A stretch of DNA of 43,734 nucleotides from a virus. Below the pieces are notes generated by a model. The model was not told the DNA's origin, did no database searches, and saw nothing but the letters and a program-made list of their open reading frames with translations. Location of the stretch: the IMG/VR virus record IMGVR_UViG_3300025096_000042, positions 1-43,734 of that record; one strand, 5' to 3'. Each line of letters starts with the position of its first letter. Positions within the stretch are counted from its first letter, which is position 1. The position numbers and the translations under genes are program-made. Positions 1 through 43,734 of the stretch are shown here, in pieces.

Positions 1-3
1 TAA

Positions 4-3000
4 ATGGATGACGGAATTTTTAACGATAACGGCAACGGTAACGGCAACGGCAACGGCGACGGTCCCAGCGGCGCTCAGAACGCTGCCGTTGCAGCCGCTG
101 CCGCTGCCGCTGCAGCCGCCGCCGCAGCAGCCGCTGCCGCCGCTGCCGCTGCGGCTGGTCATGATGACGAAAGTCGGCGTAACGACAACGACATAGAGTT
201 CACCCCCTTCTTATGTTCTGAAGAATGGCCGGATTCGCCAGGCGATTTCACTCCGCGTAATGGAAATTGTTATGACCCACCAACCCCCCCACCCGGCGGT
301 ACTACCTCTAGACCTGCCGAGTTTTATATTACTCTTTCCGCAGAATATATTAGCGTAAACACAAAGACCAACCCAACCGCAGTTATAACTGCAACAGTTT
401 GGAATGCAATAACCAATAGAATGGTTTCCAACACTGGTGGTGTGTGGAATTGGGTTTCTTCAGATATTGATATAGCTTCGGCATCTGGTGGAATTTTTGA
501 AAGTAATACGGTTACCATTACTGGACATAAGGAAGGACAAGTTACGATTTATGCAGAATCATTGGAGCATTCCAATCCAAATACTAACCGATTTGGTGGA
601 AGTAATGTACTTTCTCCCGATGTAGTTGTAGATGTGACATCGGAAGAAGAAGAAGACGATGATCAACCAGAACCCTATGTACCTTGTGATAATGCTTGGC
701 CAAGCGGCCCAGACCCATACAAGCCCCGTAATGGGGTATGTTGGGAACCCCAAGTCATTTCGGATCCGATAAAGTGTACATATTCGTGGCCAGATACGCC
801 AGGCGACTTCGAACCCCGTGGAGGCAAATGTCCCGATGGGCCCAGTACTGGGGGGAAAGACGGTGATCAACTGATTCTTCGTTTGGACCCACCATCTCTT
901 ACTTTAACAGAAACAACTAATAATAATAATCCCCAGTTGGGGACAGTAAAAGCTACAATCACACATAAGAATCGTAACGAAGAGGTCGCGGACCCAGAAG
1001 AGGGGAGTTATCAGTGGAAATCTTCAAACGAATCAGTAGCTACAGTAACCGCGGACGAAAGTGGTAGAATTGGCACGATCTACGCCCGCGCGACAGGAAC
1101 TACTAATGTTTGGTTAGAAACTCAATATGAGATATCGAGTATAAATAGACTCGGCGGCAACACACTAATCTCTGATAACACAACTGTTACGGTTACTGAG
1201 GAACCTAATCCTTGTCCCAATAAACCCTGCCCGAACTGTGAAGATTGGATTATCCTTAAACCTGACCACCCAAATGGAAACAGAAGGAAATGTTGTTGGG
1301 ATGATCCAACTTGTGTAGATGGTGAAGAAACCTCATATGAACTTGAATTTGTAGAAGGTGGGAGAAATGAAAGTTCAATTAGTCGGGTAGAATTCCCCAA
1401 CACAGGTGGTTCGAAGACAGTTAAGGTTCTTATCAAGGACCAAGATGGTAATCAATGGCCTAAATTTAACAAACACTTGAATTGGTCTTTCGGCGATTCT
1501 GAAGGAATGCGTGTAGAACCTACGGGTGACCAAGATTCCGCGACAGCAAAGATCACAGCACAATCAAATACAGTTGCAACTGCAGCTAATCGTGAACCAC
1601 CTGCAAGGGCTGGTACACTAGAAGCCGAGGTACGGGTTGAGAACTTCCTTGGGGCCAACCTAGATTTAGTAATTCAAAATACACTTCCTGTCACCGTTTT
1701 GGGGGATTCTTGTTCAACGAAACCCTGTCCACAAAATTGTGGTGAAATGATTACCCTTGATAATAACACAAGGTGCTGCCCTCCCCCCGAAGATCCAAAT
1801 TGTGTAAACATAACAGAGTGTCCTTGCGATGATCCGTGGCCTGAAGGTCACGCCAATTATCGGGAACCCACTATTACTTGTGGAATTTGTTGTAATCAAC
1901 AGCGTGACCCCGAAACACAGGAATGTTACTCTACCCCTGAATGTAATTGTGAATACTATTGGCCCGGTACAGAAGATAACTGTAAAAGAGGAGGAGCGTG
2001 TTATCAACCAGACGATCCCGTCTATTCGGTTAATCTGGATTGGTCAGGCAATAACAACATAATAGCGCCAGGTGGTACGAACACCATACAAGCTACTATT
2101 ACCGTTGATGATGGTACTCCACTCTCAACGACCGATGAAGACAAGGACAGATTAGTATGGCAAGTCACTAGTAACAATGCAGGAGTTACATTAACAAAGT
2201 CAGCTGATGGAATGTCTGCAACGATCACCGCGCCGGACTTAACGACTTTTGTGACATGTCCTGGCATTTGTGGGGGCCCAGACGATAGAGGAAGTAAGAG
2301 CTTTACCGTCCAAGTAACTGATACAAATTCCGACGCAGATGGGCTTCCATCGACCGCAAACGGTGCTGTTTTCTATGAAGAAGGTGGTAGCGTTGATTAT
2401 GGTCCCCTACCTGCATCTATCCAAATAACATCCGGTGTGCCAGGTGGAACGGATGAAGTCACCTTGACTTGGTATGTGGACCTCAAACTTGAGGTTGGCG
2501 AAGCATATTCTCAACTGAGTTTAAAGACCATGTTAAAGGATGCCATTAATGAGGTATTTAATCCCCGTTGGAATTCTTATTATGATCAATCGAGATATGG
2601 AAAGACTCTTCTTAATTTTGGTGATAATCACCTATATCAAATTACTGCTTGGAAACGGTCTACTGCTGATTCGAATAATGTAATAGTTCGACTCGCAGAG
2701 GAACTTCCAGAACTTCCAGAATCCGCTACGCATGCATTGCGTGTTGTGGCTGTGTCTAGGGAAGTTCAAAATTCTGTTTTTGAATCTATGAGATTTTTCC
2801 CCGTTAATACAGCAACGTTAATACCCCAGTTAAGACCATCAGTGCCGACATCTGAGACTACACACACTAACAAAACACATGGAACCTTAGAAGACTTGGT
2901 TCCTAGTATTGCGGGTGGTTCAGGATCATTATCCCTTGCAACAACTAGTTCTTATGTGAATTTTGTATCAAATCAAATATTGGAACGATACTATGACATA

Positions 3001-6000
3001 AATCAAAAGTCTATGGAAATAAATGCAGATTATTCTAATTTCGAAAACTTTGTTACATTTGGATCTGCTCAAAAGAGACTTGATGTCTTTAAGGCTAAGT
3101 TGGAAGAAGTACAAAAAATGGTAAAAGTGTCTCCTATAGTAGTTGATGATTTGAATCTTTCTGGTTCATCTGCTGAATCGGGATCATATGATACTGTTTT
3201 TGGAACCCTAGTAGTACAGGCGAACGGATCAACATCTTTAACACAAACATCGGGAGATTCTGTAACTTATGATTACTTAACTTCAACTAGAGCGGCCGTA
3301 ACTGCATCAGTGTCAGGAAAAATCACTGATTTTATTCTTACGTCTGCATTGGTATCGAAAGATATACAAGAACTAATTAGAGGGTTTGATGGATATGAAA
3401 AAGATTTGTGGTTTGAGACAGGACGAATTTATTCGGCGTCTGATGCAACTAATTTTGATATAGATAATAAATACAAGGCTGATTATACTTACCCGAAGGT
3501 TTTGGGAATACCTCTTAACACATCTGACGCACAATCATCTACTTGGTACGATGAAATGAGTGTTATTGCAACAGATTATGATGCAGATAATAAGAATAGA
3601 TTAACAGAAAACATTCCAAACTATTTGTTTGAAGATCCGAACTCTGTTGATTTTATAACATTCACTGATTTGATTGGACACCATTTTGATAATGTTAAAA
3701 TTTATATTAAGAATTTAGAAAACTTATCTTCTCGTTATCCAAAGATAGATAAAGAAATATCAGCACCCATGTCAACGGCTGTTATGGAATCATTTGGTGT
3801 AAGTATCCCAAGTGTTTCCAGTGTTGAAAATTTGGTTAGATATGTTACTGGTCATAATACAGGTTCACGGGATAGTACTTATAAACAAATAGCTGATGAA
3901 TATTATAAAAGATATCTCCATGCTATACCATTCCTATTAAAGTCGAAGGGAACAAAACAGACCGTATCTTCATTGCTTAATGTTTTTGGTGTTAATACAA
4001 ATTTACTTACTGTTCGTGAAAGCTTTCTTGGAAAATATACTACAATTGAACCTGTTAAAACAACAGTAAATGAACAAGACTTTAGTTTGAATTTCAATAG
4101 TGGTTCGTATTTAACCGTTCCATTTTCATCAAGCTTGAAGGAACCGAAAACTGTACAGATGAGATTTTCATTATCTGACGTTAGAACTCAGACAGTAATG
4201 AACTTTGAACCTTCAGCTTCATATAGATTGAATGCTGTTGTACACCCTTCGTCTTCTCAAACATATTATGCAAATTATGGTCGCCTTGATTTGATCTCAG
4301 GTTCGGTACAGGGTAGTCATCCCGATTCTGGTAGCATGATTTCAACTGATTATTTCGATCTTTTTGATGAAAATCCCGTCAGTTTACAATTAAAATATGG
4401 TGGTGGTGGTGTTAAACTTGATGTTAGAAAAATAGAAAATGAAATAGTATCATTTACTTCATCATTAACAGAAACAGCACCCAGTATGAGTGCTGATTGG
4501 GGATCATTGTCGGATCTTTACATCGGACACCCAGCTCCCTCTGCAAGTGTTGGATATATTAGTGCTAGTTTGGATGAGTTTAGATTGTGGGGAGAACAGA
4601 TTAATGATGGAAAGTTTGTTGAATTTGCAGAGAACCCAGGCATGTTTGCAGGAAACACTTACACTTCTTCATTACAAGAACTTTTTGTTAGGTTGTCATT
4701 TAACTTACCCACAGACGTTTCTTCTAGTGGATATGTGGTCAATGCTTCTCCGTATGTCAGTAAGTCTATAGGACTTGATTTAACAAACATTTCTAGTAGT
4801 AAGTTTGTTGCTGGAACCTCTCCACTATACCAGCATCAAAGAGGTATTAGAACAACAATGGAGAATTCATATAAGGTGGGGGCTCGCACACCAACTACTG
4901 ATATGATAAGAATTGCACCAGAACCTCCATTGTCTGGTGCCTTAAGTATGACTAGTCCGTTAGTACCGATTAGTAAAAAATTCGCATCAAGTAGTGTGGG
5001 AAGCACTCAAGTAGATATGTCTATTTCTCCAGTTGATGCTGTGGATCGGGACATTATACGTTCATTTGGAAACTTTAATTTGGGAGAGTTTATTGGGCGT
5101 CCAAGTGATAGAGACAGTGATACTTATCCACTATTAGATGACTTAGAAAGGACATTTATAAGAGATTTAGCACCAACTATAGATTATAATTCTTTTGTTA
5201 GATTTTTTGATAAATTTTTACATCTATTCACTGAAGTTGTGAAAGAGTACATTCCCGCTCGGGCAAATGTTACGGATGGAATTGTTATTCGTGCTCCAAT
5301 TGTGAACAGATCTAAAATGTCTGAGTTTGGTCGTTATGGCCCATTCAGTTCAATGAGAAATAGAGGTATCGCGATAGACGGAGAGGTGACACAGAGAACG
5401 AAGGATATGATTACTTCTATAGACAAGGATGTAATTAAATCGTTTGATGTTCCCATTGCTGTTACTGGTTCATTTAATACAGAAGTTCAAGCTGACTATA
5501 GTTCCCTTGATGCTAGTTTAAGTTTAAATCAGTTTACAGCTGTAGCACAAACAGGATCTAAACTCCTTAATGCATCGGTTGTATATGGATATGATTTAAA
5601 TCAAACGGGTAGTAATTTTGATGTTGATCTGGTTCGACCCAAGAAGGAACAGGGAGTTCACCCACTATTCGCAGGTAATCCAACCGCGAGTCTAGCATCA
5701 ACTACAACAGCATCTGTTTCTCCAGTTCAGAATGGAGCATTATCATTTAGGCCAGTGGATGATTTTACAACATCTAATATAGAATCTTATAGTTATTTTG
5801 CCCAAGCTAATGGTTTTGCTTATATGGATGATATTAAATATGTGCCAGTTACACAATCTTGGATGATGACGCAACCCAACGTTGTTGGTGATTGGTCTTC
5901 TGGTACCTCTTATGTGTTGGGGGATGTTGTTACACAACCAGTAGGAACCAAAGATAATCGAACCGAATCCTCCACTTCAGGAAGTGAATTATCAGAAACT

Positions 6001-6609
6001 GGAAATCAGTTTGTATTTATTAATAGAGGATATCCACAAAATACTAAAGTTAAAAGTATACATCCACCACAACTAGACACGGTAAATTGGACACTATTAA
6101 AATATCGGGGACAATCATATCAAAGATTAGTTAGAATGGCATATGTTGGTGGGAATACTGAGAATGTTTCTGTGTTAAAAAATATAGTAATTCCGGGCCA
6201 CAAGGTAAGTGGTACAGGAATTCCGGCCGGAGCGACTATACTGACAGTTACCCCAAGTACATCTTCAAGTTTATTTGAATTATCTGCAAATGCTACAGAT
6301 ACTAATACTGTAGCAGAATTAACACTTACAGACGAACATGACAATTCTTTTGTAATCATAGCTTCTATTGCAAATACTGATGCAACGGTAACTCATACTG
6401 CGAGATATGATTCAGTTGCACAAGAATATGGTACGGGTACAAGAAAACACTTTAGATTTTATAGAGAGGATTCGATAGGAGCTAGAAGAAGAACATACGA
6501 GGGAACAGTAAATACAGAAACAACTACGGTAGATTTTGGACCCCCATTTGAAACATTTGATATTAATGTTAATGTTATTCAGGTGGGGTCGCCAACGCCA
6601 CGTGATTAA
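4..6609 (+). CDS. Giant multidomain tail/baseplate structural protein (2201 aa)
   Basis: Probably a virion surface or baseplate protein; exact role unknown. Domains in order: an Asn-Gly repeat (about residues 9-20), a run of 22 alanines (30-51), and then Cys-rich modules alternating with Ig-like (bacterial Ig, Big-type) beta regions to about residue 800. A long phage-specific region follows. A LamG/concanavalin-like region lies at about 1359-1530 (it includes SLDEFRLWG), and the C-terminus is beta-rich. The window opens with TAA directly before ATG. Other starts here also read TTAAATG, so I take this ATG as the true start, but upstream sequence is not visible. The next three genes are tail proteins on the same strand. 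The Ig-like and LamG-like parts suggest carbohydrate or surface binding; that is inference from fold resemblance. Confidence 0.75.
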   Translation: MDDGIFNDNGNGNGNGNGDGPSGAQNAAVAAAAAAAAAAAAAAAAAAAAAAGHDDESRRNDNDIEFTPFLCSEEWPDSPGDFTPRNGNCYDPPTPPPGGTTSRPAEFYITLSAEYISVNTKTNPTAVITATVWNAITNRMVSNTGGVWNWVSSDIDIASASGGIFESNTVTITGHKEGQVTIYAESLEHSNPNTNRFGGSNVLSPDVVVDVTSEEEEDDDQPEPYVPCDNAWPSGPDPYKPRNGVCWEPQVISDPIKCTYSWPDTPGDFEPRGGKCPDGPSTGGKDGDQLILRLDPPSLTLTETTNNNNPQLGTVKATITHKNRNEEVADPEEGSYQWKSSNESVATVTADESGRIGTIYARATGTTNVWLETQYEISSINRLGGNTLISDNTTVTVTEEPNPCPNKPCPNCEDWIILKPDHPNGNRRKCCWDDPTCVDGEETSYELEFVEGGRNESSISRVEFPNTGGSKTVKVLIKDQDGNQWPKFNKHLNWSFGDSEGMRVEPTGDQDSATAKITAQSNTVATAANREPPARAGTLEAEVRVENFLGANLDLVIQNTLPVTVLGDSCSTKPCPQNCGEMITLDNNTRCCPPPEDPNCVNITECPCDDPWPEGHANYREPTITCGICCNQQRDPETQECYSTPECNCEYYWPGTEDNCKRGGACYQPDDPVYSVNLDWSGNNNIIAPGGTNTIQATITVDDGTPLSTTDEDKDRLVWQVTSNNAGVTLTKSADGMSATITAPDLTTFVTCPGICGGPDDRGSKSFTVQVTDTNSDADGLPSTANGAVFYEEGGSVDYGPLPASIQITSGVPGGTDEVTLTWYVDLKLEVGEAYSQLSLKTMLKDAINEVFNPRWNSYYDQSRYGKTLLNFGDNHLYQITAWKRSTADSNNVIVRLAEELPELPESATHALRVVAVSREVQNSVFESMRFFPVNTATLIPQLRPSVPTSETTHTNKTHGTLEDLVPSIAGGSGSLSLATTSSYVNFVSNQILERYYDINQKSMEINADYSNFENFVTFGSAQKRLDVFKAKLEEVQKMVKVSPIVVDDLNLSGSSAESGSYDTVFGTLVVQANGSTSLTQTSGDSVTYDYLTSTRAAVTASVSGKITDFILTSALVSKDIQELIRGFDGYEKDLWFETGRIYSASDATNFDIDNKYKADYTYPKVLGIPLNTSDAQSSTWYDEMSVIATDYDADNKNRLTENIPNYLFEDPNSVDFITFTDLIGHHFDNVKIYIKNLENLSSRYPKIDKEISAPMSTAVMESFGVSIPSVSSVENLVRYVTGHNTGSRDSTYKQIADEYYKRYLHAIPFLLKSKGTKQTVSSLLNVFGVNTNLLTVRESFLGKYTTIEPVKTTVNEQDFSLNFNSGSYLTVPFSSSLKEPKTVQMRFSLSDVRTQTVMNFEPSASYRLNAVVHPSSSQTYYANYGRLDLISGSVQGSHPDSGSMISTDYFDLFDENPVSLQLKYGGGGVKLDVRKIENEIVSFTSSLTETAPSMSADWGSLSDLYIGHPAPSASVGYISASLDEFRLWGEQINDGKFVEFAENPGMFAGNTYTSSLQELFVRLSFNLPTDVSSSGYVVNASPYVSKSIGLDLTNISSSKFVAGTSPLYQHQRGIRTTMENSYKVGARTPTTDMIRIAPEPPLSGALSMTSPLVPISKKFASSSVGSTQVDMSISPVDAVDRDIIRSFGNFNLGEFIGRPSDRDSDTYPLLDDLERTFIRDLAPTIDYNSFVRFFDKFLHLFTEVVKEYIPARANVTDGIVIRAPIVNRSKMSEFGRYGPFSSMRNRGIAIDGEVTQRTKDMITSIDKDVIKSFDVPIAVTGSFNTEVQADYSSLDASLSLNQFTAVAQTGSKLLNASVVYGYDLNQTGSNFDVDLVRPKKEQGVHPLFAGNPTASLASTTTASVSPVQNGALSFRPVDDFTTSNIESYSYFAQANGFAYMDDIKYVPVTQSWMMTQPNVVGDWSSGTSYVLGDVVTQPVGTKDNRTESSTSGSELSETGNQFVFINRGYPQNTKVKSIHPPQLDTVNWTLLKYRGQSYQRLVRMAYVGGNTENVSVLKNIVIPGHKVSGTGIPAGATILTVTPSTSSSLFELSANATDTNTVAELTLTDEHDNSFVIIASIANTDATVTHTARYDSVAQEYGTGTRKHFRFYREDSIGARRRTYEGTVNTETTTVDFGPPFETFDINVNVIQVGSPTPRD
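28..156 (+). repeat. Low-complexity coding repeat: Asn-Gly tract then poly-alanine
   Basis: Positions 28-63 repeat AAC-GG(C/T) codons, giving Asn-Gly pairs. Positions 91-156 are 22 consecutive alanine codons that mix GCC, GCT, GCA and GCG. The stretch is much more GC-rich than the rest of the window. Mixed synonymous codons argue against simple triplet slippage as the sole origin and suggest selection for the amino-acid run. Confidence 0.85.
214..2001 (+). repeat. Repeated Cys-rich modules inside the giant tail protein
   Basis: Type A modules have a Cys, then WP, then PRxG and a closing Cys. Three copies have the two cysteines exactly 18 residues apart (C71-C89, C228-C246, C258-C276; nt 214-270, 685-741, 775-831). 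Two more divergent copies occur near residues 606-630 and 647-666. Type B modules begin CxxKPCP and carry a later CC pair (about residues 404-437 and 570-600). Copies 1 and 3 of type A are also similar at DNA level, which points to duplication. Confidence 0.75.
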
Positions 6610-6655
6610 AAAGGAATTAGATAATACTTATATTAGAACCCATAGGAGACATTAA

Positions 6656-7333
6656 ATGGCATATCTTGACAATACTACAATTACAGTTGATGCTGTTCTT
6701 ACCAAAAAGGGTAGAGAACGGCTAGGGCAGGGACGATCAGCTTTCAGAATTTCTAAATTTGCAGTATCGGATGATGAAATTGATTATTCATTATATAATA
6801 CGGCCCACCCATTAGGAACAAATTATTATTCAAACATTATTGAATCTATGCCTGTTCTTGAAGCAATCCCAGACGAATCTCAGACAATGCGTTATAAATT
6901 AACATCTATGCCCGTTGGAGTTAAAAGAGTTCCTGTACTTAGGGGTTCTGGGTTGCAAGTCTCCAGCATTTCATTGGATTCGCAGACTGAATCTTATACA
7001 ATTGTACCAGAAACCGTTGTATTTCAAACGTCTGGTGGATCGCCTGATGCATCTAAACAATATGATCGCACTCAGGGATATACTATAATTCTGTTTGATG
7101 AAGAGGCTGCAACCATTGAAGTAAAACGGGGTACAGGAGTTGGTACACCCACCCATGCTGGATTAGCAGTTGATCCTGTTCTTAATTTTTCATCAACGGT
7201 TGTTAGATCTGGTTTTGAATTCACAATTGTACCAAAGAATGTACTTACACAAAGAAATACAAAAGTTACAATTTTTGGTAATGAGAGTGGAGTTACAAAA
7301 ACCATTTCCATGACGATCAATCCCACAACATAA
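6656..7333 (+). CDS. Tail-associated structural protein (225 aa)
   Basis: Probable virion structural protein. The N-terminus (NTTITVDAVLTKKGRERL, then a KFAVSDDEIDYSLYN stretch) matches a pattern I recall from structural proteins of marine T4-like phages, where it usually sits in the tail or baseplate gene block. The remainder is predicted beta-rich, with no signal peptide or membrane segment. A good Shine-Dalgarno (AGGAGA) lies about 7 nt before the ATG. It sits 46 nt after the giant tail protein and 26 nt before the next tail gene, so probably in one operon. The molecular role is not known. Confidence 0.65.
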   Translation: MAYLDNTTITVDAVLTKKGRERLGQGRSAFRISKFAVSDDEIDYSLYNTAHPLGTNYYSNIIESMPVLEAIPDESQTMRYKLTSMPVGVKRVPVLRGSGLQVSSISLDSQTESYTIVPETVVFQTSGGSPDASKQYDRTQGYTIILFDEEAATIEVKRGTGVGTPTHAGLAVDPVLNFSSTVVRSGFEFTIVPKNVLTQRNTKVTIFGNESGVTKTISMTINPTT

Positions 7334-7359
7334 CAAAATCAATTAATTTGAGGTAAAAA

Positions 7360-8568
7360 ATGGCAAATATTTACAAAACTATTACAGCAGATGACCGGAG
7401 CTTTCAAGCAACGGAAACTGCTACTGGTCTGTGGTCGGGGGATACTGGGTCGTTAACTACATTTTACCACTCCGACACACAAATAGCAAAAGCTAATTCA
7501 AAATATTTTATTGATGTTTATAAAGACGATCCAGATTCAACTTCTACTGCAACGTCTCAATTTTCAATTGCATATGGACACGTTTCTGGTGCTGGTTCTC
7601 CAACACTGACCCAACAGGACACATCAACGTTAGCCACTAAGGCAGTATATCTTCAGATGAAGAATCTTCTTTTAGATGACACTGAACAGAAATTTACCTT
7701 TAATGGTACTGCTCCCCATACGGCTTCAGGCGATCAGATTTATGCGATCTCTTTTGCAAGATCTCGTTTTAAGGGATATGTAGATCCCGGCCAATGGCAA
7801 CTTACTCTGAGTGGTTCAACAGGCAAACATACGTTCATTGATGATAGTTTACAGACTCTTGGTACAAGGATCTCATTTGCTAAAAACGGATTAGTCTTTA
7901 ATGTTGCTACTGGTTCTCTTTCTGGCACCAGTGGAAGTACTGTTTTAGGATTAACATCTTCTGTTGCTCCAAATGCTGGATATGGGTTTGGATTATTTTA
8001 TCCCCAGAAGGGAATTATTATTTTAAATGCGGATGTAATAGATTCTCATGTTGGATTTTCAAAACGGACAGGAACCGTTGGACAAGTGGAAGCAACGAAT
8101 CTTACCCCAGGCGAAAATACAGCTTCGGCCGCAACCTTTATTAGCGCTTCTGACGCCACATGGCTCCCCAGCTCAGTAGACGATGGAATGGGCCCCCGAG
8201 CGCCGTTCACTGGAGCACTAGCAGGATCGTCCGGTACCTATTATGAACAATATAATTGGCACGGGCTGTGGAAATCCATAGTACAGGGTGGTAAGTTTCA
8301 AGCACGTTCTGCTGAAATTATTTCTTCTAATCACTATTTCTTAAGACTTGGTAACAGTCAATTTAATTATTCAAACAATCCAACATTTGCTACTGGATCA
8401 AATGGTCAATTGACCAATCAAGACTTTGAAAATAATCCTAAAGTTTTTGTAACAACTGTTGGGTTGTATAATGATTCAAATGAACTATTAGCTGTTGCTA
8501 AACTGAGTCGCCCATTAGAGAAATCATTTTCCAAGGAAGCTCTGCTTAGAGTCCGTCTGGATTTTTAA
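7360..8568 (+). CDS. Tail/baseplate structural protein, paralogue A (402 aa)
   Basis: Probable structural protein, without a recognised enzymatic motif. The C-terminal block from residue 364 (VTTVGLYND followed by NELLAVAKLS) is nearly identical to the block at residue 398 of the next gene, so the two are paralogues with a shared C-terminal domain. Upstream regions diverge but both are Ser/Gly/Thr-rich and beta-like. A GAGGT Shine-Dalgarno precedes the ATG. The following gene starts 12 nt after the stop, which indicates co-translation. The paired architecture suggests two related subunits of one tail or baseplate ring; that is inference. Confidence 0.65.
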   Translation: MANIYKTITADDRSFQATETATGLWSGDTGSLTTFYHSDTQIAKANSKYFIDVYKDDPDSTSTATSQFSIAYGHVSGAGSPTLTQQDTSTLATKAVYLQMKNLLLDDTEQKFTFNGTAPHTASGDQIYAISFARSRFKGYVDPGQWQLTLSGSTGKHTFIDDSLQTLGTRISFAKNGLVFNVATGSLSGTSGSTVLGLTSSVAPNAGYGFGLFYPQKGIIILNADVIDSHVGFSKRTGTVGQVEATNLTPGENTASAATFISASDATWLPSSVDDGMGPRAPFTGALAGSSGTYYEQYNWHGLWKSIVQGGKFQARSAEIISSNHYFLRLGNSQFNYSNNPTFATGSNGQLTNQDFENNPKVFVTTVGLYNDSNELLAVAKLSRPLEKSFSKEALLRVRLDF

Positions 8569-8580
8569 TTGGAGGTTTAG

Positions 8581-9891
8581 ATGTCCGTCTTCAAAAAATT
8601 GGCGGCTGGAGATCATTTTGTTGATTCTTTTGAGGTTAATTATAGTCAAAGTTATTCTTGGATTTCCGGTTCAGCAGGAACAAACGGTCAATACTCCCCA
8701 ACATCTTCTCTGAGTGGTTCGGGCTTTAGTATTAATTTATCTAGAGAACCCCCTTCAGATTACCCAGGTAGAAATCTTGAAGATGTCGATGATGATTCAG
8801 ACGTAGAGGCATCAAAAGGGGGAATTACTGACGGTAATTTTTATTCATATCCATTATATAATACCACCAAGAGATATTTTTATGTTGCAGAAGATGTTGG
8901 AAAAGATGGTTCATCATGGTTTCGAACCAGATATAACGATTTAGATCTTAATGCTGATGATGGCGCGGGTCATTATAGTTTTAATACAGTTGGCGGAAAT
9001 GATGTATCAGCAGGCACCCTGACAAATGCTGGTCTTAAAGGCGCAGCGTCACTATTAATTCATAAAACTGGTGTACATGCAAACACAGATTATTCATCTC
9101 GTTATGAAGCGGTAACAGTCGGCGACATAGTAACATATAAAATTTCTGATCGGAGATGGTATAAGTATAAAATTATTTCAGTTGACACATCTCCCACTGG
9201 TATGGCCAATAGATATAGATTTGGAATTGAACTCATAGATTCGGATACTTCTGATGGAACTGGTAATCTTAGCTATACTGCTAAGGCCGCGGATGCTAGA
9301 TTTACTTTCACTGGCCCCGGCGGAAATATTTATGATTTTTATCCATCCGGTTCAATGTTTGTATGGAACATTCCTTCAAATGAGATGGGTGAAGGCATTA
9401 AACGAGATACATTTAAAATTGAATTGGATGCAAATACTTTAAATGTTCAAGATGATGGTGATGGAAAGCTTAGATTAAATGGAACGGGTTCTGTTATTGG
9501 TAACATTTTTTATGAACAGGGAATAGCCACTGTTCAACAAAATATGACGGCTAGTACTCATTTAATATCTGAAGATGGAATTTCTATAACTGGGTCTGCA
9601 GGAGTCACATCTTCTTTTCGATCAACTGTTAATATTTATGAACATAGGATAGGTTGCAAGATTAAACCATCAGAATTTAATACAACATTTAATCCAACAA
9701 CTTTTCATAGCGCTTCGTCCGGTACAGGAAGTTATAGTGATCAAATGTTTAGTGGTTCAACTTTACCCTATGTGACAACGGTGGGATTGTATAATGATGT
9801 TAATGAATTGTTGGCAGTGGCTAAACTATCACACCCAATAATTAGAACGAAATATACAGATCAAACTTTTGTTATTAAGTTTGATGAATAA
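8581..9891 (+). CDS. Tail/baseplate structural protein, paralogue B (436 aa)
   Basis: Paralogue of the preceding protein, recognised by the shared C-terminal block from residue 398 (VTTVGLYND, NELLAVAKLS, then a basic and hydrophobic tail). The central part is Gly/Ser/Asp-rich and predicted beta, without membrane segments or catalytic signatures. A textbook GGAGGT Shine-Dalgarno lies 5 nt before the start, stronger than for most genes here and consistent with high expression of a virion component. The specific tail position cannot be assigned from sequence. Confidence 0.65.
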   Translation: MSVFKKLAAGDHFVDSFEVNYSQSYSWISGSAGTNGQYSPTSSLSGSGFSINLSREPPSDYPGRNLEDVDDDSDVEASKGGITDGNFYSYPLYNTTKRYFYVAEDVGKDGSSWFRTRYNDLDLNADDGAGHYSFNTVGGNDVSAGTLTNAGLKGAASLLIHKTGVHANTDYSSRYEAVTVGDIVTYKISDRRWYKYKIISVDTSPTGMANRYRFGIELIDSDTSDGTGNLSYTAKAADARFTFTGPGGNIYDFYPSGSMFVWNIPSNEMGEGIKRDTFKIELDANTLNVQDDGDGKLRLNGTGSVIGNIFYEQGIATVQQNMTASTHLISEDGISITGSAGVTSSFRSTVNIYEHRIGCKIKPSEFNTTFNPTTFHSASSGTGSYSDQMFSGSTLPYVTTVGLYNDVNELLAVAKLSHPIIRTKYTDQTFVIKFDE

Positions 9892-9903
9892 CGGAGAAAT
9901 TAA

Positions 9904-10254
9904 ATGTCGGAACTTTTAAAGAAATATGAAGAATCTACATCTCCATCGGTTGAGAGTGCACGAAAACAATCAGAGGGAGATCAATCGACCGCTGTTAATT
10001 TTTTTGATATAGAACAGACATATCAAAATAATTTTACAACAAGAGATAAAGGTAATAAAACGGTAACACTTTCCAATGCTGATAACGATACGGCTGGAAA
10101 TTTCACAGATCCAGCATTAGAACACTATAATCAAGAAGTTACAGAATTGGCCAACGGACACCATACATACAATAGATCAGATGCTGATTCACATTATGTA
10201 AATAAAAATTTAGGTTCGCCTGGAACAACTTATCAATCTACTACTGACAAATAA
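9904..10254 (+). CDS. Hypothetical small hydrophilic protein (116 aa)
   Basis: I do not recognise this protein. It is hydrophilic, rich in Asn, Asp, Thr and Ser, and has no cysteine, membrane segment or signal peptide. It starts 12 nt after the tail paralogue behind an ACGGAGA Shine-Dalgarno, so it is translated with the tail genes. It is the last gene of that block; the next gene is a nuclease. A small structural or assembly role is plausible only from context. Confidence 0.5.
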   Translation: MSELLKKYEESTSPSVESARKQSEGDQSTAVNFFDIEQTYQNNFTTRDKGNKTVTLSNADNDTAGNFTDPALEHYNQEVTELANGHHTYNRSDADSHYVNKNLGSPGTTYQSTTDK

Positions 10255-10268
10255 TAAAGGTTACAAAT

Positions 10269-10634
10269 ATGTCAATTACACCTCGTAGCCGTAAGGCTAA
10301 GGGGAGACGGTTACAACAAGAAGTATGCAATTTATTGTTAGAACAATTCTCCCACCTAGAACAAGACGATATCAAGCCAGCTATTATGGGAGAAAGTGGT
10401 GAAGATGTAAAACTTTCCCCAGCTGCCCGCCGATCCATTCCCTATTCGTTTGAATGTAAATCCCAAGAAAGACTTAATATCTGGCAAGCACTGAATCAAG
10501 CTGACGGCAATAGTAAAGGTCACGAACCTGTTTTGGTCTTTAAACGAAACAGAAGTAAGGTCTATGCGGTTGTTGAATTCGATCATCTTCTAAAGTTGTT
10601 GGAATTAAACAACAATCAGTCATCAGACACTTGA
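10269..10634 (+). CDS. PD-(D/E)XK nuclease, Holliday-junction-resolvase-like (121 aa)
   Basis: Likely a small DNA endonuclease acting in recombination or DNA processing. The basic N-terminus (KAKGRRLQQEV) is followed by GEDVKLSPAARRSIPYSF and then ECK, which reads as the D...ExK active-site pattern of the PD-(D/E)XK superfamily. LNIWQALNQA and a closing beta strand (VLVFKRNRSKVYAVV) fit the compact resolvase or VRR-like fold. An AAAGG sequence precedes the ATG by about 10 nt. It lies just upstream of primase and the SbcCD-like fusion, forming a replication and recombination block. The structure cut is not predictable from sequence. Confidence 0.7.
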   Translation: MSITPRSRKAKGRRLQQEVCNLLLEQFSHLEQDDIKPAIMGESGEDVKLSPAARRSIPYSFECKSQERLNIWQALNQADGNSKGHEPVLVFKRNRSKVYAVVEFDHLLKLLELNNNQSSDT

Positions 10635-10659
10635 CAAATCCCACAAAACCTTGTAGCTT
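10631..10659 (+). promoter_or_regulatory. Possible sigma70-like promoter before primase
   Basis: A perfect -35 hexamer TTGACA (10631-10636) overlaps the end of the nuclease gene. With 17 bp spacing the -10 hexamer would be TAGCTT, which matches TATAAT at only three positions. The primase ATG is 7 nt farther on without a clear Shine-Dalgarno, so any transcript would have a very short leader. It is a weak candidate. Confidence 0.3.
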
Positions 10660-10665
10660 ATCTAC

Positions 10666-11583
10666 ATGAATGATATATTACTGTCCATAGAAAGTGTTAT
10701 TGGGTCATCTACGAAATCAACCAAAGACGAACGGTTGTTTATTTGCCCATTTTGTTATCACCACAAACCAAAATTATCCATAAACTTTGGAAGGCGAATA
10801 GGTTTTTGGAAGTGTTGGGTTTGTGATGAGAGTGGTAAACGATTTTCTACACTTTTATACCGTCTTGGATATTCTCGAAAAGAAATAAAAGATGTTCTTC
10901 AGGACCATGAAGATTTTTCTTATAAGAAGGAACACAAAGATGAGAATACTAGAAAGATTTCCTTACCTAGAGAATACAAACCCCTTTGGCGACCAAGTGG
11001 GGGTTTTGAATATCCCAATGCTATTAAATTTCTTAAAGATCGTGGTTTAACTAAATATGATATCTATCGGTATCAGATTGGTTATTGTGAGGATGGTTTA
11101 TATAAATCACGGATTATCATTCCTTCATATGACGAAGAGATGAAGTTAAATTACTTTGTTTCCAGATGTTATTATGATTCCCCGATTAAATACAAAAACC
11201 CCCCAGCATCTAGAAATAATATTATATTTGAAAATTTAATTAATTGGAAGATGCCTGTGGTTTTGGTCGAGGGAATGTTTGATGCAATTGCTGTGAGAAG
11301 GAATTGTATTCCGTTGTTGGGTAAGATTATGTCTGATAAGTTGAAACAGACTTTAATTAAAACCAAGCCACCTGAAGTTTATGTAATGTTAGATAGAGAT
11401 GCTCAAAAAGAAGCTATGAAAATTGAACAGTATTTGAAATCTTTTTATATAAATGCTAAATTGGTTATACCAACAGATAAAGATCCTAGTGATTTGGGTT
11501 TTGAAAAATCATGGGAAGTTATTGGTGATGCAATTAAAAGTACCTTTGTGGATCTTGTTGGTACGAGGTTCAAAACCGTATAA
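10666..11583 (+). CDS. DNA primase, zinc finger plus Toprim (305 aa)
   Basis: Synthesises RNA primers for phage DNA replication. A zinc-binding domain is visible at the N-terminus (C27-x2-C30 and C50-x2-C53, with His32/His33 nearby). A middle region follows, then a Toprim core with VVLVEGMFDAIA (Glu202), LDRD (Asp243, Asp245) and DPSD (273-276). These are the metal-binding acidic residues of DnaG/T4 gp61-type primases. At 305 residues it is shorter than cellular DnaG and has no helicase domain; no helicase is in this window. The ATG lacks an obvious Shine-Dalgarno. The next gene starts 3 nt after the stop. Confidence 0.85.
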   Translation: MNDILLSIESVIGSSTKSTKDERLFICPFCYHHKPKLSINFGRRIGFWKCWVCDESGKRFSTLLYRLGYSRKEIKDVLQDHEDFSYKKEHKDENTRKISLPREYKPLWRPSGGFEYPNAIKFLKDRGLTKYDIYRYQIGYCEDGLYKSRIIIPSYDEEMKLNYFVSRCYYDSPIKYKNPPASRNNIIFENLINWKMPVVLVEGMFDAIAVRRNCIPLLGKIMSDKLKQTLIKTKPPEVYVMLDRDAQKEAMKIEQYLKSFYINAKLVIPTDKDPSDLGFEKSWEVIGDAIKSTFVDLVGTRFKTV

Positions 11584-11586
11584 TAT

Positions 11587-14500
11587 ATGAAAATAATTGA
11601 TGTTAAATTTGATAAGTTAAATAGAGTAGTACATTTAGCGGATATTCATATTCGTCTTTTTAAAAGACATGCTGAATATAAAAGATCTTTTAGAAAACTC
11701 TACAAGGAATTAAAACAATTAGATCTAGATCAAGGTGTAATTGTTGTTGCAGGGGACATTCTACATGCCAAACTGGATATGTCCCCAGAGATGGTTGCAT
11801 TAACTTCAGATTTTTTGACAAGTCTTGCAAAAATAGCTCCCACATTAATCATTGATGGGAATCACGATTTAAATTTATCCAATCCACATCGAATGAACAG
11901 TCTGTATCCGATCATCAACAATATTGATCATCCAGATTTACATTATCTATCTGAAAGTGATGTTTATAGGGTAGCGGACACAGAATTTGCTGTATTTTCA
12001 ATTATAGATGCTTATTCTAATCCTGAAAATTGGCCAAAGGCAGAGGACATGACGGCTAAAACAAAAATAGCTTTGTATCACGGACCTGTTTATGGAGCAA
12101 AGACGGATACAAATTATATGATTAGTTCTCGTCACGTTGAGGTTGGTGAATTTAATGGATTTGATGCTGTTATGCTTGGTGATATTCACACACACCAAGT
12201 TATGCAAAAAAGGAATAAATCACAAAAAAAACCAATTATTGCATATGCATCTAGTTTGATTCAACAAAATCATGGTGAAAAATTATTTGGACATGGATAT
12301 AATGTTTGGGAATTGCCATCTTGTAAGATGCAGTTTTGCGAGTTAGAAAGTGATACAGGATATGTTACCCTAGAAATAAAAAGTGAAGATTTAAATAAAT
12401 TAGTTATACCCGATAACCTTCCGAAGAATCTTCGATTACGGTTGTTTGCTTCGAATATTGAAAATACCAAACTTAAAAAGATTATTGCTGTTATAAGAAA
12501 GAAATATAAATTATTAGATATTAACATAAATCCAAGTAAACTTGATCCCCAAACACTAACATCACAAACAGAAAGATTTGATACAGGAGATCTTAGTGAT
12601 GTTAATGTTCAGAATTCATTAATACAAGATTGGATACTTTCTAATTATCCAACGATATCTGAAGAAACCGTTGAATCGGTTGTGGAGATTAACAAGCGGG
12701 TAAATGGATTAATTAATTATTCAGATCAATCTAGAAATATTCATTGGAAACCTCTTAAATTTGAATTTTCAAATTTATTCTCTTTTGGTGAAAATAATGT
12801 TATAGATTTTACAAATATGTCTGGTACTAATGGAATTTTTGCTCCAAATGCTAGTGGTAAAAGTTCTTCTATGGAAGCTCTTAGTTTTTGTTTATTTGAC
12901 AAGACTCCAAGAGCATTCCGTGGTGATCATATTATGAACATTAGGAAGAAGAGTTTTGATTGTAAATTAGCGTTCGATGTTAATGGTGAGGTTTATGTCA
13001 TTAAACGAACGGGGAAGAAGAACAAAAAAGGAACAGTTAGAGTAGATGTAGAGTTTTGGAAAGAGAATGATAATGGCACCAAAACTATTTTAAATGGTGA
13101 AGATCGTTTTGATACCAATGCAAACATTCGTTCTATTGTCGGCACATATGAGGATTTTATTTTAACAACCCTATCCGGTCAGCATGGAAATTCATTGTTT
13201 ATTGATAAGTCTAATTCAGAAAGAAAAGTTCTTCTTAATCAATTCATGGGTTTGAATATTTTTGAACAATTAGAACGAGTTGCTAATGAAGAAAGTAAAG
13301 AACTCTATGGAGTTCTAAAGAAGTTTTCTAGAGAAGATTTTACAGAACAATTGGTATCATTGCAGAATGACATAGAAACTCATAATATTGAATTGTTGGA
13401 AGTTCAAACTGAAATTGATGATTTTGATAGAGAGATAGAGGGCTTACAGGTTGAAATGGAAACTCTTTCATCTGAAAGAATTAAATTGCCTGTTACAAAT
13501 ATGGATAGGACATCGTTGGCAAAGTCCAAAAAATCTTTTATTAAGAAAAAAGACCAAATTGAAAAAAATATTGAGGTGTTGGTTTCTCAGTCTAATCTAA
13601 CTAAAGACAAAATTGATTCTCTGGAATCTAAATTGGATAAGCTTGATGTTGATGAACTAGAAGAGATATATGAAAAATATCAAACTTATGAAAAAGATAT
13701 GGTTAAGTTGGAACAGGAATACAATTTGTTAACAACTTCTATTAACAATAAGCAAAATACAATTAATCAAATTTCAAAGTTTAAGCACAATCCAGACTGT
13801 GAGATTTGTATTGAAAATAATAAATCAAAATTAGAGCAAATACATAAAATTGATGAAGAGATAAAAACATTTTCAAATAAAACTTCTACATTGGTCATTG
13901 ATATAGAAGAATGTAAAAATGAACTTCTTAATTTAAAAGATAGTTATGATTCATACCTGACAACAGTATCTATGATGAAGGTTTTGAAGGATCACACTTT
14001 AAGTTATGACACTTCTAAAAATTCTATTGATAGGTATAAAAATCAGATAGCGGTTATAGATTCCGATATAAAAGAATGTATACAAAATATAAATCAGATT
14101 GATGAGTACAAGGAATCTTTAATAAAGAATAAAAAAATTGATGATAGTATTTCTAAATTAAAAAAATCAAAATCTACGATTAAAAAGAGCATCGCTAAAT
14201 TAACTACCAGTAAGATGGAAATACATTCTGATCTTAAGGTTAAAGAAAATAGTCGTTCCTTCATTATGGAACAGTTGGAAGAGATGACTAAGATTGAAAG
14301 AGAGTTTGAAGCGTATCGTTATTATATGGAAGCTATCAATAAGGATGGGTTGCCGTATAAGTTAATTTCAAAAACCATACCAAGTATTGAGGCTGAGATC
14401 AATTCTATCCTTTCACAGATTGTTACATTCTCTATTGCTTTGGATGTGGATGGTAAGAACTTTGGTGGTAGAATTGTTTATGACCATGAGAGATCATGGC

Positions 14501-14790
14501 CGCTTGAGAACTCGTCTGGCATGGAGCGGTTCATTAGTAGTCTTGCGATACGAGTTGCTTTGTTAAAAGCTTCTAATTTGCCCAAGTCAAACTTTCTTAT
14601 AATTGATGAAGGAATGGGTAGTCTTGATACAGAATTTTTGCATGGAATGCAATTGATGTTTGATTTGTTGAAAAGTCAATTTGATTTCGTTATTGTTATC
14701 AGTCACTTAGATAATATTCGTGATATGGTGGATAATATTTTAGAAATTAGGAGCACTAATGGTTATAGCCATATCAACATATTAGGTTAA
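11587..14790 (+). CDS. Fused SbcD-like nuclease and SbcC-like ATPase (gp47-gp46 fusion, 1067 aa)
   Basis: A recombination nuclease of the Mre11-Rad50/SbcCD type, which processes DNA ends for recombination-dependent replication. The nuclease domain (about 1-260) has calcineurin-type metal motifs: DxH at 19-21, GD at 56-57, GNHD at 91-94, His165, and GDIHTH at 198-203. The ATPase half begins near 390 with Walker A GIFAPNASGKSS (Lys425). A long coiled coil carries a CxxC zinc hook (Cys738, Cys741). The C-terminus has the signature SSGME (976-980), Walker B LIIDE (Asp1007, Glu1008), a D-loop SLD, and an SHL switch. In T4, gp47 and gp46 are separate proteins; here both halves are complete in one uninterrupted frame. 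No clear Shine-Dalgarno. Confidence 0.9.
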   Translation: MKIIDVKFDKLNRVVHLADIHIRLFKRHAEYKRSFRKLYKELKQLDLDQGVIVVAGDILHAKLDMSPEMVALTSDFLTSLAKIAPTLIIDGNHDLNLSNPHRMNSLYPIINNIDHPDLHYLSESDVYRVADTEFAVFSIIDAYSNPENWPKAEDMTAKTKIALYHGPVYGAKTDTNYMISSRHVEVGEFNGFDAVMLGDIHTHQVMQKRNKSQKKPIIAYASSLIQQNHGEKLFGHGYNVWELPSCKMQFCELESDTGYVTLEIKSEDLNKLVIPDNLPKNLRLRLFASNIENTKLKKIIAVIRKKYKLLDININPSKLDPQTLTSQTERFDTGDLSDVNVQNSLIQDWILSNYPTISEETVESVVEINKRVNGLINYSDQSRNIHWKPLKFEFSNLFSFGENNVIDFTNMSGTNGIFAPNASGKSSSMEALSFCLFDKTPRAFRGDHIMNIRKKSFDCKLAFDVNGEVYVIKRTGKKNKKGTVRVDVEFWKENDNGTKTILNGEDRFDTNANIRSIVGTYEDFILTTLSGQHGNSLFIDKSNSERKVLLNQFMGLNIFEQLERVANEESKELYGVLKKFSREDFTEQLVSLQNDIETHNIELLEVQTEIDDFDREIEGLQVEMETLSSERIKLPVTNMDRTSLAKSKKSFIKKKDQIEKNIEVLVSQSNLTKDKIDSLESKLDKLDVDELEEIYEKYQTYEKDMVKLEQEYNLLTTSINNKQNTINQISKFKHNPDCEICIENNKSKLEQIHKIDEEIKTFSNKTSTLVIDIEECKNELLNLKDSYDSYLTTVSMMKVLKDHTLSYDTSKNSIDRYKNQIAVIDSDIKECIQNINQIDEYKESLIKNKKIDDSISKLKKSKSTIKKSIAKLTTSKMEIHSDLKVKENSRSFIMEQLEEMTKIEREFEAYRYYMEAINKDGLPYKLISKTIPSIEAEINSILSQIVTFSIALDVDGKNFGGRIVYDHERSWPLENSSGMERFISSLAIRVALLKASNLPKSNFLIIDEGMGSLDTEFLHGMQLMFDLLKSQFDFVIVISHLDNIRDMVDNILEIRSTNGYSHINILG

Positions 14791-14799
14791 TTTGATACT

Positions 14800-14809
14800 T
14801 ATTTAGTAG
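14800..14809 (+). promoter_or_regulatory. Promoter-like TATTTAGTAG before the tail fibre gene
   Basis: TATTTAGTAG begins 32 nt before the fibre ATG in a 41 nt gap. It resembles the TATTTATAG element found at a similar distance before several other transcription units. No Shine-Dalgarno is visible in the rest of the leader. Confidence 0.35.
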
Positions 14810-14831
14810 GGAACTTTTACATTTATAAATT

Positions 14832-17800
14832 ATGGCCAGAATACTTAAAAAACCACTTAAACAGAATCTTTTTAAGATACCTGTTTTAATTGAAGATACT
14901 AAACATTATTCAGAGTATTTTGAGGTATCTCAATTAAATAGAATTTTTCATGCTGGTAAGAACGGATTTTTAATTCGTGGAAGCCGGTTTTTACAGAAAG
15001 GTACTGAGATTTCAATTGAAGTATTGGATAGATATGGCAATTCTGTTTTTGTTACTCCCGTTGCTAACTATACTGAAGCTGGTTCACGATTAGTATCCGT
15101 TGAAATCTTTGAAAAAACACCGCCGGGGCCCGGAAAGCTCATTATTTTGGGAACTGCTAATAAACATTCTGATGGACGAAGTATAGTTCCCCGATGGCGT
15201 GGAAAGCCAAATGTTCGTTGGGTTGTTCCAATTCAAATTGAACCAACGAATCAAAATACTAGTCAAATACGTTTATCAAATGATCCGGTAGCGGTTGTCA
15301 CTCAACAGAGTTTTCTAACCACTCGTATTGATAAGACAGTCAAGGTGGATATGGGTCCGGGCCAACCTACCGTTGATAAATGGAACCGTGAAACCGCTGG
15401 GCCCCACACAGCCTCTTTACAATATAATTACGAAGGTCATAGATCAGATGGTTACGCAATTACTATGATGAGTAGGAGTGGTGCACCATTACCGTTTTTT
15501 GATACAGTAAATACAGATGGATATTTTACAGGTTCAGTTTCTAAAAGAATAATTGAGTCGTCTTCACTTGGGACAATAACTGTTGTTTCAAATCCCGTTA
15601 CTGCAAGTGTTAGTATGTCCCTTGACAAAATTTTAGATGAAACAATTGCTATTACAACAACACCAATTAAATTTGACGATGGGACTGATTATCTTAATCC
15701 AGTTTTAGCATCTGGTTCTTATGAAAGAGTGGTATCGGGAAGTGGAACCTCTAAACAAACAATTGAACAATATACTTCTAGTGTAGTATTTGAATATGTT
15801 TCCGAATCTGTGGCTAGAACTCAGTCCACATCTTCTGTTATAAATTTTAGAATACCAAAGATACAAACAAGTACTGGTGAAATTTCAAAGGTTAAAATTA
15901 GCGCAAAAGAATCAAACAAAGCTATTACAGCATTTCGACCATTTGCAGAATTTGTACCAACCGAACGAAATTTAATTACATCCTCTACCGACATAGGAGA
16001 TTTATCAGCTGGAACATTCCCGGCAACATCTATTTTAGATGATAACTGGTTTGGAGCTTTAATCACCGATCTTGATGGAGATTTTAACCAACCAGCGTAT
16101 GAAAATAGTGGTTCTGGATTTACAGCATCTTTGGTGGTACCAATTGTAACTTCATCAGAAAATATTCTTGAAGGATTCCACGCGGACCATACTTCAAGTG
16201 TTGTGCCGTATTTTGTTGGAACAAAAAATCACCATCAACTTTACAGAGATACCGAATATACTTTAAGATATACCGCAGTTTATACGCCAACTCATGTTAC
16301 TAGTTCTAATAATTCTGCTGTTGCAACATATTCAACTACAAATAGTGGATCAATACGAACATTTTTAACTAGAATTGGAAGTGGTTCTGATGCAAGAACT
16401 AGTTCATCTGTAGCTAATAATGATAATGATGAACCAAGGGAAGTGGGGTCAATTTCAAAATATGGTTTATTGGTTGATAAACTTATTGCACAAAAACGAG
16501 ATAAATCTTTATATGAACGGGAAGTAAATTTTAAAGTACCAAGAGATGGGGTATCTTATTTAAGATTCAAGATTGATGGTGGATTTTGGCATTTTGGAAA
16601 TATTGAAATTACGCCGACTGTTGAGAAGGGATATCATCCAGATGAAATTATTTTCGATGCAGATGCCGCTGGTTTAGTTAATACCACAACCGATTTTAGG
16701 GTTCAGTTTTTAAATTTTGAAGACAACCCTATTGACCATGAGATTATAGTTCCGAATTTCCATGTTTCGAGTAGTAGATTAGTTAAGTCTTTAAAACTAT
16801 CATCAGACATATCATCATTTACCTTTGGCGCAGCAGGAGACATTCTTGGTGAAGAAACAGCTTCTATAACTGTGACATCTACAAATATTCTAAACCCTGC
16901 CTCGATTTCAATACAAGGATTCACCTCTTCATATGGTCCAGTAACTTCATCCTTCTTCAGCGATACTGGCTCTGTAGAGTCGGGGACTGCAGGATCATTT
17001 GACATATATTATACAGCGTTCGGAGAACAATCGGGGTCAAATGATGCTTATACATCTTCCCTTCGTGTTACAGCAACAGCAGATGGAGTTTCTGATAGTA
17101 TAGATGTTACAAGAGCTTCAGCTGGGGGTCAGGGTGGCCCACCGGGAGCTGCTGGTACAGATTCAAAAACAGTGAATTTAACTTCAAATTACTATGTGGT
17201 CGCATATAACGACTCTGGAAGTATGCCAACACCTAGTGTAGATGTAGATGTCGGACTTACTGCATCCGCACAAAATTTTGTCGATCCGTGGTTTAAATTT
17301 ACAGGTGATGGGATTAGTGATGAGACTGAATATATTGATGGTAATAATATTGCAGGTAGTGGAACTGATACCTTTATATGGCCCGTACCAGCTGCTTATT
17401 TTAAAGATCCTCAAACCGTTAAAGTAAGCATACAAGAGGGATCTTCGGGTGGTGAGGTTGCTTATGACTCATTAAGCATAGTCGCAATTAGACCGGGCGC
17501 CGATGCAACTACGGTTATACTTACCAATGAGGCGCATGCCATACCCGCAGATAGTGATGGAGTGGTGACATCATATGCCAATTCTGGTACGGACATTAAA
17601 GTTTGGCAAGGTGCCGCGGCTTTACCATATGATGATTCAGATCCGTATACTTCGGGATCATTTAGAGTTTCAGGTTCGGGAACTAATATAACACCTAATC
17701 CTTACCCATCAACCGTTTCTACATATATACGGCAATATGAGTCCGCATCTAGTATGCCTGATAGTCAAACTAGTGCTTCGATTGCATATACGATAACCGT

Positions 17801-20800
17801 GACAGATATGTCTGGAACTTCAACAGATTATACAAAAGTTCAAACTTTTTCAAAAACATCAGCTGGACCTCCTGGCCCCACTGGCCCAACTGGTGCTGGT
17901 ATTATTTTCCGTGGAGCGTGGTCCCATTCGGTGTCTCCAGCAGTGCAGTATACATCCAGTGCTACAAGAAAAGATGTTGTTCAACATGGTAGTACTTATT
18001 ATGTTGCTAATGCTACCCATGCATCTACTAACAACACAACATCTGGAACTGGTAAACCACCAACAGATCCACCGTGGACTTCTTTTGGAGAAACATTTGA
18101 CGCTATAGCTACGGATCTTTTATTCACACAAGATGTATATGCTAATAAAACTATAAATGTAGGTTCATCTGCTAGCACTCCAATAATTGCATTAAATGCT
18201 GATTCTGGATCAACAGGAGCATATGAGAATCCTTATATTTCTATTGGTCAGGGTCTTAGTCAAGGTTGGAAATCTGGTAGCGGTGGGATCTTTTTAGGAT
18301 ATCATGGTGGAAAAGCTGCACTCTCTATTGGAGGAACTGGTGGATTTATAGTTGATGAGAGTGGAAGTGTGACTGCATCGGCTGCACAACTTAGTGGATC
18401 AATATCCTCATCTGCTGGTGCAATAGGTGGGTGGGAAATCGGTTCTACTTACTTAAGAACCCTAAATAACCCTACACATTTTGTCATAGATTCCGACAAT
18501 GCTTCACTATCTATAAATTCTTCAACCTTTGGAGTTGATGGCATACAACTTCAATTACATGATGACACAGCCGCGGGGAGTCGCCCAAGATTCTTTGTTG
18601 GAAATTCAACTGGTAGTTTTTTCAAATTTGAAACTAGTTCTTCGGTGGCTCCGTTTGGTGCATCCGCATTGTCAATCTCATCATCTAAGTTTAGTCTTAC
18701 AGCTGCAGGACAACTAACCGCCTCAGATGCCCTATTCACAGGTATCACTGTTGTTTCAGGATCTTTTCTTGGAACTCAGATTGCTGATACCACTCAGTCG
18801 ATCATGATTGGACCAACACGATTTAGAACTAACACTGCCGATCCAGATTTAACCAAACAACTTGTAGTTGATTATACTACTATAAAATCTCACCGGATAT
18901 ATAGTGAAGCTCTCAGTGGAACTCCTTATGATGTCGTTCTTGGTACATATAGTACTGACCACTGGGGACATTTATGGCAATTAGTTTTGGATCAATCGTC
19001 TGGGTCGGTGGGCATTGGTACTAATTTTAGGAATAATTCTACTGGAGGAACCCAATCCACACCCAGAGCTAAGTTACACATTTCTGGTTCATCTGCATTC
19101 CCCTCACAATCTCTATTGTTGGCAGGATCGGGAAGTAACGATGTATTACTTGTTGAGGCTCCATATGGGGTCGGTGGTCAGGTTGGTATTAATACGGTAA
19201 GTCCCGACTCTACATTGCACATGTATAAATCAAGTGGAAATACACAATTACACATACAATCTGTATCTGCTGGAGATCCTACGATCAAGATGACGAGTGG
19301 TAATAACAGGATTGGTGTGTTCAATTTCGAAGATGGTAGTACAACGGCACAGATCCATCTTGATCACAACACAGGAAAATTCCATTTTAGGGCGCATAAT
19401 TCGACTGTTGATGATATGACTATCAGTGAAAATACAACATATATTGCAGGCAACACCGCTGTCGGCCACACGGACCCGATCAGTAAATTTGAGGTGAGGG
19501 AAGATGGCGGCCCTGTGTTAAGCCTCACAAATTCAGATGCTTCGATTCTTGATGATAACCAGTTCGGATACCTGAATTTTTATTCCAATGATGATTCCAC
19601 CAATTCAAAGGGTGGAGTCGCTGGGATCGGGGTGTACGCAGATGCTGACTATAACACAGGCGACACTCCTGCCCGAATGGAGTTCTATTGCCATAGTACG
19701 GGGGCTAACGATGGGACCGTAAAAGGAAACCCCAGCCTACGGATGAGCATTGCCGCCAATGGCAACGTCGGCATCGGCGTGGCGATTCCATCTGAAAAAT
19801 TGCATGTAGATGGCGACATAATGGTGAGTAATGGTAGAGGTATTAGAGGATCGGATAGTCATGAAAGAATTAATTTTCATAATACTGATGGTATCCAGAT
19901 GTATACAAGTAATACGCTCGCCCTCGCTCTTGCAGCTGATCAAAATGCTACATTTTCAGGATCAGTCACAGCCAACGCTGGTGTCGTAGTAGATAACATT
20001 ACAATAGATGGACAAGAGATTGATGTAAGTTCTGGTGATCTAACACTAGATGTGGCAGGAAATATCTATCTTGATGCTGATGGTACATACATTTATCTCC
20101 AAGATGCCACAACCTCCGTTGGACTTTTCAAGTTAACTTCATCAGATTTTTATATAAAATCTGTTGTTTCAGATAAGGATATTATATTTCAAGGCAACGA
20201 TGGCGGTAGTGGAATCACAGCCCTTACCCTTGATATGTCAGATGCAGGGACCGCTACGTTTAATAATAACCTCGTTGTCTCTGGTACCATAGAGGCTGTA
20301 GGACCAGTTACCTCATCACAAGCCGTTCTTGTACCAACTGGTGGTAGTGCTACTGCACCAACGGTGGTATTTGGTGACGGAAATACTGGATTTTATGAAT
20401 CTGGTGATAACGATTTATACTTCACTGCTGACGGCACCGCGACCATGATTCTTGAAGAAAATGCGTTTTATGGTGCAATTTCGATGGGACCAAAAATGGT
20501 CAGGGAGACGCCTAGTACAACTAATCCCGTTTTTTGTTTCAATAGTGATGAAGATACTGGTATTGGTAGAGCAGGTGCAAATACAGGATCGTTGGTTGCG
20601 GGCGGCGTCAATGCATTGAACTGGACCAACGCTGGCCGTGTCGGCATCGGCACGGCGAATCCTGCGGAGAAGCTTGAGGTAACTGGAAATATAGCCCTCA
20701 CGGGCAATCCAGATGCACAGCGTTTCATAATGATAAATGAAACGAACACTGGAGAAACAGCACTTCATATACAAGCGGGCGCAGGATCAGCGGCATATGG

Positions 20801-21425
20801 TGGTGGAATTTCCTTATTTGGTCACGCTCACGATTCAAGGGCTGGATATGTAACTGCGGGTATCTCTACTGGTTCTGGCGGTAAGTTCACAGTCAATGCT
20901 TCGGGTATTGCAACTGGTGCAGATGTATTCACGGTAGATGCTTCGGGTAATCTTGTGACTACTGGCGGCGCAATCTTTAACGAAGATGGTGCTGATGTAG
21001 ACTTCAGGGTAGAGAGCGATGGTGAACAGTATATGATCTTTGTCGAAGGCAGCACGGATCGAGTCGGCATTGCTGACAATAACCCAGGTTACACATTAGA
21101 TGTGGGCGGAACCATTTATGCAGATACAGATGTGATTACAGCATCTGATATTCGATTAAAGAATCTGGTCGGTCCCGTTACCAATGCACTTTCCACGGTC
21201 AATAAATTAAATGCTATTCGATATACTTGGAAAGATGATAGAGAAACGGGACAACAAATTGGATTCTCTGCACAAGATGTTCTTGAAGTGGTACCAGAGG
21301 TGGTTCGGGGAAGTGAAGAAGATGAATATGCGATTTCATATGGTAAGTTGGTTCCTGTACTGGTCGAAGCTATTAAGGAATTGACCGCAGAGGTAGAAGC
21401 CCTAAAGAAGAAGTTGGGGGATTAG
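14832..21425 (+). CDS. Long tail fibre with C-terminal S74 intramolecular chaperone (2197 aa)
   Basis: Receptor-binding tail fibre, probably trimeric. The N-terminal about 150 residues look like a virion-attachment domain seen in marine phage fibres. The middle holds Ig-like beta regions and two short collagen-like stretches (GPPGAAG near nt 17140, GPPGPTGPTG near nt 17870). The distal half has repeated VGIG-type motifs (near nt 19010, 19185, 19765, 20640, 21065) typical of trimeric beta-helical shafts. It ends in a peptidase S74 domain: SDIRLK has Ser2105 and Lys2110, the expected self-cleavage dyad with the cut before the Ser, and a C-terminal coiled coil follows. Cleavage would release about 93 residues. 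Some distal segments are GC-richer than the rest, suggesting exchange. No Shine-Dalgarno. Confidence 0.88.
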   Translation: MARILKKPLKQNLFKIPVLIEDTKHYSEYFEVSQLNRIFHAGKNGFLIRGSRFLQKGTEISIEVLDRYGNSVFVTPVANYTEAGSRLVSVEIFEKTPPGPGKLIILGTANKHSDGRSIVPRWRGKPNVRWVVPIQIEPTNQNTSQIRLSNDPVAVVTQQSFLTTRIDKTVKVDMGPGQPTVDKWNRETAGPHTASLQYNYEGHRSDGYAITMMSRSGAPLPFFDTVNTDGYFTGSVSKRIIESSSLGTITVVSNPVTASVSMSLDKILDETIAITTTPIKFDDGTDYLNPVLASGSYERVVSGSGTSKQTIEQYTSSVVFEYVSESVARTQSTSSVINFRIPKIQTSTGEISKVKISAKESNKAITAFRPFAEFVPTERNLITSSTDIGDLSAGTFPATSILDDNWFGALITDLDGDFNQPAYENSGSGFTASLVVPIVTSSENILEGFHADHTSSVVPYFVGTKNHHQLYRDTEYTLRYTAVYTPTHVTSSNNSAVATYSTTNSGSIRTFLTRIGSGSDARTSSSVANNDNDEPREVGSISKYGLLVDKLIAQKRDKSLYEREVNFKVPRDGVSYLRFKIDGGFWHFGNIEITPTVEKGYHPDEIIFDADAAGLVNTTTDFRVQFLNFEDNPIDHEIIVPNFHVSSSRLVKSLKLSSDISSFTFGAAGDILGEETASITVTSTNILNPASISIQGFTSSYGPVTSSFFSDTGSVESGTAGSFDIYYTAFGEQSGSNDAYTSSLRVTATADGVSDSIDVTRASAGGQGGPPGAAGTDSKTVNLTSNYYVVAYNDSGSMPTPSVDVDVGLTASAQNFVDPWFKFTGDGISDETEYIDGNNIAGSGTDTFIWPVPAAYFKDPQTVKVSIQEGSSGGEVAYDSLSIVAIRPGADATTVILTNEAHAIPADSDGVVTSYANSGTDIKVWQGAAALPYDDSDPYTSGSFRVSGSGTNITPNPYPSTVSTYIRQYESASSMPDSQTSASIAYTITVTDMSGTSTDYTKVQTFSKTSAGPPGPTGPTGAGIIFRGAWSHSVSPAVQYTSSATRKDVVQHGSTYYVANATHASTNNTTSGTGKPPTDPPWTSFGETFDAIATDLLFTQDVYANKTINVGSSASTPIIALNADSGSTGAYENPYISIGQGLSQGWKSGSGGIFLGYHGGKAALSIGGTGGFIVDESGSVTASAAQLSGSISSSAGAIGGWEIGSTYLRTLNNPTHFVIDSDNASLSINSSTFGVDGIQLQLHDDTAAGSRPRFFVGNSTGSFFKFETSSSVAPFGASALSISSSKFSLTAAGQLTASDALFTGITVVSGSFLGTQIADTTQSIMIGPTRFRTNTADPDLTKQLVVDYTTIKSHRIYSEALSGTPYDVVLGTYSTDHWGHLWQLVLDQSSGSVGIGTNFRNNSTGGTQSTPRAKLHISGSSAFPSQSLLLAGSGSNDVLLVEAPYGVGGQVGINTVSPDSTLHMYKSSGNTQLHIQSVSAGDPTIKMTSGNNRIGVFNFEDGSTTAQIHLDHNTGKFHFRAHNSTVDDMTISENTTYIAGNTAVGHTDPISKFEVREDGGPVLSLTNSDASILDDNQFGYLNFYSNDDSTNSKGGVAGIGVYADADYNTGDTPARMEFYCHSTGANDGTVKGNPSLRMSIAANGNVGIGVAIPSEKLHVDGDIMVSNGRGIRGSDSHERINFHNTDGIQMYTSNTLALALAADQNATFSGSVTANAGVVVDNITIDGQEIDVSSGDLTLDVAGNIYLDADGTYIYLQDATTSVGLFKLTSSDFYIKSVVSDKDIIFQGNDGGSGITALTLDMSDAGTATFNNNLVVSGTIEAVGPVTSSQAVLVPTGGSATAPTVVFGDGNTGFYESGDNDLYFTADGTATMILEENAFYGAISMGPKMVRETPSTTNPVFCFNSDEDTGIGRAGANTGSLVAGGVNALNWTNAGRVGIGTANPAEKLEVTGNIALTGNPDAQRFIMINETNTGETALHIQAGAGSAAYGGGISLFGHAHDSRAGYVTAGISTGSGGKFTVNASGIATGADVFTVDASGNLVTTGGAIFNEDGADVDFRVESDGEQYMIFVEGSTDRVGIADNNPGYTLDVGGTIYADTDVITASDIRLKNLVGPVTNALSTVNKLNAIRYTWKDDRETGQQIGFSAQDVLEVVPEVVRGSEEDEYAISYGKLVPVLVEAIKELTAEVEALKKKLGD

Positions 21426-21428
21426 TAG

Positions 21429-22508
21429 ATGGCAACTCATTTAAGCGGTTCGGGAGGGACGCCATTGGCGGGCCATGTTGGTACCAACCTTGGTAAAAGC
21501 GGCCCCGTCAAACTTACAGAATTACAGGCCAAAGCATCCGGCCAGGGATCTACCGCTGGGGCACATTCGGCTGCTCATTCTCCTGACGCTTACAATAGAA
21601 ATTCTGGTGGTTCTGGTCATTATTTAAGAGTTAATCCATTTATGGTTGACCATAAAGCTGCTCCCGATCCAAATGATTCGGTATCCGGCTCGGCCCCTTG
21701 GAAGTTAAATGATTGGGATGGATATCAACAGTGGTTATCGGGATCATCATCCATTGGTGGGGCACAGGGTACTAATTTTGACATTACAGCTAAAGATGAA
21801 GATTCGTTTACCTTTGCTTTTACATATGCGGATGGATATACAAGAGATCCAGATAGTGTAAATCAACGACTTTATTATAAGAAGTGTTCGACTAGTGAGT
21901 GCGTTGATGGTTCGGGAGATCCAGATGATCCACGCAAAAGTGGAGGTTCTTCCACCGCGGGCCCGGCAGATGGATCGACTTACAAATTAGACAGCTTAGA
22001 CCATTCTAGTTATTATATTTTTTGTATAAATGCTGAACATATACCTAGTGGTTCAGGTGCAACCGCAGAAAGTAAACCCTATGACTGTAAGGGTGCAGGT
22101 AGCCCATCCGACTGTAGCGGTTTAACCAGTTTCAGTTATGGACGCACACGAACAACATATGCGGAAGCTGCGGATGATGGAAAATATCTTATCAACACAA
22201 CTGATCGACCATGTATTGCATATAATGTTGGGTTGGGGACTGAAATCAATGGTTGTTCTGGTGGCGAACATGGCAATACCTGTGATGACATTGTTTTTGG
22301 CGGCCACGATGCATGGGCTCGCGAGCAACTAGGCACTGATACCTATGTGTTTACGGATAGTGGATGTTCAAACTCATTAACTAGCACGATTTCTGGTAGC
22401 GGCGGGTGGTATATTGCAATTAGGACAGATCTAACACAGGGACAAGTCCGAACATTAAGTGCCCAGGGTCAGATAGGAGGTAGTCCTAACAACGACTGTT
22501 GCGCATAA
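21429..22508 (+). CDS. Cys-rich fibre-associated protein of unknown function (359 aa)
   Basis: I do not recognise a family. The N-terminus is Gly/Ser/His-rich and flexible. The rest is predicted beta with many cysteines (including CSTSEC, pairs near the middle, and a terminal CCA), unusual for a protein folded in the bacterial cytoplasm. It starts 3 nt after the fibre stop, so it is probably translated with the fibre. It could be an adhesin tip, fibre cap or tail spike; these are guesses from position. Like the giant tail protein it combines Cys motifs with acidic Pro/Gly/Asp turns. Confidence 0.55.
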   Translation: MATHLSGSGGTPLAGHVGTNLGKSGPVKLTELQAKASGQGSTAGAHSAAHSPDAYNRNSGGSGHYLRVNPFMVDHKAAPDPNDSVSGSAPWKLNDWDGYQQWLSGSSSIGGAQGTNFDITAKDEDSFTFAFTYADGYTRDPDSVNQRLYYKKCSTSECVDGSGDPDDPRKSGGSSTAGPADGSTYKLDSLDHSSYYIFCINAEHIPSGSGATAESKPYDCKGAGSPSDCSGLTSFSYGRTRTTYAEAADDGKYLINTTDRPCIAYNVGLGTEINGCSGGEHGNTCDDIVFGGHDAWAREQLGTDTYVFTDSGCSNSLTSTISGSGGWYIAIRTDLTQGQVRTLSAQGQIGGSPNNDCCA

Positions 22509-22531
22509 TTAACAATAGGATAGAAAGTTAT

Positions 22532-23206
22532 ATGAATGAACGATTACAAGAAATTAAACAGAATATTTTACAAGATACTAATGGGCTTCCCATATTGGTA
22601 TATATTGTTGCAGAGGGGTGCCATGAACATCCGGCTGTTTTAGCTGAAGAAGTCAGAACAATGATTGGTGTTCATGGTTTGGATGTGACATTTTATACTA
22701 TATGTTTAAATGAAAATTATATGCCATTCCCTCGACCGCTGACAAAAGTACTTTATTATTTTAAACCACATCATATTACTCCGATAATGTACAGAGTTGA
22801 CCCTAACATTGTTGCTTTTTTTTCTCACGATGTTAATAATGTTAAACGTATAATTGATGGAGAAGCTCCTGATAGTGTTTTTTATTCTGAACAACAACTA
22901 GAAATAAATAAACAAACTGAAAATATGTTTCAAGAGGAACAGAAACAGTCTGATAAATTTCCTTCTAAATTAAGTATGATTCGTTCAGCAGCAAAACAAT
23001 TTTATTATTCAGCGAAATCAGCAAAACAAGGATTGCCTGTATTTGTTTCTTCTGATATAGCTCAAGAAAGATATCAAACTTGTGAAGAATGTGATATGTT
23101 TGATAAAAATACTACAAGATGTAAAGAATGTGGGTGTTTTATGAGAGTTAAGGTTAATTTAGCAAATACTAAGTGTCCAATTGATAAGTGGGATTCCACA
23201 ATTTGA
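22532..23206 (+). CDS. C-terminal zinc-ribbon protein, possibly thioredoxin-like N-terminus (224 aa)
   Basis: Function unknown. The C-terminus carries C184-x2-C187, C197-x2-C200-x-C202 and C215 in a CxECGCFM...KCP..KW arrangement. I recall this zinc-ribbon pattern from many marine phage proteins. The N-terminal about 110 residues (PILVYIVAEGC, then alternating strands and helices) might be a thioredoxin-like fold, but no CxxC redox site is visible there. I chose ATG 22532; the frame also opens at TTG 22499 overlapping the upstream gene, but the ATG has a weak AGGA about 12 nt upstream and gives a natural N-terminus. Its place behind the fibre genes does not reveal its role. Confidence 0.55.
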   Translation: MNERLQEIKQNILQDTNGLPILVYIVAEGCHEHPAVLAEEVRTMIGVHGLDVTFYTICLNENYMPFPRPLTKVLYYFKPHHITPIMYRVDPNIVAFFSHDVNNVKRIIDGEAPDSVFYSEQQLEINKQTENMFQEEQKQSDKFPSKLSMIRSAAKQFYYSAKSAKQGLPVFVSSDIAQERYQTCEECDMFDKNTTRCKECGCFMRVKVNLANTKCPIDKWDSTI

Positions 23207-23210
23207 GTGA

Positions 23211-23219
23211 TATTTATAG
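23211..23219 (+). promoter_or_regulatory. Promoter-like TATTTATAG before the NMNAT/ligase-like fusion
   Basis: TATTTATAG starts 29 nt before the chosen ATG (23240). Identical or near-identical sequences lie at similar distances before genes starting at 37700, 39112 and, on the other strand, 39013. No Shine-Dalgarno follows. Confidence 0.45.
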
Positions 23220-23239
23220 TAAACCCCAACTATACTAAT

Positions 23240-25915
23240 ATGAGAAAGATAGCAATTTACGCCGGTCGGTTCCAACCCTTTCACAAAGGGCACGATTCTG
23301 CGTACAAACAATTGGTTAAAAAATTTGGAGAGGAAAATGTATATGTTGCAACTTCCGAACCCAAGGAAACTTCTGCGAGAAATCCATTTAAGTTTGGTGA
23401 AAAGAAACAGCTTATGACTGCTATGTTTGATATTCCATCAGAACGGGTGGTTCAGGTCAAAAATCCTTACAAACCAGTAGAAGTTCTTTCCAAATTTGAT
23501 CCAAAAAAGACTGCTTTTATAACGGCAGTCGGTGAAAAGGACGGTGATAGACTATCTCATGGTAAATATTTCAAGAAATATGATGCTGACGATGAATTAT
23601 CCCCGTATCAAGACAACGGATACTTTGTAACTGTACCCAATTTCAAAGTAGACAGTGATGTAATGTCTGCCACGAAGATTAGAGATAAAATGGGGAACCC
23701 TGCAATCTCTACTGAAGACAAAATCGACTTTTTCAAGAAATTATATGGAAAATTTGATCCAAAACTCTTCCGTATGATGAAAGACACCATCCAAGACCGT
23801 TCTGTAGAACCTGCAAAGTCGGCTGCACCGAAGAAAACGAAGCGTGATTCTTCAATTCTTAAGAAAAGGGTCACAAATCCCCAAACTAGAAGGGATATAT
23901 TGGTCAGAACCGCGCTTCAATACGACAAAAATCACCCAGTTTATAAACTCGCTAAGAGAATGTTCGAACGGGGACCAATGAAAGAGGTGTTTGAGTCGGT
24001 AATGATTGAAAATGCTCTGATTGATCAATATAATTCGTTAGTTGATAATTTTATTGGTAAAAAAGGAAGTGATTATAAGATTGAGATGGGGGATTCACAA
24101 ACAACCATTGAAGATAAGTGTAAAGAAGCATATAAACAGGGTGTATTTTATTATCCACTGGTTCATGCTCTTGGTACAGTCATAGAAGATGAAGAACCTG
24201 CTTTAGACGAGAAGGAAACCTCAACAGCCCGTGTAAGACGGTTCTATAAGAGACACCCAGAGAGAGTTAGACGGTATTTGAAGAAAACTCAAGATGATCG
24301 TGTGATTAGAAACCGTGATCGACAACGGGCAATCCGTAAACATGGTAAATCAAAGATGAAAAATCACGATGTTCATCATCCAAATGGTGTGAATGGTGGT
24401 AAATGGGTTCTTGCTAAGAAGGATCATGGCCGGGACAGAAAAAACCCGAAGAGTAAGTTAAAGAATGAGGTTTTTCTTGTAGAAGGTGGGGCCGCTGGCC
24501 ACATGATGCACCCATATGAAGATATGGATTTGACGTTTGATGATTATAAAGAGATTATTGATCAAGGTCTTTTAGGTTCAATGGGTGATGAAAAGCCTGT
24601 TACAGAGAAATTAGATGGACAGAATATAGCATTTTCTGTTGTTGATAGTGAAATCAGATTTGCTAGAAATAAGGGACATGTGAAAAATGGTGGTGATAAG
24701 GCCTTGACAGTTAAGGGAATGATGGATAAATTTAAGGATAGAGGTGGTATTGAACGTGCATTTGTAGGAGCGGCCAGAGACCTTGAAACAGCTATTAAAG
24801 TTTTGCCAGACAAACAAGTTAAAGAAATGTTTGGTAATGGAAGTAAATTTATGTCTGTAGAAATTATTTTACCCGATTCTACAAACGTTATTCCTTATGA
24901 CAAAAACGTTCTTGTTTTCCACGGTACTATTGAATATGATAGAGATGGAAAGCCAGTATCTTCAAGTCAGGATGATGCAAAAACATTTAGTGATCAACTT
25001 TTGAAAGTTGGTCAACAAAAACAAAAATTGTTCGGACTTCAAGGACCAAAGGTAATTACGTTTAATAATAAAGATATTAAAAAGATGGAAAAGAAGGCTA
25101 AGAAATTCCATAGAGACATTGATAGACTTAAAAGTGAGTTTGATTTAAAAGATGGTGATCTGGTTCGGGACTATTATGCTAAATGGTGGGAACGTGAGGT
25201 CAAAAAAGAGTTGGAACAAAAAGGACTGACAGCGGATGACGATACAATGGAAGGATTGGTTAATCGTTTTGCTTTTGATGACAAGACAATGCAATTAAAA
25301 GACATTAGAGATCCTGAAATTAGAAAATGGACATCTGAATATCAGAAAACCAGATTGCGTGATGTTAAAAAGGTTGCACAAAATCCATTTGAGATGGTAT
25401 TCTTAAAGGTGGGTGCTAGTTCCTTGGAAAGAATAAAAGATTTCTTAGCATCAAACAACCCTGGCGCAATTGATCAGATTAGAAAGGAACTGAAGACAGC
25501 AATGAATTCAGTAAGAGCAGAAGATGTAAGTGATCAAGCAGAAAAATTAAGAAAGGAATTTGATAGATTAGAACAAGTTGGAATAGATAAGCTGGTTCCA
25601 TCAGAGGGAATTGTGTTTATATATAAAGGACAGCCCTACAAATTTACAGGCACATTTGCTCCATTGAATCAAATTCTTGGTACATTTAAATTTGGTGGTA
25701 AACCAACTGGAGAGCCCGATGTTGGAGCGCCTGGAGCGCCTGCTGGAGCACCGGACCCCGAAAAGGATAAGGATTTTATAAAGAAATACTATAGTGATCG
25801 GGTCAGAAATCCAATGACGGGCAAGGACATCACAGTTCAGTCCGCGTTAACTTATGACAAGACACATCCAGTATATAATGTAGCAATTAGGTATTTATCA
25901 AGTAAAATGGGATAA
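23240..25915 (+). CDS. Multidomain NMNAT-like / HNH-like / KxDG ligase-like enzyme (891 aa)
   Basis: The N-terminus is a nucleotidylyltransferase of the NMNAT/cytidylyltransferase superfamily: GRFQPFHKGH (residues 9-18, HxGH motif) and SATKIR, equivalent to the family ISxTxxR motif. About residues 206-242 form an NPxT-core module. A basic segment with NHDVHHPNG (375-383) resembles an HNH nuclease core. Residues 455-460 (TEKLDG, Lys457) match motif I of ATP-dependent ligases. SEGIVF (788-793) and YKFTG (800-804) match motifs IV and V. A second NPxT module ends the protein. The frame opens at GTG 23207, but that would translate a promoter-like element, so ATG 23240 directly before the NMNAT motif is preferred. 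Substrates are unknown; RNA/DNA end repair or NAD metabolism are possible. Confidence 0.75.
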   Translation: MRKIAIYAGRFQPFHKGHDSAYKQLVKKFGEENVYVATSEPKETSARNPFKFGEKKQLMTAMFDIPSERVVQVKNPYKPVEVLSKFDPKKTAFITAVGEKDGDRLSHGKYFKKYDADDELSPYQDNGYFVTVPNFKVDSDVMSATKIRDKMGNPAISTEDKIDFFKKLYGKFDPKLFRMMKDTIQDRSVEPAKSAAPKKTKRDSSILKKRVTNPQTRRDILVRTALQYDKNHPVYKLAKRMFERGPMKEVFESVMIENALIDQYNSLVDNFIGKKGSDYKIEMGDSQTTIEDKCKEAYKQGVFYYPLVHALGTVIEDEEPALDEKETSTARVRRFYKRHPERVRRYLKKTQDDRVIRNRDRQRAIRKHGKSKMKNHDVHHPNGVNGGKWVLAKKDHGRDRKNPKSKLKNEVFLVEGGAAGHMMHPYEDMDLTFDDYKEIIDQGLLGSMGDEKPVTEKLDGQNIAFSVVDSEIRFARNKGHVKNGGDKALTVKGMMDKFKDRGGIERAFVGAARDLETAIKVLPDKQVKEMFGNGSKFMSVEIILPDSTNVIPYDKNVLVFHGTIEYDRDGKPVSSSQDDAKTFSDQLLKVGQQKQKLFGLQGPKVITFNNKDIKKMEKKAKKFHRDIDRLKSEFDLKDGDLVRDYYAKWWEREVKKELEQKGLTADDDTMEGLVNRFAFDDKTMQLKDIRDPEIRKWTSEYQKTRLRDVKKVAQNPFEMVFLKVGASSLERIKDFLASNNPGAIDQIRKELKTAMNSVRAEDVSDQAEKLRKEFDRLEQVGIDKLVPSEGIVFIYKGQPYKFTGTFAPLNQILGTFKFGGKPTGEPDVGAPGAPAGAPDPEKDKDFIKKYYSDRVRNPMTGKDITVQSALTYDKTHPVYNVAIRYLSSKMG

Positions 25916-25919
25916 GGTT

Positions 25920-26543
25920 ATGAAGAAAAAAGAATTTGCAAAAGTTCAGAAACAAATTCACGACAAAATGAATAAGTATGCTGATAAGATTATTGTTGGT
26001 CAGTATACAGGTGAAAAAGAACCCGAACGAAAAGAGGGAGATTTGTGGCAAGATCGTGATGGAAAACAATGGACGGTTAAGAAAGGAATAAAACAATCTA
26101 TAAGTCCCCTTCAAGATGCAAAAACTCCGTGGTGGTGTCCTGAGTGTGGGAAGACTATGGATAAACTTGATGTTAAAACATTTAGAGTTACTAGTCACTG
26201 TTATGATTGTGTTGCTAAGGAAGAAAGTAGATTGAAGATGGATGGTAAGTGGGATGACCATAGAGAAAAGAAAATTTTAGAAAATCAAATTGATTGGTTA
26301 AAGGATAGAATTGTAGAATTAACTCTTTATCACGATACCCTTTCAAATCCAGAAATTCAACACTTTGATCACAAAACTGGAGCGGTTTTGATGGTAGACA
26401 AATATTCAATACCACTTGATACGGTTAAGAAAGATATTAGGGCAGAAGTAGTTGGTATGAATAAATCGTTGAAAGAAAAAGAAAAAGAATACGAAGAGAA
26501 ACATGGAGAGTTAAATGGGGTTGTTACAACTACTCAAAACTAA
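25920..26543 (+). CDS. Zinc-ribbon coiled-coil protein of unknown function (207 aa)
   Basis: Not assigned to a named family. A zinc ribbon is clear: WWCPECGKTM followed about 20 residues later by HCYDC, a CxxC...CxxC pair. The segment before it (EGDLWQDRDGKQW) is typical of small phage proteins I recall from marine genomes. The C-terminal half is charged and helical and could form a coiled coil. It begins 4 nt after the multidomain enzyme. Its 3' end overlaps the next gene by 29 nt, which suggests coupled translation. Role unknown. Confidence 0.55.
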   Translation: MKKKEFAKVQKQIHDKMNKYADKIIVGQYTGEKEPERKEGDLWQDRDGKQWTVKKGIKQSISPLQDAKTPWWCPECGKTMDKLDVKTFRVTSHCYDCVAKEESRLKMDGKWDDHREKKILENQIDWLKDRIVELTLYHDTLSNPEIQHFDHKTGAVLMVDKYSIPLDTVKKDIRAEVVGMNKSLKEKEKEYEEKHGELNGVVTTTQN

Positions 26544-27171
26544 TGTAAAGCTTGTTATAGCTGTTTTAATAACCGCTTCTGTTGCTGGATATATAACATC
26601 TTGGACAAAACAGTCTCAGATGGATCAATATATTGAAGAATATGAACAGTTTGAAGAAGATGCTGCGGTTGCTAGGGAGTTTGCAGATAGTCTTCAAGAG
26701 GAATTGGCCGAAAATGATCTTGAAGTTCAAGAATTACAAGATAGTATGATAGTAATTGTTTCTAATTTAAACACTAGTAAAAATAGAATTGCAGAGTTAG
26801 ATAGAGAAAGACAAGAATTAAAAGCTCAAGTAACAGATAGTGTTTTAAATGAAACACCGCCAGAAGTTAGAGAGTATATTGTGGTGATGGAAGAAGAAAA
26901 TGAAGAGTTAAAGGTTGCTCTCAGTGCTGCTGACTTGTTACAACAGAATTTAGAGAACCAAGTGGCACTATTAACAATGTCCCTTGATACTCAAACACTA
27001 AGAGCAGATTCTTTGTATACTATTGTTATGAATATTCCAGAAGCTCCGTCTAATCCAAATAAAGTTTTTGGGTTCATTCCAAAACCGTCACGAATACAAT
27101 CCTTTTTCATCGGCGCCGCATTAGCTACCGTGGCCGCTTGGAAAATTTCTGAAAGCTTACACATCCATTAA
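26515..27171 (+). CDS. Coiled-coil membrane protein with hydrophobic segments at both ends (218 aa)
   Basis: Probable inner-membrane protein. Residues about 12-30 (VKLVIAVLITASVAGYI) form one membrane segment. A long acidic coiled coil occupies about 35-175. A second hydrophobic segment (FFIGAALATVAAW) lies near the C-terminus. The coiled-coil ectodomain recalls Rz-type spanins, but those have one anchor and no second membrane helix, and no lipobox is present here. A GGAGAG Shine-Dalgarno at 26505-26510 supports the start inside the preceding gene. It sits directly before the terminase gene (3 nt gap). A lysis or membrane-remodelling role is only a guess. Confidence 0.5.
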   Translation: MGLLQLLKTNVKLVIAVLITASVAGYITSWTKQSQMDQYIEEYEQFEEDAAVAREFADSLQEELAENDLEVQELQDSMIVIVSNLNTSKNRIAELDRERQELKAQVTDSVLNETPPEVREYIVVMEEENEELKVALSAADLLQQNLENQVALLTMSLDTQTLRADSLYTIVMNIPEAPSNPNKVFGFIPKPSRIQSFFIGAALATVAAWKISESLHIH

Positions 27172-27174
27172 GAC

Positions 27175-28758
27175 ATGACTGAGAATCTAAAAGATATTAT
27201 TAAAAAAGAATATCTAAAATGTGCATTGGATTGTGAATATTTCCTAAGAAAGTATTCTTATATCCAAGTACCTAATAAGGGCCGCCAACTTTTTGAATTA
27301 TATGATTATCAAGCAGAGGCTCTTGCTGCATTTCGGGACCACAAGTATAATATTGTTTTAAAGGGTAGACAGATTGGTATATCTACTCTTGTGGCTGGAT
27401 ATGCTTTGTGGAGAATGTTATTCAAACGAGATGAACAGATTTTGGTCATTGCTATTAAACAGGAAGTTGCTAAAAATCTGGTAACTAAAGTTAAGTTTAT
27501 GCACCAACTGCTTCCTGTTTGGTTGAGGGGAGATCTTGTTGAAGATAACAAACTTACTCTCAGATTTGGTAATGGATCAACCATTAAAGCAACCGCAACC
27601 CGTGAATCCGCTGGTCGTTCGGAAGCTCTTTCTTTATTAATACTTGATGAAGCTGCTTTTATTGATGGTGCAGATGAAATATGGACATCTTCTCAGGCAA
27701 CCCTATCTACTACAGGTGGTTCGGCTGTATTAGTTTCAACTGCTAATGGTGTTGGTAACTTTTTTCATAAAACATGGACAGAATCAGAAGCAGGAGAAAA
27801 TGATTTTCATAGAACCCTGTATGATTGGAGAGTACATCCCAATAGGGATGAAGAGTGGGCTGAAGAACAACTTCGTCAAATGGGAGAACTTAGATTTGCT
27901 CAAGAACACGGTGCATCATTTATTTTCTCTGGAAATACTGTCATATCTGCAGAAATATTAGAATTTTATAAACAAACCTTTGTTCAAGAACCAGTGCAAG
28001 TTCGTGGATTTGATAATAATTTATGGGTATGGCAACAACCGGACTATACAAAATCGTACATTGTTGCGGCTGATGTAGCTCGTGGTGATGGAGAAGATTA
28101 TTCCACATTTCATGTAATTGATGTAGATGCTTCTGAACAGGTTGCAGAGTATCGGGGTAAAATAACTCCAAAAGATTTTGGTAATCTTTTAGTAGCCGCT
28201 GCTACTGAATATAATGATGCAATTATTATCCCCGATAATTCAAATATTGGTTGGACTTCTATCCAACAAATTATTGATCGTGGATATGATAATTTGTTTT
28301 ATATGAGTAAAGATTTACAATATGTAGATACTATGCACCAAATGACGAGTAAACACTATTCAGAAGAAAAGAAAATGGTTCCTGGCTTTACAATTTCTCA
28401 AAAAACAAGACCTTTATTGATTGCTAAATTAGAATCATATATGAGAGAACAATCAATTACAATTCGTTCATCTAGAATGATGACAGAATTGGATACATTT
28501 ATTTGGAAAAATGGAAAAGCAGAAGCTTTGGGTGGATATAATGATGACTTAACTTTGGCTTTAGCAATTGGGTTGTGGGTAAGAGATACCGCTTTACGGT
28601 TAAGATTAGAAGGAATAGAATTGAATAAACAAATGTTAAATAGTATTTCTGGTAAATATACAAAGGCTGTATTTACTTCTGATTCACAAAAGGAAAAAGA
28701 TGCTTGGGAACTTGATGTCGGCCAGGAAAAGGAAGATATAAGATGGTTACTGGGTTAA
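27175..28758 (+). CDS. Terminase large subunit, gp17-like (527 aa)
   Basis: Packages phage DNA into the prohead using ATP and cuts the concatemer. The N-terminal ATPase has a deviant Walker A, KGRQIGIST (63-71), lacking Lys at the usual GK position, and Walker B LLILDE (Asp158, Glu159). A coupling-type segment STANG follows at 188-192. The C-terminal RNase H-like nuclease shows IVAADVARG (Asp300), IIPDNSN (Asp354) and a YNDD motif near residue 460, matching the acidic triad of gp17-type nucleases. The length is near the family norm (T4 gp17 is 610). It lies upstream of portal. No small terminase is recognisable in the window. Shine-Dalgarno poor. Confidence 0.92.
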   Translation: MTENLKDIIKKEYLKCALDCEYFLRKYSYIQVPNKGRQLFELYDYQAEALAAFRDHKYNIVLKGRQIGISTLVAGYALWRMLFKRDEQILVIAIKQEVAKNLVTKVKFMHQLLPVWLRGDLVEDNKLTLRFGNGSTIKATATRESAGRSEALSLLILDEAAFIDGADEIWTSSQATLSTTGGSAVLVSTANGVGNFFHKTWTESEAGENDFHRTLYDWRVHPNRDEEWAEEQLRQMGELRFAQEHGASFIFSGNTVISAEILEFYKQTFVQEPVQVRGFDNNLWVWQQPDYTKSYIVAADVARGDGEDYSTFHVIDVDASEQVAEYRGKITPKDFGNLLVAAATEYNDAIIIPDNSNIGWTSIQQIIDRGYDNLFYMSKDLQYVDTMHQMTSKHYSEEKKMVPGFTISQKTRPLLIAKLESYMREQSITIRSSRMMTELDTFIWKNGKAEALGGYNDDLTLALAIGLWVRDTALRLRLEGIELNKQMLNSISGKYTKAVFTSDSQKEKDAWELDVGQEKEDIRWLLG

Positions 28759-28768
28759 GAATACTACT

Positions 28769-28774
28769 TATAAT
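28769..28774 (+). promoter_or_regulatory. TATAAT -10-like box downstream of terminase
   Basis: A perfect TATAAT lies 30 nt before the ATG at 28804 in a 45 nt gap, with an AT-rich leader and no clear -35 hexamer. Spacing to the gene matches the other promoter-like elements in the window. Confidence 0.3.
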
Positions 28775-28803
28775 ATAGAAAGACATTTACAGATAAATAC
28801 ATA

Positions 28804-29043
28804 ATGGTAATGGATATGGATAAGGAAACTTTAATTACAATTATTCGCGAAGAGATTCAGAATGTTCTCCAAGAAAGAGACATGACTGATAGTGAAATAA
28901 AAGATCGGGAAGATATTGTTTTGAATTTGAAAAAGAAAGCTAAAGATCTTAAAAAGAGATATGGAAAAGATTGGAAGACCGTTATGTACAAGATTGCAAC
29001 ATCAACCGCAATGGGTAAAACGCCCGACGATAGGGATAAATAA
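28804..29043 (+). CDS. Small helical protein, possible internal head protein (79 aa)
   Basis: Unknown function. The N-terminal amphipathic helix (ETLITIIREEIQNVLQE) resembles that of the 158-residue protein at 32266 and ends in L-x-E, the cleavage motif of T4-type prohead proteases. The second half (LKKRYGKDWKTVMYKIAT) matches a short motif I recall from the ends of many marine phage proteins. Three in-frame ATGs occur at 28804, 28810 and 28816; the first is listed, without strong support. It lies between terminase and portal. A packaged internal protein is inference. Confidence 0.5.
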   Translation: MVMDMDKETLITIIREEIQNVLQERDMTDSEIKDREDIVLNLKKKAKDLKKRYGKDWKTVMYKIATSTAMGKTPDDRDK

Positions 29044-29045
29044 AA

Positions 29046-29534
29046 ATGCCACATATTAGATTAATGGGATTGGTTGACATTCCCGCACTTGGACAACTTA
29101 ATGATAAAGATAAAGAAGCATATGCCCGTCGCGGTTGTGAAGGCTTTTCCAAATCTGGATTAGATTGGTCACCAACACCGGATACTGATGATCACAAAGT
29201 GGGGTCAGAACTTGCTACAGACCGGGCAGGAGAAATTCAGGCCGAAGATGCAGAAATTACAGAACCTATTGTGGAAGGAATGTATGAAGGTGAAGAAGGT
29301 GAGGGCCTTGACAACCGTCCCTTAAAGTCTTATATTATGTCTATACATAAACAGGCATCGGAACTCTATAATATATTAGATGATACCGAAGATCCCGAAG
29401 AGTGGGTTATGGAAAAAATTAAAGGTGCTACTGCAGCAATGAATGCAATTCATGGTCATATTTCTTATGCAAAAGATAAAGTAGAATCGTTAGAAGGAAC
29501 CCCTGGGGAGAAGCCACAAGAAAGAGGCTATTAG
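29046..29534 (+). CDS. Hypothetical acidic protein between terminase and portal (162 aa)
   Basis: No named family. The N-terminal half is acidic and probably disordered. The C-terminal half (LKSYIMSIHKQASELYNIL, then EEWVMEKIKGATAAMNA) is a compact helical module that I recall in other marine phage genomes, usually without function. The start is 2 nt after the preceding stop and the gene ends 6 nt before portal, so it belongs to the head operon. A DNA- or portal-associated role is possible but unsupported. Confidence 0.5.
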   Translation: MPHIRLMGLVDIPALGQLNDKDKEAYARRGCEGFSKSGLDWSPTPDTDDHKVGSELATDRAGEIQAEDAEITEPIVEGMYEGEEGEGLDNRPLKSYIMSIHKQASELYNILDDTEDPEEWVMEKIKGATAAMNAIHGHISYAKDKVESLEGTPGEKPQERGY

Positions 29535-29540
29535 AAGCTC

Positions 29541-31343
29541 ATGGCAGACACATCCGTATTTAAAAGATTAAGACGGCTCTTTTCTACTCAAGCAGTAGTT
29601 AGAAACATTGGTGGTAAGAAATTAAAAGTATCTGATACTTCCCAACGCCAATCCTTTGGTACCAGAAATATCATTGACCGTTATAAAAGGGTTTATAGCG
29701 CGGGTCAATATGGATATTCGGCGCAAAGTAATTACGACACCTATTCTTCATTCCAACAAGCAAGAATGCAATTATTCCGTGATTATGATTTAATGGATCA
29801 CGATCCCATCATAGCATCAGTTCTTGACATTTATGCTGACGAATCAACGGTTAAGAATGAATTTGGTGAAATGATTTCTATTAAATCAGAAAATGATGAA
29901 ATTCAAAATGTTTTGAGTAATCTTTTTTATGATATTTTGAATGTAGAATTTAATCTCTGGCCTTGGACAAGAAATATGTGCAAGTATGGAGATTTCTTTT
30001 TATATTTGATGTTAGATCCCGAATATGGGGTTAGTAATGTAATTCCTCTTTCTGTTTATGAAACTGGAAGAATAGAGGGGGATGAAGAAACTATGAACCC
30101 GTTCAATGTGAAATTCAAAGTTGATACTCAATATTCTTTCTTACCAAAAGATGAATTTGACAATTATGAAGTTGCACATTTTAGACTTCTTTCTGATTCA
30201 AACTTTATGCCTTATGGCAAATCTATGATTGAAAACGGAAGAAGAATTCATAAACAACTTCGTTTAATGGAAGATGCGATGTTGATTCATCGAATTACGA
30301 GGGCTCCCGATAAGAGAGTTTTCAAAGTAGATGTTGGTAATATTCCACCCGCAGAAATTGATAATTATATGGAGCGGATTATTGATCAAGTTAAGAGACA
30401 GCCTTTAGTTGATGCTAAGACTGGCGAATATAACATGAAATTTAATATGCAAAATATTTTAGAAGATTTTTATATGCCAGTTCGTGGAAAGGATTCGGGA
30501 ACAGAGGTTAATAATCTTTCAGGTCTTACATTTAATGCTATTGAAGATGTTGATTATCTGTTAAGAAAACTTATGGCCGCCTTTAAGGTTCCTAAGTCTT
30601 TTATTGGATATGAAGAAGATATAAGTGGTAAGGCTACATTAGCTGCACAGGATGTTCGTTTTGCTAGAACTATTGAAAGAATTCAACGAATTGTGGTTAG
30701 TGAATTAAATAAGATAGCAATTATTCATCTTTACATTCTTGGATATAGAGATGAAGAATTGGTTGATTTTAGTTTGTCATTAACCAACCCATCTATGGTT
30801 TATGAACTAGAGAAGATTGGTCTTTGGAAAGAAAAATCAAGTCTTGCAGATCAATTGGTTGCGGGTAAATTTATGTCTCGCGAGTGGATATACACGAATA
30901 TCTTTGAACTTTCAGATGAAGATGTTATTATTGAACAAGATAAAGTTCTTGATGATGCAAAATTTGAGGGCACGGTTCAAAAAGTTACCCAAGATACTAT
31001 TAATCCTCCACAACCAGAAATGGGTGGTGAAGAGGGCCCGCCAGGTGAAATGCCTGCAGAAAATACAGATTTATATGATGCAGAACAAAGTTTGGATGAT
31101 GTTCAAAAATTAACAACAAGTAAAAAGAAAATGGGCCGGCCGCCGGAAGGACACAAATATGGATCAGATAAAGATAAGCTTGGTCGTGATCCGCTAGGAT
31201 ATAAAGAAATCCTAGCAGCTATGGATGTGTTGCCAAAAAATAAGAAAAATGGAAAATCTTATGTTCATCCTGGCTTAAAAGAGTCTTTAAAGGACTTGGA
31301 TAGCTTTATTGACACTCCAGATCCTAAGATTTTGAAGGATTAA
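29541..31343 (+). CDS. Portal protein, gp20-like (600 aa)
   Basis: Dodecameric portal vertex, the channel for DNA packaging and the start point of head assembly. Recognisable T4-portal features include the clip and wing region with GNIPPAEIDNYMERII, the stretch with FYMPVRG and VNNLSGL, and the region reading YLLRKLMAAFKVPKSFIGYE. The C-terminal about 100 residues are Pro/Glu/Lys-rich and likely flexible. Length is close to T4 gp20 (524) plus this tail. It follows terminase and precedes core-like proteins and the protease, as expected for a T4-type head module. No strong Shine-Dalgarno. Confidence 0.9.
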   Translation: MADTSVFKRLRRLFSTQAVVRNIGGKKLKVSDTSQRQSFGTRNIIDRYKRVYSAGQYGYSAQSNYDTYSSFQQARMQLFRDYDLMDHDPIIASVLDIYADESTVKNEFGEMISIKSENDEIQNVLSNLFYDILNVEFNLWPWTRNMCKYGDFFLYLMLDPEYGVSNVIPLSVYETGRIEGDEETMNPFNVKFKVDTQYSFLPKDEFDNYEVAHFRLLSDSNFMPYGKSMIENGRRIHKQLRLMEDAMLIHRITRAPDKRVFKVDVGNIPPAEIDNYMERIIDQVKRQPLVDAKTGEYNMKFNMQNILEDFYMPVRGKDSGTEVNNLSGLTFNAIEDVDYLLRKLMAAFKVPKSFIGYEEDISGKATLAAQDVRFARTIERIQRIVVSELNKIAIIHLYILGYRDEELVDFSLSLTNPSMVYELEKIGLWKEKSSLADQLVAGKFMSREWIYTNIFELSDEDVIIEQDKVLDDAKFEGTVQKVTQDTINPPQPEMGGEEGPPGEMPAENTDLYDAEQSLDDVQKLTTSKKKMGRPPEGHKYGSDKDKLGRDPLGYKEILAAMDVLPKNKKNGKSYVHPGLKESLKDLDSFIDTPDPKILKD

Positions 31344-31397
31344 TTGTTTTTAAAATTATAGACAATATTTAATATATAGACTTACTATGGGAAACCT

Positions 31398-32273
31398 ATG
31401 AGCATAAAACATAGCAAATATAAGAACACCGGAATTCTTTTTGAATTATTGACGCGACAAATTACATCTGATATTTTGTCCGGTAAACAAAATCCGAAGG
31501 CCATTCCCATACTTGAAAAATATTTTAATAGAAATGAAGAGTTAGGAAAAGAATTAGTTCTTTATTTATCCTTTTTTAATGGAAAAAAGTTAACCGAAAC
31601 TAAGTCTTTAGATTATATAAATATTTTGGTCGAACAAAGAAAGAAGTTAGACAATCGTAAGTTAAAGTTAGAAAAGTATAATTTAGTCAAAGAGATTAAA
31701 GAAAATTATGATTTAGGGAAATTTCTTTTTAATAGAGTTCCTTCTTATAAAATCTATGCTTCCATTTATAAGAGTTTTGAATGTGCTGTTCAAGGATATA
31801 CATATGAAAATGTCCGTGAACTCAGTTCAGCTAAATATACATTAGTTGAATATCTCTGTGGGGAGACTGAAAATAAGAATATTGTAATTGAAAGTGAAGT
31901 TGTAAATACACTAAGAGAACAAGAAGAAGATTTGAGATTGTTGACTTATAGATTAATTCTTGAAAAGTTCAATAAGAAATATAAGAAGTTAAATGAAAAT
32001 CAAAAGAATCTCTTAAGAGAATTCTTGAATAAGGGAACGGATACAAGTCATATTTTACAGTTAGCTAAAAATGAAGCTAAGAGACTTTCTGGTTCTATTG
32101 ATAAGAAAATTGAATTTGTTCAGAATGATGTTCAAAGAATTAAACTAACAGAGATTAGAAATCAATTAAATAATTTTGAATCGCTTAAATATATTAAAAA
32201 TAATCATCTGACCGCTTTGATGATTGGTTATGAGTTGGACAGTCAATTAAACAACTTCCAACCCCATGAATGA
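31398..32273 (+). CDS. Putative prohead-associated helical protein (291 aa)
   Basis: Function not established. The N-terminus (KHSKYKNTGILFELLTRQI) is a pattern I recall as conserved in marine T4-like phages at this position. The protein is helical, Lys/Glu-rich and lacks cysteine clusters or membrane segments. In T4 the genes between portal and protease encode small prohead core proteins gp67 and gp68, so an assembly-core role is a reasonable positional inference. It overlaps the next gene by 8 nt, implying coupled translation. The 54 nt gap before it contains an AT-rich stretch (TATTTAATATATAG) similar to the promoter-like elements. Confidence 0.5.
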   Translation: MSIKHSKYKNTGILFELLTRQITSDILSGKQNPKAIPILEKYFNRNEELGKELVLYLSFFNGKKLTETKSLDYINILVEQRKKLDNRKLKLEKYNLVKEIKENYDLGKFLFNRVPSYKIYASIYKSFECAVQGYTYENVRELSSAKYTLVEYLCGETENKNIVIESEVVNTLREQEEDLRLLTYRLILEKFNKKYKKLNENQKNLLREFLNKGTDTSHILQLAKNEAKRLSGSIDKKIEFVQNDVQRIKLTEIRNQLNNFESLKYIKNNHLTALMIGYELDSQLNNFQPHE

Positions 32274-32742
32274 AAAGCATTTTAGAGAACTCATTAGAGA
32301 AGTAATTCGAAGAGAGTTAGATGAGATGACCGCGACGGGGGCCGTTGCTGGTTTTGAAACTCCTCACGCGTTTGCGGGAAAGTCTGCAAAAAATAAAAAG
32401 AGGATAAAAGATATTGCTGAAAAGCTTGGGTGGAAATTAACTGCGCGCGGTAAAGAAGCTCTTAATAGAAAAGTAGATGAGATGATCAGTGAAGGAACCT
32501 CTAAATATTATAAATTTAGAAATGATCAAGAAAAAACGGCTAGACAAAAAATTGGACTATCAATTCGTGAGGCAAAAAAGGCATTGGGGTTTGTTAATGC
32601 TCAATTAAAAATTCTATCAAGATATAAAAATGAGTTTGGATATACAGCGGAAAGTTACTGGAAGAGAACATTAAAAGATATTTATAAAATTGAAGAGAGA
32701 ATTACAAAAATTTCTCAAAAACTTAGAGAGTTAAAAACATGA
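32266..32742 (+). CDS. Putative prohead core protein with possible capsid-targeting helix (158 aa)
   Basis: The N-terminus (EKHFRELIREVIRRELDEM) is an amphipathic helix ending in L-D-E, followed by TATGAVAGFETPHAF, a segment I recall from many marine phage proteins. L/I-x-E is the cleavage site of T4 gp21 protease, and the neighbouring gene encodes that protease, so the helix may be a cleavable targeting peptide. The rest is basic and helical. The ATG overlaps the preceding gene by 8 nt and the stop overlaps the protease start by 4 nt. Position matches T4 gp67/gp68. No function is proven. Confidence 0.5.
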   Translation: MNEKHFRELIREVIRRELDEMTATGAVAGFETPHAFAGKSAKNKKRIKDIAEKLGWKLTARGKEALNRKVDEMISEGTSKYYKFRNDQEKTARQKIGLSIREAKKALGFVNAQLKILSRYKNEFGYTAESYWKRTLKDIYKIEERITKISQKLRELKT

Positions 32743-33323
32743 GTCAACTTTTAGTAGAACAAAATCTTCTATATTATGATAATGAACTTATCAAAGAAGC
32801 TCACAATTCAAGTAAGCCTCTTGTTTTACGACATGTTACTCTACAACAGGCAAATTCAAAAAATCAAAATGGTAGAATTTATCCAAGAAGGATTTTAACA
32901 AAAGAGGTAGTTCGATACCAAAAGGAATTTGTTGAACAGAATCGTGCTTTGGGTGAATTAGATCATCCCGAAAGTCCAATAGTTAATTTAAGAAATGTTT
33001 GTGCTAATGTTACTAAAATTAATATGAATGGAGATTCTGTAGTAGGAGATATGCAAATTCTCTCAACTCCAGCTGGTAACATTGTTCGTGAACTGGTTAA
33101 AAATAACATTCGGCTTGGTGTAAGTAGCCGCGGCGTGGGCAGTGTAAAAAATGTTAATGAAGATACTCTTGAAGTTCAAGAGGATTATAGTTTAATTTGT
33201 TTTGATGTAGTTTCCAACCCATCGACGCCAGGCGCGTTTATCAACGAAAGCCTTGATCCCATCCCCCAACTTGTGGTGAATATAGATTCTTTGATTTATG
33301 ATTTCTTAGCAGAAATAAAATGA
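32739..33323 (+). CDS. Prohead maturation protease, gp21-like (194 aa)
   Basis: Serine protease that cleaves scaffold, capsid and core proteins during head maturation. Family hallmarks are NGRIYPRRIL (44-53), the catalytic His in GELDHPE (His76), and the catalytic Ser in GVSSRGVGS (Ser129 or Ser130). The order matches T4 gp21 (family S77), and the length is close to T4 gp21 (212). The start overlaps the upstream stop in ATGA, and its own stop overlaps the next start the same way. Context between core-like proteins and scaffold supports the assignment strongly. Confidence 0.9.
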   Translation: MSQLLVEQNLLYYDNELIKEAHNSSKPLVLRHVTLQQANSKNQNGRIYPRRILTKEVVRYQKEFVEQNRALGELDHPESPIVNLRNVCANVTKINMNGDSVVGDMQILSTPAGNIVRELVKNNIRLGVSSRGVGSVKNVNEDTLEVQEDYSLICFDVVSNPSTPGAFINESLDPIPQLVVNIDSLIYDFLAEIK

Positions 33324-33709
33324 ACACGAATCGGGTCGTTCTTCGTAGACTAGGAACTCTTCTTAAGGAAGCATCTTATACCAAGAAAGTTTTAGAAACA
33401 TTAGGTAAAGCTGCTACTGATACATTAGTAAACAAGTTGATGTCCGATGAAAATTTTGATTTGAAGGGATTTTTTGAAACTCATAAGAAAATCTACGAAT
33501 CAGAAAGATTGGAAAGAAAGATACATCAATTGTGTGAGAAAAAAATCGGTGGAAACTGCGGGGGCGAGTCTGTAGATGCGTTTTCTGCTTTTATGGTTTC
33601 CAAGGTCTTGAAAAGTCTTACCGATGAACAAAAATCCCACCTTTTATCAAAACCCATTAGAGAGATTATAGCCATTTCTTATAAATTGGCCGCACGAACG
33701 GAGTTTTAA
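33320..33709 (+). CDS. Hypothetical helical protein in head operon (129 aa)
   Basis: Not recognised. Predicted helical, basic N-terminus, with two cysteines around a KKIGGNCGG turn and a C-terminal helix. It overlaps the protease gene by 4 nt (ATGA) and ends 1 nt before the nucleotidyltransferase gene, so it is translated in the head operon. No motif indicates a function. Confidence 0.5.
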   Translation: MNTNRVVLRRLGTLLKEASYTKKVLETLGKAATDTLVNKLMSDENFDLKGFFETHKKIYESERLERKIHQLCEKKIGGNCGGESVDAFSAFMVSKVLKSLTDEQKSHLLSKPIREIIAISYKLAARTEF

Positions 33710-33710
33710 A

Positions 33711-34448
33711 ATGAATGTTCGTGATGTAATGAAATCATTCCACATTCAAGATACTCTTAATACGAATGTTTGGGAAGAAGATAAGACTTTAAATAAGAAT
33801 GTAAGAAAGATCTTATTAAAGGTATCTCAGAAGTTTATTAAAGATTGGAATATAGATAAAAAGGTTAAAATTCAAGATATTAGATTTACAGGTAGCTTAG
33901 CAGCTTACAATTGGTCAAAATATTCTGATATAGATTTACATATTATTGTTCAGTATAAAGATCTTAATAAGGATCTAAATCTGGTTTCAAGATTTTTTAC
34001 TTTAATGAAAGCATATTGGAATATCAAACACGATATTAAAATTAATGGATATGAAATAGAAGTATATGTAGAAGACATGTCGGAAAAACATACAGCAACA
34101 GGACTTTATTCGGTTTTAGAGGATAAGTGGATAAAAGAACCAGAACCAACCGATGCTGTTTTTGATGAAGATGATGTTTTGACAAAATCAAAATACTTCT
34201 TTGATTTATATAATGATATTTTATTAAAGAAGTATAAGGAAGGAAAATACTCAGAGGTTATTCGGGTAATTGAAAAGACAAAAGAAAAGATTAGAAATAT
34301 GAGAAGTTCTGGCTTAGCTAGAGGCGGGGAGTTTTCTACTGAAAATTTAGTTTTTAAGGTTTTAAGAAGAACTGATCTTCTGGGAAAAATGAATGATTTA
34401 ATTACAAAGTCTACAGATAAGAAATTATCTGAAACGAAACAGATGTAA
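33711..34448 (+). CDS. Nucleotidyltransferase of the pol-beta superfamily (245 aa)
   Basis: The active-site pattern FTGSLAAYNWSKYSDIDLHII shows the GS signature followed by DxD, the metal-binding motif of minimal nucleotidyltransferases. EIEVYVED supplies the likely third acidic strand. The C-terminal half is helical and basic. Such enzymes transfer a nucleotide to RNA, protein or a small molecule; the substrate cannot be read here. I recall similar proteins in head gene blocks of marine T4-like phages. It lies 1 nt after the preceding gene and 8 nt before the chosen bS21 start. An enzymatic gene among structural genes suggests a linked late function or a virion-packaged enzyme; that is inference. 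Confidence 0.7.
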   Translation: MNVRDVMKSFHIQDTLNTNVWEEDKTLNKNVRKILLKVSQKFIKDWNIDKKVKIQDIRFTGSLAAYNWSKYSDIDLHIIVQYKDLNKDLNLVSRFFTLMKAYWNIKHDIKINGYEIEVYVEDMSEKHTATGLYSVLEDKWIKEPEPTDAVFDEDDVLTKSKYFFDLYNDILLKKYKEGKYSEVIRVIEKTKEKIRNMRSSGLARGGEFSTENLVFKVLRRTDLLGKMNDLITKSTDKKLSETKQM

Positions 34449-34456
34449 GGATGGTG

Positions 34457-34672
34457 ATGGTGTTTGTAAAAGTTACAGGGAATAATCTCCAAAAAGCTAT
34501 TGGGATTTTTAATAAAAAAGTAAAGCAAGCAGGTATAGTTCAGGAGGTTTATCGTAGACAGGAATATTTAAAACCTTCTATAAAACGAAAGTTAAAAAAA
34601 GAAGAAGCCATCAAAAAAAGAATTCGTGAAGAGAAGAAAAAAAGAAATAAGAAAAAATACAATAAATTTTAA
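34457..34672 (+). CDS. rpsU: Ribosomal protein bS21 homologue (71 aa)
   Basis: Small-subunit ribosomal protein that sits near the anti-Shine-Dalgarno end of 16S rRNA. The hallmarks are clear: FVKVTGNNLQKAIGIF, then KKVKQAGIVQEVYRRQ, a KPSIKRKLKKEEA segment, and a very basic Lys/Arg tail. An in-frame ATG also exists at 34451, but AAGG (34447-34450) abuts that codon and is 6 nt before 34457, and family members usually begin MVxVKV, so 34457 is preferred. It is the last gene before a terminator in the head operon. Phage copies of bS21 are known from marine phages and are thought to enter host ribosomes during infection. Confidence 0.88.
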   Translation: MVFVKVTGNNLQKAIGIFNKKVKQAGIVQEVYRRQEYLKPSIKRKLKKEEAIKKRIREEKKKRNKKKYNKF

Positions 34673-34710
34673 TTTTTCTAAAATATAGATGATATATATT
34701 AATAAGAGTA

Positions 34711-34733
34711 CGCCTAATGTTAGGCGGTTTTTT
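34711..34733 (+). terminator. Rho-independent terminator after bS21
   Basis: Stem CGCCTA (34711-34716) and TAGGCG (34721-34726) around an ATGT loop is followed by six T at 34728-34733. It would end the terminase-to-bS21 transcript before the scaffold and capsid genes, fully or as an attenuator. Confidence 0.75.
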
Positions 34734-34754
34734 GCATTACATATACTACCAAAT

Positions 34755-34773
34755 AAAGACTCAAATAGTCTTT
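34755..34773 (+). promoter_or_regulatory. Inverted repeat in the scaffold gene leader
   Basis: AAAGACT (34755-34761) and AGTCTTT (34767-34773) form a perfect 7 bp hairpin with a 5 nt loop, just upstream of the AAGGGG Shine-Dalgarno (34782-34787) of the scaffold gene. It follows the terminator by 21 nt. It could be an RNA stability or control element, or a protein-binding site; only the repeat is seen directly. Confidence 0.45.
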
Positions 34774-34794
34774 TAAACTATAAGGGGTTTAAAA

Positions 34795-36003
34795 ATGGCA
34801 GAATTTACAAACGATTTACTCAAGGAAGCTATTGCTGATGCAGAGCAAGTTCGCGAAACCGCTATTGCAAATGCAAAGCTACAGCTTGAAGAGTCAATCG
34901 CACCTACCATTAAGGCAGAATTAACAAAAGCTCTTTCGCAATCAGAAGAGGAAGTCCAAGAAACCGTTCAGGAAGCTGAAGAGGTTGACGAGGCTCACGA
35001 CCCAAAGGGTGCAGAAGCCAATGACTTTGCTGAGGTTGGAGAGGGCGTAGAGTCTGTAGATGAAGATTCAGAAGTTGAAATCGTCAATGAGGACGAAGTT
35101 TCAGAAGAGACTGAAGAAATTTCGGAAGAAATTGAAGAGGACGATGAGGTCGAGTCGGTGGACGAGATTGATATTACCGTCCGCGGTGCCACAACTACTG
35201 TTAGTGGACCGGAAATTAGTGCACCCGTCACGGAAGAGGATGAGGAAGACGAGGAAGAAGAGGATGTGGAAGATCTGGATGATGAGGAAGCTGAAGAGGA
35301 CGAGGATCTTGAAGATTTAGACCTTGAAGCTATTATCCGTGAACTTCAAAGGGAAGTCGATGCACTTAGTGAAGATGATGATGATTGGGACGATGAAGAA
35401 GAGGAAGAAGAAGTTCCCTCGCCTGAAGAAGATGAAGAGGACGAGGAGGAAGTTGAAGAAGGAGATGAAGAGGAAGAAGTTGAAGATGAAGAGGATGAGG
35501 ACGAGGAAGAAGTTGAAGAAGACCTCGACTTAGACGCTATTCTTCGTGAAATTGAGGCCGAGATGTCTGATGAAGATGACGCCGAACTGGCCCAGGAAAA
35601 TACGAGACTACAAGGTGAGCTGGACGAATATCGTAAAGCTGTTGAATTGCTACGCGGAAAGCTCAATGAAGTCAATCTTCTAAATGCTAAGTTATTGTTT
35701 ACAAATAAGTTGTTTAAAGGTAAGGAACTATCACAAGACCAGAAAATTCATGTTGTCGAGACATTTGATCTTGCTACGACAATCCGTGAAGTGAAACTTC
35801 TCTATGCTACATTAGCAGAAGCTACGATTAATGTTCCTACTAAACAGAAGAAGCAAACTACTTCCTCAACGGAAGTTGTTGCTGAAGGAATTGCTTCAAA
35901 GGTAGTTGGTAGCACTGCTCCAACGACTGAGGTTCTAGAAGAAGATCAATTTGCCGGGTTTAGACAAAGAATGAAACAACTAGCCGGCATTAATATACTT
36001 TAA
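34795..36003 (+). CDS. Prohead scaffold/core protein, gp22-like, hyperacidic (402 aa)
   Basis: Main scaffold on which the capsid assembles, then degraded by the prohead protease. Assigned from position directly before the capsid gene, extended helical character, and a conserved-looking C-terminus (FRQRMKQLAGINIL) similar to scaffold ends in marine T4-like phages as I recall them. The middle (about 50-260) is dominated by Glu and Asp runs. It contains two copies of a helix beginning EDLDL (residues 173 and 242, exactly 69 apart). Residues about 262-300 form a coiled coil. T4 gp22 is 269 residues, so this one is enlarged by the acidic region. Strong Shine-Dalgarno; 22 nt before the capsid gene. 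Confidence 0.78.
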   Translation: MAEFTNDLLKEAIADAEQVRETAIANAKLQLEESIAPTIKAELTKALSQSEEEVQETVQEAEEVDEAHDPKGAEANDFAEVGEGVESVDEDSEVEIVNEDEVSEETEEISEEIEEDDEVESVDEIDITVRGATTTVSGPEISAPVTEEDEEDEEEEDVEDLDDEEAEEDEDLEDLDLEAIIRELQREVDALSEDDDDWDDEEEEEEVPSPEEDEEDEEEVEEGDEEEEVEDEEDEDEEEVEEDLDLDAILREIEAEMSDEDDAELAQENTRLQGELDEYRKAVELLRGKLNEVNLLNAKLLFTNKLFKGKELSQDQKIHVVETFDLATTIREVKLLYATLAEATINVPTKQKKQTTSSTEVVAEGIASKVVGSTAPTTEVLEEDQFAGFRQRMKQLAGINIL

Positions 36004-36025
36004 CATTATTAATGGAGATTGAATA

Positions 36026-37576
36026 ATGAGTGATGTTTCGAGCTTTTTAAACGAAGCCACTACAGCTCATAAACAACTCACCGATGCGGCCAGAAGCATG
36101 GCTGATAAGTGGGAAGACTCTGGCCTTCTGGATGGATTGGAAGGACACGAGCGTAGTGGTATGGCTGTTCTGCTTGAGAACCAAGCGGGTCAGCTTCTAA
36201 ATGAAGTATCTTCGATAGGTAATGAGTCGTGGTCAGGTGTGGCTCTACCTCTCGTTCGCAAGGTTCTGGGGCAGATTGCTGCCAAGAACTTTGTATCGGT
36301 TCAGCCAATGAACCTTCCTGCTGGGTTAGTCTTTTTTATGGACTTCCAGTATGGAACGGCAGTTGGTGACCGCACTTCTGGCGATTCCATTTATGGAATT
36401 ACCAGTGGAAGTGGAACCTTACCACGCACAGGTTTATATGGTGCTGGTAGGTTTGCTTATTCAGTGAACGATCAGACGGTAACAGGTCTTACAAACGTGG
36501 CGATTAGAACCGCTTCTGCTGCTGACCTGAACTATGAGACAACTTCGTCTTCGACCGTTTACATGATGCACCAGATTTCAGGTTCGTCAATTGCTTCGAA
36601 CGCTGATCTTAAAGCTTGTCGGTCGTTCGTTCCTTCGGGATCGGTCGCTGACTTTGGTGCTTGGTTGCCACAATTTACGAAGCTCACCAACGGTGGAAGT
36701 GTTGTTCAGTTTGTTGTACCTTACGGGGCCGCAGCAAATCTCGCAGCTATCACCTATAGTGTAGAGCCAACGATTGCAGCACGGGGTGATTTTGAGGATA
36801 CGGATGGAAGTACTGATCTCGCTATTCCTGAAATTAATCTGTCGCTACGGTCAGAGACTATTGCAGCTAAGACGCGTAAGCTGAAAGCTGTATGGTCGCC
36901 AGAACTCGCACAGGATCTTAACGCTTATCATAGTGTTGATGCTGAGGCTGAGTTGACAGGTATGTTGAGTGATCACATTTCGTTAGAAGTTGATTTGGAG
37001 ATCCTAGACATGCTTATCGTTGAAGCAACCACAACCGACTACTGGTCGGCTGAGATTGGCAAGGTTTATGATGCAGGAACAGCTGCTTTCGCGGCTACTC
37101 CTTCTGCTGGTACTGCCTGGACTAATATGACTTGGTACCAGACGCTTGGACAGAAGATGCAGAAGGTTTCGAACCGAATTCACCAGCTCACCCTTCGTGG
37201 TGGTGCTAACTTCGCGGTTGTTTCACCAACCGTTGCTACGATTCTTGAAACCATCCCAGGTTTCATGGCTGGCACAAACGGTGACGCGCAGGAATTTGCT
37301 GCTGGCGTAACTTCAGTTGGTTCGTTCCAGAATCGTTATACGATTTACAAGAACCCGTATATGGTAGAGAATGTTGTTCTATTGGGCTACCGCGGGCCTA
37401 ACTTCTTAGAGACAGGGGCGGTATATGCACCGTATATTCCGTTGATCATGACACCTCTAGTGTATGATCCGACTAACTTCACACCGCGCAGGGGCGTTAT
37501 GACCCGTTACGCGAAGAAGGTAGTCCGTCCTGAGTTCTTCGGGAAGATCATCATCGACCGCTTGGAGCTAATCTAA
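36026..37576 (+). CDS. Major capsid protein, gp23-like (516 aa)
   Basis: Forms the hexamers of the icosahedral head. The length matches T4 gp23 (521), and the family landmarks include an N-terminal helical pro-region, LPLVRKVLGQIAAKNFVSVQPM after it, and a C-terminal RYAKKVVRPEFFGKIIIDRL. A protease site L-N-E at residues 58-60 (QLLNE before VSS) sits where T4 gp23 is cut (after residue 65), predicting removal of the first 60 residues. The gene is visibly GC-richer in third codon positions than its neighbours, as expected for very high expression. It has a GGAG Shine-Dalgarno and ends at a strong terminator. Confidence 0.93.
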   Translation: MSDVSSFLNEATTAHKQLTDAARSMADKWEDSGLLDGLEGHERSGMAVLLENQAGQLLNEVSSIGNESWSGVALPLVRKVLGQIAAKNFVSVQPMNLPAGLVFFMDFQYGTAVGDRTSGDSIYGITSGSGTLPRTGLYGAGRFAYSVNDQTVTGLTNVAIRTASAADLNYETTSSSTVYMMHQISGSSIASNADLKACRSFVPSGSVADFGAWLPQFTKLTNGGSVVQFVVPYGAAANLAAITYSVEPTIAARGDFEDTDGSTDLAIPEINLSLRSETIAAKTRKLKAVWSPELAQDLNAYHSVDAEAELTGMLSDHISLEVDLEILDMLIVEATTTDYWSAEIGKVYDAGTAAFAATPSAGTAWTNMTWYQTLGQKMQKVSNRIHQLTLRGGANFAVVSPTVATILETIPGFMAGTNGDAQEFAAGVTSVGSFQNRYTIYKNPYMVENVVLLGYRGPNFLETGAVYAPYIPLIMTPLVYDPTNFTPRRGVMTRYAKKVVRPEFFGKIIIDRLELI

Positions 37577-37591
37577 GTTAGTTGATGATAT

Positions 37592-37603
37592 TACCTTCGG
37601 GTA
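37592..37603 (+). other. Small UUCG-loop hairpin after the capsid gene
   Basis: TACC-TTCG-GGTA forms a 4 bp stem with a C(UUCG)G tetraloop, 12 nt before the main terminator hairpin. It may protect the capsid mRNA 3' end; stability by itself is modest. Confidence 0.45.
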
Positions 37604-37615
37604 GATAGTAAAAAG

Positions 37616-37648
37616 AGGGTGGGGCTTCGGCCCCACCCTTCTTTTTTT
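37616..37648 (+). terminator. Strong rho-independent terminator after the capsid gene
   Basis: A 10 bp GC-rich stem (37616-37625 with 37630-37639) closes on a UUCG tetraloop in the extra-stable C(UUCG)G context and is followed by a T-rich run to 37648. It separates the capsid transcript from the cytochrome gene. Confidence 0.93.
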
Positions 37649-37663
37649 GTAGTAACTCCATCA

Positions 37664-37679
37664 TATTTATAGATATAAT
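37664..37679 (+). promoter_or_regulatory. Promoter-like region before the cytochrome c gene
   Basis: TATTTATAG (37664-37672) overlaps into a perfect TATAAT (37674-37679). The ATG is at 37700, with a strong CGGAGGA Shine-Dalgarno between. No good -35 is seen. Lying after a strong terminator, some promoter is needed for this gene, which supports the element. Confidence 0.5.
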
Positions 37680-37699
37680 AATATGTTCGGAGGAAACTA

Positions 37700-38053
37700 A
37701 TGACCTATAAACCATTAATGATAATTGCTACACTTCTTATGTTGTTCCCCACCCAAGCATTTTCGCAGGATTGGGTCCGCCGTCTCGCTTATGTAGATCG
37801 TCCAGATAAACTTGTTGAACGAGTAATGGAAGACGAACCAATAACATATACGAGAGATGTTGCACCAATTCTTCAACAGAATTGTCAGATATGTCATCGG
37901 GCGGGATCTGTTGCTCCTATGTCTTTTATTGAATTTCGTGATGTTCGCCGTTATGCTCGTAGAATTAAAGATCAAGTTGCTAGACGGTTAATGCCTCCGT
38001 ATCATCTTGATACAGGAGTGGGTATTCAAGAAGTCAAGAATGATTGGAGATAG
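37700..38053 (+). CDS. Exported mono-haem c-type cytochrome domain (117 aa)
   Basis: Predicted periplasmic electron carrier or haem protein. Residues 1-22 are a Sec signal peptide (Lys4, a hydrophobic core, cleavage after AFS). TYTRDVAPILQQN leads into the haem-attachment site CQICH (62-66), with His66 as axial ligand; RRLMPPYHLD supplies Met98 as a probable second ligand. This arrangement matches the N-terminal cytochrome module of larger bacterial proteins in which a KND-type segment continues into LSDEE and further domains. Here translation stops right after VKNDWR, giving a mature domain of about 95 residues. Two stops occur within 6 nt and no frame restores the family continuation, so it is a trimmed, stand-alone version. 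A strong Shine-Dalgarno argues it is expressed. Confidence 0.8.
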   Translation: MTYKPLMIIATLLMLFPTQAFSQDWVRRLAYVDRPDKLVERVMEDEPITYTRDVAPILQQNCQICHRAGSVAPMSFIEFRDVRRYARRIKDQVARRLMPPYHLDTGVGIQEVKNDWR

Positions 38054-38102
38054 TACTGAACCGCTTTCGCTTAGTGCACCAGAGGTAGCTACAACCTAAA
38101 TC

Positions 38103-38285
38103 TCATGTACATATTAGTTTTTTGTCAAGAGTAACCATAATTTCGTTGGTAATAACATATACAGCTGCCTCCGAATTAAGATTTGCATTCATTCTACCGT
38201 GTTTTGTTAACACATCAGCAATGCGTTGTCTTACAATCTTTTGTTTTCTATCTTCTTCTTTGATAAATTTTTGATAATCTAACAT
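38103..38285 (-). CDS. Small hypothetical protein, minus strand (60 aa)
   Basis: Unrecognised. Charged helical N-terminus (KFIKEEDRKQKIVRQRIAD) and a mixed C-terminus, with no cysteine cluster or membrane segment. It follows the HAD phosphatase gene by 2 nt on the same strand, so it is probably co-transcribed and translationally coupled. It is convergent with the cytochrome gene; the 49 nt between the two stops shows no clear terminator. Confidence 0.5.
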   Translation of the reverse strand: MLDYQKFIKEEDRKQKIVRQRIADVLTKHGRMNANLNSEAAVYVITNEIMVTLDKKLICT

Positions 38286-38287
38286 AA

Positions 38288-39013
38288 CTATTCTCCATTT
38301 CCAAGTGATCGTTTGATTACACCTTTTGCTATTTGATGGGCAGGGTGTGTTTCGCCGTATTTAAGTGCAGTTTTAATTAATATCTGGTTACCAGTATTAG
38401 GATTTGTTACTCTTTGTTTTAATAATTGTGCTAATTTACCTACATTTTTACCTCTTTTTTTAGTAGGATCTTCTTTTTCATATCCTTGGATAAGTGGTTC
38501 ATATTCTGATTTAGGAACTAAGTGGGTTTGCAGATCAACATTTAGATCTTTGGCGATTCCTTTAACTGCATCTACATTTTTTTCGTGGTCATCAAAGAAT
38601 CTAACTGTGGTATAACCTTCTTTTTTGATTTTATTAGTTATATAGTGTGATTTTGCTCGTGGGCTTGCCGATTGTACACCCTTGATTCTGACATCCTTGG
38701 TAATTCCTATTGATTTCAGATATTTAGCAATTTGTTTTTCACTACCAATGCCTCTTGCAGTGATGATAGTTACATCGGCGTCTGGGTGTTTTATTGCTTT
38801 TTTGAATAAGTCCATATACTTTTTAACTGGTTTTGGATCTTTTATCTCCGAAAACTCTGAAAAATCAAATTCGTCGCCATCTTTTTGTACATACCCAGCA
38901 TAATCATATGGAGTTAACTGACTAACTTCTCCATCATTATGTTTTACAATAACCTTAGAATTTGAGACTACTAGAGTATTGTCAAAATCAAAAGCATATA
39001 GGGTTTTTGCCAT
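38288..39013 (-). CDS. HAD-family phosphatase with C-terminal NPxT module (241 aa)
   Basis: Haloacid-dehalogenase-type hydrolase. The catalytic motif is AFDFDNTLV (Asp9 nucleophile, Asp11 acid/base, Thr13). TITARG supplies motif II near Thr85, Lys111 or Lys121 may be motif III, and FFDDHEKN (Asp141, Asp142) is motif IV. The layout recalls phosphatase domains of polynucleotide kinases and small phage nucleotidases; no kinase P-loop is present. Residues 197-232 form a C-terminal module (LKQRVTNPNTG, then TALKYGETHP) shared with two places in the 891-residue enzyme at 23240. The gene is on the minus strand, divergent from the neck genes. A nucleic-acid end-processing role beside the ligase-like protein is an inference. 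Confidence 0.78.
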   Translation of the reverse strand: MAKTLYAFDFDNTLVVSNSKVIVKHNDGEVSQLTPYDYAGYVQKDGDEFDFSEFSEIKDPKPVKKYMDLFKKAIKHPDADVTIITARGIGSEKQIAKYLKSIGITKDVRIKGVQSASPRAKSHYITNKIKKEGYTTVRFFDDHEKNVDAVKGIAKDLNVDLQTHLVPKSEYEPLIQGYEKEDPTKKRGKNVGKLAQLLKQRVTNPNTGNQILIKTALKYGETHPAHQIAKGVIKRSLGNGE

Positions 39014-39045
39014 TTTATGAATTCCGTAATATATATTTGGTTATA

Positions 39046-39082
39046 CATAAATAGTCTTCTTAAGGTTAACCTACTATTTATA
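39046..39082. promoter_or_regulatory. Symmetric divergent promoter-like region
   Basis: On +, CTATTTATAG (39073-39082) lies 38 nt before the neck gene ATG. On -, CTATTTATG (39054-39046) lies a similar distance before the HAD gene ATG. A perfect palindrome GGTTAACC (39063-39070) sits between them, suggesting a shared control site. Confidence 0.5.
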
Positions 39083-39111
39083 GTCAGGAAAATTGCACAG
39101 AGAGAATATTA

Positions 39112-40275
39112 ATGGCAACCACACCAGAATACATTTCCTATGATGGTAATCCAACAAACCCAAATGGATTAACTCCTTTTGCTATCTTTGATAGTGAATC
39201 TCTATTTCAGACGGATGGTCCAAAGGTTGCAAATTTTGTAGCAACTCGTTTGGGTTATCCTATAATGGATGTAGAACTTCAAGATCAACAAATTTATGCG
39301 TGTTTGGAAGAGTCGATTATTGAATATGGAAAACAGGTAAATCAATTTAGAATTAGAGATAATATGTATACCCTTATGGGGACATCTACTAATGATGAGA
39401 TTACCCAAAAAAATATTGCAGCAACTCCACTGGACCAAGTAGTTCGTTTGTCTGGTGATTATGGTACCGAAGCATTATCAGGCGGCCCCACAGAATTGAA
39501 GAGAGGATATATCACTGCTTCTGCTAATACAGCTTCTTATGATTTGAATGCTTTGTGGGCAACTCCAAGTGAGAGTGGTGATCCAATTGAAATTAGAAAG
39601 ATATATCACAAAGGTGCCCCAGCTATTTCTAGATATTATGACCCATTTGCTGCCACGGGTTTGGGTATTACAAATTTATTTGCTGAATTTGGATTTGATG
39701 ATTATTCTCCGGCGATTACATTTGTTATGATGCCAGCTTATGAAGATATGCTTCGTGTTCAAGCTATTGAAATTAATGACACAATTAGAAAAAGTATTCA
39801 TTCATTTACACTTTCTAATAATAAACTTAGAATTTCACCAATTCCAAAAAAGTCCTATGCAATCTTTTTTGATTATTATCTTAAGAATGAAAAGACAGGA
39901 TCACAGGTACAATCCGGCAGTGTTAATGAATTTGTGAGTGATGTTTCAAATGTTCCAATGTCTCATATTAAATATGGAAATATTAATTCGGTTGGAAAAG
40001 TTTGGATTTTTAAATATACATTAGCTCTTGCAAAAGAGGTTCTTGGACTTATTCGTTCTAAGTATCAGTCAGTTCCTATTCCAAATCAAGATATTAGGAT
40101 GGACGGGGATATGCTTAGGAGAGAAGCTGTTCAAGAAAAACAAGAATTAATTAAAGAATTACAAGAAACCTTAGAGAAGTCTGGATTTCATGCACAGATG
40201 AAAGCGCAAGCTGAAGCTGCAGAACACCAAGGACAGATTCTTCAGAAGGTGCCTATTCCAATTTATATAAAGTAA
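39112..40275 (+). CDS. Neck protein, gp13-like (387 aa)
   Basis: Head-completion protein that, with gp14, seals the packaged head and forms the tail attachment site. The N-terminal region (FVATRLGYPIMDVELQDQQI, then a helix with EESIIEYG) has the typical gp13 layout, followed by beta-rich segments and a helical C-terminus rich in Gln, Glu and Ala. It is longer than T4 gp13 (309). It begins the neck-to-sheath block, 1 nt before the gp14-like gene. An AT-rich promoter-like element and an AGAGAG sequence precede the ATG. Confidence 0.75.
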   Translation: MATTPEYISYDGNPTNPNGLTPFAIFDSESLFQTDGPKVANFVATRLGYPIMDVELQDQQIYACLEESIIEYGKQVNQFRIRDNMYTLMGTSTNDEITQKNIAATPLDQVVRLSGDYGTEALSGGPTELKRGYITASANTASYDLNALWATPSESGDPIEIRKIYHKGAPAISRYYDPFAATGLGITNLFAEFGFDDYSPAITFVMMPAYEDMLRVQAIEINDTIRKSIHSFTLSNNKLRISPIPKKSYAIFFDYYLKNEKTGSQVQSGSVNEFVSDVSNVPMSHIKYGNINSVGKVWIFKYTLALAKEVLGLIRSKYQSVPIPNQDIRMDGDMLRREAVQEKQELIKELQETLEKSGFHAQMKAQAEAAEHQGQILQKVPIPIYIK

Positions 40276-40276
40276 C

Positions 40277-40732
40277 ATGGCTAAATTTGTTTCCAATAGA
40301 GATTTTGAATTTTTTCAACATATCAATAGGGAGATTAGTGCGGAAGTTGTTGATACGGTGGTTGTTTTATATAAACTAAATCTCGACTATGTGAATACAA
40401 ATATCTATGGGGAATCTACTGAAAAGATTTCTTATACTGGTGTGGAAGTTCCTTCCTTTGTTGATTATCAACCAAATGCAGCCATTAGTGACGGATTTGG
40501 AATTGATCAAATTCAAGAAGCAGAATTTAGATTTGTCCGAAGGATACTTCAGGAACGACATATTTATCCAGAGATCGGCGACATTGTTGGATATAATGAT
40601 GCATATTATGAGATTGATAATATTAGGGAAACCCAGTTAATAGCGGGAAGACCTGCATATAATCAGTCAATTATATGTCAAACACATCTGACAAGAAGAA
40701 GTAATATTCAAATTGAACCTAGACAGATATGA
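40277..40732 (+). CDS. Neck/connector protein, probable gp14-like (151 aa)
   Basis: Probable neck component. SNRDFEFFQHINREI at the start and the block PEIGDIVGYNDAYYEIDNI followed by SIICQTHLTRRS are patterns I recall from neck proteins of marine T4-like phages. It is shorter than T4 gp14 (256), so identity rests on position between gp13-like and gp15-like genes. It starts 1 nt after the gp13-like stop and overlaps the next start by 4 nt (ATGA), so translation is coupled. Confidence 0.6.
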   Translation: MAKFVSNRDFEFFQHINREISAEVVDTVVVLYKLNLDYVNTNIYGESTEKISYTGVEVPSFVDYQPNAAISDGFGIDQIQEAEFRFVRRILQERHIYPEIGDIVGYNDAYYEIDNIRETQLIAGRPAYNQSIICQTHLTRRSNIQIEPRQI

Positions 40733-41511
40733 CCAATTTAAGAACTGACGCAGATAATCCTGAGACACATAGAAATCGTGGATTAGATACCCAAGCAGAG
40801 GAATCATCAAATATTTCTGTTTCTTTGGTAGATATAGATACTGCGATTATAAAATATATGGACGATGTTATTCAACCATTTGTTACTCAGGACGAACTTA
40901 AAGTTTCAGTTCCAATTCTATATGCAAATCCAGAACGTTGGAAAAGTACAAGAAAAGATGGTGTGTTTAGAGATGTAAGGGGAAAATTACAAATTCCTCT
41001 TATTATGATCAAAAGAGATAGTATTAGAAAAAATACTTTAAATAACCCAGTTAATAAATATTTGGAAAGGGATTTTCATTCTACAACATGGAATTCTAGA
41101 AACAAATATGATCGGTTTGCTTTACAAAATGGTGTTACTCCCAGTAAAAGATTTGTCACTGTGATGTATCCAGATTTTTATGATGTGGAATATAGTTGTA
41201 TGATTTGGACAGAATATCAGCAACAGATGAATGGTTTGGTAGAACAGATATCTTTTGAGGTTGAGAATTACTGGGGTGAGGAGGATAAATTTAAATTTAA
41301 AACAAGTGTAGAAGAATATAGAAATTCTGTAACACTGCCCCAAGGGTCAGATCGTTTGGTACGGTCTGAGTTTAGGATGCAAGTTAAAGCTTATCTGTTA
41401 CCGAAGAATACTATAGATAAACATGGAAAACCAGTGGATACTAACATGGTTAGATTTTCAAATAAAAAATTAGTAATTTCTGAAAAAATTGATTCTACCC
41501 TCGGCCTTTAA
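40729..41511 (+). CDS. Tail terminator / sheath stabiliser, gp15-like (260 aa)
   Basis: Caps the tail tube and sheath at the neck. The layout matches T4 gp15 (272 aa): an early strand reading KVSVPILYANPERW, then a QIPLIMIKRDSI strand, and the segment YDVEYSCMIWTEYQQQMNGL followed by VEQISF and YWG, equivalent to the T4 region with its VEQIL core. It overlaps the preceding gene by 4 nt and is the last gene before an 87 nt gap containing a promoter-like element and a leader hairpin. Confidence 0.72.
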   Translation: MTNLRTDADNPETHRNRGLDTQAEESSNISVSLVDIDTAIIKYMDDVIQPFVTQDELKVSVPILYANPERWKSTRKDGVFRDVRGKLQIPLIMIKRDSIRKNTLNNPVNKYLERDFHSTTWNSRNKYDRFALQNGVTPSKRFVTVMYPDFYDVEYSCMIWTEYQQQMNGLVEQISFEVENYWGEEDKFKFKTSVEEYRNSVTLPQGSDRLVRSEFRMQVKAYLLPKNTIDKHGKPVDTNMVRFSNKKLVISEKIDSTLGL

Positions 41512-41536
41512 ATTTGATTTTGAGATTTAAAACACA

Positions 41537-41569
41537 TATTTATACTACGAGGTGGGATAACTCCCCGCC
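41537..41569 (+). promoter_or_regulatory. TATTTATA element and leader hairpin before the tail genes
   Basis: TATTTATA (41537-41544) is followed by a 6 bp stem GGTGGG (41551-41556) with CCCGCC (41564-41569), one pair being G-T. A gene starts at 41599. The stem could instead be a weak terminator for the neck genes, but the following T-run (4 T) is short. Confidence 0.4.
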
Positions 41570-41598
41570 ATACGGTTTTCATAAAAAAGGGTTATATT

Positions 41599-41841
41599 AT
41601 GAACAAAATTACGGAAGAAGAATTACAGAATGTTAAAGATGGTCGTGAGAAGGTATCGACCATAGCTGAATATTTAAGTGAATTAGTTCTTCAACAGACG
41701 GTTTTAGATAATTTGGTTAAGAATACAAAACAAGAGTTTTTGGATTCGGTTTCGGATGAAGAAGATTATTTCGCTGAACTTAATAAGAAGTACGGTGAAG
41801 GGTTACTGAACATAGAAACAGGTGAGATTGAAACTTCTTAA
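41599..41841 (+). CDS. Small coiled-coil protein before the tail sheath (80 aa)
   Basis: Helical, acidic protein ending in NKKYGEGLLNIETGEI, a C-terminal pattern I recall from small proteins encoded next to sheath or tail genes in marine T4-like phages. No catalytic motif, cysteine or membrane segment. It ends 13 nt before the sheath start, so it is expressed with it. A chaperone-like role in tail assembly is possible but not shown. Confidence 0.6.
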   Translation: MNKITEEELQNVKDGREKVSTIAEYLSELVLQQTVLDNLVKNTKQEFLDSVSDEEDYFAELNKKYGEGLLNIETGEIETS

Positions 41842-41854
41842 CGGAGATTAAGAT

Positions 41855-43734
41855 ATGGCAGAGCGTGTAGTTAGCCCCGGCGTATTTACCCGCGAACGAG
41901 ATTTATCTTTCTTAGAGCAAGGTGTGGCTAACATCGGTGCAGCTTTTGTTGGCGTTACTCAGAAAGGTCCAGCATTCGTTCCAGTGATTGTCGATACCCA
42001 GAATGAATTTGAAAGTAGATTCGGTAAAGCAGACGAATACAGTTATCTTGGATATACTGTTCAAAATTATTTACAAGAAGCACAATCAGCAACCGTGGTT
42101 CGTGTTCTTGGATTAGGTGGCTATCAAAAAACAGTAGCTAAAACCGCTGCGTTAGTTGTTAGTGACGCGTCTACTTCGGACTCTGAGAGAGTATTGGCTG
42201 TTTTCCATCCAACTACTAGTGGGTCAGCTATCACTGCAGCTTCAGTCACGCTTGGGGATGGTGCTGCTAAGTTTACCGACATGACCATTGCATTGACTAC
42301 TTCGAATGGTGTTGAAACTTGGTCAGGAGTAAATGCTTCTGGTTCAAGTGCTAATAGTATAGCTAATTCAATAGGAACTAATCCATATTCAACGAAAGGG
42401 GCATATGTATATTCTTATTTCCCAGATGCAACCGATGGATTAAACGGTGGCATCGCGGAAGCGGATACCCGGGCGAGTCCAGCTAATTCATCCGCTCAAT
42501 TGGACTTCACTGGTGTAGATTATAGTAACGCATCAACGCCGTGGATTCGTTCACAAGCAATTGGTGGTACACGAACTAATCTCTTTAAGGTTCATACTTT
42601 GGCTGATGGTTCAAATGCAAATAAAGCTGTTAAGATTTCAATTCAATCTATTAAATATCGAGTGACAGATGGCGAGTTTGGTACGTTTACATTATTGGTT
42701 AGAGCTGGTGATGATACCGATGCTAATACAGAAGTTTTAGAAGATTATCGGAATCTAACTCTCGATCCAAATAGTTCAGACTTTATTGCTAGACGGATCG
42801 GAAACAGCGCTCCATATACAGATGATGTAACCGCTGAAACTTATTATCAAGGAGATTATTCAAACCGAAGTAGATATATTAGAATTGAATTAAGTGAAGA
42901 TATGCTTACTGGTAATTTGTCAGAACTTGCACTACCTTATGGGTTTGCTGGTGTGAGTGCACCATATCTTGTTGCCTCCTTCGGCGCCCACGCCACAGTC
43001 AAACCAAGGGTAATTCAAACTGTTTGGTCCGATGGAAATGCTCTTGGAACAGTTACGTCTGATGTGGGTTATGCCGCTGGTCAACAACGGGATGCTAAGA
43101 AATTCTATGGATATGACTATACTGCTACGAACCACACAAACCAAAGTTATCTTGCTCCCCTTCCAACTGGACACACAGCCGTAAGTTATGCTCCATTGCC
43201 GGGAGTAGTGGTCGGTTCCGCTACTACAGCTGTAACCGAATTCTCACTTGATAATATAGCGGATGGTGGCTCGATTACAGCCGCCGAAGTTGAAGGAACT
43301 AATTTGAGTATTTCAAATACAGATCATCAGCTATATCGTAAGTTTACAGTTCCGATGCAGGGTGGATTTGATGGACACGCACCACATCGTGAAAGAAAAA
43401 TGGGCACTTCTATTGTTGCTAGCAACACGCAAGGATTTGATTTAACAAATTCCACATCTTCCGGTTCAGTAGCCTATAAACAAGCTATTGACGCAATTAA
43501 GAATCCCGAATCATTTGATATTAATTTGTTAGTGATTCCTGGGGTTAACTACGAACAACACCCATATGTTACTCAGTACGCAATTGATGTATGTGAGGAT
43601 AGACAGGATTGTTTCTATATTATGGATCTGGTAAGTTATGGCGCAACTATTTCGACAGCCAATTCAACGGCAGCATTACTTGATACAAATTACGCTGCTG
43701 GTTGGTATCCGTGGGTTAAAGTCTTAAATAGTAA
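41855..43734 (+). CDS. Tail sheath protein, gp18-like, truncated by window end
   Basis: Contractile sheath subunit. The start (AERVVSPGVFTRERDLSFL, then GAAFVGVTQKGPAFVP) is the classic N-terminus of T4-type sheath proteins. The frame stays open for 626 codons to the window edge, with the conserved region VIPGVNYEQHPYV and AGWYPWVKV near the end. The 3' part lies outside, so length cannot be judged; T4 gp18 is 659 residues. An ACGGAGA Shine-Dalgarno lies about 9 nt before the ATG. Its presence establishes a contractile-tailed (myovirus-type) phage. Confidence 0.92.
   Translation, partial: MAERVVSPGVFTRERDLSFLEQGVANIGAAFVGVTQKGPAFVPVIVDTQNEFESRFGKADEYSYLGYTVQNYLQEAQSATVVRVLGLGGYQKTVAKTAALVVSDASTSDSERVLAVFHPTTSGSAITAASVTLGDGAAKFTDMTIALTTSNGVETWSGVNASGSSANSIANSIGTNPYSTKGAYVYSYFPDATDGLNGGIAEADTRASPANSSAQLDFTGVDYSNASTPWIRSQAIGGTRTNLFKVHTLADGSNANKAVKISIQSIKYRVTDGEFGTFTLLVRAGDDTDANTEVLEDYRNLTLDPNSSDFIARRIGNSAPYTDDVTAETYYQGDYSNRSRYIRIELSEDMLTGNLSELALPYGFAGVSAPYLVASFGAHATVKPRVIQTVWSDGNALGTVTSDVGYAAGQQRDAKKFYGYDYTATNHTNQSYLAPLPTGHTAVSYAPLPGVVVGSATTAVTEFSLDNIADGGSITAAEVEGTNLSISNTDHQLYRKFTVPMQGGFDGHAPHRERKMGTSIVASNTQGFDLTNSTSSGSVAYKQAIDAIKNPESFDINLLVIPGVNYEQHPYVTQYAIDVCEDRQDCFYIMDLVSYGATISTANSTAALLDTNYAAGWYPWVKVLNS

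Follow-up and report, generated by a model that had tools for sequence, protein, structure and literature searches.

Fusion gene and domain layout

What does a phage gain from joining an NMNAT-like domain, an HNH-like block and a ligase-like domain in a single protein? The question is raised by an 891-residue product encoded in IMG/VR record IMGVR_UViG_3300025096_000042, of which the 43,734-nucleotide stretch analyzed is here called the window. The gene is one uninterrupted frame from ATG 23240 to its stop codon, as the preliminary description had stated, and an upstream GTG at 23207 is a possible alternative start. From the N-terminus, the modules follow in the order NMNAT-fold domain, first copy of a repeat module (REP1), HNH-like block, ligase-like domain (LIG) and second repeat copy (REP2; Table 1). 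The repeat module and a helical insertion within LIG are additions to that description. The motifs quoted in it all lie where they were placed: HxGH at residues 15-18, SATKIR at 143-148, NHDVHHPNG at 375-383, KLDG (with Lys457), EGIV at 789-792 and YKFTG at 800-804. Those of the NMNAT and ligase parts exceed chance, since the N-terminus is matched by Pfam, PHROG and PDB-profile searches and ligase motif I is kept in 72 distinct relatives. Of the three folds proposed for the fusion, the NMNAT superfamily and RNA-ligase-like folds were borne out by predicted models, whereas the HNH-like part had no Pfam match and a low-confidence model. The combined architecture had also been put forward as undescribed. 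We found no description of the order NMNAT-REP-HNH-LIG-REP in the literature searched; however, it fits a published class of phage multi-enzyme chains, the polyvalent proteins (PMC5512222), and HNH-RNA ligase fusions have already been reported (PMC7824862).

Table 1. Features of the fusion gene and of other window genes discussed in the text
Feature	Residues	Position	Strand	Evidence
Fusion gene NMNAT-REP-HNH-like-LIG-REP	1-891	23240..25915	+	Open frame; identical architecture in 11 distinct IMG/VR proteins
NMNAT-fold nucleotidyltransferase domain	1-192	23240..23815	+	Pfam CTP_transf_like 2.3e-8; VIA Z 12.8 to NadM
REP1	205-250	23852..23989	+	Profile matches in window clade, HNH-LIG-NMNAT clade and HAD gene; model
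Possible prohead-protease-type site at border of REP1 and next module, putative cut between PMKEVFESVMIE and NA		23987..24022	+	[LIVMF]xE[AGSN] match
HNH-like block, KMKNHDVHHPxG...LAKKDHGRD	330-400	24227..24439	+	Strong conservation in 14 rows
LIG, predicted ligase-like adenylyltransferase domain	412-824	24473..25711	+	Model; VIA matches; motif I in 72/72
Helical insertion in LIG between motifs IIIa and IV	~615-782	25082..25585	+	Secondary structure of model
REP2, C-terminal repeat copy	845-891	25772..25912	+	Profile E 2e-18
Large terminase subunit, landmark downstream of fusion gene		27175..28758	+	tblastn to 2387 phage records
T4-type prohead protease (gp21 family)		32739..33323	+	Pfam Peptidase_S77 3e-27
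Pol-beta nucleotidyltransferase gene, family fused to LIG in L086		33711..34448	+	NTP_transf_2 6.5e-4, just under cut-off
HAD-family protein, 241 aa, with C-terminal REP		38288..39013	-	PHROG 415 polynucleotide kinase 1e-6; REP blastp 9e-8

The N-terminal NMNAT-type domain

Besides the Pfam match, the N-terminus was matched by PHROG 395 (2.3e-14) and, in a profile search, by NMNATs of the PDB (4e-6). In a structure model of residues 1-411 (mean pLDDT 78), the predicted fold agreed with the NMNAT superfamily and was closest to NadM (2qjt; VIA Z 12.8 over 167 residues, rmsd 3.5). Phosphopantetheine adenylyltransferase was nearly as close (VIA Z 11.9), so that the model identifies the fold without singling out a substrate. 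The domain has the fold, HxGH and SxTxxR in common with NadM and NadD; unlike these, it is without a Nudix or kinase partner and is fused to a ligase-like domain. SxTxxR was present in 52/54 relatives. HxGH was kept in the window clade, but roughly half of the relatives have lost it (intact in 21, changed to GxHH in 25). The preliminary description had named loss of conservation of Lys457 and HxGH among homologues as counter-evidence; this loss was seen for HxGH, outside the window clade, and not for Lys457, which is invariant.

These matches bear on a reading centered on NAD, in which the NMNAT domain would restore NAD+ drained by defense NADases and the ligase-like domain would be a passenger or use NAD-derived signals. 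The closest structures are indeed NadM and NadD enzymes, phage NAD+ salvage has been proposed as counter-defense (PMC9503650), and NMNAT-like proteins have repeatedly been detected in virion proteomes (PMC9602691). However, every NadM phage is reported to carry NadV as well (PMC9503650), and no NadV was recognized among the genes examined in the window, which is a fragment. Moreover, 25 relatives have GxHH in place of HxGH, but the motif I lysine of LIG never varies, which makes the ligase look the more constrained part. We consider a purely NAD-directed function unlikely.

A predicted RNA-ligase fold in LIG

LIG carries the core ligase motifs I (residues 456-460), III (539-543), IIIa (559-562), IV (789-793) and V (800-804), all present and in order. 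Motif I (EKxDG, with Lys457) was invariant across 72/72 distinct relatives, and motifs IV and V were found in 67/72 and 65/72, respectively, under a strict pattern. When a model built from 49 sequences (pLDDT 83; pTM 0.80) was compared with the PDB by VIA-align, the best match was Naegleria RNA ligase (Z 8.9; rmsd 3.9 over 186 residues); further matches included T4 Rnl1 (Z 8.6), Trl1 (8.3) and T4 Rnl2 (7.7), and the best 35 rows held only RNA and DNA ligases and no unrelated fold. In Foldseek, the leading match was T4 Rnl1, although its E of 0.013 is weak. The insertion between motifs IIIa and IV spans about 170 residues, with helices at model residues 217-384. At the sequence level, the Pfam RNA_ligase model (PF09414) reached 16.5 bits against a gathering cut-off of 27, matching at motif I, and such weak, sub-threshold matches recurred in 36/52 LIG members. 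The assignment of fold rests on the model, since a PDB sequence-profile search with LIG returned no RNA or DNA ligase. We conclude that LIG is predicted to be an RNA-ligase-fold domain, in keeping with the ligase-like part of the original proposal.

Some sequence comparisons were set aside. The hhalign score of LIG against T4 Rnl2 (26.1) did not exceed that of a reversed control (26.3) and was rejected as proof, hhalign against T4 DNA ligase aligned nothing at motif I, and a PHROG 645 "RNase E" match (4e-4) was discounted as spanning only about 50 residues. Because the T4 Rnl2 comparison was no better than its control, the preference for RNA over DNA as substrate rests on fold ranking and on the domains that accompany LIG.

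The competing possibility is repair of ends or nicks in the injected genome, with LIG sealing DNA and the HNH-like and ParB-like domains of relatives nicking it. DNA ligases are among the structural matches (VIA Z up to 6.7), the window clade has the HNH-like block, and ParB-like motifs occur in relatives. Yet all DNA ligases rank below the RNA ligases in the structure comparison, for which reason membership of LIG among the DNA ligases was ranked lower. In addition, motif I of LIG continues GxN, as in T4 Rnl2, and the CCA-adding enzyme and Pol-beta nucleotidyltransferase fused to LIG in relatives (see below) point to RNA. We regard DNA as a quite unlikely substrate.

A large phage family with shuffled modules

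A profile search of IMG/VR with LIG confirmed at least 592 stretches that encode the domain, and no Pfam or PHROG model describes it. Among 84,980 cellular genomes, matches were confined to four small MAG contigs, which look like binned phage contigs and were not accepted as a cellular LIG family. LIG is thus a previously unrecognized, large RNA-ligase-like family, and it is paired with an NMNAT-type partner in hundreds of ocean phages.

Five multi-domain architectures were found among LIG relatives. The order of the window clade occurred in 11 distinct proteins, HNH-LIG-NMNAT-REP-REP in 4, HNH-LIG-NMNAT in 2, LIG-NMNAT-REP in 1, and NMNAT-LIG without REP in 36; a further 18 relatives had LIG only, mostly at contig ends. 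Additional enzymes had joined the chain in some relatives. A CCA-adding enzyme was fused to LIG in 3/38 long relatives (L042, L051 and L081; Pfam 1.4e-30), a P-loop domain (Zeta_toxin/AAA_33) in two (L064 and L079; no PDB relative at 0.01), and a Pol-beta nucleotidyltransferase directly in L086. Some relatives also had HExxH and ParB-like GNTRL or DGHHR motifs. In L003, the gene after a stand-alone LIG gene encodes an NMNAT domain. The 657-aa protein encoded at L003:7253-9223 has its NMNAT near the C-terminus, and strings in its N-terminal half could be another ligase-like core. In Flavobacterium phage immuto, the closest isolate by terminase, no LIG was found in the surrounding 20 kb.

The REP module is a beta-hairpin with helices and has the pattern NPxT..xIxVxTALxYxxxHPxYxxA. 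It lies after the NMNAT module or at the chain end, and a third copy in the window forms the C-terminus of the HAD gene. The HNH-like block occupies different places in relatives. Its HH and DHG residues are conserved, pLDDT was below 65 over most of the motif, and the block is a putative HNH domain.

The cyanophage DUF6267 branch

A second branch emerged from comparison of LIG with the cyanophage DUF6267 proteins. The hhalign score was 43.6, against 28.4 for the best of 100 shuffles. The alignment covered an N-terminal H..H.xED signature, motif I and VFH, and a second, collinear piece covered motifs IV and V. Profile comparison thus points to DUF6267 as a remote homologue of LIG. The two remain distinct: the Pfam DUF6267 model (PF19782) had no match listed for the window protein or LIG members, and cyanophages mostly keep two separate genes.

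DUF6267 relatives were present in 465 of 50,697 phage records, and an NMNAT gene lay beside DUF6267 in 77/80 loci. Motif order and NMNAT neighbor are as for LIG. Fusion occurs here too. In BFVD, the LIG model picked out a 591-aa protein of S-PM2 (probability 1.00), which agrees in length and domain name with S-PM2d138 (L186:2992-4767). The latter is annotated hypothetical and is a DUF6267-NMNAT fusion. An ORF annotated NrdB (L188:1995-4181) resembles another such fusion and looks misannotated. Given the LIG-NMNAT fusions, the adjacency in L003, the DUF6267-NMNAT neighbors and the S-PM2 fusion, two divergent branches have repeatedly paired NMNAT with the ligase, either fused or as neighbors.

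Such repeated pairing would suit a ligase that takes AMP from NAD+, with the fused NMNAT and ATP turning the released NMN back into NAD+. This cycle is, however, improbable. No NAD-specific Ia-type domain was recognized, relatives with GxHH may lack NMNAT activity, and the sole sign of kinship with NAD-dependent ligases is one weak match to Pfam DNA_ligase_aden (E 0.024). A more elaborate version, in which the phage head would carry the cycle as an RNA-repair polyprotein that the prohead protease cuts into separate enzymes and that many marine T4-like phages share, is very improbable.

Head-gene setting and virion evidence

The fusion gene belongs to a late, head-associated neighborhood, and in 66 cases the large terminase gene starts 0.5 to 3.3 kb downstream of the LIG gene. 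This constant location beside terminase and head genes is what a head-assembly protein would show, its enzyme folds being relics that serve structure. Against that idea, to which we give very little credence, motif I residues are invariant, motifs IV and V are conserved, the domains shuffle freely, and extra enzymes have been added. Two other window genes on the plus strand were noted. A 117-aa ORF just after the major capsid gene (37700-38053) has a signal-like N-terminus and a CQICH heme-binding-like motif, and its product is similar to part of a c-type cytochrome from bacteria. A 2197-aa fiber-like protein (14832-21425) contains collagen-like stretches (GPPGPTGPTG) and ends in an S74-type chaperone-like region.

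The cyanophage NMNATs beside DUF6267 offer a closer view of packaging. They begin MRFRQFIIEA, MRFIEFLREA and similar, and T4 IpII and IpIII begin MKTYQEFIAEA; in T4 internal proteins, such N-terminal propeptides direct targeting to the prohead and are cut off by the prohead protease (PMC5694885, PMC3012670). A capsid-targeting-like N-terminus was found in 76/76 of these NMNATs (L102:10390-11478 and L106-L185) compared to 2/506 other ORFs of the same loci; since the pattern was designed with these N-termini in view, it is the contrast, not the 76/76, that counts as evidence. In S-SZBM1 and S-CREM2, the NMNAT was the only CDS with the pattern among 62 and 32 examined, respectively. Virion mass spectrometry has detected an NMNAT-like protein in S-SZBM1 (PMC9146016), S-CREM2 (PMC10665884) and S-SCSM1 (PMC9602691), and the authors of PMC10665884 allow that virion matches could be contaminants. 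We found no statement of this N-terminal sequence for cyanophage NMNATs in the literature searched.

The virion-detected proteins lie outside the window clade. The cyanophage NMNAT partners match T4 IpI-III and Alt in their N-termini, but the window protein has no capsid-targeting sequence at its own N-terminus; for that reason, we infer its packaging in the head by analogy. Internal sites of the prohead-protease type were found at the REP1 border, where the match is kept across the window clade, and before LIG. In L028 and L034, a module similar to the one that follows REP1 begins near the protein N-terminus. Sites of the form (hydrophobic)xE(AGSN) were by rough estimate no more frequent than chance and are too short for significance, only their placement at module borders being notable.

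Candidate RNA-repair partners and a proposed role

The published phage RNA-repair set comprises CCA-adding enzymes, Pol-beta nucleotidyltransferases of the RlaP kind, polynucleotide kinases, HAD phosphatases and ATP-grasp RNA ligases (PMC7824862). Two window genes resemble members of this set. The Pol-beta nucleotidyltransferase gene sits between the prohead protease and scaffold genes. Its product has relatives in Maribacter phages, Lak phages and cyanophages and is 31% identical to S-CREM2 gp156, which is among the virion proteins detected by mass spectrometry (PMC10665884). The HAD gene lies on the strand opposite to its neighbors and, judging from sequence, is a possible 3'-phosphatase partner. 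No 5'-kinase was recognized in the 44-kb fragment.

The preliminary description had left the role between nucleic-acid repair or modification and a link of NAD chemistry to RNA or DNA ends. Repair is favored, because RNA-repair domains (CCA-adding enzyme, P-loop kinase and Pol-beta nucleotidyltransferase) are fused to LIG in relatives, evidence that is one of association only; linking of NAD chemistry to nucleic-acid ends is speculative. With a probability of about one half, we propose that the fusion gene is a late gene of a marine T4-like phage and encodes a polyvalent, head-associated enzyme, which is most likely packaged in the head, injected and engaged in repairing RNA, chiefly tRNA. The protein would be co-packaged and enter the cell with the DNA, where host or phage RNA cut by host defense nucleases would be repaired. 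LIG would self-adenylylate on Lys457 and seal 5'-phosphate/3'-hydroxyl RNA ends. The Pol-beta nucleotidyltransferase and HAD gene products of the window may restore or clean such ends, as might the fused CCA-adding enzyme or P-loop kinase in relatives. The NMNAT domain could make NAD+ or a related dinucleotide, either offsetting NAD-depleting defense or feeding NAD-dependent end processing. REP, which marks module ends, may bind a common partner, and module borders may be where the prohead protease cleaves the protein. To our knowledge, NMNAT is not an established participant in RNA repair.

Relation to known systems and significance

By its several enzyme domains, their variable order in relatives and the late head-gene context, the window protein can be classed with the polyvalent proteins. 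The part of the polyvalent-protein study considered here (PMC5512222) describes long multi-enzyme chains of variable order in a late head-gene setting, as for LIG proteins, together with the zincin-like HExxH and ParB-like motifs also seen in some LIG relatives. In that part, however, RNA ligases appear solely as stand-alone phage enzymes, and the NMNAT-ligase core and REP module are not described. The enzymes found together with LIG in relatives are of the types known from phage RNA repair, with its T4 Pnkp/Rnl1, Rnl2, HNH-Rnl2 fusions, CCA enzyme and RlaP (PMC7824862). LIG differs from those ligases in falling below the Pfam RNA_ligase cut-off, in its large helical insertion, in being joined to NMNAT and in its place within the head gene cluster. 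We conclude that the fusion, with an unrecognized RNA-ligase-like family at its core, is a variant of the polyvalent phage enzymes that are probably packaged in the head; judging indirectly from the virion proteomics of cyanophage NMNATs, it would be delivered into the host with the DNA.

A very common, unannotated domain of ocean phages (more than 590 IMG/VR stretches) thereby gains a predicted RNA-ligase-like adenylyltransferase fold, and by homology DUF6267 gains a predicted ligase-like fold too. The recurrent NMNAT-like protein of cyanophage virions is given a reason to be there, in its ligase-like partner and its T4-like head-targeting sequence. If the proposed role is true, many marine phages would deliver a first-aid kit for RNA along with their genome, making repair possible before phage gene expression.

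Follow-up and report, generated by a model that had tools for sequence, protein, structure and literature searches.

A truncated cytochrome c gene beside the capsid gene of a T4-like phage, and its intact relatives with a predicted copper monooxygenase-like domain in uncultivated viral contigs

The gene amoC has been described next to the capsid gene gp23 in T4-like phage, where it has its own promoter and terminator, and the position beside gp23 is a known AMG hotspot (PMC8115048). Genes for cbb3-type cytochrome c oxidase have been seen in Indian Ocean viromes (PMC3474794). To the extent that the amoC report treats such cargo, the genes for respiration or oxygen chemistry carried by phages are mostly photosynthetic or membrane-bound, as with amoC or nirK/norB (PMC8115048). 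The window analysed here, a stretch of 43,734 nucleotides of viral DNA (IMG/VR record IMGVR_UViG_3300025096_000042), belongs to a T4-like phage, as judged from its gp23, which is recognised by Pfam and is about 50% identical to the capsid proteins of Flavobacterium immuto phages and Microcystis phage Mel-JY01. A short ORF behind this gp23 had been read in an initial annotation as a cytochrome c acquired by the phage. Our analysis makes it likely that this ORF is a truncated remnant, probably without function, of a gene specifying a protein of roughly 440 residues which many uncultivated phages represented by IMG/VR contigs carry whole, often beside the capsid gene.

The ORF (Table 1) starts with an ATG directly preceded by the Shine-Dalgarno sequence GGAGG and comprises 117 codons, which specify a hydrophobic N-terminal stretch, with a 9-residue Kyte-Doolittle mean of up to 2.9, ahead of TQAFSQ, a CxxCH haem-attachment motif (CQICH, residues 62-66) and a candidate distal Met ligand, Met98, within 'MPP'. 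It is more than a chance reading frame, since four other viral contigs have ORFs in this place whose products are 100, 90, 85 and 49% identical to its own, and Gemmatimonadota proteins are up to 86% identical to it over residues 45-117. The initial annotation had listed a signal peptide, a single CxxCH site, a candidate Met ligand and a strong Shine-Dalgarno, all placed between a strong capsid terminator and a minus-strand island, and every one of these elements was recovered, the island consisting of two consecutive ORFs. A phage-encoded protein with a c-type haem site, in its own cassette behind the gp23 terminator, as proposed there, is what the sequence indicates, and the hydrophobic N-terminus, judged to be a signal peptide, suggests that the product is exported. 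The promoter-like box also claimed for the cassette found partial support: the TATTTATA box is found 36 nt before the ORF start and recurs at a like spacing, 37 nt, upstream of gp13, but a sigma-70 scan found no site in front of the ORF and the TATTTATA motif is not enriched across the whole window (7 occurrences versus 4.7 expected), so that its role as a promoter is tentative.

Table 1. Features of the gp23-gp13 region, in window coordinates
Feature	Position	Strand	Basis
gp23-type major capsid protein, bordering the cargo site on the left	36026..37576	+	Pfam Gp23, E 7e-73
Intrinsic terminator of gp23	37615..37640	+	11-bp stem, T-tract, -24.7 kcal/mol
TATTTATA box, possible late promoter	37664..37671	+	tentative
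Truncated gene: signal peptide and incomplete c-type cytochrome domain, 117 aa	37700..38053	+	ORF list, Pfam, relatives
53-nt filler replacing about 1 kb of the sister phages	38052..38104	+	homology breakpoints versus L002
60-aa ORF of the cargo site	38103..38285	-	present in L002 too, after the intact gene
241-aa HAD-like ORF of the cargo site	38288..39013	-	DFDNT motif by eye, weak Pfam matches
gp13-like neck protein by position, right border	39112..40275	+	synteny; no clear Pfam match

The comparison with sister phages identified the ORF as the first part of a longer gene. At the same site L002, L003/L035 and L004 carry a gene for 442-447 aa, and the relatives of the window ORF are longer by about 330 residues. 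About 1 kb from codon 118 onward, covering the final helix of the cytochrome fold as well as the entire second domain, is missing from the window and from the near-identical contig L001, in which the same 117-aa ORF is found. Homology between the window and L002 is unbroken up to 38051 and, after a gap, is found again from 38105. No source for the filler in between was found among the loci compared, and among viral contigs only L001 has it. Residues 118-446 of the intact protein have left no trace elsewhere in the window, and copper-domain sequence is thus absent from it. An assembly or recombination artefact, with the real phage carrying an intact gene, is conceivable for a metagenome contig whose filler cannot be traced and whose cargo site is rearranged even among near-identical strains. 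We nevertheless consider it very unlikely: the separately assembled L001, which is 99.3% identical to the window and differs from it at 64 scattered positions, none of them inside the gene or at the junction, has exactly the same junction and filler, which argues against an assembly error or a chimera, and the flanks rejoin in synteny. It is extremely improbable that recoding or frameshifting past codon 117 extends the protein by a tail that stands in for the missing helix. The filler read in a shifted frame gives STEPLSLSAPEVATT, loosely like the SLSxxEVAT of some paralogs, but this similarity is not significant (249 of 1000 shuffles were as good), there is no recognised slippery site and the tail stops after 17 residues. 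On the same shuffles, the filler was also rejected as a leftover of another paralog's helix.

The deletion reaches into the cytochrome domain itself. The Pfam model Cytochrome_CBB3 matches, but with scores below the curated cut-off of 27 bits both for the window ORF (17.2) and for L002 (22.0). This match covers positions 5-68 of the 68 of the model in L002, the end of the model being reached in full-length relatives, versus 5-53 in the window, and in the structural model of L002 a helix at residues 120-131, with pLDDT 86-89, begins just past the window cut. The window ORF, ending at residue 117, therefore lacks the C-terminal helix of the class I-like c-type cytochrome fold, and a cut inside the domain means that the fragment is not a cleanly retained haem domain. 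Accordingly, the idea that the haem domain alone had been retained, to serve as a new soluble cytochrome, is not supported; sister phages keep the whole two-domain protein, what remains after the deletion ends before the C-terminal helix, and the truncated allele was seen only in the window and in one near-identical contig, L001. Structure prediction is uninformative on whether the fragment folds, since the 117-aa model is poor (pLDDT 54) and its cytochrome core scored about as well as that of the full-length model; for the same reasons, the lack of any Foldseek match to this model says little.

It seems unlikely that the trimmed 117-aa protein still works as a periplasmic haem carrier, diverting or buffering electrons. 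Signal peptide, CxxCH, M98, Shine-Dalgarno and start are all intact, the identical allele occurs in two assemblies without differences inside the gene, and dN/dS across the 117 retained codons is low (0.11 versus L002, 0.25 versus L003), all of which would be expected of a working product; but the C-terminal helix of the domain is missing and all viral copies other than those in the two near-identical contigs are full length. Because the allele is confined to these two contigs, the low dN/dS mostly reflects the time before the truncation. In the search for relaxed selection on the window branch, the excess of window-specific changes was a trend only (Fisher p 0.13). A decaying remnant of the longer gene is the most likely interpretation of the window allele.

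The gp23-gp13 locus is a cargo (AMG) site of T4-like phage. An ORF syntenic with the gp13-like gene of the window was found in L001, L002, L004, L040, L041 and most gp23 loci. The interval 37577-39111 between both borders is a mosaic, in which the window holds the gene fragment together with the 60-aa and the HAD-like ORFs; L002 holds the intact gene and the 60-aa ORF, the HAD-like ORF not being listed there, and L004 holds a 113-aa ORF, the other paralog of the gene and the HAD-like ORF. L040 and L041 have no cargo at the site (148 and 115 nt), and L038, 98.5% identical to the window up to the terminator, continues from there as other DNA. In 80 further viral loci the gp23-gp13 interval mostly measures 90-170 nt, with cargo in a minority. 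Host derivation and dispensability at the site, two of the properties by which an AMG is recognised, were both found, the former in the nesting of the phage copies within Gemmatimonadota clades and the latter in the empty sites of L040 and L041. The window allele illustrates cargo loss at a single site which among close relatives is intact, truncated, replaced or empty.

Some additional features of this region were observed. The gp23-gp13 intervals of L055, L061, L064, L067, L079 and L095 contain small related ORFs starting with MAYPE(Q/K)(R/K)Y. Just before the window's gp23, in the place of the scaffold gene, lies an extremely Asp/Glu-rich ORF (34795-36003) whose acidic repeats differ between relatives. 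The motif RVxNPxTxxxIxVxxALxYDxxHPVYxxA is encoded three times in the window, at 23867-23923 (+), 25799-25855 (+) and 38357-38413 (-), the first two copies within a 902-aa ORF (23207-25915) and the third at the C-terminus of the HAD-like ORF.

The initial annotation traced the gene to a much larger bacterial protein, and this origin stood: full-length, two-domain relatives, up to 84% identical to L002, are also present in Gemmatimonadota genomes. The tree places L002 and L035 among marine Gemmatimonadales proteins (96/94, inside 100/100) and pairs L004 with another paralog, L135 (100/100), both paralogs being present in one bacterial genome, G001. All phage copies of the group start with MxYKPLMI in the signal peptide, and the window and L004 are 83% identical in DNA over the upstream region and the start (window 37646-37761). 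The simplest reading of these sequence relationships would be two acquisitions behind one phage 5' end. The host of the window phage is probably a marine Gemmatimonadota. Between L002 and L003, the one pair compared, dN/dS of the intact gene is 0.07-0.10, which indicates strong purifying selection. Three related Gemmatimonadota genomes have 5-10 matches each to the protein and, among bacterial genomes, G001-G003, G010 and G029 have up to 15, an expanded family. With so many matches in hosts, the phage copies point to a bacterial enzyme family worth characterising.

In the intact protein the cytochrome domain is followed by a second one, seen as an all-beta domain at residues 160-432 of the predicted L002 model. 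The best 29 Foldseek matches of this model are all PHM or DBH (best E 1.6e-7), and a second aligner gave Z values of 8-10 over residues 163-431 (DBH 10.2, PHM about 9); confidence in the model is moderate (pLDDT 66, pTM 0.58) and its TM-scores against PHM are low (0.2-0.3). Six residues, H214, H215, H266, H335, H337 and M418, are candidate copper ligands, and these as well as CxxCH and M98 are invariant in every aligned row, viral (45 of 45) as well as bacterial (19 of 19). Equivalence was set by motif order and aligned range to the ligands of PHM: His107, His108, His172, His242, His244 and Met314. Judging from the predicted model, the intact protein probably resembles a PHM-type enzyme in both action and fold. 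The Pfam copper-monooxygenase models PF03712 and PF01082 matched full-length relatives only below threshold (best E 0.011), and for this reason the protein is not filed as a confirmed PHM member; PHROGs and NCBIfam hold no family for the full-length protein. Weak matches of a PDB sequence profile to hydrazine synthase and cytochrome c6 were discarded as common CxxCH similarity.

The combination of export, a c-type haem and a copper site in a single polypeptide suggests an enzyme that takes up electrons through its haem and uses them for hydroxylation at copper. The protein encoded by sister phages at this site is probably exported and has a c-type cytochrome domain at its N-terminus, followed by a type II copper monooxygenase-like domain with a predicted PHM/DBH fold. 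We propose that its haem domain would take electrons from the periplasmic chain and hand them to the copper domain, and that the latter would use O2 to hydroxylate a small molecule or peptide, so that late in infection the cell would gain a nutrient or be rid of a toxic compound through a detoxified product. The deletion with its 53-nt filler took everything from codon 118 on in the window lineage; the ribosome-binding site is still intact there, but the predicted copper site is gone and the cytochrome fold is incomplete.

According to the initial annotation c-type cytochromes are very unusual as phage auxiliary genes. Deposited phages (50,697 genomes) and PHROGs indeed yielded no relative, and no earlier report of a phage cytochrome c or PHM was found in the open-licence literature, but uncultivated viral contigs commonly carry the intact gene, which appears to constitute an undescribed phage gene family. 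Nor is the gene absent from the contigs of related phages; it is present there, but intact. A profile search retrieved 188 stretches encoding relatives in viral contigs, 80 of which were kept, and a search with L004 as query found further relatives in viral contigs, both searches together yielding 118 full-length proteins, which fall into 43 clusters when grouped at 90% identity. Seven records, contigs of 230 and 340 kb included, have T4-type portal and/or capsid genes far above the cut-off, nine further loci have gp23, gp21 or gp20 homologues beside the gene, and six more records have a terminase over the cut-off, 22 records outside the window's group thus holding T4-like head genes or terminase; the phage status of the remaining contigs is IMG/VR's own classification. 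A minority of the 188 stretches was checked individually and many contigs had no match to the four phage families tried, as might be expected if the copies were mostly bacterial DNA misfiled as viral and the family were not really phage-borne. In view of these portal, capsid and terminase records and of the five contigs with gp23 that the window's group adds, such misfiling is very improbable indeed.

In seven T4-like contigs, whose gp23 is only about 31% identical to that of the window, the gene directly follows gp23, its start lying 114-152 nt downstream, behind a terminator. A TATAAATA box was recognised by eye in 7/7 of the contigs with this arrangement; over viral copies this late-promoter box was found in 5 of 41, versus 0.6 expected, and is therefore not general. 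About 35 contigs, among L151-L201 and others, carry two different cytochrome c/PHM-like genes in tandem, and the pair in L154 (5944-8425) overlaps by 26 nt. In a tree built with a quick method and containing long branches, most first copies of the tandem pairs fall in one viral clade, adjoining L004 and its host partner, and second copies in another. We lean towards the view that exported PHM-type copper monooxygenases coupled to a c-haem are in wide use among T4-like and related phages, in many cases as two distinct paralogs in tandem, expressed late behind the capsid gene, and that the genes of the window's group come from two paralogs of one Gemmatimonadota lineage, with a phage promoter region and signal peptide common to both in front.

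If many phages indeed encode an exported haem-to-copper monooxygenase, phages would invest in periplasmic oxidation chemistry. The intact family, rather than the window fragment, is the interesting discovery and deserves follow-up. Viral amoC resembles the intact gene in being a host-derived copper monooxygenase component next to gp23 (PMC8115048), but AmoC is a membrane subunit of ammonia monooxygenase, whereas the protein described here would be an exported c-type haem protein with a PHM/DBH-like domain. The viral cbb3 oxidase is also a respiratory-chain gene found in viral fractions (PMC3474794), but it is a membrane oxidase subunit I unrelated to the intact protein. PHM and dopamine beta-hydroxylase share with the intact protein the predicted fold (residues 163-431) and the ligand order HH ... 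H ... HxH ... M; unlike these enzymes, the intact protein is fused to a c-type cytochrome domain, is bacterial or phage-encoded and stays below the Pfam cut-offs. Finally, the Gemmatimonadota paralogs have the same two-domain layout and are the evident source of the genes of the window's group, but they are chromosomal and full length, whereas the phage copies bear a phage-specific signal peptide.
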